Shown: positions 1 to 64,000 of the stretch, piece by piece | Numbering within the stretch: the first letter of the stretch is position 1 | Layout of the letters: each line of letters starts with the position of its first letter | Source of the DNA: an uncultured Bacteroidota bacterium | GTDB lineage: Bacteria > Bacteroidota > Bacteroidia > Chitinophagales > LD1 | Assembly: GCA_903919075.1 (NCBI GenBank) | Contig: CAIXGR010000017.1 | Span: 1 to 64,000 of the forward strand | Direction of reading: 5' to 3' | DNA length: 64,000 bases | Notes under the pieces: model-generated | Seen by the model: only the letters and a program-made list of their open reading frames with translations | What the model was told of the DNA's origin: nothing | The model's database searches: none | Position numbers and translations under genes: made by a program

Positions 1-2
1 AA

Positions 3-293
3 ACAGAAGCGATGATGGATGGCAGCGATGCTATTGCCGATTGGCCGATATTGAATGCGTTGATTAATACCGCCGGTGGCGCCAGTTGGGTTTCGTTTCA
101 TCATGGCGGTGGTGTGGGTATGGGTTACTCGCTACATGCGGGTATGGTAATAGTGGCTGATGGAACTGATGATGCGAAGCGCAGGTTAAAACGCGTGCTG
201 CATAATGACCCGGCTTTAGGGGTTATACGCCATGCTGATGCGGGTTATGAAATTGCGAAGGAGACGGCACGGGAGTTTGGGTTGGATATATGA
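3..293 (+). CDS. hutU: Urocanate hydratase, C-terminal fragment (cut by window start)
   Basis: The last 96 or so residues of urocanase, which converts urocanate to 4-imidazolone-5-propionate in histidine breakdown in the cytoplasm. The visible part carries the conserved C-terminal block around [20 protein letters not shown] followed by [18 protein letters not shown], which is very characteristic of the family. The frame is open to the left edge (codons from base 3), so the true start and the NAD-binding centre lie outside the window. The ATG at base 12 is internal, not a start. No other hut gene is visible; the downstream neighbour is on the opposite strand. The gene is intact as far as it can be seen. 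Confidence 0.95.
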
Positions 294-315
294 GAGCCAA
301 CTCATTTTCGGGAAT

Positions 316-729
316 TTATCCTTTAGGGTGAAAGGCCTGCTCGTAGATATATGAAATAAAAAGTATTAATAGATACAGGGCAATTCCAATTCCAATAAGT
401 CTAATTCGTTTCTTGGCCTTAGTAGTATATCCTTCTGATTTCAAACCCCAGCCATATCGCAATTCTGAAAACCAAAAGATAATCATCATGATTTTTTCAA
501 AGTTGGTATAGTCTTCAGTAGCCTTTTTATTCATTGTTTCTTTGAATTCCTTCTCATCTTCTTCCTCTAATTCATTGTACCTGCTGTCAAGGTTAGATTG
601 AGATATATTTCTTCTTGATAGCTCCTCCTTTGCAAGAAGGACTGCATCAGCCTGGTAATCATCGGCATTTTTGACCATAATTATAAGCTCATCAGTATCT
701 CTGATTTCTATAGGGGGGCTAAACTTCAT
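316..729 (-). CDS. Hypothetical protein with one C-terminal membrane segment
   Basis: I do not recognise a named family for this 137-residue protein. Residues 1-70 are acidic and probably helical (a run of E and D around residues 52-62); the motif IEIRDTDELI followed by AKEELSRRNIS resembles short N-terminal domains seen in many Bacteroidota membrane proteins, which is from memory and not decisive. A single strong hydrophobic segment lies near residues 108-130 (IGIALYLLILFISYIYE), leaving only a very short tail. It therefore looks like a cytoplasmic domain held by a C-terminal membrane anchor. It converges on hutU and stands alone. ATG start at 729. The function is unknown. Confidence 0.6.
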   Translation of the reverse strand: MKFSPPIEIRDTDELIIMVKNADDYQADAVLLAKEELSRRNISQSNLDSRYNELEEEDEKEFKETMNKKATEDYTNFEKIMMIIFWFSELRYGWGLKSEGYTTKAKKRIRLIGIGIALYLLILFISYIYEQAFHPKG

Positions 730-840
730 TTTTTAATAAATCAAATGTAATTTATACTGGTGATAGGAAATAATACATCCCGGTTTTCAATATTAGAAAA
801 CTTCGTTTATATATTTAACCATCTATCATATAAAAATTCT

Positions 841-1980
841 TTAGGACAGCACACTCCTCGAAATCACAATCCTCTGCACTTCGCTTGTACCTTCGTATAT
901 CTGAGTAATTTTAGCATCGCGCATTAATCGCTCTACGTGGTATTCTTTTACGTAACCGTAGCCGCCGTGTATTTGTACGGCCTCAACAGTGGTGCGCATG
1001 GCCACCTCCGATGCGAATACTTTGGCGGTGGCTGATGCTACTTCGTAATTTTTATGTTGGTCTTTTAATACGGCAGCTTTGTAAACTAATAAACGGGCAG
1101 CTTCAATTTCGGTAGCCATATCAGCCAGCTTAAATGCAATGGCTTGGTGGTGGCTTATTTCTTTTCCAAAAGTTTTTCGTTGTTTTGAGTATTCTACTGA
1201 TAACTCGTAAGCACCGGCAGCAATGCCCAGCGCTTGGGCGGCAATACCCATTCTTCCACCACTTAAAGTTTTCATAGCAAATGAAAATCCGAAACCATCA
1301 TCGCCTATACGGTTGGCCTTAGGTACTTTTACATCGCTAAAAAGAAGGGTGTGTGTATCGGATGCCCGGATGCCCAGCTTATCTTCTTTTTTACCTACTA
1401 CAAAACCGGGCATTCCCTTTTCAACTATTAAAACGTTTATTCCTTTAGTGCGTTTTTCGGCATGGGTTTGTGCAAACACAAGATAAACTGAAGCGCAACC
1501 TCCGTTAGTAATCCAGTTTTTGGTGCCATTTAAAAGATAATGGTCGCCCATGTCTACAGCAGTGGTTCTTTGGTGGGTTGCATCACTTCCTGCTTCGGGT
1601 TCGCTAAGAGCAAACGCGCCTATCTTTTCACCTCTGGCAAGTGCGGGCAGGTATTTTCTTTTTTGTTCTTCTGTTCCAAATTCTTCCAGACCCCAACACA
1701 CCAATGAGTTGTTTACACTCATCAGTACGGAGCATGATGAATCTACTTTCGAAATTTCTTCCATAGCAATTACGTAACTCAAAGCATCCATACCACCGCC
1801 ACCATACTCGGGTGACACCATCATTCCTAAAAAGCCAAGTTCGCCCATCTTTTTTACTTGTTCGGCTGGCCATTGCATGTGTGTATCGCGTTCAATAACA
1901 CCGGGCTTGCAATCGTTTTGTGCAAAATCACGAGCGGCCTGGCGTATCATTAAGTGTTCTTCAGTAAGAGAAAAATCCAT
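841..1980 (-). CDS. Acyl-CoA dehydrogenase (short/branched-chain type)
   Basis: A 379-residue FAD enzyme that oxidises acyl-CoA to enoyl-CoA, in fatty-acid or branched-chain amino-acid breakdown. It has both acyl-CoA dehydrogenase signatures: AFALSEPEAGSDAT in the middle and QIHGGYGYVKEYHVERLMRD near the end, followed by YEGTSEVQR, whose first Glu is the usual catalytic base. An open frame extends 28 codons upstream to 2064, but that extension runs into the neighbouring promoter region and shows no family similarity; the start MDFSLTEEHLMIRQAARDFA is the normal N-terminus. A TATCTTCG box lies 15 bases before this start. The gene is divergent from ppa. Exact substrate (butyryl-CoA, isovaleryl-CoA or 2-methylbutyryl-CoA) cannot be told from sequence alone. 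Confidence 0.93.
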   Translation of the reverse strand: MDFSLTEEHLMIRQAARDFAQNDCKPGVIERDTHMQWPAEQVKKMGELGFLGMMVSPEYGGGGMDALSYVIAMEEISKVDSSCSVLMSVNNSLVCWGLEEFGTEEQKRKYLPALARGEKIGAFALSEPEAGSDATHQRTTAVDMGDHYLLNGTKNWITNGGCASVYLVFAQTHAEKRTKGINVLIVEKGMPGFVVGKKEDKLGIRASDTHTLLFSDVKVPKANRIGDDGFGFSFAMKTLSGGRMGIAAQALGIAAGAYELSVEYSKQRKTFGKEISHHQAIAFKLADMATEIEAARLLVYKAAVLKDQHKNYEVASATAKVFASEVAMRTTVEAVQIHGGYGYVKEYHVERLMRDAKITQIYEGTSEVQRIVISRSVLS

Positions 1981-1995
1981 ACTAATAATTTTGCG

Positions 1996-2003
1996 CGAAG
2001 ATA
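1996..2003 (-). promoter_or_regulatory. Putative -7 box of the acyl-CoA dehydrogenase gene
   Basis: Read on the minus strand this is TATCTTCG, one base off the Bacteroidota -7 consensus TAnnTTTG, 15 bases before the ATG. No clear TTTG -33 element was seen at the usual distance. Confidence 0.3.
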
Positions 2004-2063
2004 AACGAAAAGTGGAGGGCGTAGTTAAATTGCATACACACAATTTCAGAAACAACGTTTTCA

Positions 2064-2071
2064 TATATTTG
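2064..2071 (+). promoter_or_regulatory. Putative -7 box of ppa
   Basis: TATATTTG matches the Bacteroidota -7 consensus TAnnTTTG, 32 bases before the ppa ATG. No good -33 TTTG partner is seen. It sits in the 123-base divergent gap shared with the acyl-CoA dehydrogenase gene. Confidence 0.4.
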
Positions 2072-2103
2072 TTGAAGAGGTGTAAAGACTAAAGCCGCTG
2101 ATT

Positions 2104-2727
2104 ATGAATGAGAATTTAAAGTACATGCTGCACCCTTGGCATGGGGTTGATATTGGCGAAAATGCCCCGGAAATGTTAACGGCGTTTATAGAAATTGTGC
2201 CAAACGATGGCGTTAAATACGAGGTTGATAAAAAAAGCGGATGGATAAAAGTTGACCGGCCTCAATTGTTCTCAAATATAGTACCTGCGCTATATGGTTT
2301 TATTCCGCAAACTTTTTGCGATGTAGAGGTTGGTAAATTTTGTACCGAAAAAACAGGCCGGCCAGATATAAAAGGCGACCAAGACCCGATGGATATTTTA
2401 GTGTTGGAAGAAAAGAATATTCAAAACGGAGGGATATTAATACAGGCTATACCCATAGGCGGCATACGAATGATTGATAAAAATGAAGCGGATGATAAAA
2501 TAATTGCTGTAATGAAAGATGATGCCGTGTATGGGCGTATTACAGATTTGAGCGAATTGAACGAAGCAATTCTTAACCGGCTAAAACATTATTTTTTGAC
2601 TTATAAAGATATGCCGGGCACCGGGGAAAAACGGAAAGTAGAAATTGCATCGGTTTACGGAAAAGAAGAAGCGTATGAGGTGATAAGAAGGAGTATGGTA
2701 GATTATAAAAACCGATTTGCGGTATGA
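2104..2727 (+). CDS. ppa: Inorganic pyrophosphatase, family I
   Basis: A soluble Mg-dependent enzyme that hydrolyses pyrophosphate to phosphate and so pulls biosynthetic reactions forward. The family I active-site signature GDQDPMDILV is present (the acidic residues bind metals), and the conserved VKYEVDKKSG and YGFIPQTF stretches precede it. At 207 residues it is about 30 longer than the E. coli enzyme; as I recall, longer versions are common in Bacteroidota. The downstream thioredoxin-like gene starts inside its last codons (ATGA overlap), so the two are co-transcribed and probably translationally coupled. A TATATTTG promoter box lies upstream. Confidence 0.95.
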   Translation: MNENLKYMLHPWHGVDIGENAPEMLTAFIEIVPNDGVKYEVDKKSGWIKVDRPQLFSNIVPALYGFIPQTFCDVEVGKFCTEKTGRPDIKGDQDPMDILVLEEKNIQNGGILIQAIPIGGIRMIDKNEADDKIIAVMKDDAVYGRITDLSELNEAILNRLKHYFLTYKDMPGTGEKRKVEIASVYGKEEAYEVIRRSMVDYKNRFAV

Positions 2728-3218
2728 CAAAAAAAATAATTAATGGAGGCGCAATTGTTTTAATAATACTTATAGCTGCTTTTTATTACCACCGGTACCG
2801 GATGGCGCCCGAAATGGATTTTAACCGACTTGAGTTGACGGACCTGAATAATGCACCGGTAAAGCTTGAGTCTTTTAAAGGTAAAAAGCAAGTAATTAAT
2901 TTTTTTGCAACATGGTGCGGCCCCTGTATAAGAGAGATTATAGAATTTGGAGACGTGCAAGCCATTCTTAAAAACGAGAACTTTGTTTTTATCTGTATAT
3001 CAGATGAGCCGGTAGAGCGACTGCAAGGTTTTAGAGAAAGGATGCCGCAAAATGTGCTTATACTTCATTCGGTTGCAAAGTTTGATGGTATAAATATTTA
3101 TACGTTTCCTACAAGTTATTTGATTGGTGAAAACGAGCGGGTAATATTTAAAAAAACCGGTGAGTTGAATTTGGATGCCGATGCACTGGCTGCGGAATTA
3201 AAACAGCTAACGCACTAA
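2724..3218 (+). CDS. Membrane-anchored thioredoxin-like protein (TlpA/ResA type)
   Basis: A 164-residue thiol-disulfide protein. Residues 8-20 form a hydrophobic signal anchor, so the rest lies on the periplasmic side. The thioredoxin active site is FFATWCGPC with cysteines at 65 and 68, and the cis-proline region FPTSYLIG follows. This arrangement fits TlpA/ResA reductases, which reduce specific envelope proteins such as apocytochromes. The start overlaps the ppa stop codon by four bases, so it depends on ppa transcription. No cytochrome maturation gene is nearby, so its partner is unknown. The gene converges with, and nearly touches, the next gene on the minus strand. Confidence 0.88.
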   Translation: MTKKIINGGAIVLIILIAAFYYHRYRMAPEMDFNRLELTDLNNAPVKLESFKGKKQVINFFATWCGPCIREIIEFGDVQAILKNENFVFICISDEPVERLQGFRERMPQNVLILHSVAKFDGINIYTFPTSYLIGENERVIFKKTGELNLDADALAAELKQLTH

Positions 3219-3219
3219 G

Positions 3220-4083
3220 TTATTTGCCGGGAGAAAAGTAAATGCCCCCAAAAGTAACATACACCAATAAGCACACCACAATAAGCACCAACATAAAAAA
3301 GAAATTAGGCACTTGCAGTGAAGTGTATCGTACCAGTTCGTACTTTAATACGTTGGAGTATGATAATAAATACCATGAGATAGCCAATGCAGCACCAATA
3401 ACACTTAAATACAAAGTGTGAATTTGGAGATTCATGGGATAAGTAATAAAGGTGGTAATCAATCCACCCAATGCAAAAGGAACCAAAGCGGTTTCAAAAA
3501 AATATTTTCTTCGGCGCGATAGCTTATTTATTTTTGAAAACGAGTAAGAAAATACCAAAAAATATTTTCCGTAGTTAAGCGAGAAATAAAGAAAAATAAG
3601 CGCAAACGGAAAGCAAAGCGCATAAGCAACCCAAGTGGAAGCCCGCCACCACGAAAGAACAACTGCAAAGTTTTGATAGAATGGCGATGTATAATTGTAT
3701 AGTCCTAGACACATAATTATACCCTGTGCCGCAAAAATGCTGGTGCCAATTACAAAACCCCACAACAGGAAAAGATTAAATAGTGTTTGAACGCTTCGCA
3801 AAACACTGTATAAGATAAAACAGGTAAGCCCGAACACGAGTGAGTAAACTGGCCCGGCTGAGTAAACCAAATCTATTTTTGATTTGTCCCAATGGCTATT
3901 AATCATAAACTTAATGCCATAATAGTATATAAACGAATCGAATTTATAAGCCCGGGCTGCCATGGCGGTAACAAGCCAAAAAGTATAAGTAAAAACGATG
4001 TACGCCAACGAAAAGCATATGGCAGAGTTGATTACCCTGAATAACTTATCGTACCACTGTTCTGAGTTTTTTTTAGGATCCAA
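3220..4083 (-). CDS. Hypothetical multi-pass membrane protein
   Basis: A 287-residue polytopic membrane protein with about seven hydrophobic segments (roughly residues 20-42, 73-97, 101-127, 150-172, 198-218, 222-244 and 260-280). A basic loop SKINKLSRRRKYF near residue 185 is likely cytoplasmic. I see no HExxH, Walker, transporter or transferase motif and do not recognise the family. The N-terminus has no ATG; the only reasonable start is TTG at 4083, since an in-frame stop lies seven codons upstream. It ends one base from the thioredoxin-like gene on the other strand and lies downstream of gldB in the same orientation with a 75-base gap, so it could be in the gldB transcript. Confidence 0.6.
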   Translation of the reverse strand: MDPKKNSEQWYDKLFRVINSAICFSLAYIVFTYTFWLVTAMAARAYKFDSFIYYYGIKFMINSHWDKSKIDLVYSAGPVYSLVFGLTCFILYSVLRSVQTLFNLFLLWGFVIGTSIFAAQGIIMCLGLYNYTSPFYQNFAVVLSWWRASTWVAYALCFPFALIFLYFSLNYGKYFLVFSYSFSKINKLSRRRKYFFETALVPFALGGLITTFITYPMNLQIHTLYLSVIGAALAISWYLLSYSNVLKYELVRYTSLQVPNFFFMLVLIVVCLLVYVTFGGIYFSPGK

Positions 4084-4158
4084 TGCTGGGCGTTTTAATA
4101 TTTAACGGCATTCAAAAATAAAATTCTCGCCGTATTTTTTCGGAATATAGGTAGAATA

Positions 4159-5217
4159 CTAAAAAACAGATTTAGATGGCCGGTAACGGGCTTTTTCTAA
4201 AATGGCTTTTGAATCGTATTTGGTTATCAGATCATGAAGCGAAATTTTACCACCTGTTTCTTTTACAAATTTTCGAACAATCTGCAAGCCAATCCAACCA
4301 CCTAGGTTTCCCGGGGCTTCGGGCGGCATGCCAGTAGTTGTGGGACCCTCATCAAGATACCGTTTGTGGTCCATGTAATTGTTTTTGTATAGCAGGTCTT
4401 TTTCGTTCAGATATTTCCATATTTCGTATTCGCTTTGCTCGCACCAAGTGGTTTGCTTTTGTGTAAAGCCAACTAACAGGCTATCGGGCGCATCAGGGAA
4501 AATATAAGAGAGGAAATAAAGCTTTTTGCCTTTATCTATCATGGCCTCTATAAGATTTTTATTGCGCGAAGCCTCTTCATCGCCGAAGTAAAGATTATAT
4601 GTTGCCTCAACAGCATTGCGGGCAATATATTCTCTGCGCATTTTATGTTGCATGTATTGATAAATGCCTGCGCTATCGTAATCGGCATTATTGGGACCTA
4701 AATAGAGGTCGAGGCCAACGCCTACCCAATTGTTATCGTAGGTAAAAGCAGCAACACCAAAAGCCGAATTGACAGCGGCAATGTTTGGCGTTTTTATTTC
4801 GGGGAAGTAGTATTTTACGTATTTGAATGATTGGGTTAGCTCTTTCTCAACATCGCTGGTATTTTCGAAATGCAGATTGATGGAATCCTGTATGCGATGA
4901 ATATAGGAGTCCGTAATAAATTTTTTTATGGCAGGCTCGTCAACATTAGCGGTATCAACTGCAGGACGAGGGCCTATTATAAAATGGTTTAAATAAAAAT
5001 CGAAGAATGGCCCATACTTGCTTTGCATCAGGCTATACTGCTCCAGAAAAGGATGATTATTGAATTCAAACAAATCTTTATCGAATCTTATAATTGGAAC
5101 GGTTATTTGAACGCCAGAAACATCGGGCTTTTCACGGCTTTTGTTTTTATTACAACCGCTGCAACCCGAAAGAACCAAGAGTGCCAGAAGAACATAAGCC
5201 GGTTTCAAATGTTTCAT
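4159..5217 (-). CDS. gldB: Gliding motility lipoprotein GldB
   Basis: A 352-residue lipoprotein of the GldB family, found in Bacteroidota and needed for gliding in Flavobacterium; its biochemical role is not settled. Seen here: a signal peptide with a lipobox ending LVLSGC (Cys19), then the family blocks VPIIRFDKDLF, VGVGLDLYLG, QKQTTWCEQSEYEIWKYL and GGWIGLQIVRKFV, in the right order and at the usual length. The family resembles putative DUF2268-type peptidases, but I see no HExxH motif, so no peptidase activity is claimed. It is divergent from nadE over 93 bases. It is about 46 kb from the gldJ/porU/porV block in this window, so the gliding genes are not in one operon. Confidence 0.85.
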   Translation of the reverse strand: MKHLKPAYVLLALLVLSGCSGCNKNKSREKPDVSGVQITVPIIRFDKDLFEFNNHPFLEQYSLMQSKYGPFFDFYLNHFIIGPRPAVDTANVDEPAIKKFITDSYIHRIQDSINLHFENTSDVEKELTQSFKYVKYYFPEIKTPNIAAVNSAFGVAAFTYDNNWVGVGLDLYLGPNNADYDSAGIYQYMQHKMRREYIARNAVEATYNLYFGDEEASRNKNLIEAMIDKGKKLYFLSYIFPDAPDSLLVGFTQKQTTWCEQSEYEIWKYLNEKDLLYKNNYMDHKRYLDEGPTTTGMPPEAPGNLGGWIGLQIVRKFVKETGGKISLHDLITKYDSKAILEKARYRPSKSVF

Positions 5218-5310
5218 AAGCGCGAAGATGCAAAAAATGGAATGTATTGGGTAAATAACAGATAAGTTGTTTAAACATAAAAAACGTTCAACTTTGCCGA
5301 ATATTTTGAA

Positions 5311-6960
5311 ATGAAAATTGCATTAGCCCAACTTAATTATCACATCGGCAATTTTGCGCTGAATACGCAAAAAATAATTGCTGCTATAAAAGAAGCCGAA
5401 CAACAAAGCGCGGAGCTGGTGGTTTTTAGTGAATTGTGTGTTTGTGGCTACCCGCCCCGAGATTTTTTAGAGTTTGATGATTTTATAAATCAATGCTATG
5501 CTTCGGTAAACGAAATTGCAAAGCATACCAATAAAGTGGCTGTAGTATTGGGCAGCCCACGAAAAAACCCTGTGATAGAGGGGAAGGATTTATTTAACTC
5601 GGCCTATTTTATTTATGAGGGTGAGGTAAAGCATATTGCCAATAAAAGCCTTTTACCCAACTACGATATATTTGATGAGTACCGGTACTTTGAACCGGGT
5701 AAAACATTTGAACCGGTTTTATTTAAAGGCAAAAAAATCGCCCTTACCATTTGCGAAGATATTTGGAATGCGGGTATTGATAAACCCATGTATAGTACCT
5801 GCCCTTTAGATGATGCCATAAAATATGGGCCGGATTTAATTATTAATATTTCGGCCTCGCCGTTTAGCTATACGCATAACCGTGAAAGGATGAAAATTAT
5901 TAGTGCCAATGTGGCTCGGTATAAGCTACCAGTGATATATGTAAACCAGGTGGGCGCTGAAACCGAATTAATTTTTGATGGCGGCAGCATGGTAATGAAT
6001 GAAAAAGGTGAGTTGGTAACACAGTTGCCATTTTTTGAAGAGGCGTTGGAGGTAGTTGAGTTTACAGAGCAGGGGGTAAAAGAACCAAGAGTCAAGAATC
6101 AAGAGCTAAGAAATAAACCGGATATTGAGTTAATACATAATGCGCTTATTTTGGGCATTAAGGATTACTTTGGGAAGCTTGGGTTTAAAAAAGCAATACT
6201 TGGTTTAAGCGGTGGTATTGATTCGGCAGTGGTATTGTGTTTGGCTGCTGAGGCATTGGGCAAAGAAAATGTAATGTCGCTTTTACTTCCTTCGGGTTTT
6301 TCGAGTGGGCACTCGGTGGATGATGCGAAGTTGCTTTCAGAAAACCTGGGAACGAAATATGAAGTGGTACCGGTAGAAGATAATTTTCAAGCAACACTGA
6401 AAACACTGCAACCATTTTTTAAAGACATGCCGTTTAACTTAGCGGAAGAAAATTTGCAGGCAAGAGTGCGGGCGATAATACTGATGGCGTTTTGCAATAA
6501 ATTTGGCTACATACTACTTAATACTTCGAATAAAAGCGAAGCTGCGGTGGGTTACGGAACTTTATATGGCGATATGTGCGGGGGGCTTTCGGTAATTGGT
6601 GATGTGTATAAAACACAAGTCTACGAATTAGCAAAACACATTAACCGGAATGGCGAAATTATTCCGTTGAACATAATTACGAAAGCGCCATCGGCTGAAC
6701 TTCGTCCTAATCAGAAAGACTCTGACTCGCTACCTGACTATGATATATTAGATAAAATACTTTTTCAATATATTGAGAAAATACAGGGCCCAAAAGAACT
6801 TGTTGCTATGGGTTTTGAAAAAATATTGGTTGACAGAATTTTGAAAATGGTAAATATGAATGAGTGGAAGCGCTTTCAAACACCGCCGGTGCTAAGGGTT
6901 TCGCCTAAAGCATTTGGAGTGGGTAGAAGAATGCCGATTGAGGGGAAATATTTGGGGTAA
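5311..6960 (+). CDS. nadE: Glutamine-dependent NAD+ synthetase
   Basis: The last step of NAD synthesis: amidation of deamido-NAD with ATP, using ammonia from glutamine. Residues 1 to about 250 are the nitrilase-type glutaminase domain with its Glu41 (VFSELCVCGYPP), Lys112 (KSLLPNYDIFDEYRYF) and Cys148 (ALTICEDIW) triad. Residues from about 275 on are the synthetase domain with the ATP-binding LSGGIDSA at 299-306 and conserved NTSNKSEAAVGYGTLYGDM. All key residues are intact. The linker at residues 257-269 (EPRVKNQELRNKP) is encoded by repetitive AAGA/CAAGA-type DNA at 6080-6113, which looks like a small inserted repeat. Length is normal for the two-domain form. It is divergent from gldB. Confidence 0.95.
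   Translation: MKIALAQLNYHIGNFALNTQKIIAAIKEAEQQSAELVVFSELCVCGYPPRDFLEFDDFINQCYASVNEIAKHTNKVAVVLGSPRKNPVIEGKDLFNSAYFIYEGEVKHIANKSLLPNYDIFDEYRYFEPGKTFEPVLFKGKKIALTICEDIWNAGIDKPMYSTCPLDDAIKYGPDLIINISASPFSYTHNRERMKIISANVARYKLPVIYVNQVGAETELIFDGGSMVMNEKGELVTQLPFFEEALEVVEFTEQGVKEPRVKNQELRNKPDIELIHNALILGIKDYFGKLGFKKAILGLSGGIDSAVVLCLAAEALGKENVMSLLLPSGFSSGHSVDDAKLLSENLGTKYEVVPVEDNFQATLKTLQPFFKDMPFNLAEENLQARVRAIILMAFCNKFGYILLNTSNKSEAAVGYGTLYGDMCGGLSVIGDVYKTQVYELAKHINRNGEIIPLNIITKAPSAELRPNQKDSDSLPDYDILDKILFQYIEKIQGPKELVAMGFEKILVDRILKMVNMNEWKRFQTPPVLRVSPKAFGVGRRMPIEGKYLG
6080..6113 (+). repeat. Repeat-like AAGAACCAAGA tract inside the nadE linker
   Basis: The stretch is made of slightly different units of the form AAGAnCAAGAnn and is purine-rich. 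The core AAGAACCAAGA recurs at 49426-49436 between genes, and AAGAACCAAGAGT recurs at 5170-5182 in gldB. Here it is in frame and lengthens the linker between the two NadE domains. It may be a copy of a dispersed genomic repeat; chance similarity of low-complexity DNA is the alternative. Confidence 0.3.
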
Positions 6961-6992
6961 TTTGTTTTCAGGAGAAGATGCAGAGGGAAAGT

Positions 6993-7481
6993 TTATTTAT
7001 TCATTTTTTCAATGATGGCTGTGCTGCTGAATCCGTTTAGCAAAGCAATTGTTTTTACTTCGCCGCCGTAGCTTTCTACAAATCCAGCACCGGCAATTTG
7101 TTCTTTTTTCCAATCGCCGCCTTTTACTAAAACATCGGGCTTTATGGCTTTGATAAGATTTTCAGGAGCGTCTTCTTCAAAAAAAATTACGGCATCGGCA
7201 AATTGTGTGGCCGCAAGCAAGGTGGCGCGAGATTGCTGATTATTGATGGGTCGGGATTTCCCTTTTAAGCGTGTTACAGACGCATCGGAGTTAAGACCAA
7301 TAATAACGCGGCCACCTAGTTCATTGCATGCAGCTAAAAGATGAATGTGCCCCGGGTGAAGAATATCGAAACAGCCATTGGTGAACACAATTTTATCGCC
7401 CAGTCTTCTCCAAAACTCAATTCGTTTTTGAAGGTCGGTTAGTGTAAATATCTTCGAGTCAACTTTTTCTTCGAAAACCAA
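6993..7481 (-). CDS. rfaE2: D-glycero-beta-D-manno-heptose 1-phosphate adenylyltransferase
   Basis: A 162-residue nucleotidyltransferase corresponding to the C-terminal half of E. coli HldE. It makes ADP-heptose for the lipopolysaccharide core from heptose-1-phosphate and ATP. The cytidylyltransferase-like signature FTNGCFDILHPGH is at residues 33-45 with the HxGH pair His42/His45; LKGKSRPINNQQSR and the C-terminal GFSSTAIIEKM are family landmarks. No ATG precedes these blocks: the start is TTG at 7481, because an in-frame stop lies seven codons before it. It begins four bases after the flippase-like gene, so the two are one operon. The kinase half (RfaE1) is not in this window. Confidence 0.9.
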   Translation of the reverse strand: MVFEEKVDSKIFTLTDLQKRIEFWRRLGDKIVFTNGCFDILHPGHIHLLAACNELGGRVIIGLNSDASVTRLKGKSRPINNQQSRATLLAATQFADAVIFFEEDAPENLIKAIKPDVLVKGGDWKKEQIAGAGFVESYGGEVKTIALLNGFSSTAIIEKMNK

Positions 7482-7485
7482 GGGT

Positions 7486-8514
7486 TTAAGTTTTAAGCGT
7501 TACCTTTTCTAACGATGGTTCGCGGTTAATTATTGCAAGTAAGATCAGGGAAATTGCGCCGCCGAACAAAACCGAGCCTGTTTGCGCCGCCCATGCCAGG
7601 TAACCATAGGCACCGCCAATAACCCCGTCTTTTATACCATATATGCTCAGTACATAAGCTATTGCTATAGGGTATACGCCTATTCCGCCGGGTGTAGCCA
7701 CTATGGCAAAACCACCGGCCACTAAAACAGCCATGGCCGCAAATACGCCTAGGTGTGCGGTTTCAGGCAATGCATGGAAGCTAACAAAGCCCATCATAAA
7801 ATAACAGAACCATATAAGTACTGAGTGAAACAAAAACTGCCACGGACTGCGAAGGTCTTTTATGGATTTTAGGCCTTCAATAAAGCCAAGCAATCTTTCG
7901 CGCGCGGTTTGCTTAAGCCTTTCCATGCCATATTTTCTTAAAATATAAATAGTTACTGCAACCAGTGCAATTGCAATGCCCGCAATTACAGCCCATGCAG
8001 CATAATTTGGGCCTTTGGCCGAGTTTTGGTTTACTATTTGCCTAAAGTGGCCAATAGAATTATAAATCAAATCAAATTGTGAAATAAACAATATGGCCAG
8101 TATTATTAAAATGGAAATTAAATCAACCAGGCGTTCAACAACCATAGTGCCTATGGATTTATCGAGCGGCACATTTTCATACCTTGCCAAAACAGCGCAT
8201 CTGGATACTTCGCCGCCGCGTGGAAAGATCAGATTGACAAAATACATCATCATTACCGAAAAAAAAGTGTTCCAAAAACCGGGCTTGTGTCCGAGGGGCT
8301 CCAACAATAACCTCCAGCGCTGTGCCCGGCTGAAGTTTGAAATGAAACCTATTACAGGGGCCATTAAAACCCATCCGTAATTAGCTCGCTTAAAAGTGTC
8401 TATGGTTTGCTGACGCTCAACAGGACCCATTTTATGAATGAACCAATACACTAGAGCGGCGCCCAAGCCCATTGACAGGGCTACTTTTAAAAAATTGAAT
8501 AAATATTTTTTCAA
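7486..8514 (-). CDS. Flippase-like integral membrane protein (lysylphosphatidylglycerol synthase TM family)
   Basis: A 342-residue inner-membrane protein of the UPF0104/lysylphosphatidylglycerol synthase transmembrane family. It has about eight hydrophobic segments and the family pattern: FSNFSRAQRWRLLLEP after the second segment, FPRGGEVSRCAVLARYE, GTMVVERLVDL, and a C-terminal ATPGGIGVYPIAIAYVL. Members move lipids or lipid-linked sugars, but most are uncharacterised; there is no aminoacyl-transferase domain, so this is not a full MprF. The coupling to rfaE2 (four bases) hints at an envelope glycolipid role, which is inference. The start is TTG at 8514; no in-frame ATG occurs before the first membrane segment, and a stop lies seven codons upstream. 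Confidence 0.85.
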   Translation of the reverse strand: MKKYLFNFLKVALSMGLGAALVYWFIHKMGPVERQQTIDTFKRANYGWVLMAPVIGFISNFSRAQRWRLLLEPLGHKPGFWNTFFSVMMMYFVNLIFPRGGEVSRCAVLARYENVPLDKSIGTMVVERLVDLISILIILAILFISQFDLIYNSIGHFRQIVNQNSAKGPNYAAWAVIAGIAIALVAVTIYILRKYGMERLKQTARERLLGFIEGLKSIKDLRSPWQFLFHSVLIWFCYFMMGFVSFHALPETAHLGVFAAMAVLVAGGFAIVATPGGIGVYPIAIAYVLSIYGIKDGVIGGAYGYLAWAAQTGSVLFGGAISLILLAIINREPSLEKVTLKT

Positions 8515-8761
8515 ATTTTGGAAATAAGTTGATTATAAAACCTTCGACTTTTAAGCCGCTATTAACACGGCGGAGCGAAAGTATCAGGAAAATTGGGAAA
8601 AAGGAAGATTTTGGATAAATGACAAGGATGAAATTAACAGTATTAAGAGCCATGAAATAAATGTTTTTTTACTTTTATTATTTGCAATAAAAAAATATAT
8701 TTATATCAAATCCAGTAAGCAGAAACAAATTTGTTTTAATACATTTTTACCCCCCCGAAAC

Positions 8762-10996
8762 ATGAAATCTTTATTGTTATTGCCAATTGCCTTGATTTTA
8801 TTTATGTCTGCCCAATCGCAGCAAATGCATGTTAAGCAGCATAATTCAATGGTGTTTAATGCCGATAAAAAACTGATAACGAGAAGCCTTTCAGATGCCT
8901 CGTCGCCACAAGCTAAGCAACACCCGGAATATGGAATTTTACCTTACAATGCACAATGCCAGCAATGTGTGGAGTTAATAGATAAAAGAACCAGTAACTC
9001 GAGGTTTTTTATAGACCCGAATAATAAAGACCATACTTTTTCTCAGCAATCTTATTTCCCTCTTCACTACAAAAAAGAGGGAGAAGATATTTGGCGCACT
9101 ATTGATGCCCGCCTTACGCCCGCCTCGAATAATCAGGGTGTTTATGTTGCCAATAATCAACCGGTGCCTGCAAAATGCGATATGAATAAACTTTGCACTT
9201 CTTTAACAGTAGATAATTACGAATTTGAATTCAATAAAAATTTAACGTGTTATTTTTTTGATGAGAATACCGCATACACCAAAAAAGAAAAAGGAAACTA
9301 TGCCGACTATACTTTGGGTAATGAGGGGTTGCAAGTGAAAAATATATGGAAGGGAATTAATATGCAGCAAGTATTTGATGCAGGGAAAATAGAAACGAAT
9401 TTTGTAATTAATGCTCCGTTGCAAATACCTATTTCTAAAGGATGGATGGTGTTAGAAGATCATTTTACTTTGCCGGAAGGGTATACTTTTGAAGAATCGG
9501 AAAATGGCAGGCATGTGCAAGATGGTGGGTTTAAGGGAGATTATATTCTTAAAAATAATAAGGGGGACGTCCTGTTTGTTTATGAAAAACCAGTTTATGT
9601 AGATGCTAAGGCATTTGGAATGAAGGGCACTTATAGGCTGCAAAGAAACGGGAGCAATTACACCCTTCAGACCCTTGTTCCTGTTGAGTGGCTTAACAGG
9701 CCAGATAATACTTTCCCGATTGTTATTGATCCTACTGTATGGGGTGCCACTAAAATCGGAAACTTTATTTCTTCTAATAACCCGGGAGCTAATATGGCAT
9801 TTACTTCTATGGAACTTGGTAGCTGCGATTATCATATGACGGTTGTTGTGCCCGGCAGGAGCGTGCTTACTAACGCCTATGTAGATTTTGAGTATACGCT
9901 TACTTATGATAATACTTGCGGAAGCCCACCCGAACCAGCGCCTTACTGTACTTTTAGCCAGGCAAGCATGCAAGTTGGTTGCGACTTATGTGGCATAACA
10001 GCCGGGCCATTTAGTTGCAATCCTGCTCAGCCCCCATACACCGGTACTTGTACTACTGATTCTAATTTAGTTCCGCAAGCGCATTCTATTTTAATTAATG
10101 ATATAGCGCCTAATTTTCTATCGTGTTATTCGGGAGAGCAATGCGCCGACTATCAATTGGCATTTACTTTGAAAAACAAGGATTCAATTTGTGGTGACCA
10201 GTGCGGGTATCTTTGTGCCAGAGGTAACATTTGGCGCATGACCGTTGAGGCAAGTCAAGAGATAGCGCACCCAACGATACTGTCATCGAGCGATACCCTT
10301 ACTTCGTCTGCGGCCACAGGCAATCAGTGGTACTTAAATGATACTGCTATTGATGGTGCAACTTCGCAAACATATATAGCTATTGTTCCAGGAACATATT
10401 CTGTTACTGTTACAGATAGTGGCGGTTGTGTTACTCATGCGCAGGCACCGGTTAATTTGAACTGTGTATCGCACTTTACAGTGTTTGATACCGGCTTGCC
10501 GGGAGATTCGGGAATATATTATGCAAATAATGAAAGCCTGGGAATAGATCTTAATTACTTGTGGAATTTTGGAGATGGTGATACCTCTACCTTACCTTTT
10601 CCTACCCATAACTATTCAACCCCGGGCATTTATAATGTATGCCTTACCGTGTCGAACCAAAACTGTACAGATACTTATTGCGATTCGACTTTTTACTCTT
10701 TTAAAACGGAAAAAGGACCAATGAGTAAGTTGATTGTAATTTCACCAACAGGCATTGAAGACTTAGGAGAAGGAAAATCAATTAAAATATACCCAGACCC
10801 GACTATGGGCAAGTTGATGGTAGTGCCGATTAATATTTCCCCGATTAAATTTTATATATACGATATAAGCGGCAAAAAAATAATGGCAGAAAAATATTCG
10901 CAGCAAGTTGATGTAAGCTCTTTGGCGCCGGGCATTTATTTTATTGAAATAATTTGCACATCGGGGAAGGTTAAAAGAAGGTTTGTGAAAATTTAA
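8762..10996 (+). CDS. Secreted PKD-domain protein with T9SS sorting domain
   Basis: A 744-residue exported protein. Residues 1-20 are a signal peptide ending AQSQ. Residues about 30-330 are a long unassigned N-terminal region rich in N, Y and K. Residues about 370-500 are cysteine-rich (pairs such as [14 protein letters not shown]), suggesting disulfides. A PKD domain follows with [11 protein letters not shown] near residue 600. The end, from about 668, is a T9SS type A sorting domain ([33 protein letters not shown], final KRRFVKI). It should cross the outer membrane through T9SS and be anchored or released after cleavage by PorU. No enzyme motif is recognised; an adhesin or matrix role is possible. 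It is a single gene with about 250 AT-rich bases upstream. Confidence 0.85.
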
Positions 10997-11074
10997 GCCG
11001 AACACAACCAAGGTTTAAAAGCGTAAGTGCGAGTATTATAAGCGACGATGGGCAGGTCAATCCCCGTTTATTTT

Positions 11075-11082
11075 TACATTTG
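11075..11082 (+). promoter_or_regulatory. Putative -7 box of the penicillin-binding protein gene
   Basis: TACATTTG, followed by C, fits TAnnTTTG exactly and lies 19 bases before the ATG. No -33 TTTG is seen at the usual distance. Confidence 0.4.
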
Positions 11083-11101
11083 CCCACTCGCGCATTAAAT
11101 T

Positions 11102-13330
11102 ATGTCTGCAAAAAAAATACTGTTTTTATTTTGGAGTGCCTTTACTGGTGGCGTGCTGCTATTAGCGTTGGTGTTTTACCTGATTGCAAAAGGCAAAATG
11201 GGCTACATGCCTTCGCTTGAAGAGTTGGAGAACCCTAAAAGCAGCATTGCTACCGAAGTTATATCTACAGATGGTGTTGTGATAGGAAAGTTTTACTATC
11301 AAAACCGCAGCAACATTAACTACGAAAATATTGGCCCTAACTTACGTGGTGCCCTTTTGGCTACCGAGGATATTAGGTTTTTTGACCACACCGGGGTTGA
11401 CTTGCGTGCGCTTTTACGGGTATTAAAAGGTGCAGTGGGCGAAAGCTCGGGCGGGGGAAGTACGGTTACACAGCAATTGGCAAAAAATCTTTTTCCCAGA
11501 GAGAAGCTGAGTAAAATTCAACTTATTTTCAGAAAACTGAAAGAATGGATTATTGCTGTAAGGTTGGAGCGCTCGTATACCAAAGAAGAAATAATGGCGA
11601 TGTATTTTAATACCGTTCCGTTTAGCGATAATGCATACGGTATTAAATCAGCAGCGAATGTATATTTCGGCAAACCGGTTGATTCGCTAAAAATTGAAGA
11701 GGCGGCGGTGTTGGTGGGTATGCTTAAAGCACCATCGGAATATAATCCGCGCACACGCAAAAAAGCTTCAGAGGCAAGAAGGAATGTGGTGATAGACCAA
11801 ATGTATCACTACAAATACATTACTAAAATTCAACGCGATTCATTGATGAAACTGCCAATACAATTGGATTTTCATGCAGAGACGCAAAACGAAGGAGTGG
11901 CACCATACTTTAGAGAATACCTGCGCTTGTGGATGAAAGACTGGTGCGAGGCACACCGGAAACCGGATGGTTCGAAATACAATATATATAAAGATGGGTT
12001 GAAGGTATATACCACTATCGATTCGCGCCTGCAAAAGTATGCAGAGGAGGCGCAGCGGGAACATCTATCGGTATGGCAGAATTTGTTTTTTAAATATTGG
12101 ACCGGTAAAGACCCCTGGAAGGATTTTAAAGTAGAGTGGGCCGCAACGTATAAAAAATGCCCTCGATATATTGAGTTGAAAGAGCAAGGCAAAACCGATG
12201 AAGAGATTGATGCCATTTTGAAGACACCGGTGAAAATGAAAATTTTTACCTACGATAATGAGCGTGAGGAAAAAGACACGATTATGTCAGTGTATGATTC
12301 TATCCGGTATCATCACATGATTTTGCAAAATGGTTTTTTGGCAGTTGATCCAGAGTCGGGGTTTATCCGTGTTTGGGCGGGTGGTGTTAATTATAAATAT
12401 TTTCAATACGACCACGTGAATATTAATACCAAGCGCCAAATTGGTTCCACATTTAAACCTTTTGTATATACTGTTGCTATTCGTGATAAGGGATACTCGC
12501 CTTGTTTCCGTGCGCCTAATCAATTGATAACTTTCGAAAAGGGAGACCCGAGATTTAATCTTTTGCAGGATTGGACCCCGCATAACAGCGATGGAAAATA
12601 TGGTGGCACCATGACTTTACGAGAAGGGCTTGCCAATTCGGTAAATTGCGTAACTGCTTATTTAATGCATGAGATAGGGCCGGAGTCGGTGGTGAAGTTG
12701 GTGCAGACAATGGGTATAAAAAGCGATATACCGGTACAGCCTTCTATTTGTTTGGGCACACCGGATATCTCGTTGTATGAAATGGTGGGAGCTTACACCA
12801 CCTACGCGAATAAGGGCACACATGTGGAACCGATTTTTGTTACCCGTATTGAAGATAGAAATGGTAACGTATTGCAGGATTTTACAGCGCAGAGAAATGA
12901 AGCATTGGATGAGCAAACCACTTATATAATGGATGAAATGTTGCGCGGTGTGGTATTGGGCGGCACCGCTGTAAGGCTGCGGTATAAATTTAAATTAATG
13001 AATGATATTTTGGGTAAAACCGGAACAACGCAAAGTTATTCGGACGGGTGGTTTATTGGTTGTACGCCCGATTTAATTGCCGGCTCGTGGGTAGGTTGCG
13101 ATGATAGGTATATCCGTTTTCATAGTATGGAAAACGGACAGGGGGCTAGTACCGCGCTGCCAATATGGGCGAAGTTTTTCCAGAAAGTATATGCTGATAG
13201 CGCACACTTTAAGCAGGAGATTAATCCTGAACATACCTTTGCCGCGCCGGAAGGAAAAACAAACGTGGATTTTAATTGCGGTAAATCCTCGGGAAATAAG
13301 AGTTATGATTCGGGTAGTGAGTATGAATAA
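11102..13330 (+). CDS. Penicillin-binding protein 1A (bifunctional transglycosylase/transpeptidase)
   Basis: A 742-residue class A penicillin-binding protein that polymerises and cross-links peptidoglycan in the periplasm. One N-terminal anchor spans residues 6-28. The GT51 glycosyltransferase domain follows with catalytic Glu89 in ATEDIRFFDHTGVD and GGSTVTQQLAKNLF. The transpeptidase domain has the SxxK serine at 449 (GSTFKPFVY), the SVN triad in LANSVNCVTAY, and KTGTT from Lys639. All catalytic motifs are intact. Between the domains is a charged insert, residues about 330-400, typical of Bacteroidota PBP1A. The gene stands alone between a cargo gene and uvrC, with its own promoter box 19 bases upstream. 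Confidence 0.95.
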   Translation: MSAKKILFLFWSAFTGGVLLLALVFYLIAKGKMGYMPSLEELENPKSSIATEVISTDGVVIGKFYYQNRSNINYENIGPNLRGALLATEDIRFFDHTGVDLRALLRVLKGAVGESSGGGSTVTQQLAKNLFPREKLSKIQLIFRKLKEWIIAVRLERSYTKEEIMAMYFNTVPFSDNAYGIKSAANVYFGKPVDSLKIEEAAVLVGMLKAPSEYNPRTRKKASEARRNVVIDQMYHYKYITKIQRDSLMKLPIQLDFHAETQNEGVAPYFREYLRLWMKDWCEAHRKPDGSKYNIYKDGLKVYTTIDSRLQKYAEEAQREHLSVWQNLFFKYWTGKDPWKDFKVEWAATYKKCPRYIELKEQGKTDEEIDAILKTPVKMKIFTYDNEREEKDTIMSVYDSIRYHHMILQNGFLAVDPESGFIRVWAGGVNYKYFQYDHVNINTKRQIGSTFKPFVYTVAIRDKGYSPCFRAPNQLITFEKGDPRFNLLQDWTPHNSDGKYGGTMTLREGLANSVNCVTAYLMHEIGPESVVKLVQTMGIKSDIPVQPSICLGTPDISLYEMVGAYTTYANKGTHVEPIFVTRIEDRNGNVLQDFTAQRNEALDEQTTYIMDEMLRGVVLGGTAVRLRYKFKLMNDILGKTGTTQSYSDGWFIGCTPDLIAGSWVGCDDRYIRFHSMENGQGASTALPIWAKFFQKVYADSAHFKQEINPEHTFAAPEGKTNVDFNCGKSSGNKSYDSGSEYE

Positions 13331-13406
13331 TTAGGCGGCTTTTAGCAGTTAACAGCCAACAATATTAGTTAAGGTTTTTTCGAACCAAGAATTGCTTCTT
13401 TCCATT

Positions 13407-13414
13407 TACATTTG
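13407..13414 (+). promoter_or_regulatory. Putative -7 box of uvrC
   Basis: TACATTTG followed by C matches the consensus and ends only five bases before the ATG, so transcription would begin at or next to the start codon (a leaderless mRNA). Alternatively the true start codon is further downstream, but the next residues match UvrC well. Confidence 0.4.
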
Positions 13415-13419
13415 CGGTA

Positions 13420-15246
13420 ATGACCGTTGAGGAATTCAGAGATTTTAGAGACGCACTGCCTTCGCAGCCCGGTATTTATAAATACCTGAGCGAAGCCGAA
13501 GACATTATGTACATCGGTAAAGCAAAGGATATTAAGAAAAGAGTGTCCTCGTATTTTACCAAGAATGATCATTCGAACCGGATTAAGAGAATGATTTTTT
13601 TGGTTAGAAAAATTGAATTTGTAATTGTAAATACCGAGCAAGATGCTTTCTTGCTCGAGAACTCACTCATCAAAAAATATCAGCCACGCTATAATGTGAT
13701 GCTGAAGGATGATAAAACCTATCCTTTTATTTGTATTAGCAACGAGCCTTTTCCGCGCGTGTTTTTTACCCGCAAAATTGTAAGGGACGGGTCGGAGTAT
13801 TTGGGGCCTTACACTTCGGTGTATAATGCGAAAATTGTTTTGGACCTACTGAAAAATATTTTTCCGCTGCGCACCTGTAACTTAAATCTTTCGCAAAAAA
13901 ATGTTGAGGCAGGAAAATTTAAAGTGTGTTTAGAATATCATTTGAAAAATTGTTTAGGCCCTTGCCAGGCTTTGCAGACAAGAGAAGATTACGACCAAAA
14001 TATTCAGCAGATAAAAAATGTATTGAAAAGCAATTTTCCTTCGGTGAAAAATTTTCTGAAAAGTAAAATGACGGAGTATGCCGAAAATATGGAATTTGAA
14101 CGTGCGGAAGAGTTTAGGCAAAAAATAGAATGGCTGAGTAATTATGAAAGTAAATCAACAATTGTAAACCCGCGGCTTACCGATATTGATGTGTATGGAT
14201 ATACAGAGAACGACACGGCCGCCTTTATGAATTATTTGAAAATTGTAAATGGCACAGTAGTGAAGACCCGGGCGATGGAAGTGAAAAAAGTACTTGATGA
14301 GAATAGAGAAGATTTGTTGCTGAGGGCAGTTATTGAACACTCATTATCTGAAACGGAAAAGCCTTCGGAAATAATTGTTCCGTTTAATATTGAATTGCCT
14401 TTTGAAGACGTAAAGCTGACCATACCTATTGTGGGCGATAAGAAAAAGCTGTTGGACATGACCGTGAAGAATGCGCTATATATGCGCGAAGAGCGGGTGA
14501 AGCAAAACATGACACCTGAGGAAAAGAAGCCGGCCTTTAGGATTATGAAAACGTTGAAAGATGACCTTAGATTAAAAGAACTGCCACGACATATTGAATG
14601 TTTTGATAATTCGAATATACAGGGTACTAACCCGGTTAGCGCTTGTGTGGTGTTTAAAGATGCGCGGCCTTCGAAAAAAGATTACCGGCATTTTAATATC
14701 CGGTCGGTGGAGGGGCCAAATGATTTTGCTTCGATGGAAGAGGTAATACACAGGCGCTATAAACGAATGTTGGAGGAAGGACAAGATTTGCCTAATTTGA
14801 TTATTGTGGACGGCGGCAAAGGCCAATTGAGCGCTGCCGTAAAAAGTTTGGAAGGGCTTGGTTTGTATGGAAAAATTCCGATAGTGGGAATTGCGAAAAG
14901 ATTGGAAGAGATTTATTTTCCTGAAGATTCGCTACCGCTTTATATCAATAAAAAATCGGAATCGCTGAAACTGATACAGCGTATGCGCGATGAAGCGCAC
15001 CGGTTTGGTATTACACACCACCGGAAGAGAAGAAGTAACGCGGCTTTGGTTTCGGGGCTTACAGAAATAAAAGGGATTGGAGAAAAAACATTTGAGTTGC
15101 TAATAAAAAAATACAAGAGCGTAAAGAAATTAAAAGAGGTGCCCTTTGATGAATTGAAAGAAGTAATTGGAGAAAGCAAGGCAAAGATTTTAACCGAAGC
15201 TTTTTCGAGCGCGAACAAAACTGATGCTGAACCGGAGCAGGGCTAA
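13420..15246 (+). CDS. uvrC: Excinuclease ABC subunit C
   Basis: The 608-residue nuclease of nucleotide excision repair, which cuts on both sides of a lesion recognised by UvrAB. Domains in order: an N-terminal GIY-YIG nuclease (GIYKYLSEAEDIMYIGKAKD, residues about 18-38), a UVR helical hairpin near residue 225 (EFERAEEFRQKIEWL), the RNase H-like second nuclease (HIECFDNSNIQGTNPVSACV and LIIVDGGKGQLSAA) and a C-terminal helix-hairpin-helix region (LTEIKGIGEKTFELLIKKY). All motifs look intact and length is normal. A stem-loop terminator follows directly. The promoter box lies almost on the start codon. Confidence 0.96.
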   Translation: MTVEEFRDFRDALPSQPGIYKYLSEAEDIMYIGKAKDIKKRVSSYFTKNDHSNRIKRMIFLVRKIEFVIVNTEQDAFLLENSLIKKYQPRYNVMLKDDKTYPFICISNEPFPRVFFTRKIVRDGSEYLGPYTSVYNAKIVLDLLKNIFPLRTCNLNLSQKNVEAGKFKVCLEYHLKNCLGPCQALQTREDYDQNIQQIKNVLKSNFPSVKNFLKSKMTEYAENMEFERAEEFRQKIEWLSNYESKSTIVNPRLTDIDVYGYTENDTAAFMNYLKIVNGTVVKTRAMEVKKVLDENREDLLLRAVIEHSLSETEKPSEIIVPFNIELPFEDVKLTIPIVGDKKKLLDMTVKNALYMREERVKQNMTPEEKKPAFRIMKTLKDDLRLKELPRHIECFDNSNIQGTNPVSACVVFKDARPSKKDYRHFNIRSVEGPNDFASMEEVIHRRYKRMLEEGQDLPNLIIVDGGKGQLSAAVKSLEGLGLYGKIPIVGIAKRLEEIYFPEDSLPLYINKKSESLKLIQRMRDEAHRFGITHHRKRRSNAALVSGLTEIKGIGEKTFELLIKKYKSVKKLKEVPFDELKEVIGESKAKILTEAFSSANKTDAEPEQG

Positions 15247-15252
15247 AAAATT

Positions 15253-15284
15253 ACGGGGCACAACCTTTCGTCATGCCCCGTTTT
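15253..15284 (+). terminator. Rho-independent terminator after uvrC
   Basis: An eight-base stem ACGGGGCA / TGCCCCGT with a 13-base loop, followed by a short T run, starting six bases after the uvrC stop codon. It separates uvrC from the GH1 gene, and supports the shorter GH1 start at 15370. Confidence 0.7.
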
Positions 15285-15369
15285 CACCAACTATTAGGCT
15301 GGTTTGATTTTAAAACGCAAAAGCGTATGCAATATTGTTTCTTTACCCAGTAAAAATTTGAACTTGATT

Positions 15370-16818
15370 ATGACGCGACATGAATGGTTGAAATTGAGCA
15401 CTGCACTGGGCATAGGTTCTGCATTGCCAATCAATCTTTTAGCTGAATTTGGCGGCAGTAGTGAATTAAAACGCAGCGATTTTGGTAAAGATTTTATTTG
15501 GGGTGCGGCCACAGCTGCTTACCAAATTGAAGGGGCCTGGAATGAAGATGGAAAGGGAGAAAGTATTTGGGACAATTTTGTGCACAACCGACCGCGTAAA
15601 ATTAAAACGCGTGAAACAGCTGATGTAGCCTGCGATTTTTATCACCGGTATGAAAGCGATATAGAAATGATGGCGCAAATGCATCTTCCCGCATTTCGTT
15701 TTTCTACAGCATGGACGCGTATTTTGCCAGCCGGAACCGGCCAAGTAAACGAAAAAGGAATTGACTTTTACAATCGGGTTATAGATAAATGCCTACAGAA
15801 AAATATTGAACCCTGGATTACCTGTTACCATTGGGATTTGCCACAAATGCTGGAGGATAAAGGCGGTTGGACAAATCGCGATTCGATAAAATGGTTTGAA
15901 GAATATGTTGATGTTGTTTCGCGCAGGTTTGGCGACCGAGTGAAAAACTGGATGGTGTTTAATGAGCCGATGGCATTTACTGTTGTGGGGTATTTGCTGG
16001 GTATGCATGCACCAGGAAAGATTTTGAGTTTTAATAAGTTTTATAAAGCGGCGCATCATGTAACGATGAGCCATGGAGCCGGTGGGAGAATTTTACGTGC
16101 GAATGTAAAGGGCAGTAATATCGGAACTACATTTTCATGCAGCCCGGTTGATGCGTGGAAGGATAAGCCAGCAAATAAGGAAGCAGCTAAACGTGCAGAT
16201 GTAATATTTAATCGCATGTTTATTGAACCGGTGCTGGGCATGGGCTACCCGGTGAAGGATTTACCGGCATTAAAAAATATAGAGAAGCATATGCTGCCGG
16301 GGGATGAGGGAAAATTGAAATTTGATTTTGATTTTATAGGGCTGCAAAATTATAGCAGGTTTGTAATGAGGCGCCTTGCGCTGGTGCCTTTAATACATGG
16401 CGTAAATGTGTCGCCTAAAAAATTGGGGCATGATGTAACAGAAATGAATTGGGAAGTTTACCCCGAAGGGATTTACCGCATAATAAAACAATTTGCCGCC
16501 TACTCGGGAGTAAAAAAAATTATTGTGACTGAAAATGGCGCTGCATTTAAAGATGATTGGAAGAATGAAAATAACGACACTGAAGTAAACGACGTGAAAC
16601 GCATTCAGTTTCTAAAAGAGTACTTGAAAAATGTGTTGCGCGCCAAGCAAGAAGGCATTAATGTTGGCGGATATTTTGTTTGGAGCCTGATGGATAATTT
16701 TGAATGGGCTGAAGGTTACCGACCGCGCTTTGGAATAGTTGGCATTGATTATAAAACACAGCAACGGGTAATTAAAGACAGCGGTAAATGGTATAGTAAG
16801 TTTTTAAGCGAAAAATAA
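15370..16818 (+). CDS. Beta-glucosidase, glycoside hydrolase family 1
   Basis: A 482-residue GH1 enzyme that hydrolyses beta-linked glucosides or related sugars with retention. The acid/base is Glu199 in MVFNEPMAF and the nucleophile is Glu388 in IIVTENGAAF; WGAATAAYQIEGAWNEDGKGESIWD, FSTAWTRILP and CYHWDLPQML are all conserved, so the enzyme should be active. An open frame begins at 15304, but its first codons lie close to the uvrC terminator and do not look like protein, so I chose the ATG at 15370. The resulting N-terminus MTRHEWLKLSTALGIGSALP resembles a leader with a degenerate Tat-like motif (RH instead of RR), so export to the periplasm is possible but unproven. It is not in a polysaccharide utilisation locus. 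Confidence 0.92.
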   Translation: MTRHEWLKLSTALGIGSALPINLLAEFGGSSELKRSDFGKDFIWGAATAAYQIEGAWNEDGKGESIWDNFVHNRPRKIKTRETADVACDFYHRYESDIEMMAQMHLPAFRFSTAWTRILPAGTGQVNEKGIDFYNRVIDKCLQKNIEPWITCYHWDLPQMLEDKGGWTNRDSIKWFEEYVDVVSRRFGDRVKNWMVFNEPMAFTVVGYLLGMHAPGKILSFNKFYKAAHHVTMSHGAGGRILRANVKGSNIGTTFSCSPVDAWKDKPANKEAAKRADVIFNRMFIEPVLGMGYPVKDLPALKNIEKHMLPGDEGKLKFDFDFIGLQNYSRFVMRRLALVPLIHGVNVSPKKLGHDVTEMNWEVYPEGIYRIIKQFAAYSGVKKIIVTENGAAFKDDWKNENNDTEVNDVKRIQFLKEYLKNVLRAKQEGINVGGYFVWSLMDNFEWAEGYRPRFGIVGIDYKTQQRVIKDSGKWYSKFLSEK

Positions 16819-16841
16819 ATTCGCAAAAACAGTTTTTTAAC

Positions 16842-18722
16842 TTACCAGGTAAATACTATTTGACCGGTGCCTGATTGAACGCCCGCAGAGAAGCTTACAT
16901 TGGTCATAGCGTTTGATGCCCAAGAAGAGCCGCCCCCACCACCACCTGCCTGGCACTGTCCGTTGGCACCGCCCCCACCACCATAATAACCACCACCGCC
17001 CCCACCACCGGCATTGCTACCACTGCAGGCGCCATTCGGGCCATAAGAACCACCCTGACCGGCTGACCCGACTGACCCGTTGTTGCCATAGCCACCGGCT
17101 GAACCGCCCGCGCCACCACCTGTAAGTCCGCCGCCACCGCCGCCACCGGCAAATCCTCCATATCCATTTCCGCCCGCGCCACCGGCACCGCAAGTTCCGG
17201 CATAACCAGGGCCACTGTAATTTGTATTTTGATAAACGTAGGCCTGCCCTGCACCGCCACCGGCGCCATTTACACAAGCATCGCCACCACCACCTGTTCC
17301 ACCAATACCGTTTGAGGGAAAGCTTCCGCCCCCGCCCCCGGCAACAATTATTGCGTTAGAAAAACTTGTGCTTCCCTGGCGCACGTCAGACATATCGCCA
17401 CCGTTAGAACCACCGGCACCGGCGCCTCCGCCGTTAAAGTTACTTTGGCCGCCTACAAATACATACAGTAATGAACCGGGAGTTATATTTAATGTGCCCT
17501 GAGCCCTGCCGCCCAAACCACCACTATTTCCGCCCTGTGCGCCATATGCAGTAATGGTAATAGAACTTGCACAATTGGGCACGGTAAATGTTTGCATACT
17601 ACCTGTATAATTAAAAGTTTGGTTTCCGGAGGCGCCGTTTAAAGTAATTAATAAAGTGCTCGCAGAACTTGCGCCGCAAGTATTGCCCGCAGTAACACTA
17701 ATGTTGGCAGATGTAGAGCCAAAAGTTACGGTTATTGAATTGGTGCCCCCTCCTGCAGTGATAGTTGCATCGCCGGGGACGGACCAAGTATATGTAGTGG
17801 CCCCGCTTACAGAGCTTACAGAATAAACATTGCCAGAAGAATTAATACAAGCATTTTGGTTTCCGGAAATGGTACCGGGTGTAGCCGGACTACCACTTAC
17901 TGTGATGGCCTGCGAACTTGATGCACTGGAGCCGCAACTATTAACTGCTGTAACGCTGATGTTTCCAGAATCGGAGCCGAAGGATACGGTTATGGATGTA
18001 TTGCCGGCACCGGAAGCAATGCTTGCATCGGCGGGCACTGTCCAGTTATAAGTAGTGGCACCTGATACAGGGCTGATGGAATAAATATTGCCGGTGCTGT
18101 TGGCGCATACATTTGTGCTGCCGGTAATTGAACCGGGTGTCGCGGGAATAGGATTTACAGTCATGCTAATTGAATTGGATGTTGCCGGTGAACCGGTGAT
18201 GCATGCTTCGCTTGATGATAGAATGCAGGTTACTACATCGCCATTATTTAAGCCGGTGCTTGTATAGGTTGAACTGTTAGTGCCTACATTTTGTCCGTTT
18301 ACTTTCCATTGATAGTTTGGCGAGTTGATACCACCATTAGGCGTGGCGGTAAATGTTACACTGGCACCTGAACAAATTGCACCTGCCGGATTAGCTGAAA
18401 TACTAACACCGGCAATTAGTGCGTTGGATGAGTTTATGGTTACCCAATTAGGACTTGCAGTAGTACCGGCATTGAAATTAAACACACCGCAGTCGGTATT
18501 GAATATTGTTAGTCCGGTAGCAGGTTTAGCAATTGTGTTTCTTTGTGTTGTGGACATACGTGGTATTAGTATGCCTTTGTTGATAGAGCTAATATCAAAC
18601 AAGGCCGAACTATCGGGTGCAGCGCCGACGGAATTAACAGCTACGCCGCCTTGAGCGTTTGCGATAATAGCAGAACTCACAAAAAATATAATAAGTGTAG
18701 TGGTGTAGAATAATTGTTTCAT
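16842..18722 (-). CDS. Large glycine-rich surface protein with PKD-like repeats
   Basis: A 626-residue exported protein. Signal peptide to about residue 23 (IIANAQ). Residues 25-100 resemble a Bacteroidota surface-protein module (PDSSALFDISSINKGILIPR). Residues 100-190 are Ig-like. Two tandem PKD-like repeats of about 85 residues occupy 193-276 and 278-363. The rest, 366-626, is extremely glycine-rich and starts with the pattern of the Gly_rich family (TFTVPNCASSITITAYGAQG, LNITPGSLLYVFVGGQ), the domain also found in animal ALK/LTK receptors. The end GQIVFTW is not a T9SS type A sorting domain, so how it is held at the surface is unclear. The glycine codons make 16880-17600 locally GC-rich and create long antisense open frames that are not genes. 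Probable adhesin or matrix protein. Confidence 0.8.
   Translation of the reverse strand: MKQLFYTTTLIIFFVSSAIIANAQGGVAVNSVGAAPDSSALFDISSINKGILIPRMSTTQRNTIAKPATGLTIFNTDCGVFNFNAGTTASPNWVTINSSNALIAGVSISANPAGAICSGASVTFTATPNGGINSPNYQWKVNGQNVGTNSSTYTSTGLNNGDVVTCILSSSEACITGSPATSNSISMTVNPIPATPGSITGSTNVCANSTGNIYSISPVSGATTYNWTVPADASIASGAGNTSITVSFGSDSGNISVTAVNSCGSSASSSQAITVSGSPATPGTISGNQNACINSSGNVYSVSSVSGATTYTWSVPGDATITAGGGTNSITVTFGSTSANISVTAGNTCGASSASTLLITLNGASGNQTFNYTGSMQTFTVPNCASSITITAYGAQGGNSGGLGGRAQGTLNITPGSLLYVFVGGQSNFNGGGAGAGGSNGGDMSDVRQGSTSFSNAIIVAGGGGGSFPSNGIGGTGGGGDACVNGAGGGAGQAYVYQNTNYSGPGYAGTCGAGGAGGNGYGGFAGGGGGGGLTGGGAGGSAGGYGNNGSVGSAGQGGSYGPNGACSGSNAGGGGGGGYYGGGGGANGQCQAGGGGGGSSWASNAMTNVSFSAGVQSGTGQIVFTW
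17634..17891 (-). repeat. PKD-like repeat unit 2 of the glycine-rich protein
   Basis: Encodes residues 278-363. It shares with the neighbouring unit the frame ATPGxIxG-N-C-N-S-GN-YS-SGATTY-W-VP-DA-I, then SITVxFGS-ISVTA-N-CG. The two units are clearly homologous at the protein level but have diverged, so this is an old duplication. Confidence 0.75.
17895..18146 (-). repeat. PKD-like repeat unit 1 of the glycine-rich protein
   Basis: Encodes residues 193-276, in direct tandem with unit 2. Each unit has a pair of cysteines that could form a disulfide. Confidence 0.75.
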
Positions 18723-18860
18723 AATTATTTGCTGATTAACTGTATGTAAATGAGTTTATGAAGATACACTTTTGCCCTGTAAAACGCAAGCGTTGGTACT
18801 TCATGTAATACTAATATGGTTGAAAAGCGTAATAAGAATAAGTGCTGAGGAATAAAAAAA

Positions 18861-19583
18861 TCAGAAAATGGTAATGAAGCCCAATTGTATTACCCAATCG
18901 TGGGGATAGATGGAGTATGTATTGTTGGTTACGCTACTTAAAAGATTATAAGAAACCATTATAGGCAGAAAAAAATTTTTGCTTCGAAGTAGGTTATACC
19001 CACCACCTACAAGCAGCGCCGGAATTGTGGCGTGTATTTTTGGAATAAGTACCTGATAGGTGCCGTTTTGAGAGTTTATTTGTACAGTTACACTACCATA
19101 AGGGTCTTGCATGATTCGGTGAAGCACTTCGAACCGCGCACGCGCGAAAAACCCATTCCAGATATCGTATTGTACAAATGTTCCTGCGCCAAAAGTGTTC
19201 CACGATGCGTTAGCATAGTATGTTGCGCCAGAAGCCGGGTCGGTAAAAGCCAGGTGCCGCCAGCCGGTGTACAAATAAGTAAGGCCGCCGCCTACAGACA
19301 GGCCTTTCCAAACATTATAGCCTACATAAGGAGAAAAGCCAAGGTCTATTTCATTATCTGCTACATTGAAATAGAAGTCGGGTTCGATAATGAATTTTGA
19401 AAAATCGACTTTTTTAGATTTTTGAAAGCCCTGAAAATTATTTGGATCTTTAGAAGTAGCTGACGGCTGCTGTGTTGTTGGTTGGGGTTTGCTGGTAGGC
19501 GGAGGTAGCTCATCATCCTGCGCGAAAGCAATATTAGCTGCAAACGCAAATACTGATAATAAGAACAGGATTTTTTGAAGCAT
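18861..19583 (-). CDS. Putative outer-membrane beta-barrel protein
   Basis: A 240-residue exported protein of unknown role. Residues 1-21 are a signal peptide (FAANIAFAQ), followed by a Pro/Thr/Gln-rich linker (residues 22-45) and then alternating amphipathic strands typical of a small outer-membrane barrel: LGFSPYVGYNVWKGLSVGGG, FGAGTFVQYDIWNGFFARAR, ALLVGGGYNLL and a C-terminal strand WVIQLGFITIF ending in an aromatic residue, as outer-membrane proteins usually do. It lies in the same direction as, and 139 bases upstream of, the glycine-rich protein gene, so it might help to place that protein, but nothing in the sequence proves a link. No named family was recognised. Confidence 0.7.
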   Translation of the reverse strand: MLQKILFLLSVFAFAANIAFAQDDELPPPTSKPQPTTQQPSATSKDPNNFQGFQKSKKVDFSKFIIEPDFYFNVADNEIDLGFSPYVGYNVWKGLSVGGGLTYLYTGWRHLAFTDPASGATYYANASWNTFGAGTFVQYDIWNGFFARARFEVLHRIMQDPYGSVTVQINSQNGTYQVLIPKIHATIPALLVGGGYNLLRSKNFFLPIMVSYNLLSSVTNNTYSIYPHDWVIQLGFITIF

Positions 19584-19693
19584 AACGAATTAAGTTACAA
19601 AACGGCAACTAAGATACAATATTACATATAGATGAACCGCTTTGCGAAAAGTTAAAGCACGTAAAAGGTTAATTTATGCAAAGGCCGTAGCTG

Positions 19694-20692
19694 CTACCAC
19701 CTAATTAAGGCACTAGCCCACATAAACCCACTACCAAAGGCTGCAAGTGCTACCAGGTCGCCATCTTTAATACGTCCTGTTTCCCATGCTTCGCAAAGAG
19801 CAAGAGGAACAGATGCTGCGGTGGTGTTGCCGTATCTTTCAATATTTGAGACTATTTTTTCGGGCGGAAGATTCATTTCCTTTTGAATAGCAGCCGTAAT
19901 ACGTGCATTTGCCTGATGTGGTATCAGTAAATCTAAGTCGGAATCTTTGAAGTTAAATTCTGCCAGGGCTTCGCGCACTACCTCAGGGAAAAACCTGAGG
20001 GCATTCATGAATACCAATTTGCCATTCATATAAGGTAAAAACTCACCTTTTTCGAACATTTCTGCTGTAATGCGGTCCTTTTTGCGGCTACCGGGGTTTT
20101 CTTGATAAAGTTCCTCGGCAAAGCGGCCATCGCTGTGTAGCTTAGTGGTAAGAATGCCTTTTCCCGGTTCGTTGGTAGCTTCAACCACTGCGGCACCAGC
20201 ACCATCACCAAAAATAACTGCCATGTTTCTTCCGCGGTTGCTCATTTCAAAAATATTTGACTGAACCTCGGAGCCAACAACCAAGATGGTTTTATACATT
20301 CCAGTTTTGATAAACTGGTCGGCTATTGAAAGTGCGTATACGAAGCCAGAACATTGACCGCGAACATCAATTGCACCTATGTTTCGGAATGGAAGCTTGC
20401 GCTGCAATAGCACACCAGAGCCGGGAAAATTATAGTCGGAGCTAAGTGTGGCAAACACGATAAAATCAACGTCTTCGGCTTTTTTGCCTGCACGGTCGAG
20501 GGCAATTTGTGCGGCTTTAGCGGCCATTTTTGCAACGGAGTCGACACCTTCTTTAAAAAACCTGCGTTGTTTTATGCCGGTGCGTTCAACAATCCACTGG
20601 TCATTGGTGTCCATTAATTTCGAGAGATCATCATTGGTAACTACGTCTTCGGGGACATACATTCCAACGCCTGTAATTTTACTTGAAGGCAT
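19694..20692 (-). CDS. fabH: Beta-ketoacyl-ACP synthase III
   Basis: A 332-residue condensing enzyme that starts fatty-acid synthesis by joining an acyl-CoA to malonyl-ACP. The Cys-His-Asn catalytic triad is visible: Cys114 in VRGQCSGFVYA, His259 in LIPHQANARI and Asn289 in RYGNTTAASVPLAL. The C-terminal GSGFMWASALIRW is also typical. In Bacteroidota this type often takes branched primers, which would agree with iso-fatty acids, but specificity cannot be read from the sequence. The YHS lipoprotein gene lies upstream on the same strand with only seven bases between, so both are probably one transcript. No other fab gene is nearby, so it may be one of several paralogues. Confidence 0.93.
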   Translation of the reverse strand: MPSSKITGVGMYVPEDVVTNDDLSKLMDTNDQWIVERTGIKQRRFFKEGVDSVAKMAAKAAQIALDRAGKKAEDVDFIVFATLSSDYNFPGSGVLLQRKLPFRNIGAIDVRGQCSGFVYALSIADQFIKTGMYKTILVVGSEVQSNIFEMSNRGRNMAVIFGDGAGAAVVEATNEPGKGILTTKLHSDGRFAEELYQENPGSRKKDRITAEMFEKGEFLPYMNGKLVFMNALRFFPEVVREALAEFNFKDSDLDLLIPHQANARITAAIQKEMNLPPEKIVSNIERYGNTTAASVPLALCEAWETGRIKDGDLVALAAFGSGFMWASALIRW

Positions 20693-20699
20693 ATGCGAA

Positions 20700-20975
20700 T
20701 TATTTTTTGTTCAAAGCTGATTCGGGGTCTTTCAGAAATTCTGTTTTGCATTCGGTGGAACAGAAACCATAGGTTTTGCCATTGTAAGAAGCAGTATCAT
20801 TAACACCTCCGGCTTCGAGGGTCATTCCACAAACATAATCTTTGTTGGATGCCAAGGTGCTTAATTCTATTTTATTAGTAGCGGCAGGTTTTTGCTCGGT
20901 TTTTGAGGCCTCGGCAGGTTTTTGATTACAAGCGGAGAAAAGCCCCAGAGCCAATATTAAACATAAATACTTCAT
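20700..20975 (-). CDS. Small lipoprotein with a YHS-like metal-binding domain
   Basis: A 91-residue lipoprotein. The signal peptide ends in a lipobox (LGLFSAC), followed by a Lys/Ala/Glu linker, then a YHS domain at about residues 40-88 with its marks VCGMTLEAG, YNGKTYGFCSTECKTEF and a final FLKDPESAL. YHS domains in copper ATPases and related proteins bind metals through these cysteines, so a periplasmic metal sensor, buffer or chaperone is likely. I chose the ATG at 20975 rather than the GTG three codons earlier because it gives a normal lipoprotein leader. It lies seven bases upstream of fabH on the same strand. No copper or heavy-metal exporter is in the window. Confidence 0.82.
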   Translation of the reverse strand: MKYLCLILALGLFSACNQKPAEASKTEQKPAATNKIELSTLASNKDYVCGMTLEAGGVNDTASYNGKTYGFCSTECKTEFLKDPESALNKK

Positions 20976-21040
20976 TTTTTGCACGTTTGTTGTGGGGCTA
21001 AATTAAACTATAATCTTAAAAGTGGGCACTATTTTTACCT

Positions 21041-21166
21041 ATGGCAGACTGTAATGTGCAGCAGCTAGTAGACAGGCAAGATGATATGCAGCCGGGTATT
21101 AAACGGCGCCTACTTCTTTCAACTAACGTATGCACGCCATTAAAAGGGAAAATGAGTATTAATTAA
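21041..21166 (+). CDS. Possible small ORF of 41 codons, very doubtful
   Basis: The gap from 20976 to 21269 holds one open frame with ATG at 21041 and stop at 21166, giving a 41-residue product with an Arg/Leu-rich centre (KRRLLLSTNVC). It has no signal peptide, no membrane segment and no recognisable family, and no clear promoter. It may be noise. Apart from this I see nothing in the gap except the upstream region of the foldase gene. Confidence 0.12.
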   Translation: MADCNVQQLVDRQDDMQPGIKRRLLLSTNVCTPLKGKMSIN

Positions 21167-21269
21167 CCCTGCCACCGCCGATTTTGATTAAAAACCTGCC
21201 TTATATTGGTGTATCCTTTCATTTTCGGACTTTTTACCTTTAATTTGCCGTCCTTAAAAAAATACGTCA

Positions 21270-23405
21270 ATGGCATTAATAGGTAAAATTCGTCAGCGCT
21301 CAGGCTTGCTGATATTTTTAATAGGCGCATCAATTGTTGGTTTCCTTATTATGGATGCTACCAATTCGCAGTTTAGCGTGCTGAAAGGCAGAAAAGATTC
21401 AGTGGGTAAAGTAAACGGCGAGAAAATATTATACGCTGATTTTGCCAGAAAGAACGAGGAGAATCTTAAAAACATGGAAGAGCAGATGCGTGGCCAACCA
21501 GTAGCTGAGGAGCAGCGCAACTATGTGCGCACCCAAACCTGGAACCAAATGGTAAACGATATCATTTTCGGGAAGATTTATGAAAAACTGGGCATTAATG
21601 TAACACCGGATGAGTTGACAGAAATGGCAATGGGTGAAAATGCTTCGCCATATATTAAACAAGATGGACAGTTTAGAAATCCGCAAACCGGACAGTTTGA
21701 CCCGGCGCAGGTTCGTCTTTATTTAAGCCGATTGGATCAGGACCCTGAAGGTGTTGAGCCAGGAACTATAAGAAGACAATGGCTGAAATTTGAAAACCTG
21801 TTGAAGGAAAATCAGTATCAACAAAAATATAATAACCTTATAAGCAAAGCACTTTATGTACCAGCTTGGATGGCAGAAATGAGTTACAATGACCAGAACC
21901 GGTTTGTGAACTTTAAATATGTGCAGTTGCCATACAGCGATGTGAATGATGCAAGTATAAAAGTGAGTGATGATGAGTTGAAAAAATATATTCAGGAACA
22001 CTCGGCCAAATACAAGCAAGATGAAGAGACAAGAAAGATAGAATATGTAGCGTTTGAAATTCAGCCTTCGACAAGTGATACTATGAAAGCGCTGAAGGAG
22101 TTGGAGGACAAACGTGCAGAATTTGCTAAAGGCACTAAGCCTTCGGAAGATTCGCTGTTTGTAAAATTATATTCTGAAACACCTTTTGATGAGGTTTACT
22201 ATGATAAGGATAAAGTGGTTTCGCCAATAAAAGATTCGTTGTTTGCGCGCCCGGTAGGCAGCCTTGTTGGCCCGTATTTGGAAGGCGGTAAATATAAATT
22301 AGCGAAAATTAGCGACCGAAAAATGATTTCGGATTCGGTTAAAATACGAGATATTAAATTCTCGTTTGCAGGAATATCGACACAAGAAGTTGCGGCGGAA
22401 AAATTCAGATTTATTGATAGTATTTTCAAACAAATTGATTCGCTGAAAGGAGATTTTGGCGCTTTTGCTGCAGCATATTCAGACGACCCTACCAGTAAGG
22501 CAAACGGCGGTAATGTTGGATGGATTAAGCAAGGCGAAAAAGAAAAGGCTTATAATGATTTACTTTTTTACCGCGCACAAAAGGGCAAAACATACAGAAT
22601 ACCTTTGCAGGCCGAAAACGCCATTCACATTATACAGGTAGTGGAAGATAAGCCATCGAAAATGGCGGTACTGGCAACTTATTTAACTAAGGAAATTACA
22701 CCAAGCGCAGAAACACAGAAGAATATTTATGCTGCGGCAACTACGTTTGCATCGGATAATCAAACCGAAGCAAAGTTTAAACCAGCCGGAGAAAAACTAC
22801 ATGCTAAAACAGTAGGTGCATTGAAGAAGGATGCATTTAGTATTGAAGGCCTTGGCTCGGCAAGGGATGTAGTAAAGTGGGCTTTTACAGTGAAGAAGGG
22901 TGAAGTATCGCCGGTGTATACTGTTGAGAAAAAGCATGTGGTGGCATTGGTTGAAAATATTATTCCTAAAGGGCTACCGGAGGTTGATGAAGTTCGCGAA
23001 CCGGTGAAGGCTGCTGTAATAAAAGAGAAGAAGTTTGAGCTATTAGCAAAGAAGATTAACGATGCAAAAGCATCTTCGATTGATGACCTTGCAACGAAGT
23101 TGGGAAAAAGCCCGGCCGATGCGGAGAGAGTTACATTTGCCAGCCCCGGTATAAACGGAATGTATGAACCTAAGGTAGTGGGCACGGCACTTGCCATGCA
23201 ACCAGGAAAGGTTTCGATGGCTGTTGAAGGAAACGGTGGCGTATACGCAGTGCAAACAATGAATATTCAGGACCCACCAAAAATGAATGATTACAGTATT
23301 TACAGCTTTCAGCAAAAGCAACAGTTAGCTGGCAAGGCTCGTTTCTCTCAGGAAGTAGAGAAGAAGCTTGCTAAGATTGATGACTTTAGGTTTGATTTCT
23401 TCTAA
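21270..23405 (+). CDS. Periplasmic folding factor, PpiD/SurA-like peptidyl-prolyl isomerase
   Basis: A 711-residue membrane-anchored chaperone. One segment at residues 12-29 (LLIFLIGASIVGFLIMDA) anchors it in the inner membrane, as in PpiD. Residues 40-230 form the SurA_N-like helical chaperone domain (VGKVNGEKILYADFARK). A parvulin PPIC domain lies at about 345-455, recognisable by FAAAYSDDPTSKANGGNVGWI. A second, weaker parvulin-like region may lie near 560-680. It should help outer-membrane and secreted proteins fold, important for the many barrels and T9SS cargoes encoded here. It is followed by a strong hairpin terminator and stands as a single gene. Confidence 0.88.
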   Translation: MALIGKIRQRSGLLIFLIGASIVGFLIMDATNSQFSVLKGRKDSVGKVNGEKILYADFARKNEENLKNMEEQMRGQPVAEEQRNYVRTQTWNQMVNDIIFGKIYEKLGINVTPDELTEMAMGENASPYIKQDGQFRNPQTGQFDPAQVRLYLSRLDQDPEGVEPGTIRRQWLKFENLLKENQYQQKYNNLISKALYVPAWMAEMSYNDQNRFVNFKYVQLPYSDVNDASIKVSDDELKKYIQEHSAKYKQDEETRKIEYVAFEIQPSTSDTMKALKELEDKRAEFAKGTKPSEDSLFVKLYSETPFDEVYYDKDKVVSPIKDSLFARPVGSLVGPYLEGGKYKLAKISDRKMISDSVKIRDIKFSFAGISTQEVAAEKFRFIDSIFKQIDSLKGDFGAFAAAYSDDPTSKANGGNVGWIKQGEKEKAYNDLLFYRAQKGKTYRIPLQAENAIHIIQVVEDKPSKMAVLATYLTKEITPSAETQKNIYAAATTFASDNQTEAKFKPAGEKLHAKTVGALKKDAFSIEGLGSARDVVKWAFTVKKGEVSPVYTVEKKHVVALVENIIPKGLPEVDEVREPVKAAVIKEKKFELLAKKINDAKASSIDDLATKLGKSPADAERVTFASPGINGMYEPKVVGTALAMQPGKVSMAVEGNGGVYAVQTMNIQDPPKMNDYSIYSFQQKQQLAGKARFSQEVEKKLAKIDDFRFDFF

Positions 23406-23427
23406 AGAGTAATATTTCGACAGATAT

Positions 23428-23464
23428 AAAAAAGTCTCCGGAGGTAACTTCGGAGACTTTTTTA
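23428..23464 (+). terminator. Strong Rho-independent terminator after the PpiD-like gene
   Basis: A 13-base perfect stem, AAAAAAGTCTCCG / CGGAGACTTTTTT, with a ten-base loop and a T run, 23 bases after the stop codon. The A run on the left could let it work in both directions. Confidence 0.88.
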
Positions 23465-23545
23465 TTATATTTAATAATTTAGCAAAACAGAACTATTAGA
23501 AGGGGTTGTTTCCGCAAATCAAGAACAACTATAAAATACACAAAC

Positions 23546-23929
23546 ATGAAGATACTTGTTTTTACACTCTGCATTTTGGCGCTATCGTTTAATGTTAATG
23601 GGCAGCACACATTGGCCTTTAATCGCACCTTATTATTGGTTAATGGAACTTCATATACTGTTCCGGCAAATGCCACGTGGAAAATTGAAAATGTATTTTT
23701 CAATAGTAACGCTAACAATATGTTTTACAGCAACGCCAACTATCTGCCAACATTAAGTATAACTCCTCCGGCAGGTAGTGCAACAACCGTTTATTATATG
23801 GCACAGGGTTATAACACATCTACTTTAACAAACGGAAATACTATGCCCTGCTGGTTGCCCGAAGGAACGGCAATAACACCAACCGGTGTTACTAGTATGC
23901 TTTCGGTTATTGAGTTTGTTATTCAATAA
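23546..23929 (+). CDS. Small secreted protein of unknown function
   Basis: A 127-residue protein with a clear signal peptide (residues 1-19, ending NVNGQ). The mature part is low in charge and rich in Asn, Thr, Tyr and Ser, with alternating hydrophobic residues that suggest a compact beta-sandwich. The stretch YTVPANATWKIENVFF followed later by WLPEGTAITPTGV and a closing strand LSVIEFVI resembles short beta domains I associate with Bacteroidota secreted proteins, from memory only. There is no sorting domain and no lipobox, so it may stay in the periplasm or be released. It stands alone between two terminated or convergent genes. Confidence 0.65.
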   Translation: MKILVFTLCILALSFNVNGQHTLAFNRTLLLVNGTSYTVPANATWKIENVFFNSNANNMFYSNANYLPTLSITPPAGSATTVYYMAQGYNTSTLTNGNTMPCWLPEGTAITPTGVTSMLSVIEFVIQ

Positions 23930-23990
23930 GCAGTTGTATTCCTGCGTCTTTATTCTCTTGTTCTTCTCCGAGAAAACTTGCCACCTCATT

Positions 23991-24638
23991 TTATTGTAAT
24001 TCTTGCAGTTCGGTGAACGATTCGAAAATGAAAAAGACTAGACTTAATAGTATACCGGTGATTAATGCAACAGCATAGGTACGTGGGTAAAATGATGGAT
24101 GGAGCAAACGGTTGGCTGTATCAGATAAAAGATTGATCGGGTTTGTGAGTATATCCCATGAGTTATATTCAAGGCAGCGGCCCAGGTAAATGCCATAACC
24201 AGATAGAAACATTATCAGTATGATGATAGCCTTTGCGTAGGGAACGGGAAAAATGATTTTCATCTTTTTATAAATAATAAGAGAGGAAATAATGCCGATT
24301 ATTAGACCGGTAAAAGCAAATGAATATAGCAAAACAGCATCGAACCATAGCGGAATTTCATTGCGAGGTTTGAGATGGATGAGATCGGTAATAATGTATG
24401 GTGAGTTGGGAAAGAAAATGAGCCATGCAAAAGCATACAGTGTAAGTTTTAAAGTGCCAGATTGCTTTGATGCTTTTATTGCAAAGAATACCGGCACCCA
24501 TGCCAGTAGCAAATTCCAAGGTAAAAATATGTAGGTGAGTGTACCTGTAATAAGCATTCGAAAAAATTCGATAGCAAGGCAGAATGCTGAAAGAAGGGCG
24601 AGGCGGTTTAAGGCTGGGATAAATTGTTTGTGTTGCAT
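23991..24638 (-). CDS. DUF1361 integral membrane protein
   Basis: A 215-residue polytopic membrane protein of the DUF1361 family, whose function is unknown. About six hydrophobic segments surround the family hallmark LIFFPNSPYIITDLIHL near residues 73-89; the later motif YGIYLGRCLEYNSWDILTNP is also typical. Two small membrane-related genes lie directly upstream on the same strand (8 bases, then 1 base), so the three appear to form one operon. No enzyme motif is seen. Tail-to-tail with the small secreted protein gene. Confidence 0.85.
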   Translation of the reverse strand: MQHKQFIPALNRLALLSAFCLAIEFFRMLITGTLTYIFLPWNLLLAWVPVFFAIKASKQSGTLKLTLYAFAWLIFFPNSPYIITDLIHLKPRNEIPLWFDAVLLYSFAFTGLIIGIISSLIIYKKMKIIFPVPYAKAIIILIMFLSGYGIYLGRCLEYNSWDILTNPINLLSDTANRLLHPSFYPRTYAVALITGILLSLVFFIFESFTELQELQ

Positions 24639-24646
24639 GGGGGATT

Positions 24647-24844
24647 TTATTCGTTATAAAAAACGCCGATGGCGTGATAGACAATACTGAGCATGGTTAG
24701 TTTTCGATTGGATATAGATTGATTCTGCTTTGACGGCTTATCTTTTTCTTTAAATTTTTGCGAAAATTTTTCAACCACAATTATTGCGGCGAGTAGTGGA
24801 AGGCTACCGGCTGTTTTTAATAATGAAGAGCTTTGCTTTTTCAT
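24647..24844 (-). CDS. Small hypothetical protein in the DUF1361 cluster
   Basis: A 65-residue protein starting at the ATG one base after the stop of the upstream gene. A longer open frame exists (an ATG ten codons earlier and more beyond), but it would overlap the upstream gene, so the short form is preferred. Residues 10-24 are weakly hydrophobic (AGSLPLLAAIIVVEKF), followed by a Lys-rich stretch. I do not recognise it. Its tight packing between two membrane protein genes is the main reason to accept it as real. Confidence 0.5.
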   Translation of the reverse strand: MKKQSSSLLKTAGSLPLLAAIIVVEKFSQKFKEKDKPSKQNQSISNRKLTMLSIVYHAIGVFYNE

Positions 24845-24845
24845 T

Positions 24846-25346
24846 TTAAAAGAAGAGGTTAAGTTTTTCGTCATCGTATAATTCCTGCAACTGGAGAATT
24901 TTATTTCGAATAATCCATAAAGGAATGAAGCCGATAATGCCAAAGGAACAATCAATAAAACGCCACCAAATGGGCAGGCCCCTAAAGCCACCTACTATTA
25001 ATGCAAAGGGCAGCACCATTACACAGGCAATCATTCCAAACTCGATTACCCAGATGTTTTTTACCGGATCTTTAATCGGGCCGAAAAAAACTACTGCAAT
25101 AACAAAATGTCCAAAGGCCAGCCAGTCGTACCCATACATGAGGTAAGGGTAGTTTTGATTCGTGATATGAATGGCTGCGAATACACGGGCGAATAAATCG
25201 CTTATAGGCTGGAGGGAAGGAAAGTGTTGGAGGAAGAATTTTAGTTCTGTTTCAGCAGGCATGGCTGTAGCGCCGCTTAATACCAGGGCGAGTATGAAAA
25301 GTACCAGCAAGAAACGGATTTGACTTTTTAATTGTTGGATGTGCAT
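24846..25346 (-). CDS. Hypothetical four-segment membrane protein
   Basis: A 166-residue membrane protein with hydrophobic segments at about residues 10-28, 73-90, 98-120 and 128-148. Conserved-looking features are YGYDWLAFGHFVIA, KNIWVIEFGMIACV and GLPIWWRFIDCSFGIIGFIP, with charged and aromatic residues inside the membrane that suggest a defined structure. No named family is recognised. It heads the apparent operon with the 65-residue gene and DUF1361. The cytoplasmic tail ends with a leucine and acid-rich piece (ILQLQELYDDEKLNLFF). Confidence 0.65.
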   Translation of the reverse strand: MHIQQLKSQIRFLLVLFILALVLSGATAMPAETELKFFLQHFPSLQPISDLFARVFAAIHITNQNYPYLMYGYDWLAFGHFVIAVVFFGPIKDPVKNIWVIEFGMIACVMVLPFALIVGGFRGLPIWWRFIDCSFGIIGFIPLWIIRNKILQLQELYDDEKLNLFF

Positions 25347-25404
25347 ATTAAATTTATTTTATTATAAAAAGCACTTTGTGATTCAAAGTATAATGACAAA
25401 AAAA

Positions 25405-25707
25405 TTATTTTCTATTTCGTTTTACTAATTTTTCAAGAGCATTTAAGTGATTGTTAAACTCTCTTCTTCCGAGAGCGGTTACGGTAAACAAGGTTCTGGT
25501 TTTCTTGCCTACAAATTCTTTTTTTACGTTTATATAGCTCAGTTTTTCGAGCGCAGTAATGTGGCTGGCCAGGTTTCCGTCGGTCACATCCAATAGTTCT
25601 TTTATAGTCAGAAAATCAATTGAGTCGTTAACCATGAGCGCGCTCATGATTCCTAGTCTGATTCTGTTTTCGAATGCTTTATTTAGCTTATCAATTACCT
25701 CTTTCAC
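25405..25707 (-). CDS. Winged-helix transcriptional regulator (MarR/ArsR-like, HTH_27 type)
   Basis: A 100-residue DNA-binding protein. The winged helix spans about residues 14-80: LGIMSALMVNDSIDFLTIKELLD, then the recognition helix region TDGNLASHITALEKL and the wing GKKTRTLFTVTALG. This fits the small one-domain regulators that often control a neighbouring transporter or membrane protein in Bacteroidota. It starts with GTG at 25707, overlapping the DinB stop by four bases, so the two are translationally coupled. It probably regulates its own operon (membrane protein-DinB-regulator), which is inference from context. No ligand pocket can be predicted. Confidence 0.85.
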   Translation of the reverse strand: MKEVIDKLNKAFENRIRLGIMSALMVNDSIDFLTIKELLDVTDGNLASHITALEKLSYINVKKEFVGKKTRTLFTVTALGRREFNNHLNALEKLVKRNRK

Positions 25708-26243
25708 AATTTACCCTCCCGCATTTTTTTATACAGCTTTCTGGTTATTGAAATCTGCCCCCGGTGGTGTACTTCATCTTCGGCGCTATGATATAAAACC
25801 CAAGCCAAATCGCATCCCGTTACCTTATCGTAAGCACCCATTCTTCTTTCTAAAAGCTTTTCAGCACTTAGGGTTCTGATAGACTCTTCTAACTCTATTC
25901 GGCTTTCAGTCAATTCGCGAACGTATTGTTCGGCAGATTTACCCTTTAGTTGGCTAACATATTTTCCCAAATCTAACCCCGGCAGCCATCGTTCTTCTTC
26001 CTCTTTAGTAAATTCTTTTTCTTCAATAAAATACCGTTTAAAATATTGCTCGCCCGCAATAATGTGTTCTAACAAAGCCCCAATGGTATTCCAGCCTTCG
26101 TAAGGCAGCCAGTCCAGTTCTTCTTCAGTTATATTTTTAATATAATGCAAAGTAGTGGCGCGGGCATCGTACTTAATAGCTACCAGATAATCTACCAGCG
26201 CATCATTATTGTTATTTCTTTCAACGTAAAATTTTCGAACCAT
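25704..26243 (-). CDS. DinB-family four-helix metal-binding protein
   Basis: A 179-residue protein of the DinB/YfiT fold. The metal-site histidines typical of the fold appear in LLEHIIAGEQYF and YHSAEDEVHHRGQI. Such proteins include thiol S-transferases that use bacillithiol or similar thiols, but most are uncharacterised, so only the fold is claimed. It is unrelated to DNA polymerase IV, which is sometimes also called DinB. It is sandwiched between a membrane protein gene (46 bases upstream) and the winged-helix regulator (overlap). Confidence 0.85.
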   Translation of the reverse strand: MVRKFYVERNNNNDALVDYLVAIKYDARATTLHYIKNITEEELDWLPYEGWNTIGALLEHIIAGEQYFKRYFIEEKEFTKEEEERWLPGLDLGKYVSQLKGKSAEQYVRELTESRIELEESIRTLSAEKLLERRMGAYDKVTGCDLAWVLYHSAEDEVHHRGQISITRKLYKKMREGKL

Positions 26244-26289
26244 CGTTTTTGCTTTTCGTTCTTTTTTATAACAAGGCGATATCTAATTC

Positions 26290-26949
26290 CTACCAATATT
26301 TTTTCTCTACCGGTTTTGCTTCGTAGCGAACATACATAAACAGGCCGTATATAATATGGAATATACCAAAACCAAAAGTCCAAAAGGTAATGCCGTAGCC
26401 TATAAAATGGCAGCCAATAAGGCCAAGCAATATTTCTGAAATGCCGAGCCAGCGTATTTCATCAAGCGTGTATTTAGATGCATTGAGCAAGGCAAGCCCG
26501 TAGAAGATAAGCGTAGTGGGGGCCACCATACCAAACCAACCATATTTAAGAAGCACTAAACAATAAATGCCTCCGGCAACTAAAGGAATAGCAAGATTAA
26601 TGAGCATGCGCTGTGCGGTGGAGTCCCAAATGGTTTGTCCTTTGCTTTTAGCCAAGCGGGTGGTAAAAAACATAGCGAACAATAGCGAGAGAGTAATTAC
26701 AATAACGGCATCTATGATGCAAAAGCGCTTAAAGCTGAGTGAAATATCTATGGGGACTTCTCTTGCCAAGTCGCTGTATTCGAAGTGAAGTTGTTTGTTG
26801 ATGAATATATAGAAGGCGCACACACCGGCTAGTGCAAAAAATCCGGCAAACACACCCGATAAGCCGCTGAGCGAAATGAAACGAGATGAGCGTTCCATCA
26901 TGCTTCGTATTTCTTTTATCTGCTCTAATTGTTCTTCTGGATTCCGCAT
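26290..26949 (-). CDS. Hypothetical membrane protein of the DinB/regulator operon
   Basis: A 219-residue membrane protein. I chose the ATG at 26949; a TTG eight codons earlier is possible but less likely, because MRNPEEQLEQIKEIRSMMER is a natural charged N-terminal helix. It then has about six hydrophobic segments, starting with RFISLSGLSGVFAGFFALAG. That first part, a charged helix followed by RSSRFISLSGLSG, is familiar from uncharacterised Bacteroidota proteins encoded next to a small winged-helix regulator. No function can be assigned. It is the first gene of a three-gene operon. Confidence 0.7.
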   Translation of the reverse strand: MRNPEEQLEQIKEIRSMMERSSRFISLSGLSGVFAGFFALAGVCAFYIFINKQLHFEYSDLAREVPIDISLSFKRFCIIDAVIVITLSLLFAMFFTTRLAKSKGQTIWDSTAQRMLINLAIPLVAGGIYCLVLLKYGWFGMVAPTTLIFYGLALLNASKYTLDEIRWLGISEILLGLIGCHFIGYGITFWTFGFGIFHIIYGLFMYVRYEAKPVEKKYW

Positions 26950-27131
26950 ACTTAAAAGTGCTTTGTGCTGCAAAGTAAATTACAAATTCCTAATTACGCA
27001 ATGTTGGGTTGTTAAAATTTTAAAAGGGCTCAATCGTCTATGGTGGAATCCTATGACATTTATCAGATAAAGCGGATAGCGATGCCAATGAGGATAACCA
27101 TATTATAAAACTGTTATTTTAGCATAACTAA

Positions 27132-28520
27132 ATGTTTGTCGTGAAACCCTTGAGCCTTTTATTATTGTTTATTGCGTTTTTTAGCCCGCAATTTTTATCG
27201 GCACAAACCGGTGATAAATGGACGCTGGAAAAATGTGTTGACTATGCCATTAAAAATAATATTTCGGTTAGGCAGGCGGGGCTTACACAGCAAACTGTGC
27301 ACAATCAATATTTGCAAAGCGGGTATAACTTACTGCCGCAGGTAGATGTAAATGCTAACTACAATTTTAACTTTGGCAATAGTCTTAACCCGGTAACTTA
27401 TACATACCAAAAAGGTAGTTCGCAATCGGCGCAAATGGCCTTGCAGGGGAACCTTACCTTGTTTAACGGGTTGCAGCAGATATTTAATATAGAAAAATCG
27501 AGATATGATTTGCTGGCTTCGAAATATGATTATGAGAATGCTAAAGCTAATATGAGTTTGAATGTGGCCTCGGCGTATTTGCAAATTTTATTGAATAAAG
27601 AAATAGTTGAAGTTGCAGGGAAGCAAAAGAATTTAACCACAGCACAAAAGGGAATAACCGAAAAGAAAGTGGCCGCCGGTGTATTACCCGAAAGCGCCAT
27701 ATATGAGGTAGACGCGCAGCTATCGCGCGATGTAGCGAATGAGGTAAATGCCAAGGGTAATTTTAATTTATCGGTTTTATCGCTAAAGCAACTTTTGCAG
27801 CTACCGGATGAGCAGGCGTTTGTTATTGATGTGCCAGAGGTAAATGCGGAGAATCAGGAAAGCATTGCATCACTTACACCGGTTGGTGTTTATGGCTATG
27901 CAGTAACCACACAGCCCTCGATTAAAAGCGCAGAAGCAAGATGGAAGAGCGCTGACATGAGCCGTAAGATTGCATGGGGCACTATTACGCCTACTATTTC
28001 GGCTTTTTTTAATTTAAACACGGGCTATGCCAGCGATTATGGCACACCGGTATCATACAATCCCGTAACAGGTGCGGTAACGTATGATTATCTTCCCGCA
28101 GGAAAGCAGTTGAGTCAGCTTTTTAGGCAGGTTGCTGGCTTTTCTCTAACAGTTCCAATATTCGGAAAAATGCAGCGAATTACCGGTATTGAAAACGCCA
28201 AATTGCAGCAACAGATGCGGCAACTTGATCTTGATAATGCTAAACTGCAATTGCGACAAACAATTGAACAAGCCTATGGAAATGCATTGGCCGCTTCTGA
28301 AAGTTATGTAGCAAACAAAAAAAGTTTTGAATCAACCACGAAAGCATACGAGGCTGTGGAAAAAAGATATGAATCGGGTTTGGTTACCAGTTATGATTTG
28401 CAGCAATCGAAAAATCAATTGAACAGTGCAGAATCGCAAATGATACAGGCAAAATATACCTATGTGTTCAGAATAAAAATTTTAGATTTTTACCAGGGCA
28501 AAGCCATCACCTTAAATTGA
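27132..28520 (+). CDS. TolC-family outer-membrane efflux protein
   Basis: A 462-residue outer-membrane channel of the TolC family. The signal peptide ends about residue 25 (FLSAQ). The mature protein has the two internal repeats of the family, with long helices (ANMSLNVASAYLQILLNKEIVEVAGKQ, and near the end LRQTIEQAYGNALAASESYVANKKSFES) and the conserved SGLVTSYDLQQSKNQLNSAESQM. It should form the outer-membrane exit duct of a tripartite exporter with the HlyD-type adaptor encoded directly downstream. No inner-membrane pump follows. ATG start at 27132. Confidence 0.9.
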   Translation: MFVVKPLSLLLLFIAFFSPQFLSAQTGDKWTLEKCVDYAIKNNISVRQAGLTQQTVHNQYLQSGYNLLPQVDVNANYNFNFGNSLNPVTYTYQKGSSQSAQMALQGNLTLFNGLQQIFNIEKSRYDLLASKYDYENAKANMSLNVASAYLQILLNKEIVEVAGKQKNLTTAQKGITEKKVAAGVLPESAIYEVDAQLSRDVANEVNAKGNFNLSVLSLKQLLQLPDEQAFVIDVPEVNAENQESIASLTPVGVYGYAVTTQPSIKSAEARWKSADMSRKIAWGTITPTISAFFNLNTGYASDYGTPVSYNPVTGAVTYDYLPAGKQLSQLFRQVAGFSLTVPIFGKMQRITGIENAKLQQQMRQLDLDNAKLQLRQTIEQAYGNALAASESYVANKKSFESTTKAYEAVEKRYESGLVTSYDLQQSKNQLNSAESQMIQAKYTYVFRIKILDFYQGKAITLN

Positions 28521-28528
28521 TTGTGAAA

Positions 28529-29884
28529 ATGAAAGCGAATAAGTTACTTATAGTTTTAGCCGTTGTGACTGTGGTGCTGATTGCCGTTGGTGTAGTGGGC
28601 AGTAAGAAAGGATGGTTTGGGAAAGGCGATTTAATGGAAGTGGCTGTTGAAAAAGCTGCGAGACGCTCAATAGTAGAGACTGTTACGGCGAGCGGAAAGA
28701 TTAATCCGCACACGGAGGTGAAATTGAGTTCGGAGGTTTCGGGTGAAGTGATTGAGTTGAATGTGCATGAAGGAGATTCAGTAAAGAAGGGCGCTTTGCT
28801 TTGTGTTATCAATCCATCTATATACGAAGCAGTAGTAGCCCAATCGGCCGCGAGTGTAAACCAGATGAAAGCAAATTTAGCGGGCTCAAAAGCTAATGTT
28901 ATACAAACTAAAGCGGCGCTGGACCAGGCGCAGAGAAATTTTAATCGCAATAAAAAGTTGTATGATGATAAGGTAATTTCGGAATCGGAGTATGAATCGG
29001 CAAAGCTTTCGTTCGATCAGGCCAATGCTAATTACGAAACGGCACAGCAACAGGATAGTGCATCGGTATTTACAGTAAAAAGTGCAGAAGCGCAATTGAG
29101 CCAGGCGGTAGATAATTTGAAGAAGACAAAAATATTTGCGCCTATGACCGGCGTGGTTAGTCTGGTTAATGTAAAGTTGGGCGAGCGTGTGGTGGGCACC
29201 GCACAAATGGCAGGTACAGAATTAATACGCATTGCTGATTTGGATAATATGCAGGCCGAGGTAGATGTAAATGAAAATGATGTGTTGAGAATATCGTTAG
29301 GCGACACTGCCGATATTGAAGTGGATGCTTATGTAAAGAAAAAATTCGCCGGTGTGGTTACTGAAATTGCATATTCATCTACTACAGCTACGCAAACCAT
29401 TACTACTACACAGGCTACAAATTTTACGGTGAAAATAAAATTGCTAAGGCAATCGTATGCTGATTTGATTAAGCCTGAGGTGGGCCGGTTGTTCCCTTTC
29501 CGTCCGGGGATGTCGACGACTGTAGATATTAAAACGGAGTCGCGTAGTAATGTGTTGACGGTGCCTATTCAATCGGTAACTACACGTGAGGAAAAGGATA
29601 TTAAAAAGAAGGATGAAGACTTTGCAAAAACAACTACGGCAAAAAAATCTTCGGATGCCGATAAGAAAGATTTGAAAGAAATTGTTTTTGTGGTAACGGG
29701 CGGCAAAGTAAAAGCACAGGAAGTAGTTACCGGTATACAGGATGCAAATTATATTGAAGTAACCACAGGGTTAACCGATAGTGCCGTTGTGGTAAAAGCG
29801 CCTTTTAAAATGATTTCGAAAACACTGAAGGATGGCGATATTGTCAAGGCGGTGGATGAGAAGGAGTTGTTTAAGGATAAATAG
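28529..29884 (+). CDS. Periplasmic adaptor of a tripartite efflux system (HlyD/MacA type)
   Basis: A 451-residue membrane-fusion protein that links an inner-membrane pump to TolC. One N-terminal membrane segment (about residues 5-25), then the barrel-sandwich/lipoyl halves (SSEVSGEVIELNVHEGDSVKKG and FAPMTGVVSLVNVKLGERV), a long coiled-coil hairpin (about residues 100-195, many A, Q and K), and beta-barrel domains. A charged insert near 350-375 (KDIKKKDEDFAKTTTAKKSS) is unusual. The frame is open from a TTG at 28517 that overlaps the tolC stop, but the ATG at 28529 gives a normal signal anchor. The normal third partner, a MacB-type ABC transporter or RND pump, is missing downstream. Confidence 0.9.
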   Translation: MKANKLLIVLAVVTVVLIAVGVVGSKKGWFGKGDLMEVAVEKAARRSIVETVTASGKINPHTEVKLSSEVSGEVIELNVHEGDSVKKGALLCVINPSIYEAVVAQSAASVNQMKANLAGSKANVIQTKAALDQAQRNFNRNKKLYDDKVISESEYESAKLSFDQANANYETAQQQDSASVFTVKSAEAQLSQAVDNLKKTKIFAPMTGVVSLVNVKLGERVVGTAQMAGTELIRIADLDNMQAEVDVNENDVLRISLGDTADIEVDAYVKKKFAGVVTEIAYSSTTATQTITTTQATNFTVKIKLLRQSYADLIKPEVGRLFPFRPGMSTTVDIKTESRSNVLTVPIQSVTTREEKDIKKKDEDFAKTTTAKKSSDADKKDLKEIVFVVTGGKVKAQEVVTGIQDANYIEVTTGLTDSAVVVKAPFKMISKTLKDGDIVKAVDEKELFKDK

Positions 29885-29932
29885 GAATTCGCTGGCGGAG
29901 GACAACCGACAATCAATATTTTACTAAATCGA

Positions 29933-30463
29933 CTATGAATGTGTATGCGTCCCAAAAAGTTCATCAAACTTTTCGAAGGTATCTTTAAAGTAGGGAACGG
30001 CTTTGCCGGAAATATCAACCACTTTAGGCGCTAAGTTGCCGATGTAAGGGTATACGTGTGAAGTGTCTTTCTGCTTTTGCGGTAAAACATCTAAGCGGTT
30101 TAAAAACCAGATAAAAACACAGAGAACGTATAAGCCAATAAGCGAGTGTAGAATACCGCCAAAAACTTGGTTAGGCAAATTAAGTGATGCGGCTTTTAGA
30201 ATTTGCTCGAGCCCCCAGGCAATTAAACGCATAAGGATAATTACCAATGCAAGTATTAATAAAAAGGAAATAATAGCTAATGCTTTGGGGCTTAAATGCG
30301 CATAGCCATGCAGCAGGTTTACCATTAAATACGAAAACTTAAGGGCACCGATAATACCGAGGAACCAGCCTAATATTGAGAAAATTGAATATATAACACC
30401 GTTCCGGTACCCTTGCCAAAAGCCAAGCCCTATAAAAAGGATAAAGAGAATGTCGAAAATCAT
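29933..30463 (-). CDS. CvpA-family membrane protein
   Basis: A 176-residue inner-membrane protein of the CvpA (colicin V production) family. It has four hydrophobic segments, with the family opening IFDILFILFIGLGFWQGYRNGVIYSIFSILGWFLG and the amphipathic middle GLEQILKAASLNLPNQVFGGILHSLIG. The C-terminal 40 residues are soluble and end His-rich (GTHTHS). CvpA proteins in other bacteria affect envelope stress tolerance; the mechanism is not known. It lies 84 bases downstream of yqeY on the same strand and may share its transcript. Confidence 0.9.
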   Translation of the reverse strand: MIFDILFILFIGLGFWQGYRNGVIYSIFSILGWFLGIIGALKFSYLMVNLLHGYAHLSPKALAIISFLLILALVIILMRLIAWGLEQILKAASLNLPNQVFGGILHSLIGLYVLCVFIWFLNRLDVLPQKQKDTSHVYPYIGNLAPKVVDISGKAVPYFKDTFEKFDELFGTHTHS

Positions 30464-30547
30464 AGTTGCATAAATACCAATTTGCTAAATGCAAATTTTA
30501 AGAATTAATGCACACTTTCAGTGGAGTGTATGGTAAATTATTCTGTG

Positions 30548-30997
30548 TTAGGCCAGCAAGCTTTTAACTATATCGGCAACTACTTTATTATCAGCCTTGC
30601 CCGCCAGTTGTTTTGATGCCAGCCCCATTACCTTACCCATTTCTTTTTGCGATGTAGCGCCAGTTTCGGCAACTATTTTTTTAATGATTTCGCGCACCTC
30701 ATCTTCGCTCATCATGGCGGGCAGGTATTTTTCTATAACCGCAACTTCTTCTTTTTCTTTAGCAACCAAATCCTGGCGGTTGGCTTTTTCGAATTCGGTG
30801 ATGGAGTCGCGGCGCTGTTTTACCAGTTTTTGCAACATCTGTAATTCTTTCTCGGGCGAAATTACTCCGCCGGCACCTTTTTCGGTTTTAGCTATTATGA
30901 TAGCACTTTTAATAGCGCGCAGGCTGCGCACTGTTGCTTCTTCGCGGGCCATCATGGCAGTTTTTAAATCGGCATTTATTGTTTCTTCTAGGGTCAT
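30548..30997 (-). CDS. yqeY: YqeY/GatB-related protein
   Basis: A 149-residue cytoplasmic helical protein of the YqeY family, related to the tail domain of GatB in the tRNA-dependent amidotransferase. It starts with the usual LEETINADLKTAMMAREEATVRSLRAIKSAI and keeps VIEKYLPAMMSEDEV and GKVMGLASKQLAGKADNKVV. A tRNA-related role has been suggested for the family but is not established. A TAAATTTG box lies 16 bases upstream of the ATG. It is divergent from kmo. An antisense frame of the same length (30597-31046) is a shadow. Confidence 0.92.
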   Translation of the reverse strand: MTLEETINADLKTAMMAREEATVRSLRAIKSAIIIAKTEKGAGGVISPEKELQMLQKLVKQRRDSITEFEKANRQDLVAKEKEEVAVIEKYLPAMMSEDEVREIIKKIVAETGATSQKEMGKVMGLASKQLAGKADNKVVADIVKSLLA

Positions 30998-31013
30998 AGA
31001 TTTTTATTTTAGG

Positions 31014-31021
31014 CAAATTTA
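31014..31021 (-). promoter_or_regulatory. Putative -7 box of yqeY
   Basis: Minus strand TAAATTTG followed by CC, an exact TAnnTTTG match, 16 bases before the yqeY ATG. Confidence 0.4.
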
Positions 31022-31131
31022 TAAAAATGTGGAGATAGTTAAGTGATTGACATTTGGGTCGTGGAATTAAACAGTTGAAAAAGAGCAAATGAGCATGATG
31101 GCGGTCATACCCCTATTGCCAACAGTTTTGA

Positions 31132-31139
31132 TATTTTTG
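31132..31139 (+). promoter_or_regulatory. Putative -7 box of kmo
   Basis: TATTTTTG matches TAnnTTTG and lies 27 bases before the kmo ATG. The -33 element is not clear. Confidence 0.35.
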
Positions 31140-31166
31140 TAAGAGAATAAAAATTAGATAAAACTG

Positions 31167-32513
31167 ATGAAGAATGATGTAATTATAGTAGGTGCAGGGC
31201 TTGTGGGTTCAATGCTGGCGTGCTATCTTTCGAAGCGTGGCTATAAAGTTTCGGTATATGAACGCAGGCCTGATATGAGGAAGTCTGGTTATGTAGGTGG
31301 CCGGTCGATTAATTTGGCACTGAGCCATAGAGGATGGAAAGCATTAAAGGAAATTGGACTTGAGGAACCGGTTAGCAAAATTGCAATACCCATGACCGGT
31401 AGAATGATTCATGATTTAAATGGCAATACGAATTTGTTGCCTTATGGAAGAGATGGACAGGCGATATATTCAGTAAGCCGCGGTGAGTTAAATAAATTGA
31501 TGGTGATAGAGGCCGAGAAATTTAAGGATGTGAATTTTTATTTCGACCAACGATGTGCAGGCCTCGACTTCGGAAAAAATATTATTGCATTCGAAGATGT
31601 AAATACGATGCAGCGAAGTGAAGCCGCCGCTGATATTATTTTTGGCGCAGATGGCGCTTATAGCGAGGTGCGCTATGAAATGCAAAAAACGCCGAACTTT
31701 AATATTTCGCAGCAACATGAAGAATACGGATACAAAGAGTTGCAAATACCGGCAATGGCGAATGGTGAACACCAGATAGAAAAGAACGCATTACATATAT
31801 GGCCCCGCAAAAGTTTTATGATGATTGCGCTGCCTAATTTGGATGGAAGTTTTACAGTAACTCTTTTTGCGCCGTTTAAAGGAGAAAATTCGTTTGAGGA
31901 AATTAAAACTACAGAGGACGTAAATAGATATTTTACCAAGAATTTTCCAGATGCGGTGCCATTAATGCCGTCGTTGAAAGATGATTATTTTGCTAATCCT
32001 ACTTCATCCTTAGTTACTATAAAGTGTTTTCCGTGGAAGTATAACCATGCGTGCCTGATAGGTGATGCGGCGCATGCTGTGGTTCCCTTTTATGGCCAAG
32101 GCATGAATTGCGGGTTTGAAGACGCTAAAGAATTAAATGATATATTGAACACCGGTAAAGATTGGGAAGCTGTATTAAATGATTTTCAATATCAACGAAA
32201 AAAGAATGCAGATGCTATTGCCGATTTGGCACTTTACAATTTTATTGAAATGCGCGATTTGAGCGGTCGGGCTGATTTTCAACTGAGGTTAAAAATTGAA
32301 AAAAAGATTGCCGAGAAATTTTCTGACAAATTTATGACACACTATTCTATGGTTACTTTTAGCGATTTATCATATTCCGAAGCTAAAAAGCGCGGTGAAA
32401 AGCAAAACGAATTGCTTGATAAAATTATGGCTATGAGTGATATTGAAAACAAGTGGGAAGGAAATGAGGTGATGAAGTTGGCAAGCGATTGGATAGCGGC
32501 CAATAATAATTAA
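31167..32513 (+). CDS. kmo: Kynurenine 3-monooxygenase
   Basis: A 448-residue FAD- and NADPH-dependent hydroxylase that turns L-kynurenine into 3-hydroxykynurenine, in tryptophan breakdown and the aerobic route to NAD through quinolinate. The FAD-binding GAGLVGSM is at residues 8-15; GGRSINLALSHRGWKAL near 49 and the later CLIGDAAHAVVPFYGQGMNCG are strong landmarks of KMO within the flavin monooxygenases. No membrane tail like that of the mitochondrial enzyme is evident. No other kynurenine pathway gene (kynU, haao, tdo) is in the window, but nadE and nadK are, which supports NAD supply as one role. Confidence 0.94.
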   Translation: MKNDVIIVGAGLVGSMLACYLSKRGYKVSVYERRPDMRKSGYVGGRSINLALSHRGWKALKEIGLEEPVSKIAIPMTGRMIHDLNGNTNLLPYGRDGQAIYSVSRGELNKLMVIEAEKFKDVNFYFDQRCAGLDFGKNIIAFEDVNTMQRSEAAADIIFGADGAYSEVRYEMQKTPNFNISQQHEEYGYKELQIPAMANGEHQIEKNALHIWPRKSFMMIALPNLDGSFTVTLFAPFKGENSFEEIKTTEDVNRYFTKNFPDAVPLMPSLKDDYFANPTSSLVTIKCFPWKYNHACLIGDAAHAVVPFYGQGMNCGFEDAKELNDILNTGKDWEAVLNDFQYQRKKNADAIADLALYNFIEMRDLSGRADFQLRLKIEKKIAEKFSDKFMTHYSMVTFSDLSYSEAKKRGEKQNELLDKIMAMSDIENKWEGNEVMKLASDWIAANNN

Positions 32514-32596
32514 CCATACGTAACTTTGATTAAACCCAGGTTCCCCAAACAAGTCAACCTTTTGATTGTTTATTACATCTTACAGGCATGCACTAT

Positions 32597-34723
32597 ATGA
32601 AAAGAATTGTTTCATTGTTTTTATTGTTCCTGTCGATGAATTTATTTTCGCAAGGATTTGTTGATGATGATAGCAGAATAGCGAATGAATTTATAGTTAT
32701 GCTTAAACCTGGGCGGCAAGTGGGGGAGCTATTAAAAAACTTGCCTGAAATTAAAATTAAACAGAGCCTTTCGAAGCGAATGAATATTTGGCTATTAGAG
32801 CGAAATAATTTATTGAAGCAAGAAGATTTTTTAACGCAGTTAAAAAGAAGTGAGCTTGTAAAATTAGCGCAGTTTAACCACAAAGTTCATCAGCGCTCTT
32901 TAATACCTAACGACGATTTTTTTTACACGCAATGGAATATGTTGAACACCGGCACACCGGGTGCAGATATTGGCGCTACCGATGCGTGGGCTATTAATCA
33001 TAATAACATAACCGCAAACGGTGATACCATTGTGATAGCCATTGTAGATGGCACTTTTGATTTGACGCATCCCGACCTTAATTTTTTTATTAACTATGGA
33101 GAAGTGCCCGGTAATGATATTGATGATGATGGGAACGGATATATAGATGATTACTATGGCTGGAATATTTTTGATACCGCGGGGAATATTGATATGAATG
33201 GCGGTGACCCGCATGCCATGCACTGTGCAGGAATTGCGGCAGCAATAGGCAATGATAGTATTGGCGTAGCCGGTGTTTGCTGGGGCGCAAAAATTCTTAG
33301 AGTTAGCGGCGGCTCACAAAACGAAGCACAAGTGGTAGCATCGTATGATTATGTGATTGCTATGCGCGCGCTTTATAATAATACGTTTGGGGCGAAGGGT
33401 GCATTTGTGGTTTCAACCAATTCCTCTTTTGGGGTGCTTGGGCCAAGTGGCCAGGGGTATGGGGCTAATCCTGCAGACTATCCTATTTGGTGTGCCATGT
33501 ATGATTCGATGGGGGCTTATGGCATACTAAGCGCGGCTGCTGCACCAGATGTAAATGTTGATGTAGATGCTGTGATGGATGTCCCTACAGGTTGCCCTAG
33601 TAAATATTTAATTACAGTAACTAATACTACTTCTTCCGACCATATTTACAACCAGGCTGCAACCGGCAAAATAACCATTGATATTGGTGCACCCGGCTCG
33701 CATATTTACTCAACTATTAACGGCAGCGGATATGGTTATATGAATGGCACTTCTGTGGCTTCGCCGCATGTAGCAGGTACTGTTGCCGCCATGTTTGCCG
33801 CTGCGTGTTCGAATTTTCTGGATAACTACTCTGCTTATCCCGATTCTCTGGCATTAATTATAAAAGACATGATATTAAAGGGTGCAAACCAGGTTTCGGA
33901 TTTGCATAATAGAAGCGTAAGTGGCGGCAGGCTTAATTTGTATCATGCCATTAAAAATTTAGATGAATATAATTGCGGCCGGTGTAAAGATACTGTTACT
34001 GCTTTGGTTATTCAGCCCAGTTGCAGTAATAGCTGTGATGGCCAAGCACAAGTTAATGTTACCGGAACCGGTATGCATACTTATAGTTGGAGTAGCGGCG
34101 CCCATAATACAAGCATGGCCCAACAGCTTTGCGCAGGGTTTTATACAGTTACAATTACTGATACCGCAGGTTGCGAGCAAATAAGAAATTTTTCATTGTT
34201 TGCACCGGATAGTATTATTATATCATCTATTAACACAGTGCCGGTGATATCGGGAAATCCGGGTAATATTACTGTAACTGCAAAAGCCGGTAATGATACG
34301 CTTTCATACTCGCTTAATGGTATTAACTACCAAGTGCCTTCGGCAAATAATACAATTACTTTTATTGTAAACGAGAATGGCAGTTATACTGTATATGTAA
34401 AAAATGAAAATGGGTGCGTAGTGCAACGCAATGTTGATGTAACAACCGGAATAGGCAATGTTTTAATTGCCGATGATTTTAGGGTGTTTCCTAACCCGGC
34501 AAGTTCGTTACTTAATATTTCGTTAAATCTGACCAAAAATGCCGAAGTAAAATTTACTTTTATAAATGTTTTAGGCGAAACGGTTTTGGATGAGACCAAA
34601 CAAATTCTTTCTGGAAGCCATACTGCTACTGCCGATGTTTCCTTGTTTGCAGAAGGAGTTTATTTTTTACAAGTAAGCGCCGGAGGGTATTCTTCAATAA
34701 AAAAGTTTGTTATAGCAAGGTAA
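32597..34723 (+). CDS. Subtilisin-like serine protease (S8) with T9SS sorting domain
   Basis: A 708-residue secreted protease. The ATG at 32597 (MKRIVSLFLLFLSMNLFSQ) gives a clean signal peptide; an ATG three codons earlier is possible. A pro-region (about 25-100) precedes the S8 domain. Catalytic residues: Asp151 (AIVDGTFDLTHPDL), His206 (DPHAMHCAGIAAA) and Ser386 (NGTSVASPHVAGT). The usual HGTH has become HAMH, but the catalytic first His is kept. A Ca-binding-like stretch, DIDDDGNGYIDD, lies between Asp and His. After a beta-rich linker the protein ends with a T9SS type A domain from about 627 (VFPNPASSLLNI, EGVYFLQV). It should be displayed or released by T9SS. Confidence 0.9.
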   Translation: MKRIVSLFLLFLSMNLFSQGFVDDDSRIANEFIVMLKPGRQVGELLKNLPEIKIKQSLSKRMNIWLLERNNLLKQEDFLTQLKRSELVKLAQFNHKVHQRSLIPNDDFFYTQWNMLNTGTPGADIGATDAWAINHNNITANGDTIVIAIVDGTFDLTHPDLNFFINYGEVPGNDIDDDGNGYIDDYYGWNIFDTAGNIDMNGGDPHAMHCAGIAAAIGNDSIGVAGVCWGAKILRVSGGSQNEAQVVASYDYVIAMRALYNNTFGAKGAFVVSTNSSFGVLGPSGQGYGANPADYPIWCAMYDSMGAYGILSAAAAPDVNVDVDAVMDVPTGCPSKYLITVTNTTSSDHIYNQAATGKITIDIGAPGSHIYSTINGSGYGYMNGTSVASPHVAGTVAAMFAAACSNFLDNYSAYPDSLALIIKDMILKGANQVSDLHNRSVSGGRLNLYHAIKNLDEYNCGRCKDTVTALVIQPSCSNSCDGQAQVNVTGTGMHTYSWSSGAHNTSMAQQLCAGFYTVTITDTAGCEQIRNFSLFAPDSIIISSINTVPVISGNPGNITVTAKAGNDTLSYSLNGINYQVPSANNTITFIVNENGSYTVYVKNENGCVVQRNVDVTTGIGNVLIADDFRVFPNPASSLLNISLNLTKNAEVKFTFINVLGETVLDETKQILSGSHTATADVSLFAEGVYFLQVSAGGYSSIKKFVIAR

Positions 34724-34816
34724 GGGTTGTATAACCCCAAGAGACTAACTACATAGGGCCGCCAGACTGCTAAATTATGCCCCCTTCAATTCTATATCAT
34801 TTCTTTATTTTGCAGC

Positions 34817-36517
34817 ATGCAAAAACGGTGGGTGGTAAAATCTTTTAATGAGGAGAAAGCAAATAAATTGCGTGAGGCATTAAGGGTTCATCCGATTTTG
34901 TGCAGGTTGTTGATTGAGCGCGGAATTGAAACTTACGAGCAGGCTAAATCTTTTTTCCGCTCATCGTTAGATGAACTTCATGACCCTTTTTTGATGAAGG
35001 GAATGGACAAGGCTGTAAACCGAATTACCAATGCGATAGCCGATAATGAGAAGATATTAATTTACGGCGATTATGATGTTGATGGAACTACAGCTATAGC
35101 TACCGTATATTCTTTCTTTAAAGATTTTTACCCGAACATAGATTATTATGTGCCTAACCGGTATACTGAGGGATATGGTATCTCAACGAAAGGCGTTGAC
35201 TATGCTGCAGAAAACAACTTTTCGTTAATTATAGCGCTTGACTGCGGCATTAAAAGCAACGACAAAGTTGATTATGCAAAAGAAAAAAATGTAGATTTTA
35301 TTATTTGCGACCACCACAACCCCGGCAATGAGATACCCGATGCCGTTGCAGTGCTGGACCCTAAAAGAAAAGATTGCAAATATCCGTTTAAGGAATTGAG
35401 CGGCTGTGGTATAGGGTTTAAATTAATACAGGCTTTTAGTATACAGAACGGCATACCTATTGAAAAATGTTACCGGTATTTAGATTTGGTTTGTGTAAGC
35501 ATTGGTGCGGATATTGTTCCTATTGTTGGTGAAAACAGGATACTGGCTTTTCATGGATTGAAAAAGGTGAATACGAATCCAGTGACAGGGTTGAAAAAAC
35601 TGATGGAGATTTCGAAAGTACAAAGGGAGCTGGATATTACGGATGTGGTTTTTATACTTGGGCCGAGAATTAATGCTGCTGGTAGAATTGATGATGCTAA
35701 ACATGCAGTAAAATTACTTGTAGCCGAAGATATAGATTATGGTGCCGAAGCAGATGCACATCAGCTAAATAAATATAATACGGAAAGAAGAGATCTTGAT
35801 AAAAGCATTACAGCTCAAGCATTGGATATGATAGCGGGGAATGAAAAGCTGATTAATAAAAAATCTACTGTTTTATTTTACCCTGAATGGCATAAGGGGG
35901 TGATTGGAATTGTGGCTTCAAGGTTAACTGAAACGTATTATCGCCCGACTATTGTTTTAACACAAAGCGAAGGAAAGGTAACTGGTTCGGCGAGGTCGGT
36001 GAAGAATTTTGATTTGTATGAGGCTATTTATGAGTGCCGTGATTTACTGATACAATTTGGCGGACATAAGTTTGCGGCGGGCTTAACATTGCTGCCTGAA
36101 AATGTTGAGGCCTTTGTAACGAAATTTGAGGAGGTGGTTACCGGTCGCATTACGAAAGAACAGATGGTGCCGGAAATAGAAATTGACGCGGAACTTGAGT
36201 TGAGTGAAATAACGCCTAAGCTGTATGACATTATTTGCCAGATGGCACCTTTTGGGCCCGAAAACATGAAGCCGGTTTTTATTACCCGAGGCGTAGAGGA
36301 TACTAGTTGGAGTAAAATTGTAAAGGATGAGCACATTAAGTTTTCGATAAAGAAGGATGGTTGCCGATGTAATGGAATTGGATTTGGTTTGGCAAAAAAA
36401 ATTGAGCTGGTTAAGGGCGAGGCTTTTGATATTGCTTACCAGATAGAAATGAATGAGTGGAATGGGGAGAAGAAGCTGGAGTTAATGGTGAAGGATATTA
36501 GGGCAACAGCGCCTTAG
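34817..36517 (+). CDS. recJ: Single-stranded-DNA-specific exonuclease RecJ
   Basis: A 566-residue 5'-3' exonuclease on single-stranded DNA, used in recombination and mismatch repair. The DHH phosphoesterase motifs are intact: IYGDYDVDGTTA (two Asp metal ligands), ALDCGIKS, ICDHHNPG, and later the DHHA1 region SGSAR-like TGSARSVKNFDLYEA with FGGHKFAAGLTL. The C-terminal OB-fold domain ends at VKDIRATAP. Length is normal for Bacteroidota RecJ. It is a single gene 93 bases after the S8 protease and 160 bases before adk. Confidence 0.95.
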   Translation: MQKRWVVKSFNEEKANKLREALRVHPILCRLLIERGIETYEQAKSFFRSSLDELHDPFLMKGMDKAVNRITNAIADNEKILIYGDYDVDGTTAIATVYSFFKDFYPNIDYYVPNRYTEGYGISTKGVDYAAENNFSLIIALDCGIKSNDKVDYAKEKNVDFIICDHHNPGNEIPDAVAVLDPKRKDCKYPFKELSGCGIGFKLIQAFSIQNGIPIEKCYRYLDLVCVSIGADIVPIVGENRILAFHGLKKVNTNPVTGLKKLMEISKVQRELDITDVVFILGPRINAAGRIDDAKHAVKLLVAEDIDYGAEADAHQLNKYNTERRDLDKSITAQALDMIAGNEKLINKKSTVLFYPEWHKGVIGIVASRLTETYYRPTIVLTQSEGKVTGSARSVKNFDLYEAIYECRDLLIQFGGHKFAAGLTLLPENVEAFVTKFEEVVTGRITKEQMVPEIEIDAELELSEITPKLYDIICQMAPFGPENMKPVFITRGVEDTSWSKIVKDEHIKFSIKKDGCRCNGIGFGLAKKIELVKGEAFDIAYQIEMNEWNGEKKLELMVKDIRATAP

Positions 36518-36652
36518 TGTGATTTGATTGTTTATGAATGAGTTAAAAAAGAGCAATAGTTGTTTTATCCCTTCTACAATTAGGCCGGCACTCTATCCAG
36601 TGCTAAAATGGATGATTGAAAAAAATCATTTTTAACCATATTCTTTTCTTTT

Positions 36653-36660
36653 TATATTTG
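36653..36660 (+). promoter_or_regulatory. Putative -7 box of adk
   Basis: TATATTTG matches the TAnnTTTG consensus, 17 bases before the adk ATG. No -33 TTTG was found at the usual spacing. Confidence 0.4.
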
Positions 36661-36677
36661 GGCATATAATCTGTTTC

Positions 36678-37268
36678 ATGCTAAACATTGTACTATTTGG
36701 CCCGCCGGGAAGCGGCAAAGGAACACAGGCGGAAAATATTATTTCGAAATACCATCTGGTTCATCTTTCTACAGGCGATATGTTGCGTGCTGAAATTGCC
36801 GCGCAAACCAAGCTGGGCATGGAGGCAAAGAAACTGATGGATAAGGGTGAGTTGGTTCCGGATTCGGTGGTGGTAGGTATGATTGAAAATAAATTAGATG
36901 CAAACCCATCGGCCGCAGGTTTTGTATTTGATGGATTTCCGCGGACGGTGAAACAAGCAGAGGCACTTGATGAATTGCTTGAGCGCCACAAGGCACCCAT
37001 TAAAGCTGTTCTTTCATTACATGTAAGTGAAGATGAATTGACCAGAAGAATTTTGCGCCGTGGCGCAACATCGGGCAGGGCAGATGACCAGAATGAAACG
37101 ATAGTAAAAAACCGCGTGCTTGAATACCGAACCAAAACAGAGCCACTTGCGAAATATTATTCGGGACAAGCTAAGTTACGTGAAGTAACCGGCGAGCGAG
37201 CAGTGGAAGAAGTTTTTACTTCGTTATGCCAAGAGATTGATAAAGTGCTGGCTTCTAATTCCCGATAA
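36678..37268 (+). CDS. adk: Adenylate kinase
   Basis: A 196-residue kinase interconverting AMP, ADP and ATP. The P-loop GPPGSGKGTQ is at residues 7-16, the AMP-binding HLSTGDMLRAEI follows, then FDGFPRTVKQAEAL and the arginine region RRILRRGATSGRADDQNETI. The LID domain is the short type without zinc cysteines. The stop codon directly abuts the stop codon of the oxidoreductase gene on the other strand with no base between, so the two transcripts must overlap. About 1.1 kb further on is a PPK2 gene, another enzyme of the nucleotide phosphate pool. Confidence 0.96.
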   Translation: MLNIVLFGPPGSGKGTQAENIISKYHLVHLSTGDMLRAEIAAQTKLGMEAKKLMDKGELVPDSVVVGMIENKLDANPSAAGFVFDGFPRTVKQAEALDELLERHKAPIKAVLSLHVSEDELTRRILRRGATSGRADDQNETIVKNRVLEYRTKTEPLAKYYSGQAKLREVTGERAVEEVFTSLCQEIDKVLASNSR

Positions 37269-38288
37269 TTACCATACACAAACTATTTTGCCGGTACTTT
37301 TTCTTTGCTCCATAAATATGTGGGCTTCGGCAATTTCTTGAGCTTTAAATGTTTTTCCGCCCTGGGGTTTAAATACTCCTTCTTCCACTAAACGCACTAC
37401 ATTTTCGAGGCAACGTTTTATTACTTCGGGTTTATGGTCGGCTAACTTTAACATGTTTACACCAATGATACTTTTTGAGTTCATCATAAAAACTAAAGGA
37501 TGGTAGATTCCAAACTGGATTACTTTGCCTAGTTGGGAAAAAACATTGTTGGTATCGCTGATTTGGGCAGCACCATAGCAAACAATACGGCCACCGGCTG
37601 AAAGGATTTTAATTCCACGGCGCATAAAATCGGCACCTACGGCATCGAATATTACATCCACTCCGTCGCCTTTTGTTGCATCATCAATATATTCATCGAA
37701 TTGCTGTTTGCTGGTGTTGATTACATGGTGCGCGCCCGATTGTTTGATTAAATCTACTTTCGATTCGCTACCGGTGGTGGCAAATATCTCGCATTTTTTG
37801 TGCAGGGCATATTGTATTAACCCGGTACCAACCCCACCTGCAGCCGAATGAATAAGAACTTTATCTCCTTCGAAAAGGTTAACCATTTCTGCAGCACAGT
37901 AATACGCAGTACAGTACTGAGTGGTAAGAGCAGTTGCATCGGTTACACTAATGTTTTTTGGAATTTTTGCCACGGCTCTCGCATCTGTAAGGGCGTATTC
38001 GGCATAGCCGCCAAAACGTGTCATTGCAGTAACCCGGTCGCCTTCGGCAACATTTTGCACATTGCTGCCTACTGTTTCCACAGTGCCACAAACATCGTAT
38101 CCGATAAGACTGGGAATAGGGGGGGCTTCGCGATACATGCCTTTACGGGCCATGATGTCGGCGAAATTTAAACCGAAGCCCTCTACTTTTATTAGCACCT
38201 GGCCTGGCTTTGGTACCGGCTTCGGTGTTTCGCGCATTTCGAATGCCTCATCGGCGCTGCCGTGTTTTACTATGTAGATTGCTTTCAT
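37269..38288 (-). CDS. Quinone oxidoreductase / zinc-type alcohol dehydrogenase family protein
   Basis: A 339-residue NADPH-dependent medium-chain reductase. The N-terminal GroES-like domain (PKPGQVLIKVEGFGLNFADIMARKGMY) and GYDVCGTVETVG lead into a Rossmann fold with IHSAAGGVGTGLIQYA. Catalytic-zinc residues are not in place, which fits the zinc-free quinone oxidoreductase/VAT-1-like group rather than alcohol dehydrogenases. Substrate unknown; members reduce enones or quinones. I chose the ATG at 38288, since the seven extra codons upstream (MYINTSH) do not match the family. It abuts adk tail to tail. Confidence 0.88.
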   Translation of the reverse strand: MKAIYIVKHGSADEAFEMRETPKPVPKPGQVLIKVEGFGLNFADIMARKGMYREAPPIPSLIGYDVCGTVETVGSNVQNVAEGDRVTAMTRFGGYAEYALTDARAVAKIPKNISVTDATALTTQYCTAYYCAAEMVNLFEGDKVLIHSAAGGVGTGLIQYALHKKCEIFATTGSESKVDLIKQSGAHHVINTSKQQFDEYIDDATKGDGVDVIFDAVGADFMRRGIKILSAGGRIVCYGAAQISDTNNVFSQLGKVIQFGIYHPLVFMMNSKSIIGVNMLKLADHKPEVIKRCLENVVRLVEEGVFKPQGGKTFKAQEIAEAHIFMEQRKSTGKIVCVW

Positions 38289-38399
38289 GTGACTTGTATT
38301 TATGTACAATATAACGAATTAGAGCAAAAACTATTTTTTGTTTTATAATAACCCTAACTGTTGCTATCAATAGCTACCTTAGTTGAATAAAATGTTTTT

Positions 38400-39161
38400 A
38401 TGCCTAAAATAAAGTTGGACGATATTAATACTGGAGCGCCTAAAAAAATGCATAAGGAGCATGTAAAAAGGGAAACGGAAAAATTAAAATTGAGGCTCGA
38501 GGAATTACAAAACTTAATGTATGCCGAAGGGAAGCATTCATTGCTTGTGGTATTGCAGGGCATGGATGCATCAGGAAAAGATGGTACAATTAAGAATGTT
38601 TTTGAAAGGGTGAATCCGATGGGGTGCCGGGTGATTGCCTTTAAAAAACCAACCGAACTAGAAGCAAAACATGATTTTTTGTGGAGAGTACACCACCAGG
38701 TGCCGGAGAAAGGATTTATACATGTGTTTAACCGGTCGCATTATGAAGACGTGTTGGTACAGCGGGTGCATAAGTGGGTGAGTGAGAAAACTATTAAGGA
38801 GCGGTATGTGCATATTAATAATTTCGAAAAGCTACTGACAGAAACCGGTACGCATATATTGAAATTCTATTTGCATATTTCGAAAAAAGAGCAAATGAGC
38901 CGACTGGAGGAGCGAATGGCAGATAAAACCAAGATGTGGAAGTATAATGAGGATGACCTGAAAGAGCGTGAACTTTGGACCCACTATATGAAGGCATACG
39001 AAGATGTTTTTGCCCATTGCTCAAATACGGTTAAGTGGGAGGTGGTGCCGGCAGACAATAACTGGTACAAGGAGTCGATAATTGCGAAAAAAATTGTGGA
39101 AACATTGGAATCGCTGAATATGAAATACCCGGGATTTAAAAAGAAGGATACGAATTTTTAA
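38400..39161 (+). CDS. ppk2: Polyphosphate kinase 2 family protein
   Basis: A 253-residue kinase that uses inorganic polyphosphate to phosphorylate nucleotides. The Walker A motif GMDASGKDGTIK is at residues 54-65, the Walker B-like FNRSHYEDVLV near 107-117, and the lid region with basic residues (RLEERMADKTKMWKYNEDD) around 170. One-domain size and sequence style suggest the class that acts on AMP and/or ADP, but class assignment by eye is uncertain. It may work with Adk and Ppa in keeping the ATP and phosphate pools. Its stop codon overlaps that of paaD on the opposite strand. Confidence 0.92.
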   Translation: MPKIKLDDINTGAPKKMHKEHVKRETEKLKLRLEELQNLMYAEGKHSLLVVLQGMDASGKDGTIKNVFERVNPMGCRVIAFKKPTELEAKHDFLWRVHHQVPEKGFIHVFNRSHYEDVLVQRVHKWVSEKTIKERYVHINNFEKLLTETGTHILKFYLHISKKEQMSRLEERMADKTKMWKYNEDDLKERELWTHYMKAYEDVFAHCSNTVKWEVVPADNNWYKESIIAKKIVETLESLNMKYPGFKKKDTNF

Positions 39162-39676
39162 ACCGGCTTAAACTGCTCGAAGCCTTGCTTGCAATTAAAG
39201 CAAAAACGAATAGCGCGGCATAAGGTAGAGCCGAAAGCCGAGCGCAGTGTGGTGTCGGTACTGCCGCAATGCGGACAACGAACCTGGTTGAGTTGTTCTT
39301 CGGTAAGCTCGCCATGAATATGCACTGGTGGGGCAAGGCCGAATTTTTCCAGTTTCATTCTGGCTTCTTCGCTCATTCGGTCGCTGGTCCATGATGTTTC
39401 GAAATCTACTTTAACTTCTACTGTATCAAATCCCAGCTTTTTTACTTCATCGTAAATAGATTTCTTCATTACATCAATTGCCGGGCAGCCAACAAAAGTG
39501 GGTGTCATGGTTACATGGCAAGTTTGAAGTCTGGAGTTTAAGGTTTCGATTTTAATATCGGTGATGATGCCCATATCGACCACGGTAAGCACAGGGATTT
39601 CAGGGTCCTTGACGTTTTCGAGGGCGGCCCAAACATTTTTAATGTTTGTTTCATTTATGTTGGCAAGGGTTTCCAT
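39158..39676 (-). CDS. paaD: Phenylacetyl-CoA epoxidase operon protein PaaD
   Basis: A 172-residue protein of the MIP18/SufT-like group, needed for iron-sulfur or iron loading of the epoxidase system. The N-terminal domain has KDPEIPVLTVVDMGIITDI and the conserved cysteine region TMTPTFVGCPAIDVMK. The C-terminal part is a zinc-ribbon-like module with two cysteine pairs, CPHCGS and CFNCKQGFE. It is the last gene of paaABCD, 10 bases after paaC. Its end overlaps the end of ppk2. The expected reductase paaE does not follow. Confidence 0.93.
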   Translation of the reverse strand: METLANINETNIKNVWAALENVKDPEIPVLTVVDMGIITDIKIETLNSRLQTCHVTMTPTFVGCPAIDVMKKSIYDEVKKLGFDTVEVKVDFETSWTSDRMSEEARMKLEKFGLAPPVHIHGELTEEQLNQVRCPHCGSTDTTLRSAFGSTLCRAIRFCFNCKQGFEQFKPV

Positions 39677-39686
39677 AATTACGTAA

Positions 39687-40445
39687 CTACCATTCGGCTG
39701 TTGGCTCCAGGCGAGTTACTTCGCACATTTCATCCAATAAAGTCTTTAGGTGTTCGGTGTGAAAGCCTTTACGGCCACCATATTTAATTGCTGATTCTTC
39801 AACTTTAGGCAACTTGAGTCCTGCTGATTCAATAATTGGTCTGATTTTTTGCAGCCATTGTTTTTTAAGCTCGTCTTCGCCGGCAAAAATATTTTCTTTT
39901 ATTAATTCGCTTTCGTTATCTCCTTTTTCGAAAATGCCTAACGCGTAAGGAAAAGCAAAATTTAAAGCTGACTGCATACGCGCTTTACTTTCTTCGTTCC
40001 CTTTTGCCAGTTGTTTTAAGAAAGAATCGGCATGCATTGTATGGTATTTAATTTCGCCCTTTACTTTTTTGGCAAGCTGCGCCAATGGTGTAAATGATGA
40101 ATGCGAAAGCATTTCGTAGCGGATAGCTTCGGCATGATCGAATAGAAAATGCCGGATTAAACTAAAATCGTATTCGCCTATTGGTAGCTCAACTAAATGG
40201 CAGCATTTAAATTTATTTTCATCGCGCAGAAATGCAATTTTATCGGGAGATTCTTCGCCGAGTAACTCATTCAATATTTTATATAGCGCTAGGGCGTGGC
40301 CTATTTTATCCTGCGCCATTGATGAGAAAGCAAGGTCTTCTTCCAACATAGGGCCAATGCCGGTCCATTCGGAATTGCGGTGGCCAATGATGAGCGCATC
40401 GTCGGCCATTTTATAAAGTAGTTCTTTTAAAGCTGTTGTGTTCAT
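39687..40445 (-). CDS. paaC: Phenylacetyl-CoA epoxidase subunit PaaC
   Basis: A 252-residue structural subunit that pairs with PaaA in the phenylacetyl-CoA 1,2-epoxidase. It has the ferritin-like four-helix fold of PaaA (ADDALIIGHRNSEWTGIGP, LAFSSMAQDKIGHALALY, EIKYHTMHADSFLKQL) but plays a non-catalytic role in known complexes. Length is as expected. It lies two bases after paaB, so translation is probably coupled. Confidence 0.94.
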   Translation of the reverse strand: MNTTALKELLYKMADDALIIGHRNSEWTGIGPMLEEDLAFSSMAQDKIGHALALYKILNELLGEESPDKIAFLRDENKFKCCHLVELPIGEYDFSLIRHFLFDHAEAIRYEMLSHSSFTPLAQLAKKVKGEIKYHTMHADSFLKQLAKGNEESKARMQSALNFAFPYALGIFEKGDNESELIKENIFAGEDELKKQWLQKIRPIIESAGLKLPKVEESAIKYGGRKGFHTEHLKTLLDEMCEVTRLEPTAEW

Positions 40446-40447
40446 AG

Positions 40448-40828
40448 TTATAAATTATGTTTTTCTCTGTATGCTTCAATTCTATCGCGCACCCGGTATG
40501 CAGCGGGGTCGCGGAAAGTTTTTTCGGGTGTGGTTTCAAACATGTCTTCGTCTTGCATATTGAACGTGTAGACATTGCTGGTTTTAGCTACCCATAAGTT
40601 GGCTGTTTTTCCGCGTCGGCCGAAAGTTTCTTTGGCCATCAGCAAAGCCATTTCTGGATTGGGTGCGTGAACAACGCCTACGTGAACTGCCTGCTTGCCG
40701 CGTTTCTCGAGATGAAATACTTCCCAAGTAATGAGGTGGGTATTGGTGTGCACTTTCCCTTCCTTTAACCGGCTAAGGTCGAGGCGATTTACACGAGGGT
40801 CTAAAGAATTTATTTGATTATTGGACAT
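40448..40828 (-). CDS. paaB: Phenylacetyl-CoA epoxidase subunit PaaB
   Basis: A 126-residue small subunit of the epoxidase complex that bridges PaaAC units. It shows the typical WEVFHLEKRGKQAVHVGVVHAPN followed by ALLMAKETFGRRGKTANLWV. The open frame runs 23 codons further upstream into paaA, but the family start MSNNQINSLDPRVNRL at 40828 fits better and leaves an 11-base gap to paaA. Confidence 0.93.
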   Translation of the reverse strand: MSNNQINSLDPRVNRLDLSRLKEGKVHTNTHLITWEVFHLEKRGKQAVHVGVVHAPNPEMALLMAKETFGRRGKTANLWVAKTSNVYTFNMQDEDMFETTPEKTFRDPAAYRVRDRIEAYREKHNL

Positions 40829-40839
40829 GGAATGGTTTT

Positions 40840-41826
40840 TTAAGCTAATGGTATAGTATATTTTTCGCTTGGGTTCATTAATGCATTTCGCACCCACCGA
40901 CCGGCTTCTTCGGCGTATTTTCTTACTTCTAATCTTTCTTTATTGCAAGGACCACCGCCGTTGATAACGCGTTTGAATTCGTCCCAATCAGGATCAGAAA
41001 ACTCCCAAATGCCATCGTTATTCTTTTTCAAATTAGGGTCGGGGAAGGTGATGCCGAGTTCCCAGATTTTTGGTACGTATTGGTCGAGGAACTGGTTGCG
41101 CATGTCATCGTTTGATGCCAGCTTTACTTTCCACTTCATTAATTTTTCGGAGTGTTGTGAGGTTCTATCGGGCGGACCAAAAAAGTGGAGCAGCGGGCGG
41201 TACCACCGGTTGATTGCTTCCTGCAGCATACTCCGTTGTTTTGCGGTACCGGTGGCCAGATAAACTACGTTATCATGACCTTGTTTTAAATGGAAACTTT
41301 CTTCGTAACAAATTCTTTCTAACGCACGGCAGTATGGGCCGTATGAACCTTTGGAGTTGATAACCTGATTTACAATAGCGGCACCATCCACCAAAAAGCC
41401 AATTACAGCAACATCGGCCCAGGTTACCGCCGGATAGTTGAATACGTTTGAATATTTCGATTTTCCGTTTAGCAAATCTTCGAGCATTTGCTCGCGGGTT
41501 TTACCCAAGGTTTCAGCAGCAGAGTAAAGTAGTTGGCCATGACCAATCTCATCCTGTACTTTTGCTATCAGGGCTAGTTTTCTGCGAAAATTTGGTGCAC
41601 GGGTTATCCAAGTGCCTTCCGGTAAGGCGCCAACAATTTCGGAATGGGCATGTTGCTCAATCATGCGCAGAAGTTGCCGGCGGTATTCTTTGGGCATCCA
41701 ATCGCCGGGCTCTATTTTTTCGCCGTTGGCAATGCGCTCTTCGAAGGCCTGAAGTTTCTCAGGATCTTCATCAATAGTGTTTAAGCGTTTTGCTTCTTCT
41801 TCAGTGATATGTGTGTTACCGTACAT
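40840..41826 (-). CDS. paaA: Phenylacetyl-CoA epoxidase catalytic subunit PaaA
   Basis: The 328-residue diiron oxygenase subunit that epoxidises the ring of phenylacetyl-CoA, the first step of aerobic hybrid breakdown of phenylacetate and phenylalanine. Iron ligands of the ferritin-like fold are visible in [21 protein letters not shown] and [13 protein letters not shown]. Length and sequence are normal for the family. It starts the operon paaABCD directly behind a tetR gene (three bases), and needs PaaE for electrons and PaaK for substrate, neither in this window. Confidence 0.95.
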
Positions 41827-41829
41827 AGG

Positions 41830-42414
41830 TTAATTTTTTAGTCCTTTTAATAATAAGTCAGCCATGCCATCTGCAATCTCATCTTTAGATATTTTTTCTT
41901 TTGATTTATAGAGGTAGAGATCGTAAGTGGCGTTGAGTGCGGAGAAAATTGTAAAAGTTACCAACTTGGTATTTATGTTTCTGAGCTCGCCTTTTTTAAT
42001 TCCTTTATCAATGATGTCGCGAAAGTTTTGTTCATACTCGAAACGCATTTTTTTGAATTTTGTTAGATGCGGTTCTTCTAAAAACATCCACTCGTGAAAG
42101 AATACACTGGAAGCTTCGAGGTTATTTCCGATTACTGCGATGTGGCCTTTAATTGCAGAACGTAATTTTTTTGTGGGCGACTTTTCATTTTTATCTATTG
42201 CCTCAAAAGCTTTAAAAAACTGCCCTGCAATATCTATACAAATCTCGCGCAGTAAATCGTCTTTCGATTTATAGTGATTGTAAATGCTTGGGGCTTCAAT
42301 ACCTACTTCTTTAGCCAGTTCGCGCATACCGGTAGCGGCATAGCCGCGGTCGCGGAAAAGCCTTTCGGCGGTTTGCCTGATATTTTGCCTGGTGCTGTTG
42401 GTTGCTGCTGCCAT
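41830..42414 (-). CDS. TetR-family regulator of the paa operon
   Basis: A 194-residue repressor. The helix-turn-helix lies at about residues 28-53 (GMRELAKEVGIEAPSIYNHY), and the ligand-binding half is helical. It is the first gene of the paa transcript, with three bases to paaA, so it very likely controls its own operon, probably with a CoA-linked intermediate as inducer, as for other paa repressors; that part is inference. A TACCTTTG box lies 17 bases upstream. The operator is not obvious as a palindrome. Confidence 0.92.
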   Translation of the reverse strand: MAAATNSTRQNIRQTAERLFRDRGYAATGMRELAKEVGIEAPSIYNHYKSKDDLLREICIDIAGQFFKAFEAIDKNEKSPTKKLRSAIKGHIAVIGNNLEASSVFFHEWMFLEEPHLTKFKKMRFEYEQNFRDIIDKGIKKGELRNINTKLVTFTIFSALNATYDLYLYKSKEKISKDEIADGMADLLLKGLKN

Positions 42415-42431
42415 AAACTAACGAGTGGTAG

Positions 42432-42439
42432 CAAAGGTA
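42432..42439 (-). promoter_or_regulatory. Putative -7 box of the tetR-paa operon
   Basis: Minus strand TACCTTTG followed by C, matching TAnnTTTG, 17 bases before the tetR ATG. A TTTG lies 16 bases further upstream, closer than the usual 19-21. Confidence 0.4.
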
Positions 42440-42579
42440 GTATTTTGTTGCGAAACAAACAAGTGTTAGTTAAGCATCCCTTCTGTCCCTAAAGGGGAGA
42501 CCAAAGCCAAGAACTAGGAGTGGTCTGTTTCCAGGATTGTTTTCGATTGTTGAAGAGCTATGATGTGTACGCCGTGTGG

Positions 42580-43320
42580 CTATTCTTTCTTTTGTACTTT
42601 GCCTATTCCTTCGCTTGTTAATTCTTTTACTTCACCGGGCCCTTTGTAGTATAGAACACCGATGGCGGATGAGCGGATGTAAAAAGCACTATCGGCATAT
42701 ATTTCGGTGCTGCCCACAGCTTGGTTATGAATCATAAGGGTACCGGCTTTGAGGTCGAATGCAGATAGGGCTCCTACACTTTTATTATTAATGCGCGCTT
42801 CGTGCGTGGTGCCTTTTAGTATGGTGCTGCCAACTGATTGTAAATCGGCATGCAGGTAGTTGGCATCGATATTCAATTCGAGTTTGCCTACTGAGAGAGA
42901 ATTGAGAATAAGGCTATCGAGTTTTAATGTGCCAACGGTGGTAACGTTGCCAACCGAACTGGATTTTAATTCTTGCAAATCTTTAATGTTGATATACACT
43001 TTCATTTTGTTGTAGTGGCGGATGGATGATTTCTCTTTCATGAAAACTTTAAGCTGCCCATCTTCGGTTTTGGCAACTATTAAATCTTGAAGGTTTTCAT
43101 CGGTTTCGATTTTTACAAACTCCTTACCACCATCCTGTGATAATTCGACAGGGAAAATTCCTTCGATTGAAATTTTAGTAAAGGGCGAAATTTCTCTTTC
43201 GCTGGTGGTTATGTGTCCGTTGCCTTTTTTGCCAAAGCCTTTGCATGAAGATACCAGTACAATGAGTGCTATGAATAGAACTATAAGGACAGGAGCTAGT
43301 ATAGAGAGATTTATTTTCAT
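42580..43320 (-). CDS. DUF2807 (head GIN domain) lipoprotein
   Basis: A 246-residue protein with a signal peptide and lipobox (VLVSSC, Cys26). The rest is a right-handed beta-helix-like DUF2807 domain: a repeating pattern of short strands (LKSSSVGNVTTVGTLKLDS, LILNSLSVGKLELNI, LQSVGSTILKG). It begins with the usual SPFTKISIEGIFPVELSQDG. The function is unknown; a role as an adhesin or in envelope stress has been suggested for the family. It is the last gene of a padR-pspC-DUF2807 operon, 40 bases after pspC. Confidence 0.88.
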   Translation of the reverse strand: MKINLSILAPVLIVLFIALIVLVSSCKGFGKKGNGHITTSEREISPFTKISIEGIFPVELSQDGGKEFVKIETDENLQDLIVAKTEDGQLKVFMKEKSSIRHYNKMKVYINIKDLQELKSSSVGNVTTVGTLKLDSLILNSLSVGKLELNIDANYLHADLQSVGSTILKGTTHEARINNKSVGALSAFDLKAGTLMIHNQAVGSTEIYADSAFYIRSSAIGVLYYKGPGEVKELTSEGIGKVQKKE

Positions 43321-43360
43321 GCTGTTGGTTTTTATTAGTACGTTTTAATGTTTGGTGTGA

Positions 43361-45064
43361 TTAAAAATCTCCGTCTTTGCTATCAGATTCTTTTTCTGAA
43401 TCGTTATCGCTGTTATCTTTTTTTGACTTGTCGGTTTTCTCTTCCGATTTTTTTTCGGTGTCGGCATCGCGGTGGTTTTCGCCTTCAATGCATTTTACTT
43501 TTCCTTTTTCAACTGTCCATGTAGTATTTGCAAAATAAGTATCGTCGTAATTGGCATCTCCTTTTACGTTGGCATGCCATAAATCTATGTTATCAGTAAA
43601 CCGGATTTTTTTTCCTTCAGGTATTGCTATCCGGAGCTTTATTTCCTGATCGCGCCATTTGGCCGTTTTAGGAATGTATAAATTTGAGTGTAGATTGAGT
43701 ATGCTATCGGCCTGGCTGAATGAGTAAATAACCATCTCAGCATTTTTAGCTGCATCGGCCTTGTTGCGGCCTTGAGCGCTGATTGTTTGCTGAATATAAA
43801 ACGAATCGTTTTGAGATGCCATCAGTTGCAGCGAAGGATTACCTAAAGATATTAAATTAATATCTTTAAACTCCATGCCGTTAATCAATAAATTGAAAAA
43901 CGGACGACCTTCTTCCATATCAAGGCGAAGGCCGTTATCTGTTTCGTCGTTATCATCATTGGTATATGCGTTGCCGGTTGAATCGACAAGTTGAACATAC
44001 AGATTGCCTTGCGACGGCTGCATTAATGCGCTGGTGTTTTTTACCATTGCCTGCTGATGAAAATTTGAAACTGCCCTACCGGTTGCCAAGCCAAGTAAAA
44101 TTAAACCGGCAAACCATGATATGAAAAGAGCAGGTTTGAGCCACCGGACACCGGACCGTTGGCCAAGAAGTGTTTTTAAACCCAAATAAACCAATGCAAT
44201 AAAGGGTGTGGCAAAGAATAATAAGTAACCAAAACTAAAAAGTGCGACAGTTAACGAAGAGTCGACTAATAAATGTGAAGCCTGATGGTAAGGAGAAGTT
44301 TTTAGGACATAAAAGCCTATGAAGAATGTTACTACAGCAATAAGGCAGGCCATGGAAATAACAATTTCGACTATGGCAAATATTTTTATAAAGGCTTTGA
44401 ATATACCGGCAACGATGGCCCATAACCTTTCGAAAAAATTTCCGTTTGTTATTAAACTGTGAACCGATTCACTGGCGCGACTTGCCGCATCTTTAATTTC
44501 TTTTTCGATGGTGTTAATGTTGACCGGTTCGCCTTTCATTTGAAGTTTTTCGGCGGCGGTATTTGCTTTTGGTACGACAATTAATAAAAGGAAATAGAGC
44601 AGAATTACAGAACCGGCACTAAAGAAAACAAGTAGTAAAACTGCTATACGTGCCCACACCGGATCGCTGATGCCAAAGTAATGGCACAGACCAGATATTA
44701 CGCCGCCCACTTTTGCATCGTCAGGGTCGCGGAACAATCTTTTTTTAACCGGTGGGTTTTGTGTTGATGTTGAAGAAGCAGAAGTTTCGGAGGCGGGCTC
44801 ATCGCCAGCAATATCTTCGGGCTTACCCATTATTTCTATTATGGATTGCACGTTTTCGATGGTTACCACTACTTTATTATTACCGGTAAGCTGGTTAAGC
44901 ATTTCGGCAATGCGGGCTTCTATATCGTTTAATATTTCATCGCGCTCGGCGGCGTTGTTGAATTTGTGTTTTAGGGCTTCGAGATAATTATGCAACAAAT
45001 CGAAGGCGTTTTCATCAATAATGAATGCCATGCCCCCAAGGTTTATGTTTAATGTTTTTCTCAT
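43361..45064 (-). CDS. PspC-domain membrane protein
   Basis: A 567-residue membrane protein of the phage-shock-protein C group as found in Bacteroidota. Residues 1-85 are a cytoplasmic N-terminal domain that begins MRKTLNINLGGMAFIIDENA, a common opening in this group. The PspC domain lies at about 107-168 (LFRDPDDAKVGGVISGLCHYFGISDPVWARIA). Three or four more membrane segments follow to about residue 335. The C-terminal part is periplasmic, ending in a highly charged Lys/Asp/Glu/Ser tail. Probably a sensor or effector of membrane stress under PadR control; this is inference. Confidence 0.9.
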   Translation of the reverse strand: MRKTLNINLGGMAFIIDENAFDLLHNYLEALKHKFNNAAERDEILNDIEARIAEMLNQLTGNNKVVVTIENVQSIIEIMGKPEDIAGDEPASETSASSTSTQNPPVKKRLFRDPDDAKVGGVISGLCHYFGISDPVWARIAVLLLVFFSAGSVILLYFLLLIVVPKANTAAEKLQMKGEPVNINTIEKEIKDAASRASESVHSLITNGNFFERLWAIVAGIFKAFIKIFAIVEIVISMACLIAVVTFFIGFYVLKTSPYHQASHLLVDSSLTVALFSFGYLLFFATPFIALVYLGLKTLLGQRSGVRWLKPALFISWFAGLILLGLATGRAVSNFHQQAMVKNTSALMQPSQGNLYVQLVDSTGNAYTNDDNDETDNGLRLDMEEGRPFFNLLINGMEFKDINLISLGNPSLQLMASQNDSFYIQQTISAQGRNKADAAKNAEMVIYSFSQADSILNLHSNLYIPKTAKWRDQEIKLRIAIPEGKKIRFTDNIDLWHANVKGDANYDDTYFANTTWTVEKGKVKCIEGENHRDADTEKKSEEKTDKSKKDNSDNDSEKESDSKDGDF

Positions 45065-45067
45065 GAC

Positions 45068-45409
45068 TTAGTTTGTTTTTTGGGTATGTTGAATAATATT
45101 GTTTACGGCAGTGGTTAATTCGGTCCAGTTATCGGTTAGTTCTTTCAGAAAACTTTTTCCGGTGTCAGTAAGTGTAAAATATTTACGTGGGGGGCCGGAA
45201 GGGGATTCTTCCCACCGGTAGGAAAGAAGGCCTTCGTTTTTTAAACGGGTAAGCAAAGGATATAGAGTTCCTTCAACAATGAGCAACTTTGCTTCTTTCA
45301 TGCGTTCAATAATTTCGGTGGGGTAATGTTCACCCTCGGAGAGGACGGAAAGAATGCAGAACTCGAGCACTCCTTTTCGCATTTGCGCTTTTGTGTTTTC
45401 AATATTCAT
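45068..45409 (-). CDS. PadR-family transcriptional regulator
   Basis: A 113-residue winged-helix repressor. Characteristic stretches: QMRKGVLEFCILSVLSEGEHYPTEIIERM, EGTLYPLLTRLKNEGLLSYRWEES and GPPRKYFTLTDTG. PadR proteins usually repress the gene next to them, here the PspC and DUF2807 genes, which follow after three bases in the same transcript. A likely promoter box (TATCTTTG) lies 52 bases upstream. Confidence 0.93.
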   Translation of the reverse strand: MNIENTKAQMRKGVLEFCILSVLSEGEHYPTEIIERMKEAKLLIVEGTLYPLLTRLKNEGLLSYRWEESPSGPPRKYFTLTDTGKSFLKELTDNWTELTTAVNNIIQHTQKTN

Positions 45410-45461
45410 AGTATCTCTTTTTTTGCTCTAGTTAACGTGTAATGCAAATTAGTTGACAATG

Positions 45462-45469
45462 CAAAGATA
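45462..45469 (-). promoter_or_regulatory. Putative -7 box of the padR-pspC operon
   Basis: Minus strand TATCTTTG followed by C, an exact TAnnTTTG match 52 bases before the padR ATG. A CTTG lies 21 bases upstream of it, close to the -33 TTTG position, making this the best-spaced promoter candidate in the window. Confidence 0.45.
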
Positions 45470-45590
45470 TGTTTATTGTATGGTATTATGCAAGACATAG
45501 TAGTATATATCTTAGTAAAACCTCATTTTATATTGATTATCAAGTAAATAAAATTTTACTATGAAAAAATAAAAGAATTGAAAAGGCATG

Positions 45591-45610
45591 GGGGTGTCAA
45601 ATTTGACCCC
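45591..45610. promoter_or_regulatory. Palindrome between padR and the DUF3078 gene
   Basis: A perfect 12-base palindrome GTCAAATTTGAC at 45596-45607, extended on each side by G and C runs (GGGG on the left, CCC on the right, with one unpaired T). It could be an operator for PadR or a bidirectional terminator, but there is no T run and PadR operators are usually ATGT/ACAT-like, so the role is open. The surrounding 300-base gap has no gene. Confidence 0.35.
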
Positions 45611-45712
45611 TAAAAGACCAAAAAATGCAACATTTACTACAAAAGAACATGGGTGGCACTTATAAATTCTCAATTATATTCTGATTTTTGCCGCCACAAA
45701 AAAATGACATCC

Positions 45713-46885
45713 ATGAAAAAAGCGTTACTTGTTTCTATACTGGCTATTTTTTATGCAGCTACAGTAGTTGCACAAACCGATACTTCTTTTGCATTAAAGC
45801 CAAAGAAGAAATCAATTTTTGGTGGCGATGGGATTTACCTGCGCGACTCAACTTGGAAGATTGGCGGATTTGTGGGTGTTAGTTTAAGCCAAACCGCACT
45901 TTACCAGTGGTCGCCGGGTGGTAGCAATAACTTTGCGTTTCTTGCCGCATCAAATTTTTATGCGAATTATAAAAAAGGAAAAATAGAGTGGTCAACCAAC
46001 CTTGATATAAAATATGGCATGGTGGCCAATGGTTTAATAAGGAGCTCGGCACTAGCTAATAGAAATTTTCAAAAAAATATTGACGTATTGCAACTAGGAA
46101 CAAACGTAGGATATAATATAACGGACCATCTTTACCTGGCCGCTAAGTTTGGTTTTTTAAGCCAGTTTTCACCTTCGTATGATTATTCGCAAACTGATAC
46201 AGTAGGGGGAAGATTCAGAAAATACACAGTTTCAAAATTCGGAGCACCGGCGGTTATTACTATTGGACCCGGCCTTACCTGGAAGCCTGTAAGTTATTTT
46301 ACGCTGTTCTTCTCGCCGATTGAAGGCAAGCTTACTTTTGTAACTAAAGATGACCCCGGAAAAGATACAACTCAAGTTGGTGGCGCTTTTACAAGCCGGT
46401 ATTACACCGATGTTGATGAGACCCGTTTTGGATTGAACAGGGGAACATCGTTTATGGGAGAACTGGGCGCTGAATTAGACTTTTTGTTTCAGAAAGACAT
46501 TGTAAAGAATGTGAATTGGAAGTCGCACTTGAATATTTTCGTTTCATATATGACGAACAATTACAATACTGCAATGCCTGCCTATAATGCTACATTGGAT
46601 TCGGTTTATACTTTTAATATTTTGCCTTCTACCAGCCATATACCGGTGGTACACTGGGATAACGACTTTGTGTTTAAAATCAATAAATTTTTAAGTGCTA
46701 CGCTTTCTGCCCGGTTTGTATACCAGTACAACGCTCTTACACCGGTGGATAAGAGAAACAATGAATCAGGGGCGAAAGGTGCAGATGGCTTAACCGATAT
46801 AGATAAACACGGAACTACCATTCTATCGTTTAATAAACTGCAGATATTTGAACAGTTTGGAGTAGGGCTTACATTGAAAATGTAA
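45713..46885 (+). CDS. DUF3078 outer-membrane protein
   Basis: A 390-residue exported barrel of the Bacteroidota DUF3078 family. The start at 45713 gives a clear signal peptide (MKKALLVSILAIFYAATVVAQ); open codons upstream (from 45653) are not protein-like. Family marks include WKIGGFVGVSLSQTALYQWSPGGSNNF and KIEWSTNLDIKYGMVANG, and the C-terminal strand ends FGVGLTLKM. A function is not known; some relatives are thought to bind or move nutrients or lipids. It is transcribed towards the polyprenyl synthase gene but the latter has its own promoter box. Confidence 0.87.
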   Translation: MKKALLVSILAIFYAATVVAQTDTSFALKPKKKSIFGGDGIYLRDSTWKIGGFVGVSLSQTALYQWSPGGSNNFAFLAASNFYANYKKGKIEWSTNLDIKYGMVANGLIRSSALANRNFQKNIDVLQLGTNVGYNITDHLYLAAKFGFLSQFSPSYDYSQTDTVGGRFRKYTVSKFGAPAVITIGPGLTWKPVSYFTLFFSPIEGKLTFVTKDDPGKDTTQVGGAFTSRYYTDVDETRFGLNRGTSFMGELGAELDFLFQKDIVKNVNWKSHLNIFVSYMTNNYNTAMPAYNATLDSVYTFNILPSTSHIPVVHWDNDFVFKINKFLSATLSARFVYQYNALTPVDKRNNESGAKGADGLTDIDKHGTTILSFNKLQIFEQFGVGLTLKM

Positions 46886-46944
46886 AGGCACTTTAAGCGC
46901 TTGTCCTCCATAAATTTTTGGCTAAAAAGTTTATGGTTATAGCT

Positions 46945-46952
46945 TACTTTCG
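46945..46952 (+). promoter_or_regulatory. Putative -7 box of the polyprenyl synthase gene
   Basis: TACTTTCG followed by C, one base off TAnnTTTG, only six bases before the ATG. If used, the mRNA would be almost leaderless. Confidence 0.3.
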
Positions 46953-46958
46953 CAACGC

Positions 46959-47933
46959 ATGGAGTTAAAGCTTGATAACATAAAAAGACCAATTGATAAG
47001 GAATTGGATGAGTTTGAAACGCGTTTCCGCGAATCCATGCGAAGCAATGCCCCACTGCTGGATAGAATTACACACTACATAGTTACCCGCAAAGGCAAAC
47101 AAATGCGCCCCATGTTTGTGTTTCTTTCGGCAAAACTTTGCGGAGAAATTAATGAAGCTACCTATACTGCTGCCTCGCTGGTAGAATTGTTGCATACTGC
47201 TACCCTTGTTCATGACGATGTGGTGGATGATTCGTACCAACGCCGAGGCTTTTTTTCAATCAATGCATTATGGAAAAATAAAATTGCGGTTTTAGTTGGC
47301 GATTATTTACTGGCACGCGGCTTGCTACTTTCGGTTGAGAATAACCAGTACCAATTATTGCAGATTCTATCGAACACTTTACGCGAAATGAGTGAGGGTG
47401 AATTATTACAACTAGAAAAAGCACGGCGGCTAGATATTAAGGAAGAAATTTACTTTGAAATTATCAGACAAAAAACCGCCTCGCTTATTGCTTCGGCTTG
47501 TGCGTGTGGGGCTTCGACTACTACAAAAAGCGAGGCGTTATTGGAAAATGTGCGGTTGATGGGGGAGAAGATAGGTGTTGCCTTTCAACTAAAAGATGAT
47601 TTGTTTGACTACGAGGAAGCGGAAATAGGTAAGCCGCGCGGGATTGATATTAAGGAAAGGAAAATGACATTGCCACTAATTTACACCTTGAACAAAGTGG
47701 ATCATTCAGCCAAAAGAAAAATTATTAATATTATTAAGAATGAGAATCAGGATACTGAAAAGGTGCGTTGGATAATTGAAACTGTTCGGCAAAATGGCGG
47801 AATGGAGTATGCGTATCAAAAAATGATAGCATACAAAGATGAGGCGCTGAAAATTTTGAACGGGTTTGAAAACAGTGAAGCTAAAACCTCGGTAGCACAA
47901 CTTATTGAGTTTACTATTAGCCGGAAGATATAG
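46959..47933 (+). CDS. Long-chain polyprenyl diphosphate synthase
   Basis: A 324-residue trans-prenyltransferase that makes the side chain of quinones (octaprenyl, heptaprenyl or similar). The first aspartate-rich motif DDVVD is at residues 86-90 in LVHDDVVDDS, the second DDLFD is in FQLKDDLFDYEE, and GKQMRPMFVFL carries the usual Lys/Arg diphosphate site. Both motifs are intact. Chain length cannot be told confidently; menaquinone side chains are the likely use. ATG start at 46959. Confidence 0.93.
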   Translation: MELKLDNIKRPIDKELDEFETRFRESMRSNAPLLDRITHYIVTRKGKQMRPMFVFLSAKLCGEINEATYTAASLVELLHTATLVHDDVVDDSYQRRGFFSINALWKNKIAVLVGDYLLARGLLLSVENNQYQLLQILSNTLREMSEGELLQLEKARRLDIKEEIYFEIIRQKTASLIASACACGASTTTKSEALLENVRLMGEKIGVAFQLKDDLFDYEEAEIGKPRGIDIKERKMTLPLIYTLNKVDHSAKRKIINIIKNENQDTEKVRWIIETVRQNGGMEYAYQKMIAYKDEALKILNGFENSEAKTSVAQLIEFTISRKI

Positions 47934-48188
47934 TTGTATTCGGATAATATTACCTGTAAAAAAACGAGTTTAACCGGCTTAAATCCCGGATTTACAGCTT
48001 ACGATGTTGTTAATTCCTATAGTCTATTAGCTTTATGATTTTTTAATAGTCATAATTATAAGCCCTGTTTAAAAGGTGATTATAGAGCAGTTAATTTTTC
48101 CAACCTTTGTTTTTTAAACATCTGTGCCCCCCATAAGTCTATAGTTAAATGTTTTTCGAAAATTGATTTTTGGATAAAACCAGTCATA

Positions 48189-49418
48189 TTGTTTTACGCG
48201 GGATTGAGACTTACCGGAATAATGTTTATTTGTTTGTGGGCGGTACACCCGTCATCAGCACAACCTTCTTTTGGGAAAACTCGTCCGGTAAAGGATTCGA
48301 TTGTTGACGATAATCGGATGGATGTAACAGATTTAGCTAGGCTGGTTTTTAAAAAACCGAATTTATTTAAAAGAAAGGAAAACTCCCCTGGCCCGTTTAT
48401 TGTTGCAATTCCTTACCCAGGCTATTCAATCACCACCGGCTTTGCAGCTGTGCTTCCAATCAATATTTCTTTTTATACAAACCGCGATGAAAGAAAACAG
48501 CTTTCATTTTTCAATAGTAATTTTCAGTACACACAATACAAACAGATAGTTGCCTTTACGCTTTCCAATTTATTTTTTGGGCACGATAAATGGGAACTGG
48601 TTGGCGATTGGCGATTTTATAGGTTTCCTACATATACTTTTGGGTTAGGTTCAGCTACTACATTGGCGGATGAGGACCGGATAAACTATAGCTACTTGCG
48701 GGTATACGAAACTTTGATGCGCAGGGTGGCTGAAAATATTGACATTGGAATTGGATATCATCTCGATTATCACTGGAATGTTTCCGACTTTAATGCTGAA
48801 AATGGCATACCCACCGATTTTCAGACATATGGCTATGGCCGCAATAGTATGTCTTCCGGGCTGTCGGTAAACTTTTTATATGATAGCCGCAACAATGCCA
48901 ACAATCCTAAAACGGGATTGTATTTTAATTTTCAGTTTAATGCTAATCTAAAACCGTTTGGAAGCAACAGTAATTGGAATGAGCTGGTAATTGACTTAAG
49001 AAAATATGTGCGGTTGCCTACAACCTGGACTACCAGCCTTGCTTTTTGGACTTATGCTGCCATAACAACTAATGGAAAACCGCCATATCTTGATTTGCCT
49101 AACACCGGTGGTGATATGTTTAATAATACCGGCAGGGGTTATGCGCTTGGACGTTTCAGAGGATTGAATATGGTTTATTTTGAAGCGGAGTTTCGTTATT
49201 CAATTATACGAAACGGGTTGCTTGGCGGTGTGGTTTTTGCGAATCTGGAGTCGCTGTCGCAATGGCCGAGTAATAACTTTGTGTATTTTAAACCTGGGGC
49301 AGGCCTTGGGTTGCGAATAAAGCTTAATAAACGCACCAACACTAATTCGGCAATTGATTATGGGTTTGGCACCGGTGGTTCAAGAGGGCTTGCTTTTAAT
49401 TTGAATGAGGTGTTTTAA
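48189..49418 (+). CDS. Outer-membrane barrel of the D15/surface antigen type
   Basis: A 409-residue outer-membrane protein. The end of the sequence is like the C-terminal barrel of BamA-type surface antigens: YDSRNNANNPKTGLYFNFQF, LGRFRGLNMVYFEAEFRYS and a last strand near LNEVF, but no POTRA repeats precede it, so it is not BamA itself. No ATG suits the N-terminus: TTG at 48189 gives a signal-like MFYAGLRLTGIMFICLWAVH; an ATG eleven codons later would give a leader without positive charge. Function unknown; a role in lipid or protein passage is possible. The 255-base gap upstream has inverted repeats but no gene. Confidence 0.75.
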   Translation: MFYAGLRLTGIMFICLWAVHPSSAQPSFGKTRPVKDSIVDDNRMDVTDLARLVFKKPNLFKRKENSPGPFIVAIPYPGYSITTGFAAVLPINISFYTNRDERKQLSFFNSNFQYTQYKQIVAFTLSNLFFGHDKWELVGDWRFYRFPTYTFGLGSATTLADEDRINYSYLRVYETLMRRVAENIDIGIGYHLDYHWNVSDFNAENGIPTDFQTYGYGRNSMSSGLSVNFLYDSRNNANNPKTGLYFNFQFNANLKPFGSNSNWNELVIDLRKYVRLPTTWTTSLAFWTYAAITTNGKPPYLDLPNTGGDMFNNTGRGYALGRFRGLNMVYFEAEFRYSIIRNGLLGGVVFANLESLSQWPSNNFVYFKPGAGLGLRIKLNKRTNTNSAIDYGFGTGGSRGLAFNLNEVF

Positions 49419-49442
49419 AAAAGTTAAGAACCAAGAAGTAAG

Positions 49443-49461
49443 AAAAAGCAACTTGCTTTTT
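49443..49461. terminator. Hairpin between the D15-like gene and murF
   Basis: AAAAAGCAA / TTGCTTTTT around one base, with A and T runs on both sides, so it can act in both directions for these convergent genes. It overlaps the murF stop codon. Confidence 0.6.
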
Positions 49462-50785
49462 AGTCTTTAAAAATTTTTTCCAATTCATTTTTTCTCGATC
49501 CTTTAACCAACATGTAGCAATTTTCAAATTGCTGTTGTTGAAACCACGTTTTTAAATCGCCGGTTGTTTCGAAATAAATAACTGATGAATCATTTTTTAA
49601 AAATTCAAACCCCTTACCTACAAAAATTTTTTTACTTAAAATCATATTACCTGCTGTTGCGGCTATCTTTTCATGTTCGGTTTTTGATAGAGCGCCCAAC
49701 TCCATCATTTCACCCAAAATAACAATTTTGTTGTTTGATTTCAGAGTTTCAAAATTTCTAAGTGCGGCAAACATACTACTAGGGTTCGCGTTGTAAGCAT
49801 CTAATATTACAGTGTTAGAGCCAAATAAAAATTTTTGCGACCGGTTATTTGATGGCACGTATTCTTCAATTGCTTCTTTTATCATTTCCATTTCAACACC
49901 AAAGTATTTACCAATGCATACTGCACTTAAAACATTTTCGAAATTATATTCGCCTACTAAATGAGTTTCAATTTTCACTTCTTTTTCCCCATCAAAAACA
50001 ACCAAAGAAAGAAACTCTTTGCCGGTGGTAATTTTTCCTTGGCAAAAGGCATATTGATTGTTGCCGTAAGTAATTACTTTCTTGGAATCAGCGACTGTTT
50101 TATTTAATTCTGAAATTTTATTTGTAAGAATGGAATTGTCCGCGTTGACGAAAATTTTCCCGTGTCGTGAAATCAGATGCGCATATAATTCCGTTTTACC
50201 TTTTATTACACCCTCAAATCCGCCGAAGCCTTCAGTATGTGCTAAGCCCACATTTGTAATTAGTCCAAAATCAGGGTTTGCATACTCGCAGTATGAAGCA
50301 ATTTCACCAATATGGTTGGCGCCCATTTCAATTATCGCAAACTCAACATCGCTTTTAATAGATAAGAGAGTAAGCGGAATGCCAATGTGGTTGTTCAAAT
50401 TACCCTTTGTGGCGTAGGTTTTATGTTTTTTTGAAAGCACTGCGGCAACTAATTCTTTGGTAGTTGTTTTGCCATTCGAACCGGTAATAGCCAGTACCGG
50501 GCATTTAAACTGGCTACGATGGTAACCGGATAGTTGTTGAAGTGTTTTTAAAACATCGCTTACCAGAATTAATTTATCTCCAAATTTTTCAACCCATGCC
50601 GGGTCGGCTATTTCATCAACTACAACAAAGGCCGCTCCTTGTGCAAATGCCTCGGCGGCAAATTGATTGGCATTGAATTTATCTCCTTTTAAAGCAAAAA
50701 AAAGATTCCCTTTTTCAATACTGCGCGTGTCGGTGGCAACACCGGTTGAGGAAAGATACTTGGCATGTAAATCTGTAATCTGCAT
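49460..50785 (-). CDS. murF: UDP-N-acetylmuramoyl-tripeptide--D-alanyl-D-alanine ligase
   Basis: A 441-residue Mur ligase that adds D-Ala-D-Ala to the peptidoglycan precursor in the cytoplasm. The ATP-binding loop AITGSNGKTTTKE is near residue 98, followed by ATKGNLNNHIGIPLTLL, IIEMGANHIGEIASYC and the C-terminal domain with ILDAYNANPSSM and ILGEMMELG. The protein appears full-length. It lies just downstream of gldJ on the same strand, but a strong palindromic hairpin separates them. No other mur gene is in the window. Confidence 0.95.
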   Translation of the reverse strand: MQITDLHAKYLSSTGVATDTRSIEKGNLFFALKGDKFNANQFAAEAFAQGAAFVVVDEIADPAWVEKFGDKLILVSDVLKTLQQLSGYHRSQFKCPVLAITGSNGKTTTKELVAAVLSKKHKTYATKGNLNNHIGIPLTLLSIKSDVEFAIIEMGANHIGEIASYCEYANPDFGLITNVGLAHTEGFGGFEGVIKGKTELYAHLISRHGKIFVNADNSILTNKISELNKTVADSKKVITYGNNQYAFCQGKITTGKEFLSLVVFDGEKEVKIETHLVGEYNFENVLSAVCIGKYFGVEMEMIKEAIEEYVPSNNRSQKFLFGSNTVILDAYNANPSSMFAALRNFETLKSNNKIVILGEMMELGALSKTEHEKIAATAGNMILSKKIFVGKGFEFLKNDSSVIYFETTGDLKTWFQQQQFENCYMLVKGSRKNELEKIFKD

Positions 50786-50797
50786 CTATCAAAATTA

Positions 50798-50829
50798 AAA
50801 ACCCCAATGAATTAATTCATTGGGGTTTT
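50798..50829 (-). terminator. Palindromic terminator between gldJ and murF
   Basis: A perfect 16-base inverted repeat with no spacer: AAAACCCCAATGAATT and its complement, flanked by an A run that reads as T on the minus strand. It starts 26 bases after the gldJ stop and ends 12 bases before the murF ATG, so it probably limits readthrough from gldJ. Confidence 0.75.
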
Positions 50830-50854
50830 GTATGTTTTTTATAAAATCAAAAAA

Positions 50855-52360
50855 TTATCCTTTCAGTTTACGTTTACCATGTTCGCTAGGGAAGTTGTTT
50901 CCACCCTTACCCTTGTTTGAAAAGTTGCCCGATGGCGAGCCCACACGGTCCATGGCGCAACGGAAACCAAGATCATCAGTTGAAAGTGATTGTTCTAAAT
51001 ATCTTCTTGTGCCAGGTGAAAGATAATACGCTCTATCTTTCCAGCTACCACCTTTGTATACGCGAACGTTGTTGTCTATCATTGATGATTGTCCGAATTT
51101 GTAATCTACATTCGAAACCTCATCACCATCTTTAAAATCTCTAACATCGCCACGGCGGTAGTTTCTGCGGTTAGCACTTTCTTCTTGCGTAACTGCGCGG
51201 TAATTAATTTTGCCAAGGCTATCTTTGTCAACCGGCTTTCCGTCAGCATCCAATACTTTGGTTTGGTATTCATTACCACGGAATGGCCTGAAATCGCTTG
51301 CATCCTGTGTAGTCATAGGACGATAAACGTCAAGCACCCATTCGTTCACGTTGCCCGACATATTATATAAACCAAAATCGTTCGGCACGTATGATTTTAC
51401 CGGTGCGGTAATATCTGCATTATCATTCAGCTTACCAGAGATACCCATGTTATCACCACGGCCTCTTTTAAAGTTAGCCAAGAACTGACCTTGCCACATG
51501 CCTGATTTAGGATAGCGGGTTGATGTTCCGTTCCAAGGATAAATTCTGCGGTCGGTAATTCTTTCTTCGCTTTTTGCAGGTTGGTTTCCAACAAGTGCAA
51601 GTGCTGCATATTCCCATTCAGCCTCTGTGGGCAAGCGATACTTTGGCAACATAATACCGTCTTCCATTCTTACATGGCGGGTACCGCTACCGTTAGGGTC
51701 TAAATCTTTAATAGGTCTTTTGCCGGCAGAGCCTTCATATTGGCCAACCATGTATGATTCTGTATTAAAATTATCGCTACCAACTTGTGAAGGGTTTTGT
51801 GTGAGAATTCCTTTGTCGATAAGTAGTTTTTCATTTACGCGGTCAGTTCTCCAAGCAGCGTAATCATTAGCCTGTAGCCAGTTAACACCAACTACCGGAT
51901 AAAAATCATAAGCCGGGTGGCGGAAATAATATTCAACGTAAGGTTCGTTGTAAGCTAAGTTATCTCTCCAAACTAAGGTATCGGGCATTGCTTTTTTAAC
52001 CACATCTGGAAAATCGGCACCGAATACACGGGTCATCCAATAAATATATTCGCGGTAATCAACATTTTTAACTTCAGTTTCATCCATGTAGAAAGAGCTA
52101 ACTGTAACTCTGCGCGGCACAGCGTTGTTTTCATACATCACATCTTGTTCGGTAGTCCCCATTACAAAAGTTCCGCCTTGTACAAATACTAGTCCGGGAC
52201 CTAATTCCTGCTCATGATTTTTTTGAACCTGAAATCCTCCGTTTTTTGAGTCATTGTAATTCCATCCGGTTGTAGATGATTTTTCCTTACCACAAGAAGA
52301 GGCTCCTAATAGTAAAAGCACGGTAAGAAAAAGATACAAGTTGCTACGCTTCATTTTCAT
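50855..52360 (-). CDS. gldJ: Gliding motility / T9SS lipoprotein GldJ
   Basis: A 501-residue lipoprotein of the GldJ group, needed for gliding and for stability of the T9SS ring in Flavobacterium. Lipobox LLLGASSC (Cys23), then an FGE-sulfatase (SUMF1-like) fold: GLVFVQGGTFVMGTTEQDV, FYMDETEVKNVDYREYIYW, PVVGVNWLQANDYAAWRTDR, LPTEAEWEYAALAL, MSGNVNEWVLD and a C-terminal GGSWKDRAYYLSPGTRR. The wording of these blocks is closer to GldJ than to GldK/PorK, which shares the fold; a K label remains possible. The last residues are Gly/Lys-rich. The neighbours porP/sprF, porU and porV support a GldJ call, since I recall gldJ beside porU-porV in Flavobacterium. Confidence 0.85.
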   Translation of the reverse strand: MKMKRSNLYLFLTVLLLLGASSCGKEKSSTTGWNYNDSKNGGFQVQKNHEQELGPGLVFVQGGTFVMGTTEQDVMYENNAVPRRVTVSSFYMDETEVKNVDYREYIYWMTRVFGADFPDVVKKAMPDTLVWRDNLAYNEPYVEYYFRHPAYDFYPVVGVNWLQANDYAAWRTDRVNEKLLIDKGILTQNPSQVGSDNFNTESYMVGQYEGSAGKRPIKDLDPNGSGTRHVRMEDGIMLPKYRLPTEAEWEYAALALVGNQPAKSEERITDRRIYPWNGTSTRYPKSGMWQGQFLANFKRGRGDNMGISGKLNDNADITAPVKSYVPNDFGLYNMSGNVNEWVLDVYRPMTTQDASDFRPFRGNEYQTKVLDADGKPVDKDSLGKINYRAVTQEESANRRNYRRGDVRDFKDGDEVSNVDYKFGQSSMIDNNVRVYKGGSWKDRAYYLSPGTRRYLEQSLSTDDLGFRCAMDRVGSPSGNFSNKGKGGNNFPSEHGKRKLKG

Positions 52361-52429
52361 TCAGTTTTGTTTTAAAAAGGGTCAAACTTTTTTTAAAAGG
52401 TTGCTAATATAGAATTTTAATTTCCAAAA

Positions 52430-53467
52430 TTAAAAATTTAAGATACTGGGGCATGGTACATACCCTTTATTTTTTTTCGGGTTCAATGAGTTGTCATCGC
52501 CGGTCCAGTTAAAAGTGAACGAAATTTCATGCGTTCCAGCAGTATTGCCGGCAAGCTTTGAAATGGTGGCATCGTAACTATATCCTATTCTTACTTTGCC
52601 TTTTTTAAAGCCTAAATATCCTATTACAGCATCGGAGTTACGAATTACATTTCTGTAGCCTAAGCCAAAATAAAAATAGCTGATGCCCGCCAAAAACGTT
52701 CCCTCAGCCTGATATGCATTGCCTTGATTAACAAATAAAACGTTTGGCGATACCCAAATATTGTACCTCAGTTCATTTCGGTGGTGCACGGGCAAGTTAG
52801 CCCCTAAATGAAATACAAAATTCATAGGAGTATTTATAGCACTTTTATCGGTAAAAGACTCCTTATGCATTAGCAAATTGTTTACGGCAAAACCCACATA
52901 AAGTTTCTCGGTAAAAAACACCGCGCCCGCAGCCATTTCGCCTGAGTTGGTAGAGGTTCTAGCAGGGTTTGCCTCGCCTGTGGGGTTGGGTATATTTACG
53001 TTGTTGTAAAAACCGGTGAGCGGATTAATCATATCACTCCATAATAATTCATTCCATTTTATAGCACTGTGTATATAGCTTCCCTCAAGCCCTATTTTAA
53101 GGGCCATTTTATTGTTAAATTTTATTTGCTGCGAATACATTAGACTGGCTTTATAGTTGCCATAAAGCCCGTTAGCAATTTGATCGGCAACAAATAAAAC
53201 GCCAAAACCACCCCTTAAAGGGTCTATATGCATGTCATAACCAGCCATGTAGGTTGTAAAGCCGCCGTTAAAGCCATCGCCAAGGCCCGACCATTCGTTT
53301 CGGTAATTAACTGTAATGCGTGGGCCGTAGGAAATACCTGCCAACGCGGGGTTAAGTTGCAAGGGGGCAGCAAAGTATTGCGACATCTCCAGATCCTGCG
53401 AAAATAAATTCGCTAATACTGAGGACAGTACAAAACATAAAACGATATGTTTAGCTTTGCTTTGCAA
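52430..53467 (-). CDS. PorP/SprF-family type IX secretion membrane protein
   Basis: A 345-residue outer-membrane barrel of the PorP/SprF family, which anchors or assists T9SS and adhesin export. It opens with a signal peptide (ending ANLFSQ) and the hallmark DLEMSQYFAAPLQLNPALAGI, followed by NYRNEW and GFTTYMAGYDMHID. The C-terminal extension after FTFNWTGDD is short and Lys/Asn-rich. Many genomes have several paralogues paired with individual cargo; this one sits 69 bases upstream of gldJ on the same strand. The start must be TTG at 53467, since no ATG lies in the N-terminus and a stop codon is found five codons upstream. Confidence 0.88.
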   Translation of the reverse strand: MQSKAKHIVLCFVLSSVLANLFSQDLEMSQYFAAPLQLNPALAGISYGPRITVNYRNEWSGLGDGFNGGFTTYMAGYDMHIDPLRGGFGVLFVADQIANGLYGNYKASLMYSQQIKFNNKMALKIGLEGSYIHSAIKWNELLWSDMINPLTGFYNNVNIPNPTGEANPARTSTNSGEMAAGAVFFTEKLYVGFAVNNLLMHKESFTDKSAINTPMNFVFHLGANLPVHHRNELRYNIWVSPNVLFVNQGNAYQAEGTFLAGISYFYFGLGYRNVIRNSDAVIGYLGFKKGKVRIGYSYDATISKLAGNTAGTHEISFTFNWTGDDNSLNPKKNKGYVPCPSILNF

Positions 53468-53570
53468 TTTATATGTTTGTTAATAAAATAAAACTGAGAA
53501 GCCTGCGTTTAAAAGCACGCTTTTCAAAAAGCGTCCAAAATTAATTATCGAATTGGTATCTCAAGCCTTT

Positions 53571-56500
53571 ATGGAAAAAAAATCACGTTTTAACATCTTG
53601 ACTCCCTTTTGGCTCTTTTCGTTGCTTTTGGCTTTTACTGCCAACGCGCAGGAGTATAACCGGAAAATTGAATGGGCACCACAAGATAAAAGCTTTGCGC
53701 TATATAATAACAAAACTATAACGCAGCCATCTTTTGCCAATGCAGCCCATTTGCAGCAATACGATTTATTGCCTTTTTATACCGAGCTACTACCAATATC
53801 TGCGGACGGTGATGCCAGTGTTCAAATAATTAATCCGGTTTATATACCCTGCAGCCATATTAACCAAGGAGATGAAAAATATATTAAAACAAATATTGAG
53901 CCTACTGTACAAATGACGTATTACCGTAAGGTGCCAAGGCCTTATGTGTCTTTTCTTACCATTAGGAAAAACCCCTCAACCGGTTCTTTGGAAAAGCTAC
54001 AATCGTTTACACTAAAGCTTACTATTACTAATATCAGTAGCAAACAACTAAAGTCGCTTAACCAAACATACGCTGCATCATCAGTGCTTGCAAGCGGCAC
54101 TTGGTATAAATTAGCGATAAGTGCGGAAGGCATATATAAGATAGATTACAACTATCTTAAAAAAATACTTGGTGTAGATCCGTCAAATATTAATCTAAAC
54201 ACATTAGGCATCTTTGGAAATGGTGGGGGTATGGTGCCTGACCTTACATCAGCATCAAGGCCCGATGACTTATTAGAAAACCCCACTATGATAGTGGATA
54301 ATAACGGCAATAATAAGTTTGATCAGGGCGATTACTTGCTGTTCTATGCGCAAATGGCCGATGCGTGGAAATTTGATAGTGGACACCAAACTTTCCATCA
54401 CGAAAAAAATCTGTACTCCGACAATACGTATTATTTTTTAACTACCGATGCCGGTACAGGTAAGCGCGTTCAGACAATTTCCTATTCAGGTAACCCTAAC
54501 AAAACCATAACCGATTTTGATGAGCATGCATATCGCGATACAGACGAATACAATCCATTGGGAAGCGGACGCGAATGGGTGGGCGATGAAATGACAAGTT
54601 TTAATAATACGGTTTCATTTGCGTATAATTTTCCGAATATTATTACAACATCGCCGCTCACTATTAATTCCTTCATTGGGGCTAATGCACCTTCGGCTTC
54701 AACTACTAACGTAAAAATTAACGGGCAAAATGTAATAACTCATTCGGATCCAAATGGCATTACTGCCCCTTCGTATCCTAATGCATATAACCCCTGGAAA
54801 GCCTCGGGAACTTATTCTCCAACATCTTCTCAAATTAATATATCGTATACATTTAATGTTTCTTCTGACCCTGCCGGTACGGCTACCTGTTATATTGATT
54901 GGTTTGAATTGTTATTTAAACGGGCGCTTACACTTTCTGGAAATGCAATGCCATTCAGAAATATGTCATCTGCCGGTGCCGGTACTATTGCAAATTTTGT
55001 TTTGAGTAACGCAACAGCTAATACTTTAGTTTGGGATATAACTAATGTAGCGGCTATATCGCAAATGCAATCAACGCTAAATGGCAGCACGCTTTCATTT
55101 ACTTCTGCCACCGAACAGTTAAGAGAGTTTATTGCATTTAATTCAACCGCTTCGTTTTCAAACCCTGCATATATTGGCCCGGTAGCCGATCAAAACTTGC
55201 ATGGTATTGGCCAGCCCAATATGGTAATTGTAACGCACGAAGACTTTGTAACTGCAGCTACCGATTTGGCAAACTATCATCGCAATAACGATAATATTAC
55301 CGTAAGTGTGGTTCCGGTAACCCAGGTATATAATGAGTTTGCAAGTGGCAAGGGCGATATATCTGCTATAAGAGATTTTATGAAAATGCTTTACGACCGT
55401 GCAAATGGCGACACATCAAAAGCACCCCGGTATTTATTATTAATGGGCGATGGCTCTATTGACCCTAAAGGCAGGACTGCTAATAACAATAATTTTATAC
55501 CATGTTACGAAAGCTACAATTCGTACGACCCGCTTTCAACATTTGCTTCAGATGATTTTTATGGATTGCTTGACCCGGGTGATGGGGGCGATATTGGTAG
55601 TTCATATCAAAAGTTGAATCTTTCTATTGGCAGAATTACAGCTGATGATGCAGCCGATGCAGCTGGTGTGGTAAGCAAGATAATTAACTACAAAAAACTA
55701 ACGCCCGCGTGTACTACTTGCGCTGCTGCCTCAACCAACAATAGCTGGCGCAATGTTTTAACTTTTGTGGGTGATTATTTATACAACGGTGGCACTGCCT
55801 TCGAAGTAAACTCAGATACGTTGGCTGAAAGTACCCGAAGAAACTACCCATCATACAACATTGATAAAATATATACTGATGCCTATAAAATTCAATCAAC
55901 CCCCGCAGGCGATCGTTTTCCGGATGTAAATACAGCTATTATTAATCGTATTAATAGCGGCACATTGCTTATGAATTATGTTGGGCACGGTGGCGCAAAC
56001 AATTTATCTAACGCCCGAACTTTTAATTATTCTGATATTGCACAACTGCAAAATCAATATTATCCTCTTTTTATTACTGCTACCTGCGAGTTTAGCGAAT
56101 ACGATGCCGCCAACCGTTCAGCCGGAGAAGAACTGTTGATTAACCCCAAGGGAGGTGCAATAGCAATGCTTAGCACGGTTCGCCTGGTTTACTTAAGTTC
56201 CAACGAAACAATTAATAGGGCTGTATTTGAATACCTGTTTGCACCCTATGCCGGCCGATACCCAACACTTGGCGAAATTACCATGCTTAGCAAAAATGTT
56301 GCAGCTGCATCTGACCCAACAAATGCACGCAAGTACACACTACTTGGCGACCCGGCCTTGCAACTTAATTATCCGCACTATAATGTGGCAACTACTTTTA
56401 TAGATAATAAGCCAATTAGCGGCCCGCATGATACGCTGAAAGCACTTACGCAAATTACTATTAAGGGCGAAGTGCGAGATGCCAATAACAACAAGCTCAC

Positions 56501-57461
56501 CTCATTTAATGGAACAGTAAACCCGTTGATATATGATAAAATATCAACGCTTCAAACGTTGAATAATGATAACCTTGCTCAGTCTATTAATTTTCAGGAA
56601 TACACGAGTATTTTGTTTAAAGGCACGGCAAGTGTTACTGCAGGCAGTTTTAGCTTTAGCTTTATTGTACCTAAAGACATTAATTATCAATACGGACCGG
56701 GGCGAATAAGTTATTATGCTGATAACGGTACTAATATGGATGCGCAGGGATACAGTACCGCCATTGTGGTGGGTGGGTCATCAGATACAGCACATGCAAG
56801 CACAATAGGGCCTAAAATGAGTGTTTACATGGATGACCAAAAATTTGTATACGGCGGCATAACCAATACCAACCCATTGCTTTTAGTTGAGCTACAAGAC
56901 CCGGGAGGCATAAATACAACAGGCAACGGGGTAGGGCACAACCTTACTGCAGTGCTAGATAACAATAGCAAAAACCCGATAATATTGAACGATTACTATC
57001 AAACCGCCCTCAACGATTTTACAAAAGGCGAAATCAGGTATCCGTTCTCTGCTCTTACTCCTGGACCACATACTGTTAAAGTAACAGCGTGGGATATTTA
57101 CAACAATTCGAGTGAAGCTTACACTGAATTTAATGTAACATCCAATGCCGCCCTTGCGTTAAACCACGTATACAATTACCCAAATCCGTTTACAACGCAC
57201 ACGGAATTCATGTTTGAAGAGAATATACCTTGCGATGCGTTTACGGTTACAGTCCAAGTTTATTCCGTTAGTGGTAAGCTGGTGAAAAACATTGTGCAAC
57301 AAGTACAAAGTACGGGTTACAGAGTAAACGGAATTGATTGGGACGGACTTGATGATTACGGCAACCAGATTGGTAAGGGTGTCTATATTTATAAACTTAG
57401 TGTGCGCGATGTTAATGGTAACTCGGCACATAAATTTGAAAAGTTAGTGCTTTTAAGATAG
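53571..57461 (+). CDS. porU: Type IX secretion sortase PorU
   Basis: A 1296-residue C25 (gingipain-fold) cysteine peptidase acting as the sortase that removes C-terminal sorting domains and attaches cargo at the surface. ATG at 53571 gives the signal peptide (LLLAFTANAQ); a TTG start six codons earlier is possible. The catalytic dyad is His806 (YVGHGGANN) and Cys839 (ITATCEFSEYD) by my count. LLMGDGSIDPKG and SDDFYGLLD near 625-665 are also family marks. The last 90 residues (YNYPNPFTTHTEFMF, GKGVYIYKLSVRD) form a domain like those of T9SS cargo, as in known PorU. It overlaps no gene and is followed after 17 bases by porV. Confidence 0.93.
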   Translation: MEKKSRFNILTPFWLFSLLLAFTANAQEYNRKIEWAPQDKSFALYNNKTITQPSFANAAHLQQYDLLPFYTELLPISADGDASVQIINPVYIPCSHINQGDEKYIKTNIEPTVQMTYYRKVPRPYVSFLTIRKNPSTGSLEKLQSFTLKLTITNISSKQLKSLNQTYAASSVLASGTWYKLAISAEGIYKIDYNYLKKILGVDPSNINLNTLGIFGNGGGMVPDLTSASRPDDLLENPTMIVDNNGNNKFDQGDYLLFYAQMADAWKFDSGHQTFHHEKNLYSDNTYYFLTTDAGTGKRVQTISYSGNPNKTITDFDEHAYRDTDEYNPLGSGREWVGDEMTSFNNTVSFAYNFPNIITTSPLTINSFIGANAPSASTTNVKINGQNVITHSDPNGITAPSYPNAYNPWKASGTYSPTSSQINISYTFNVSSDPAGTATCYIDWFELLFKRALTLSGNAMPFRNMSSAGAGTIANFVLSNATANTLVWDITNVAAISQMQSTLNGSTLSFTSATEQLREFIAFNSTASFSNPAYIGPVADQNLHGIGQPNMVIVTHEDFVTAATDLANYHRNNDNITVSVVPVTQVYNEFASGKGDISAIRDFMKMLYDRANGDTSKAPRYLLLMGDGSIDPKGRTANNNNFIPCYESYNSYDPLSTFASDDFYGLLDPGDGGDIGSSYQKLNLSIGRITADDAADAAGVVSKIINYKKLTPACTTCAAASTNNSWRNVLTFVGDYLYNGGTAFEVNSDTLAESTRRNYPSYNIDKIYTDAYKIQSTPAGDRFPDVNTAIINRINSGTLLMNYVGHGGANNLSNARTFNYSDIAQLQNQYYPLFITATCEFSEYDAANRSAGEELLINPKGGAIAMLSTVRLVYLSSNETINRAVFEYLFAPYAGRYPTLGEITMLSKNVAAASDPTNARKYTLLGDPALQLNYPHYNVATTFIDNKPISGPHDTLKALTQITIKGEVRDANNNKLTSFNGTVNPLIYDKISTLQTLNNDNLAQSINFQEYTSILFKGTASVTAGSFSFSFIVPKDINYQYGPGRISYYADNGTNMDAQGYSTAIVVGGSSDTAHASTIGPKMSVYMDDQKFVYGGITNTNPLLLVELQDPGGINTTGNGVGHNLTAVLDNNSKNPIILNDYYQTALNDFTKGEIRYPFSALTPGPHTVKVTAWDIYNNSSEAYTEFNVTSNAALALNHVYNYPNPFTTHTEFMFEENIPCDAFTVTVQVYSVSGKLVKNIVQQVQSTGYRVNGIDWDGLDDYGNQIGKGVYIYKLSVRDVNGNSAHKFEKLVLLR

Positions 57462-57478
57462 TTTTGACCTTAGAAAGA

Positions 57479-58876
57479 ATGAAAAACAAATCAATGTTGG
57501 CATTTAAAAAGACCGTTACTTTATTGAGTATTTGTGTTTGTGCATATTCTTTATTGAATGCCCAGGCAACAAGCGATTATAAAGGCCTACATTATAATGG
57601 CCCAGACGGAATTTATACTATTACCACAGCAGTTCCGTTTTTGCGAATTAACCCCGATGCGCGTGCCGGTGGTATGGGCGACGTGGGCTTGGCTACTCCG
57701 GTAGATGTTAATGCCGTTTACACCAACCCTGCCAAACTTGCTTTTATTAAAGACGTAGATGCTGAAGACGGAAAGGATAAGGATTTAGATTACGGATTTT
57801 CGGTAAGCTTTTCACCATGGCTTAAATCTTTGGTAAATGACATTTACCTGGCCAGTGTTAACGGGTACTACAAAGTAAAAAAGCAACAAACCATAGCTGT
57901 TTCCCTTAGATATTTTTCTTTGGGGTCAATTCAGTTTACTGATGGTAACGGTACCAACTTAAATACTTTTACGCCTAACGAGTTTGCTATTGATATTCAC
58001 TATTCGCGGATGCTGAGTAAATATTTTTCGGTTGCCGCATCGCTTCGTTTTATTTATTCAAATCTGGCTAGTGGCGCAAGTGTTGGTGGGGTTCTTGTAA
58101 GGCCAGGCATTGCAGGCTCAGGCGACCTTTCGTGGTTTTATCATAAAACGTTTCATGAAAACGACGAAAAGAAAATGCAGCACGAGTTTTCAATGGGCAT
58201 GAATGTTTCTAACATAGGCAGTAAAATGTCTTATACCTCAAGTATTGTAAAAGATTATTTACCCGCAAATCTTGGTCTTGGCTTTGGGTATACTTTAGAT
58301 ATAGATAAGCACAACTCAATTGGTGGCTATCTCGATTTCAATAAACTATTAGTGCCTTCGCCGTTTGGAGCTTACGATTCAGTAAACCAAACCTTTTTTT
58401 ATAGAGAGCAGTCATCTATTAAAGGCATTTTTACTTCGTTTGGCGATGCTCCGTTTATTCAGCAATTGCGCTACATTAATACCGGTATTGGTGCCGAGTA
58501 TTTTTACAACAAACAATTTGGTGTACGTGCCGGCTATTTTTATGAAAGCAATACTGCCGGTGGCCGTCAGTTTGTTACTGCGGGCTTAACAGTAAAGTAC
58601 AAAGTGTCAACACTTAATTTTTCATATCTGATTCCAACTACTATTATTCGTAACCCGCTTGATAATACACTGCGTTTTTCGCTGGTGTTTAACTTCTCGA
58701 AAGGCGGGCCGAAAAACAAAGAAAACAATAGCGGAATTTCATTGGTGCCCGATACACCTAAAAAGAAAGGCAAAAAACAGCAGGACGACCAGCAACAAGA
58801 GCAACCTGCAACGCCACAACAGCAACAGCAACCACAAACGCAACCGGTTGAACCTATTTCAACCTCTCCTAAATAG
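57479..58876 (+). CDS. porV: Type IX secretion outer-membrane shuttle PorV
   Basis: A 465-residue FadL-like barrel that carries cargo from the translocon to PorU. Signal peptide (ending LLNAQ) and the family start TTAVPFLRINPDARAGGMGD, then VNAVYTNPAKLAF, RYFSLGSIQFTD, VAASLRFIYSNLASG and a final strand LRFSLVFNF. After this last strand comes an odd tail of about 59 residues (407-465), rich in Lys, Pro and Gln (QQQEQPATPQQQQQPQTQP), encoded by CAA/CAG-like codons at 58697-58873. Known PorV proteins end with the last strand, so this tail is unusual. I chose the ATG at 57479; the TTG at 57464 is less likely. Confidence 0.92.
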   Translation: MKNKSMLAFKKTVTLLSICVCAYSLLNAQATSDYKGLHYNGPDGIYTITTAVPFLRINPDARAGGMGDVGLATPVDVNAVYTNPAKLAFIKDVDAEDGKDKDLDYGFSVSFSPWLKSLVNDIYLASVNGYYKVKKQQTIAVSLRYFSLGSIQFTDGNGTNLNTFTPNEFAIDIHYSRMLSKYFSVAASLRFIYSNLASGASVGGVLVRPGIAGSGDLSWFYHKTFHENDEKKMQHEFSMGMNVSNIGSKMSYTSSIVKDYLPANLGLGFGYTLDIDKHNSIGGYLDFNKLLVPSPFGAYDSVNQTFFYREQSSIKGIFTSFGDAPFIQQLRYINTGIGAEYFYNKQFGVRAGYFYESNTAGGRQFVTAGLTVKYKVSTLNFSYLIPTTIIRNPLDNTLRFSLVFNFSKGGPKNKENNSGISLVPDTPKKKGKKQQDDQQQEQPATPQQQQQPQTQPVEPISTSPK

Positions 58877-59064
58877 AGTAGAAAAAAGATTTGTTTCAAT
58901 ACAAGGTGTTGCTTGCTGTTTTAATAATGGCAATTCTATTTGCACTTGAAAGGTAGTTTTAAGGGCATCAGTAAAAGCGAAAAGCAACTTCAATAGACCT
59001 TTGCTGCCACTATAAAAGCGCAAGATTTTACAAAAGATTATCTTCACAAAATAATTTGTAATAC

Positions 59065-59937
59065 ATGATAGCTGTTTACGGCAAAACCTTTAACCTCAAC
59101 ATAGCTGCACCCATTCGAGAAATGTTCGAGTATCTTGATAAAAAAAAGATGAAGTACACAGTTGAGAAGGGCTTTTTTGAATTAATAAAAAGCGATATAA
59201 AAATAAATTCTTCTGTTGCTGTATTTGATGATTTTGACCAAGTTAAAAAAGAAACGGAAGTGGTTTTTAGTATAGGGGGCGATGGTACTATTCTAGATTC
59301 GGTAGTTATGGTGAAAGAGTCAGAGATACCTATTTTTGGGATTAACTTTGGCAGATTGGGGTTTCTTGCAAGTGTGGGCAAAGACCAGATACACGCGGCG
59401 GTAGATGCTGTAGAGAAGGGTCAATATCTTATTGACAAGCGTTCTCTTATTGAGCTTCAATGCAACAAACCCTTATTTAAGGATAACTTTGCATTGAATG
59501 ATATGACGATACAAAGAAGAGACCAATCCAGCATGATAACTGTAAATGCTTACCAAAATGGCGAGCTACTTAATACTTACTGGGCCGATGGGTTGATTGT
59601 TTCCACCCCCACTGGCTCAACAGGGTATTCGCTTAGTTGCGGGGGGCCTATTATTTACCCTACATCGGGTAATTTTGTAATTACGCCTGTGGCGCCACAT
59701 AATCTTAGTGTTCGCCCAATGGTAGTAAGTGATGAGGTTGTGCTGTCATTCGAAGTAACGGGCCGTGGCGATAGTTTTTTATGTACGCTGGATTCTAGGT
59801 TCCGTTCTATAGATTCATCATATCAGTTAGCTGTTAAAAAAGCTGCATTTGGAGCCAATATTGTGCGGCTTACCGATCAGAATTTTATTACAGCCCTGCG
59901 CACTAAATTAAACTGGGGCACAGACCAACGCAACTGA
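59065..59937 (+). CDS. nadK: NAD kinase
   Basis: A 290-residue enzyme that phosphorylates NAD to NADP. The GGDGTILD motif is at residues 71-78, NDMTIQRRDQ near 145, and the glycine-rich loop VSTPTGSTGYSLSCGGP near 180-196. The frame is intact. It precedes porG, as it does in other Bacteroidota in my memory (nadK, porG, uppS, bamA), but here uppS and bamA do not follow. The 188 bases between porV and nadK hold no gene. Confidence 0.95.
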   Translation: MIAVYGKTFNLNIAAPIREMFEYLDKKKMKYTVEKGFFELIKSDIKINSSVAVFDDFDQVKKETEVVFSIGGDGTILDSVVMVKESEIPIFGINFGRLGFLASVGKDQIHAAVDAVEKGQYLIDKRSLIELQCNKPLFKDNFALNDMTIQRRDQSSMITVNAYQNGELLNTYWADGLIVSTPTGSTGYSLSCGGPIIYPTSGNFVITPVAPHNLSVRPMVVSDEVVLSFEVTGRGDSFLCTLDSRFRSIDSSYQLAVKKAAFGANIVRLTDQNFITALRTKLNWGTDQRN

Positions 59938-60005
59938 TTTACACCGAAAGGCAGGCAACATTTTGCAAATTCGCCCGTTAGTGTGTTATTTCGCACCTTC
60001 TAAAA

Positions 60006-60833
60006 ATGACGCGTACCCGTAACATAATCATATTGGTTTTCCTGCTGGCGGGGTTCAATGCGTTTTCTCAAACTGATGAATTCGGTGCGGTTGTTGGTAT
60101 CTCTAATTACTTTGGTGATCTTAATACAAGAGCTTCTTTTAAATATGTGCGTCCGGCCGCTGGTGTTTTTTACCGGTATAATATAAAATATCGTTGGGCC
60201 TGGCGCAATTCATTTACTTACGGCATAGCTCAGTTTGACGACAAGGCTAATAGCGACGGATGGAATCAGCAACGCGGACTTTCGTTTAAAACAAATATTT
60301 ATGAAGCCGCCTCGATGATTGAATTTAATTTTTTTAAATACGACAAGGAAAGTAAAAAGCATTGGTTTACTCCATATCTCGGCACCGGGCTTGTAATATT
60401 CTTTTTTAATCCTGAGGCGCAATATAAAGGCAAGTGGTACTACCTACAGCCGCTTGGCACCGAAGGGCAAAACGACCCCAGCTATACCGGTATAAAAAAA
60501 TACAAATTATATAGTGCCGCAATTCCGTTTGTGGGTGGATTTAAATTCAGTTTTGCAAGATTCTGGAATGTTGGTATTGAAGGAGGAATAAGAGAAACAT
60601 TTACAAAATATTTAGATGATGTTAGTGGCAGGTATCCCAGCTATGTAGACCTGCCGGGCGGTTCAAGCGGTGTGGCTGCTGCACTTTCATACGGTGGCAA
60701 TGAATCGGCTAAAGCAGGTTATCAGCGTGGTGATGGAACTTTCGATAAATATTTTTTTGGTGGCATTACCATTTCATATACCATTATGAAACTGCATTGC
60801 CCCAAGTATAGCGAGCCAAGTACTTACCGGTAA
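60006..60833 (+). CDS. porG: Type IX secretion system protein PorG (DUF6089)
   Basis: A 275-residue outer-membrane barrel of the DUF6089 family, to which PorG of Porphyromonas belongs; PorG is part of the T9SS trans-envelope complex. It has a signal peptide (GFNAFSQ), then TDEFGAVVGISNYFGDLNT, which is the family signature, RPAAGVFYRYNIKYRWAWR and FTPYLGTGLVIFFFNPEAQY; the C-terminus ends on the strand GGITISYTIMKLHCP. Position behind nadK agrees with the usual order. Confidence in the DUF6089 family is high; the PorG label is slightly less certain because paralogues exist. Confidence 0.82.
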   Translation: MTRTRNIIILVFLLAGFNAFSQTDEFGAVVGISNYFGDLNTRASFKYVRPAAGVFYRYNIKYRWAWRNSFTYGIAQFDDKANSDGWNQQRGLSFKTNIYEAASMIEFNFFKYDKESKKHWFTPYLGTGLVIFFFNPEAQYKGKWYYLQPLGTEGQNDPSYTGIKKYKLYSAAIPFVGGFKFSFARFWNVGIEGGIRETFTKYLDDVSGRYPSYVDLPGGSSGVAAALSYGGNESAKAGYQRGDGTFDKYFFGGITISYTIMKLHCPKYSEPSTYR

Positions 60834-60931
60834 TTATCATACCCAGCAATTTCCGAAAATCATTTGTTAAAAGGGTGGGGTTTTTGTAGCTATAGGTATT
60901 TAAGAATAGCATTATCCTCAAAATACTTTTC

Positions 60932-60939
60932 TATCTTCG
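60932..60939 (+). promoter_or_regulatory. Putative -7 box of the M1 peptidase gene
   Basis: TATCTTCG, one base off TAnnTTTG, seven bases before the ATG. If real, the mRNA has almost no leader. Confidence 0.3.
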
Positions 60940-60946
60940 GGTATAC

Positions 60947-62905
60947 ATGAAAAATATTTTAGCCATTGCCTTTTTATTGTTTAGTAGCGGTTCGTTTGCT
61001 CAATTTAAAACAGATAAAATAGCAGCATCTGAACAAAAGCAGCTTACACAAAATCACAAAAAAAAGCATCCGGGTTCAATAAACAATAGCAATATTATTT
61101 ACCAAAGGCTTGAGGTGCAGGTTAACCCTGCCATATATTTTATTGCAGGAAATGTAACCACGCATTTTATTCCATCCGGACCTATTCAATTTATAGAATT
61201 TGATTTAAGCGATAGTATGACGGTTGATAGTATTATATTTCATAATACTGCTATATCTTTTACTCACAGTGCCGATGTTATACATATAGTATTCCCTTCA
61301 CAGCTACCCGCAGATGATGAAGATTCTGTGAAGGTTTATTATCATGGGCTTCCTTTCTGGAATTCGGGTTTCGGTTCTTTTGTCCAAAATGTGCATGGGC
61401 TTGACAATACACCGGTTATTTGGACATTATCTGAGCCATACGGAGCAAAAGACTGGTGGCCATGCAAGCAGGACTTAACCGATAAAATAGATTCGCTGGA
61501 TGTAATTATTACTACCCCGAAAATATACAGAGCTGCCAGTAATGGTTTGTTGGTAAAGGAAACAACTATAGATAGTAGTAAGACTTATTATTGGAAACAC
61601 CGGTACCCTATAGCTGCTTATTTGGTTTGCCTGGCGGTAAGTAATTATGATGTTTTTTATAATTATGTGCCATTTGGTGCAGATACTTTACCGGTAATGA
61701 ATTTTGTTTATCCGGAGGATTCAGCCACGCTTAGAGACCATTCGGTAGATGTTATTTCAACCATGCAGTTATATGACACACTTTTTGGCTTGTACCCGTT
61801 TGATAAAGAAAAATATGGCATGGTTGAATTTGGCTGGGACGGCGGTATGGAGCATCAAACTATGACATTTGTTAGGAATTTTGATTTTGAATTAATAGCA
61901 CACGAGTTAGCCCACCACTGGTTTGGCGATAAAGTAACGTGTGCCTCCTGGCACGACATATGGCTTAATGAAGGGTTTGCCACATATCTTTCGGTGCTAT
62001 GCTATGAGCATATAGCACCAATATGGTATATGCCGGCAAAAATGGAACATATGTACGGCGCAACCAATAATCCTAATGGCTCGGTGTGGTGCGATGATAC
62101 AACGTCAGTAGACAGAATATTTGATAGCGATATGTCGTACTCTAAAGGTGCTATGGTATTACACATGTTGCGCTGGAAACTTGGTGACAGCTTGTTTTTT
62201 GCCGGCTTGCGTAATTACTTAACAGATGTAAATAATGCATATGCGTTTGCTGCAACTCCTGATTTGCAAGCGCATTTAGAAACCACAAGCGGTATGGACC
62301 TCTCGCAGTTTTTTAATACATGGGTATATGGTAAGGGTTTTCCATCATATCAAATTGATTGGGCCCAGAATTTTTCTAATCATGTAGATTTGGTTATTAA
62401 CCAAACTCAGTCAGACCCTTCGGTTCCATTTTTTTCAATGCCGTTGCCTTTAAAATTTAAAAATGCGTTGCACGATACTATAGTTGTTTTTAATCATACG
62501 TTCTCCGGGCAAACATTTTCCGTAGACTTACCATTTGCCGCAGACAGCCTTATTTTTGATCCGGATTTATGGATTATTTCTGCCTACGATACAATTACCA
62601 ACGATTATATTCCAAGTAATATTATTGCCGGCCGGTCGGATTATAATTTTTCTTTACGCTTATCTCCTAATCCGGTTGCGCGTTTGTTGAGAATACAAGT
62701 GCAAGCAGCGGTTGAAAAATCGGCGGAGATTAAAATAGTTAACTCGTTGGGCCAATTTGTACAAAAGTATCAGCAACAATTGTTACCGGGTGTAAATAGT
62801 TTTCAGGTAAATGTTGCAGGCTGGGCTTCGGGTGCTTATCATGTAAGTATACAAGCCGGTGGCAATACCATTAAATCCACATTTGTTGTGCTGAGTGATA
62901 AGTAA
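60947..62905 (+). CDS. M1-family aminopeptidase with T9SS sorting domain
   Basis: A 652-residue zinc metallopeptidase exported by T9SS. Signal peptide (GSFAQ), N-terminal M1 beta domain, then the catalytic domain: the exopeptidase motif GGMEHQ (a common variant of GAMEN in these bacteria), the zinc site HELAHHWFG with His319, Glu320 and His323, and Glu342 in LNEGFATYLS, spaced 18 residues as required. The C-terminal M1 domain is short. The last 80 or so residues form a type A sorting domain (LRLSPNPVARLLRIQV, IKIVNSLGQFV, ASGAYHVSI). It may trim peptides released by the S8 protease at the surface; that is inference. Confidence 0.92.
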   Translation: MKNILAIAFLLFSSGSFAQFKTDKIAASEQKQLTQNHKKKHPGSINNSNIIYQRLEVQVNPAIYFIAGNVTTHFIPSGPIQFIEFDLSDSMTVDSIIFHNTAISFTHSADVIHIVFPSQLPADDEDSVKVYYHGLPFWNSGFGSFVQNVHGLDNTPVIWTLSEPYGAKDWWPCKQDLTDKIDSLDVIITTPKIYRAASNGLLVKETTIDSSKTYYWKHRYPIAAYLVCLAVSNYDVFYNYVPFGADTLPVMNFVYPEDSATLRDHSVDVISTMQLYDTLFGLYPFDKEKYGMVEFGWDGGMEHQTMTFVRNFDFELIAHELAHHWFGDKVTCASWHDIWLNEGFATYLSVLCYEHIAPIWYMPAKMEHMYGATNNPNGSVWCDDTTSVDRIFDSDMSYSKGAMVLHMLRWKLGDSLFFAGLRNYLTDVNNAYAFAATPDLQAHLETTSGMDLSQFFNTWVYGKGFPSYQIDWAQNFSNHVDLVINQTQSDPSVPFFSMPLPLKFKNALHDTIVVFNHTFSGQTFSVDLPFAADSLIFDPDLWIISAYDTITNDYIPSNIIAGRSDYNFSLRLSPNPVARLLRIQVQAAVEKSAEIKIVNSLGQFVQKYQQQLLPGVNSFQVNVAGWASGAYHVSIQAGGNTIKSTFVVLSDK

Positions 62906-62940
62906 AAAAGTAATGGAATATTAATGCCTGTATAAGCTGG

Positions 62941-64000
62941 CTAGTACGTAATAATCTTTGAGTTTTTTAACTTACGTAAATGCCCGCGGATTATTTTCTG
63001 CGACTCCATATCGTCTTCATCATGTTTTATAATTTCTTTCAGATTAGCCGGAGTGGCCTCTGTAAGTTCCGGATTAAAATAGCCAAAGCCTTTATAAATA
63101 TTATTTTCTATCCAAATAACCGAATGCTCATCGGGATGAATGCCGGTGCCTATTACAAAAAAACTAAAGTGTTTGTATAAATGTTTTTTGATGGCCCTTT
63201 CAATATTGCTGTTAAAGTTTTTTTGCGATTTGGCATCAATTCCCTTTTCTTTCATTTTGGAGCGTACAGCAAACCAGGTATGCAGGCTATTATCTTTTAT
63301 AATTTTGCCCAGCACTTTATTGGCAATAGCCTTTGAAACAAAGCGCATCATCAAAGTGCCATTTTGCCAGTCAAGCGGATGTATTTTTAGTTGATTGAAT
63401 CCGGCCTCGTCAACATCAATAAAAATGCCGTGTGTAAAAACCTGGATGCGCGGCTTCTTATTAAATTCTGGTAAATGTAACTTTGTCTCGCGGTAGGCTA
63501 GTAACTTTGCAATCAACTCGTTGCCTGAAAGTTCGTAATCAATATTGCGCACCAGTTCAAACATCCGTTTCATTTCAGCGCTATCAGCTGGTTTCGAAAA
63601 TTCGCTGATTACCTTTTTTCTAATATTCTTAGAGCTATCTAAATACAATACTTTCCCTACTTCATCTTTGTAATAAAACACTCCGGCATCCTCTGGTAGT
63701 TTTTCAATTTCGGCTTTAGATAAGTAGGGCGGCAGCAAATCCATGTCAATACCATGGTTCAATTCAATTTCAATATATCTTGCAGCAGCTGGCTTGGATA
63801 AAATCATCGAGAACAATCGAACAGTTGCTTCTGCATCGCCATAAGCCCGGTGCCGGTTAGTTATGTCTATGCCTAAGCTATCGCATATATTTCCTAAGCT
63901 GTACGATTCGAAACCTGGAAGTGCCTTGCGTGCCAAATTAACTGTGTCAATTTGCCTGCGGTTAAAATCTATACCCAGGCGCCTGAACTCCTGCCGAAGC
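62941..64000 (-). CDS. Exonuclease/GIY-YIG domain protein, N-terminus cut by window end
   Basis: The C-terminal 352 residues or so of a protein with a DnaQ-like 3'-5' exonuclease domain (tail visible: LPGFESYSLGNICDSLGI and HRAYGDAEATVRLF) followed by a GIY-YIG-type domain (LPEDAGVFYYKDEVGKVLYL, then DSSKNIRKKVISEF and SGNELIAKLLAYRE) and a long C-terminal part. The frame is open to the right edge and reads on as exonuclease sequence (RRLGIDFNRRQIDTVNLARK); the TTG at 63936 is internal. In the GIY-YIG part the YIG motif has become YLD and the GIY tyrosine is Phe, while the Arg and Glu remain, so nuclease activity is doubtful. Its role may be in DNA repair. Confidence 0.85.
   Translation of the reverse strand, partial: LRQEFRRLGIDFNRRQIDTVNLARKALPGFESYSLGNICDSLGIDITNRHRAYGDAEATVRLFSMILSKPAAARYIEIELNHGIDMDLLPPYLSKAEIEKLPEDAGVFYYKDEVGKVLYLDSSKNIRKKVISEFSKPADSAEMKRMFELVRNIDYELSGNELIAKLLAYRETKLHLPEFNKKPRIQVFTHGIFIDVDEAGFNQLKIHPLDWQNGTLMMRFVSKAIANKVLGKIIKDNSLHTWFAVRSKMKEKGIDAKSQKNFNSNIERAIKKHLYKHFSFFVIGTGIHPDEHSVIWIENNIYKGFGYFNPELTEATPANLKEIIKHDEDDMESQKIIRGHLRKLKNSKIITY

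Follow-up and report, generated by a model that had tools for sequence, protein, structure and literature searches.

The tip protein gp24 of phage Pam3 joins a TNF-like part to a glycine-rich part, and its similarity to ALK has already been noted (PMC9608196); its glycine strands form a conserved stem, and its distal loops are hypervariable and have been proposed to bind receptors (PMC9608196). In Bdellovibrio, the 21 members of the MAT fibre family carry a constant N-terminal domain after the signal peptide and exchanged tips that recognise prey (PMC10769870). The PE_PGRS proteins of Mycobacterium tuberculosis form a large family within a single genome, again with a constant N terminus, and polyglycine II sandwiches have been proposed for their glycine-rich sequence (PMC7550000). 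The glycine-rich (TG) domain of ALK and LTK is described by the Pfam family PF12810 (ALK_LTK_GRD). Predicted viral proteins with a glycine-rich domain (GRD) of this type carry the database name 'receptor protein-tyrosine kinase' and many phages encode such domains, so the domain is already known in microbes, though misnamed. A search of a limited literature collection found no paper on PF12810 and none on tail-fibre-domain proteins of Bacteroidetes.

We analysed a window of 64,000 nucleotides from an uncultured Bacteroidota bacterium and found in it one gene of a family that resembles each of these systems in part. Fold and motif order are common to the ALK/LTK domain and the bacterial heads, but the bacterial family lacks any kinase, EGF-like or transmembrane part, and the window copy falls under the Pfam cut-off. 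As in the phage fibre tips Pam3 gp24 and Salmonella phage S16 gp38, a glycine-rich C-terminal tip sits on a beta-sandwich, and both Pam3, which the head model matches at VIA-align Z 9.3, and the family heads combine conserved glycine positions with variable loops; the family, however, is cellular, with a signal peptide and an Ig/PKD stalk, and no tail-fibre chaperone gene was seen beside the gene. As in the MAT family (PMC10769870), a constant domain follows the signal peptide, and a fibre and swapped C-terminal tips follow that domain; the C-terminal tips are exchanged among members with related stalks. The stalk of the GRD family is of Ig/PKD type, whereas that of MAT is a trimeric beta-prism, the tip is of ALK type, and none of 25 N-terminal modules matched the NCBIfam model Bdello_MAT_N (NF053851). 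PE_PGRS proteins, which we liken by description, differ in that their N terminus and export are unrelated and they are not known as ALK-type domains. Finally, T9SS type A cargo proteins with an internal GRD (L120, L062, L065) carry a homologous domain, some of them together with PKD_6, but end in TIGR04183, whereas the family of the window ends in the GRD. Such domains in phage fibres and Pfam, and chimeric fibres in Bdellovibrio, were thus already known; what is new here is the scale, the precise exchange of heads and the ALK-type head.

The window gene and its glycine-rich head

The gene is a complete open reading frame of 626 residues with an ATG start, as the sequence-only reading had stated, and can be divided into the following parts.

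16842–18722, minus strand: gene for a predicted fibre protein (N-module, Ig/PKD stalk, ALK-type GRD head), from the open reading frame listing and two Pfam PKD_6 matches
18654–18722, minus strand: predicted signal peptide, residues 1–23, with cleavage between AXA and Q, from the sequence
18432–18653, minus strand: N-terminal module (N-module), residues 24–97 (about 73 residues), from the sequence and profile searches
17628–18431, minus strand: stalk, residues 98–365, with one Ig-like and two PKD_6 domains, from Pfam and profile similarity to GhpA
16845–17627, minus strand: C-terminal head, residues 366–626, a predicted ALK/LTK-type GRD, from profiles, a model and a fold search
18861–19583: small barrel-like gene, conserved in the genus, without a Pfam or NCBIfam match

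The signal peptide (MKQLF...IIANA, then Q) is plain and without a lipobox cysteine, and complete paralogues begin with a similar signal. The product is secreted and probably displayed at the surface. The N-module has the consensus PDSSAlfDxxSxxKGxLxPRMTTxQRxxIxxPAxGL, and its family has no match in Pfam or NCBIfam; the NCBIfam search with the window protein as a whole returned no match of any kind. The presence of Ig/PKD-like repeats was confirmed by the two Pfam PKD_6 domains (E 1e-52, best at residues 279–358) and, in profile comparison, the stalk resembles Ig/PKD stretches in GhpA from Aureispira. The head was rightly described as glycine-rich: its 261 residues are 36% glycine, and it ends in GxGxIxFxW with the stop codon directly after. 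Because its DNA is barely repetitive and the same motif order recurs at 39 loci of the genome, the head is not chance low complexity.

Beside the gene lie the housekeeping genes uvrC, beta-glucosidase and fabH (names inferred from sequence) and the barrel-like gene. The latter had been suggested as a possible partner of the window protein, a proposal that did not hold up. It is conserved in congeners that lack GRD genes (present in 14 of the 15 congeners searched, some of them without GRD genes), and the genome has one other copy against 39 GRD loci. Of five congener loci that carry the barrel gene, none had fabH, beta-glucosidase or uvrC next to it, and none yielded a GRD gene.

A relationship of the C-terminal domain to ALK and LTK had also been proposed from the letters, and both profile and structure comparisons agree with it. 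A profile of 18 paralogues (A1) searched against the PDB matched the human ALK and LTK structures (E 3e-17), with an alignment that spans the whole domain and brings into register the QxFxVP...I.ayGAqGG start, a VG strand, IvAgGGGG, GGGGGGY.GG and the closing GxGxV strand. PF12810 scores 14 bits on the isolated window domain, against a cut-off of 24.5, and was not reported in the Pfam scan with the full-length window protein alone. It matches 19 of 33 paralogous domains (best E 5e-26) and, elsewhere in the genome, 17 places with an E value of at most 0.001, of which 16 lie above the cut-off.

An AlphaFold2 model of residues 366–626, computed with the window sequence and 26 domains related to it as input (pTM 0.76; the full-length protein modelled poorly, with pTM 0.44), predicts a TNF-like beta-sandwich with an inserted glycine-rich region: strands at 367–461 and 606–625 flank the glycine-rich part. 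The pLDDT of the sandwich is mostly 82–98 (one block of ten at 68), and that of the glycine-rich core, where a helix bundle is expected, is about 33–50. The interior of the model being of such low confidence, we infer the glycine-helix bundle from homology. In Foldseek, the first 21 matches of the model are all ALK/LTK chains (E 2e-7 to 4e-4) and the next is a cyanophage fibre (E 0.04); VIA-align gives Z scores of 15.8 for LTK (195 residues) and 15.5 for ALK, followed by two phage fibres, Pam3 at 9.3 and the Bxb1 tail tip at 8.2. As judged from profiles and the predicted model, the head and the ALK/LTK GRD are truly related, and the fold of the head is that of the domain with which ALK binds its ligand.

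An expanded family with exchanged heads

What the sequence-only reading missed is that the window protein is one member of a large head-shuffling family. Searches of its own genome with tblastn returned relatives across most of the genome, with up to 66% identity over the full length. With a head profile (A2), and after joining split hits, we counted 39 distinct GRD loci spread over 23 contigs of the 3.5-Mb assembly, the one genome of the species covered. The same profile gave 0–7 matches in 17 congeners (median 1) and none above 7 (0–7) in 60 relatives. Among 249 genomes of the order, no other genome had more than 6 strong GRD matches; that search scored just 11 candidates in the genome of the window, the figure of 39 being that of the A2 search. 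The N-module is likewise more abundant in this genome (49 matches) than in congeners (2–20). The family is therefore expanded in this lineage, with many more copies than in congeners. In the fetched stretches 37 members are complete, including four with a more distant glycine-rich head, and several further members end at contig edges. Two loci, L028 (G000:C51:10244-11815) and L037 (G000:C43:14833-15309), are frameshifted within the head and are either decaying genes or assembly errors. A separate gene of about 270 residues (G000:C47:64002-64679) consists of the GRD only; it has close counterparts in relatives (L108, L110, L111, L112) and is perhaps a conserved, ancestor-like member.

The N termini of the family fall into two related types (a and b) and one unrelated type (c, VQIDHPILLTG...), and these types do not follow the relationships of the heads. 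When 34 heads were placed in a maximum-likelihood tree, those that group with the window head at 99/96 came from all three types (L038, type a; L051, b; L024, c), as did those of another clade at 100/100 (L023, a; L025, b; L032, c). AU tests rejected trees in which all type c heads (p 2.5e-42) or all type b heads (p 1.1e-55) are kept in one group. For the N-terminal halves, the tree parts types a and b with strong support in all but one row, but has the two head types intermixed. Rank correlations of pairwise identities are 0.45 between N-module and stalk and 0.42 within the head, against 0.06–0.19 when the N-module or stalk is compared with the two main segments of the head and 0.13–0.26 when it is compared with the short C-terminal head segment. 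At the DNA level, identity in the best triple rises from a background of about 0.3–0.4 before the head to about 0.7 within its first 45 bases, and falls past the stop codon. The discordant trees, AU tests, identity correlations and sharp DNA boundary establish that domains have been exchanged between loci at a precise boundary and that the history of a head is not that of its N-terminal half.

Close head pairs have dN of about 0.16–0.32 and dS of 1.3–2.6, which shows purifying selection on the heads; the exchanges are not recent, given that dS exceeds 1.2 in these pairs. Recent gene conversion was rejected on the same grounds (dS above 1.2) and for want of near-identical pairs. Phase variation by homopolymer slippage was discarded as no family coding sequence contains a run of at least 8, and a shared promoter or invertible upstream region as upstream sequences differ and a palindrome is found in a few members only. 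An unsystematic look for silent head cassettes and a recombinase revealed none. The palindrome has a sequence of the GGAAATCAGGACACTTTCC type and precedes L039 (G000:C25:51642), L027 (C36:72672), L059 (C38:21854) and L051 (C82:35271) by a few tens of bases; other genomic GGAAA-N9-TTTCC sites lack the AGGA core, and the element is a possible shared operator or promoter. Within the heads, variability is 1.65 bits at strand positions, 1.14 at glycine positions and 2.01 at other loop positions, where gaps are also more frequent. The greater variability of the loops is consistent with, although no proof of, a role of the heads as recognition tips.

Export and the likely nature of the family

A missing T9SS sorting domain had been remarked on for the window protein, and Pfam and NCBIfam searches at E values up to 1 indeed gave no match to models of type A (TIGR04183/PF18962), type B (TIGR04131/PF13585) or type C (NF033708). 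The genome carries at least 150 Por_Secre_tail matches, 33 CHU_C matches (25 above the cut-off) and the SprA translocon, and a comparison of coordinates across this genome found no GRD or N-module frame that coincides with a Por_Secre_tail or CHU_C match. The absence is a property of the whole class and no oddity of the window gene, a further point that the sequence-only reading missed. In relatives, proteins with an internal GRD often end in TIGR04183 (L120, L062, L065, L113, L106). In L157, an N-module protein from a relative, a sorting domain scores below the threshold (20.2, cut-off 23), so that the exclusion of sorting domains is not absolute.

The ALK-type GRD family is most likely a varied set of recognition proteins built by exchange of tips and stalks. 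We consider it probable that its members are lineage-expanded, secreted modular fibres with exchangeable ALK-fold recognition heads; by analogy with Pam3 gp24 and the Bdellovibrio MAT fibres, from which the role as surface recognition fibres is taken, the best reading is a MAT-like fibre set with exchangeable ALK-fold tips. The N-module, following the signal peptide, would hold the fibre at the cell surface, the Ig/PKD-like stalk would project the protein outward and the head would serve as the recognition tip. Its glycine-rich strands may form a rigid stem from which the intervening variable loops would bind differing ligands, such as glycans or proteins on particles, phages, other cells or surfaces. 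By duplicating and exchanging heads, the species would then acquire a combinatorial repertoire of adhesins or recognition proteins.

A family of proteins without type A, B or C sorting domains, in a genome with at least 150 Por_Secre_tail matches, 25 CHU_C matches above the cut-off and SprA, could alternatively be structural, periplasmic or internal to the outer membrane, held inside it and without any role in recognition. We regard this as unlikely: the same GRD is joined to a type A sorting domain in the five relatives' proteins named above, which places it in predicted surface proteins, the family has the architecture of tail-fibre-like and collagen-like adhesins, and a periplasmic scaffold accounts poorly for the expansion and the variety of heads. 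It is far less probable still that the family represents accumulated prophage tail-fibre genes and not cellular proteins. The closest folds other than ALK are phage fibres, many phages encode such domains, and N-module-like modules adjoin tail-fibre chaperone-like ends; however, complete members have signal-peptide-like N termini and Ig/PKD stalks, no phage genes lie beside the window copy, which is flanked by uvrC, beta-glucosidase and fabH, and the loci are distributed over 23 contigs.

The terminal GRD might itself be a new sorting signal, with its last strand and C-terminal aromatic residue (GxGxVxIxW/Y) recognised by the export machinery of the outer membrane instead of a known T9SS sorting domain. 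Each of the 37 complete proteins in the genome ends in, or at most two residues from, an aromatic residue, and in relatives the last strand carries an aromatic in 20 of 21 terminal GRDs compared with 13 of the 29 that are internal (Fisher p 2e-4, from rows that are non-independent). Yet the strand belongs to the core of the domain and is aromatic in nearly half of the internal GRDs, the same ending occurs in L103, a protein on a viral contig, and N-module proteins with quite different ends are likewise without sorting domains; we judge this reading very unlikely. A bolder proposal, to which we give a slim chance, is that a GRD-tipped, species-specific combinatorial recognition repertoire, for example for recognition of kin or partners, reaches the surface across the outer membrane by a route not yet described, for which the N-module or the aromatic C-terminal strand, and no known T9SS sorting domain, would be the mark.

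If the tips of the recognition fibres that we favour bind different targets, one ALK-type scaffold is available in about 39 natural versions from a single small genome. This would offer a direct way to learn what the ALK fold, a receptor in animals, recognises elsewhere, and would mean that fibre-tip exchange, known from Bdellovibrio and phages, takes place at large scale in Bacteroidota. It also raises the question of the route by which fibres with a signal peptide and no known T9SS sorting domain exit a cell that owns a T9SS.

Other heads and stalks

The same N-module and Ig/PKD stalk occur in the paralogue L055:650-2344 (G000:C94:35150) with a Fibrinogen_C-like head, another animal-type recognition fold, and the paralogues L047:517-2046 and L029:1039-2418 have a common head that ends in HDEWARNG...PVVRCT(G/D)YE. 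As read from the sequence, some N-module proteins continue into collagen repeats and then beta-rich ends. N-module proteins of relatives have tail-fibre chaperone-like ends, with Peptidase_S74 confirmed for L157 only and the others recognised by eye. In congeners and in family members of other genera, the GRD lies at the C terminus of collagen-stalked fibres; L123, L117 and L124 are such collagen-stalked fibres ending in a GRD, and the N termini of these three and of L143, also collagen-stalked, match Bdello_MAT_N weakly (22–31 bits against a cut-off of 60). One protein from a Bacteroidota metagenome-assembled genome (L066), more than 3000 residues long, carries four GRDs in a single chain.
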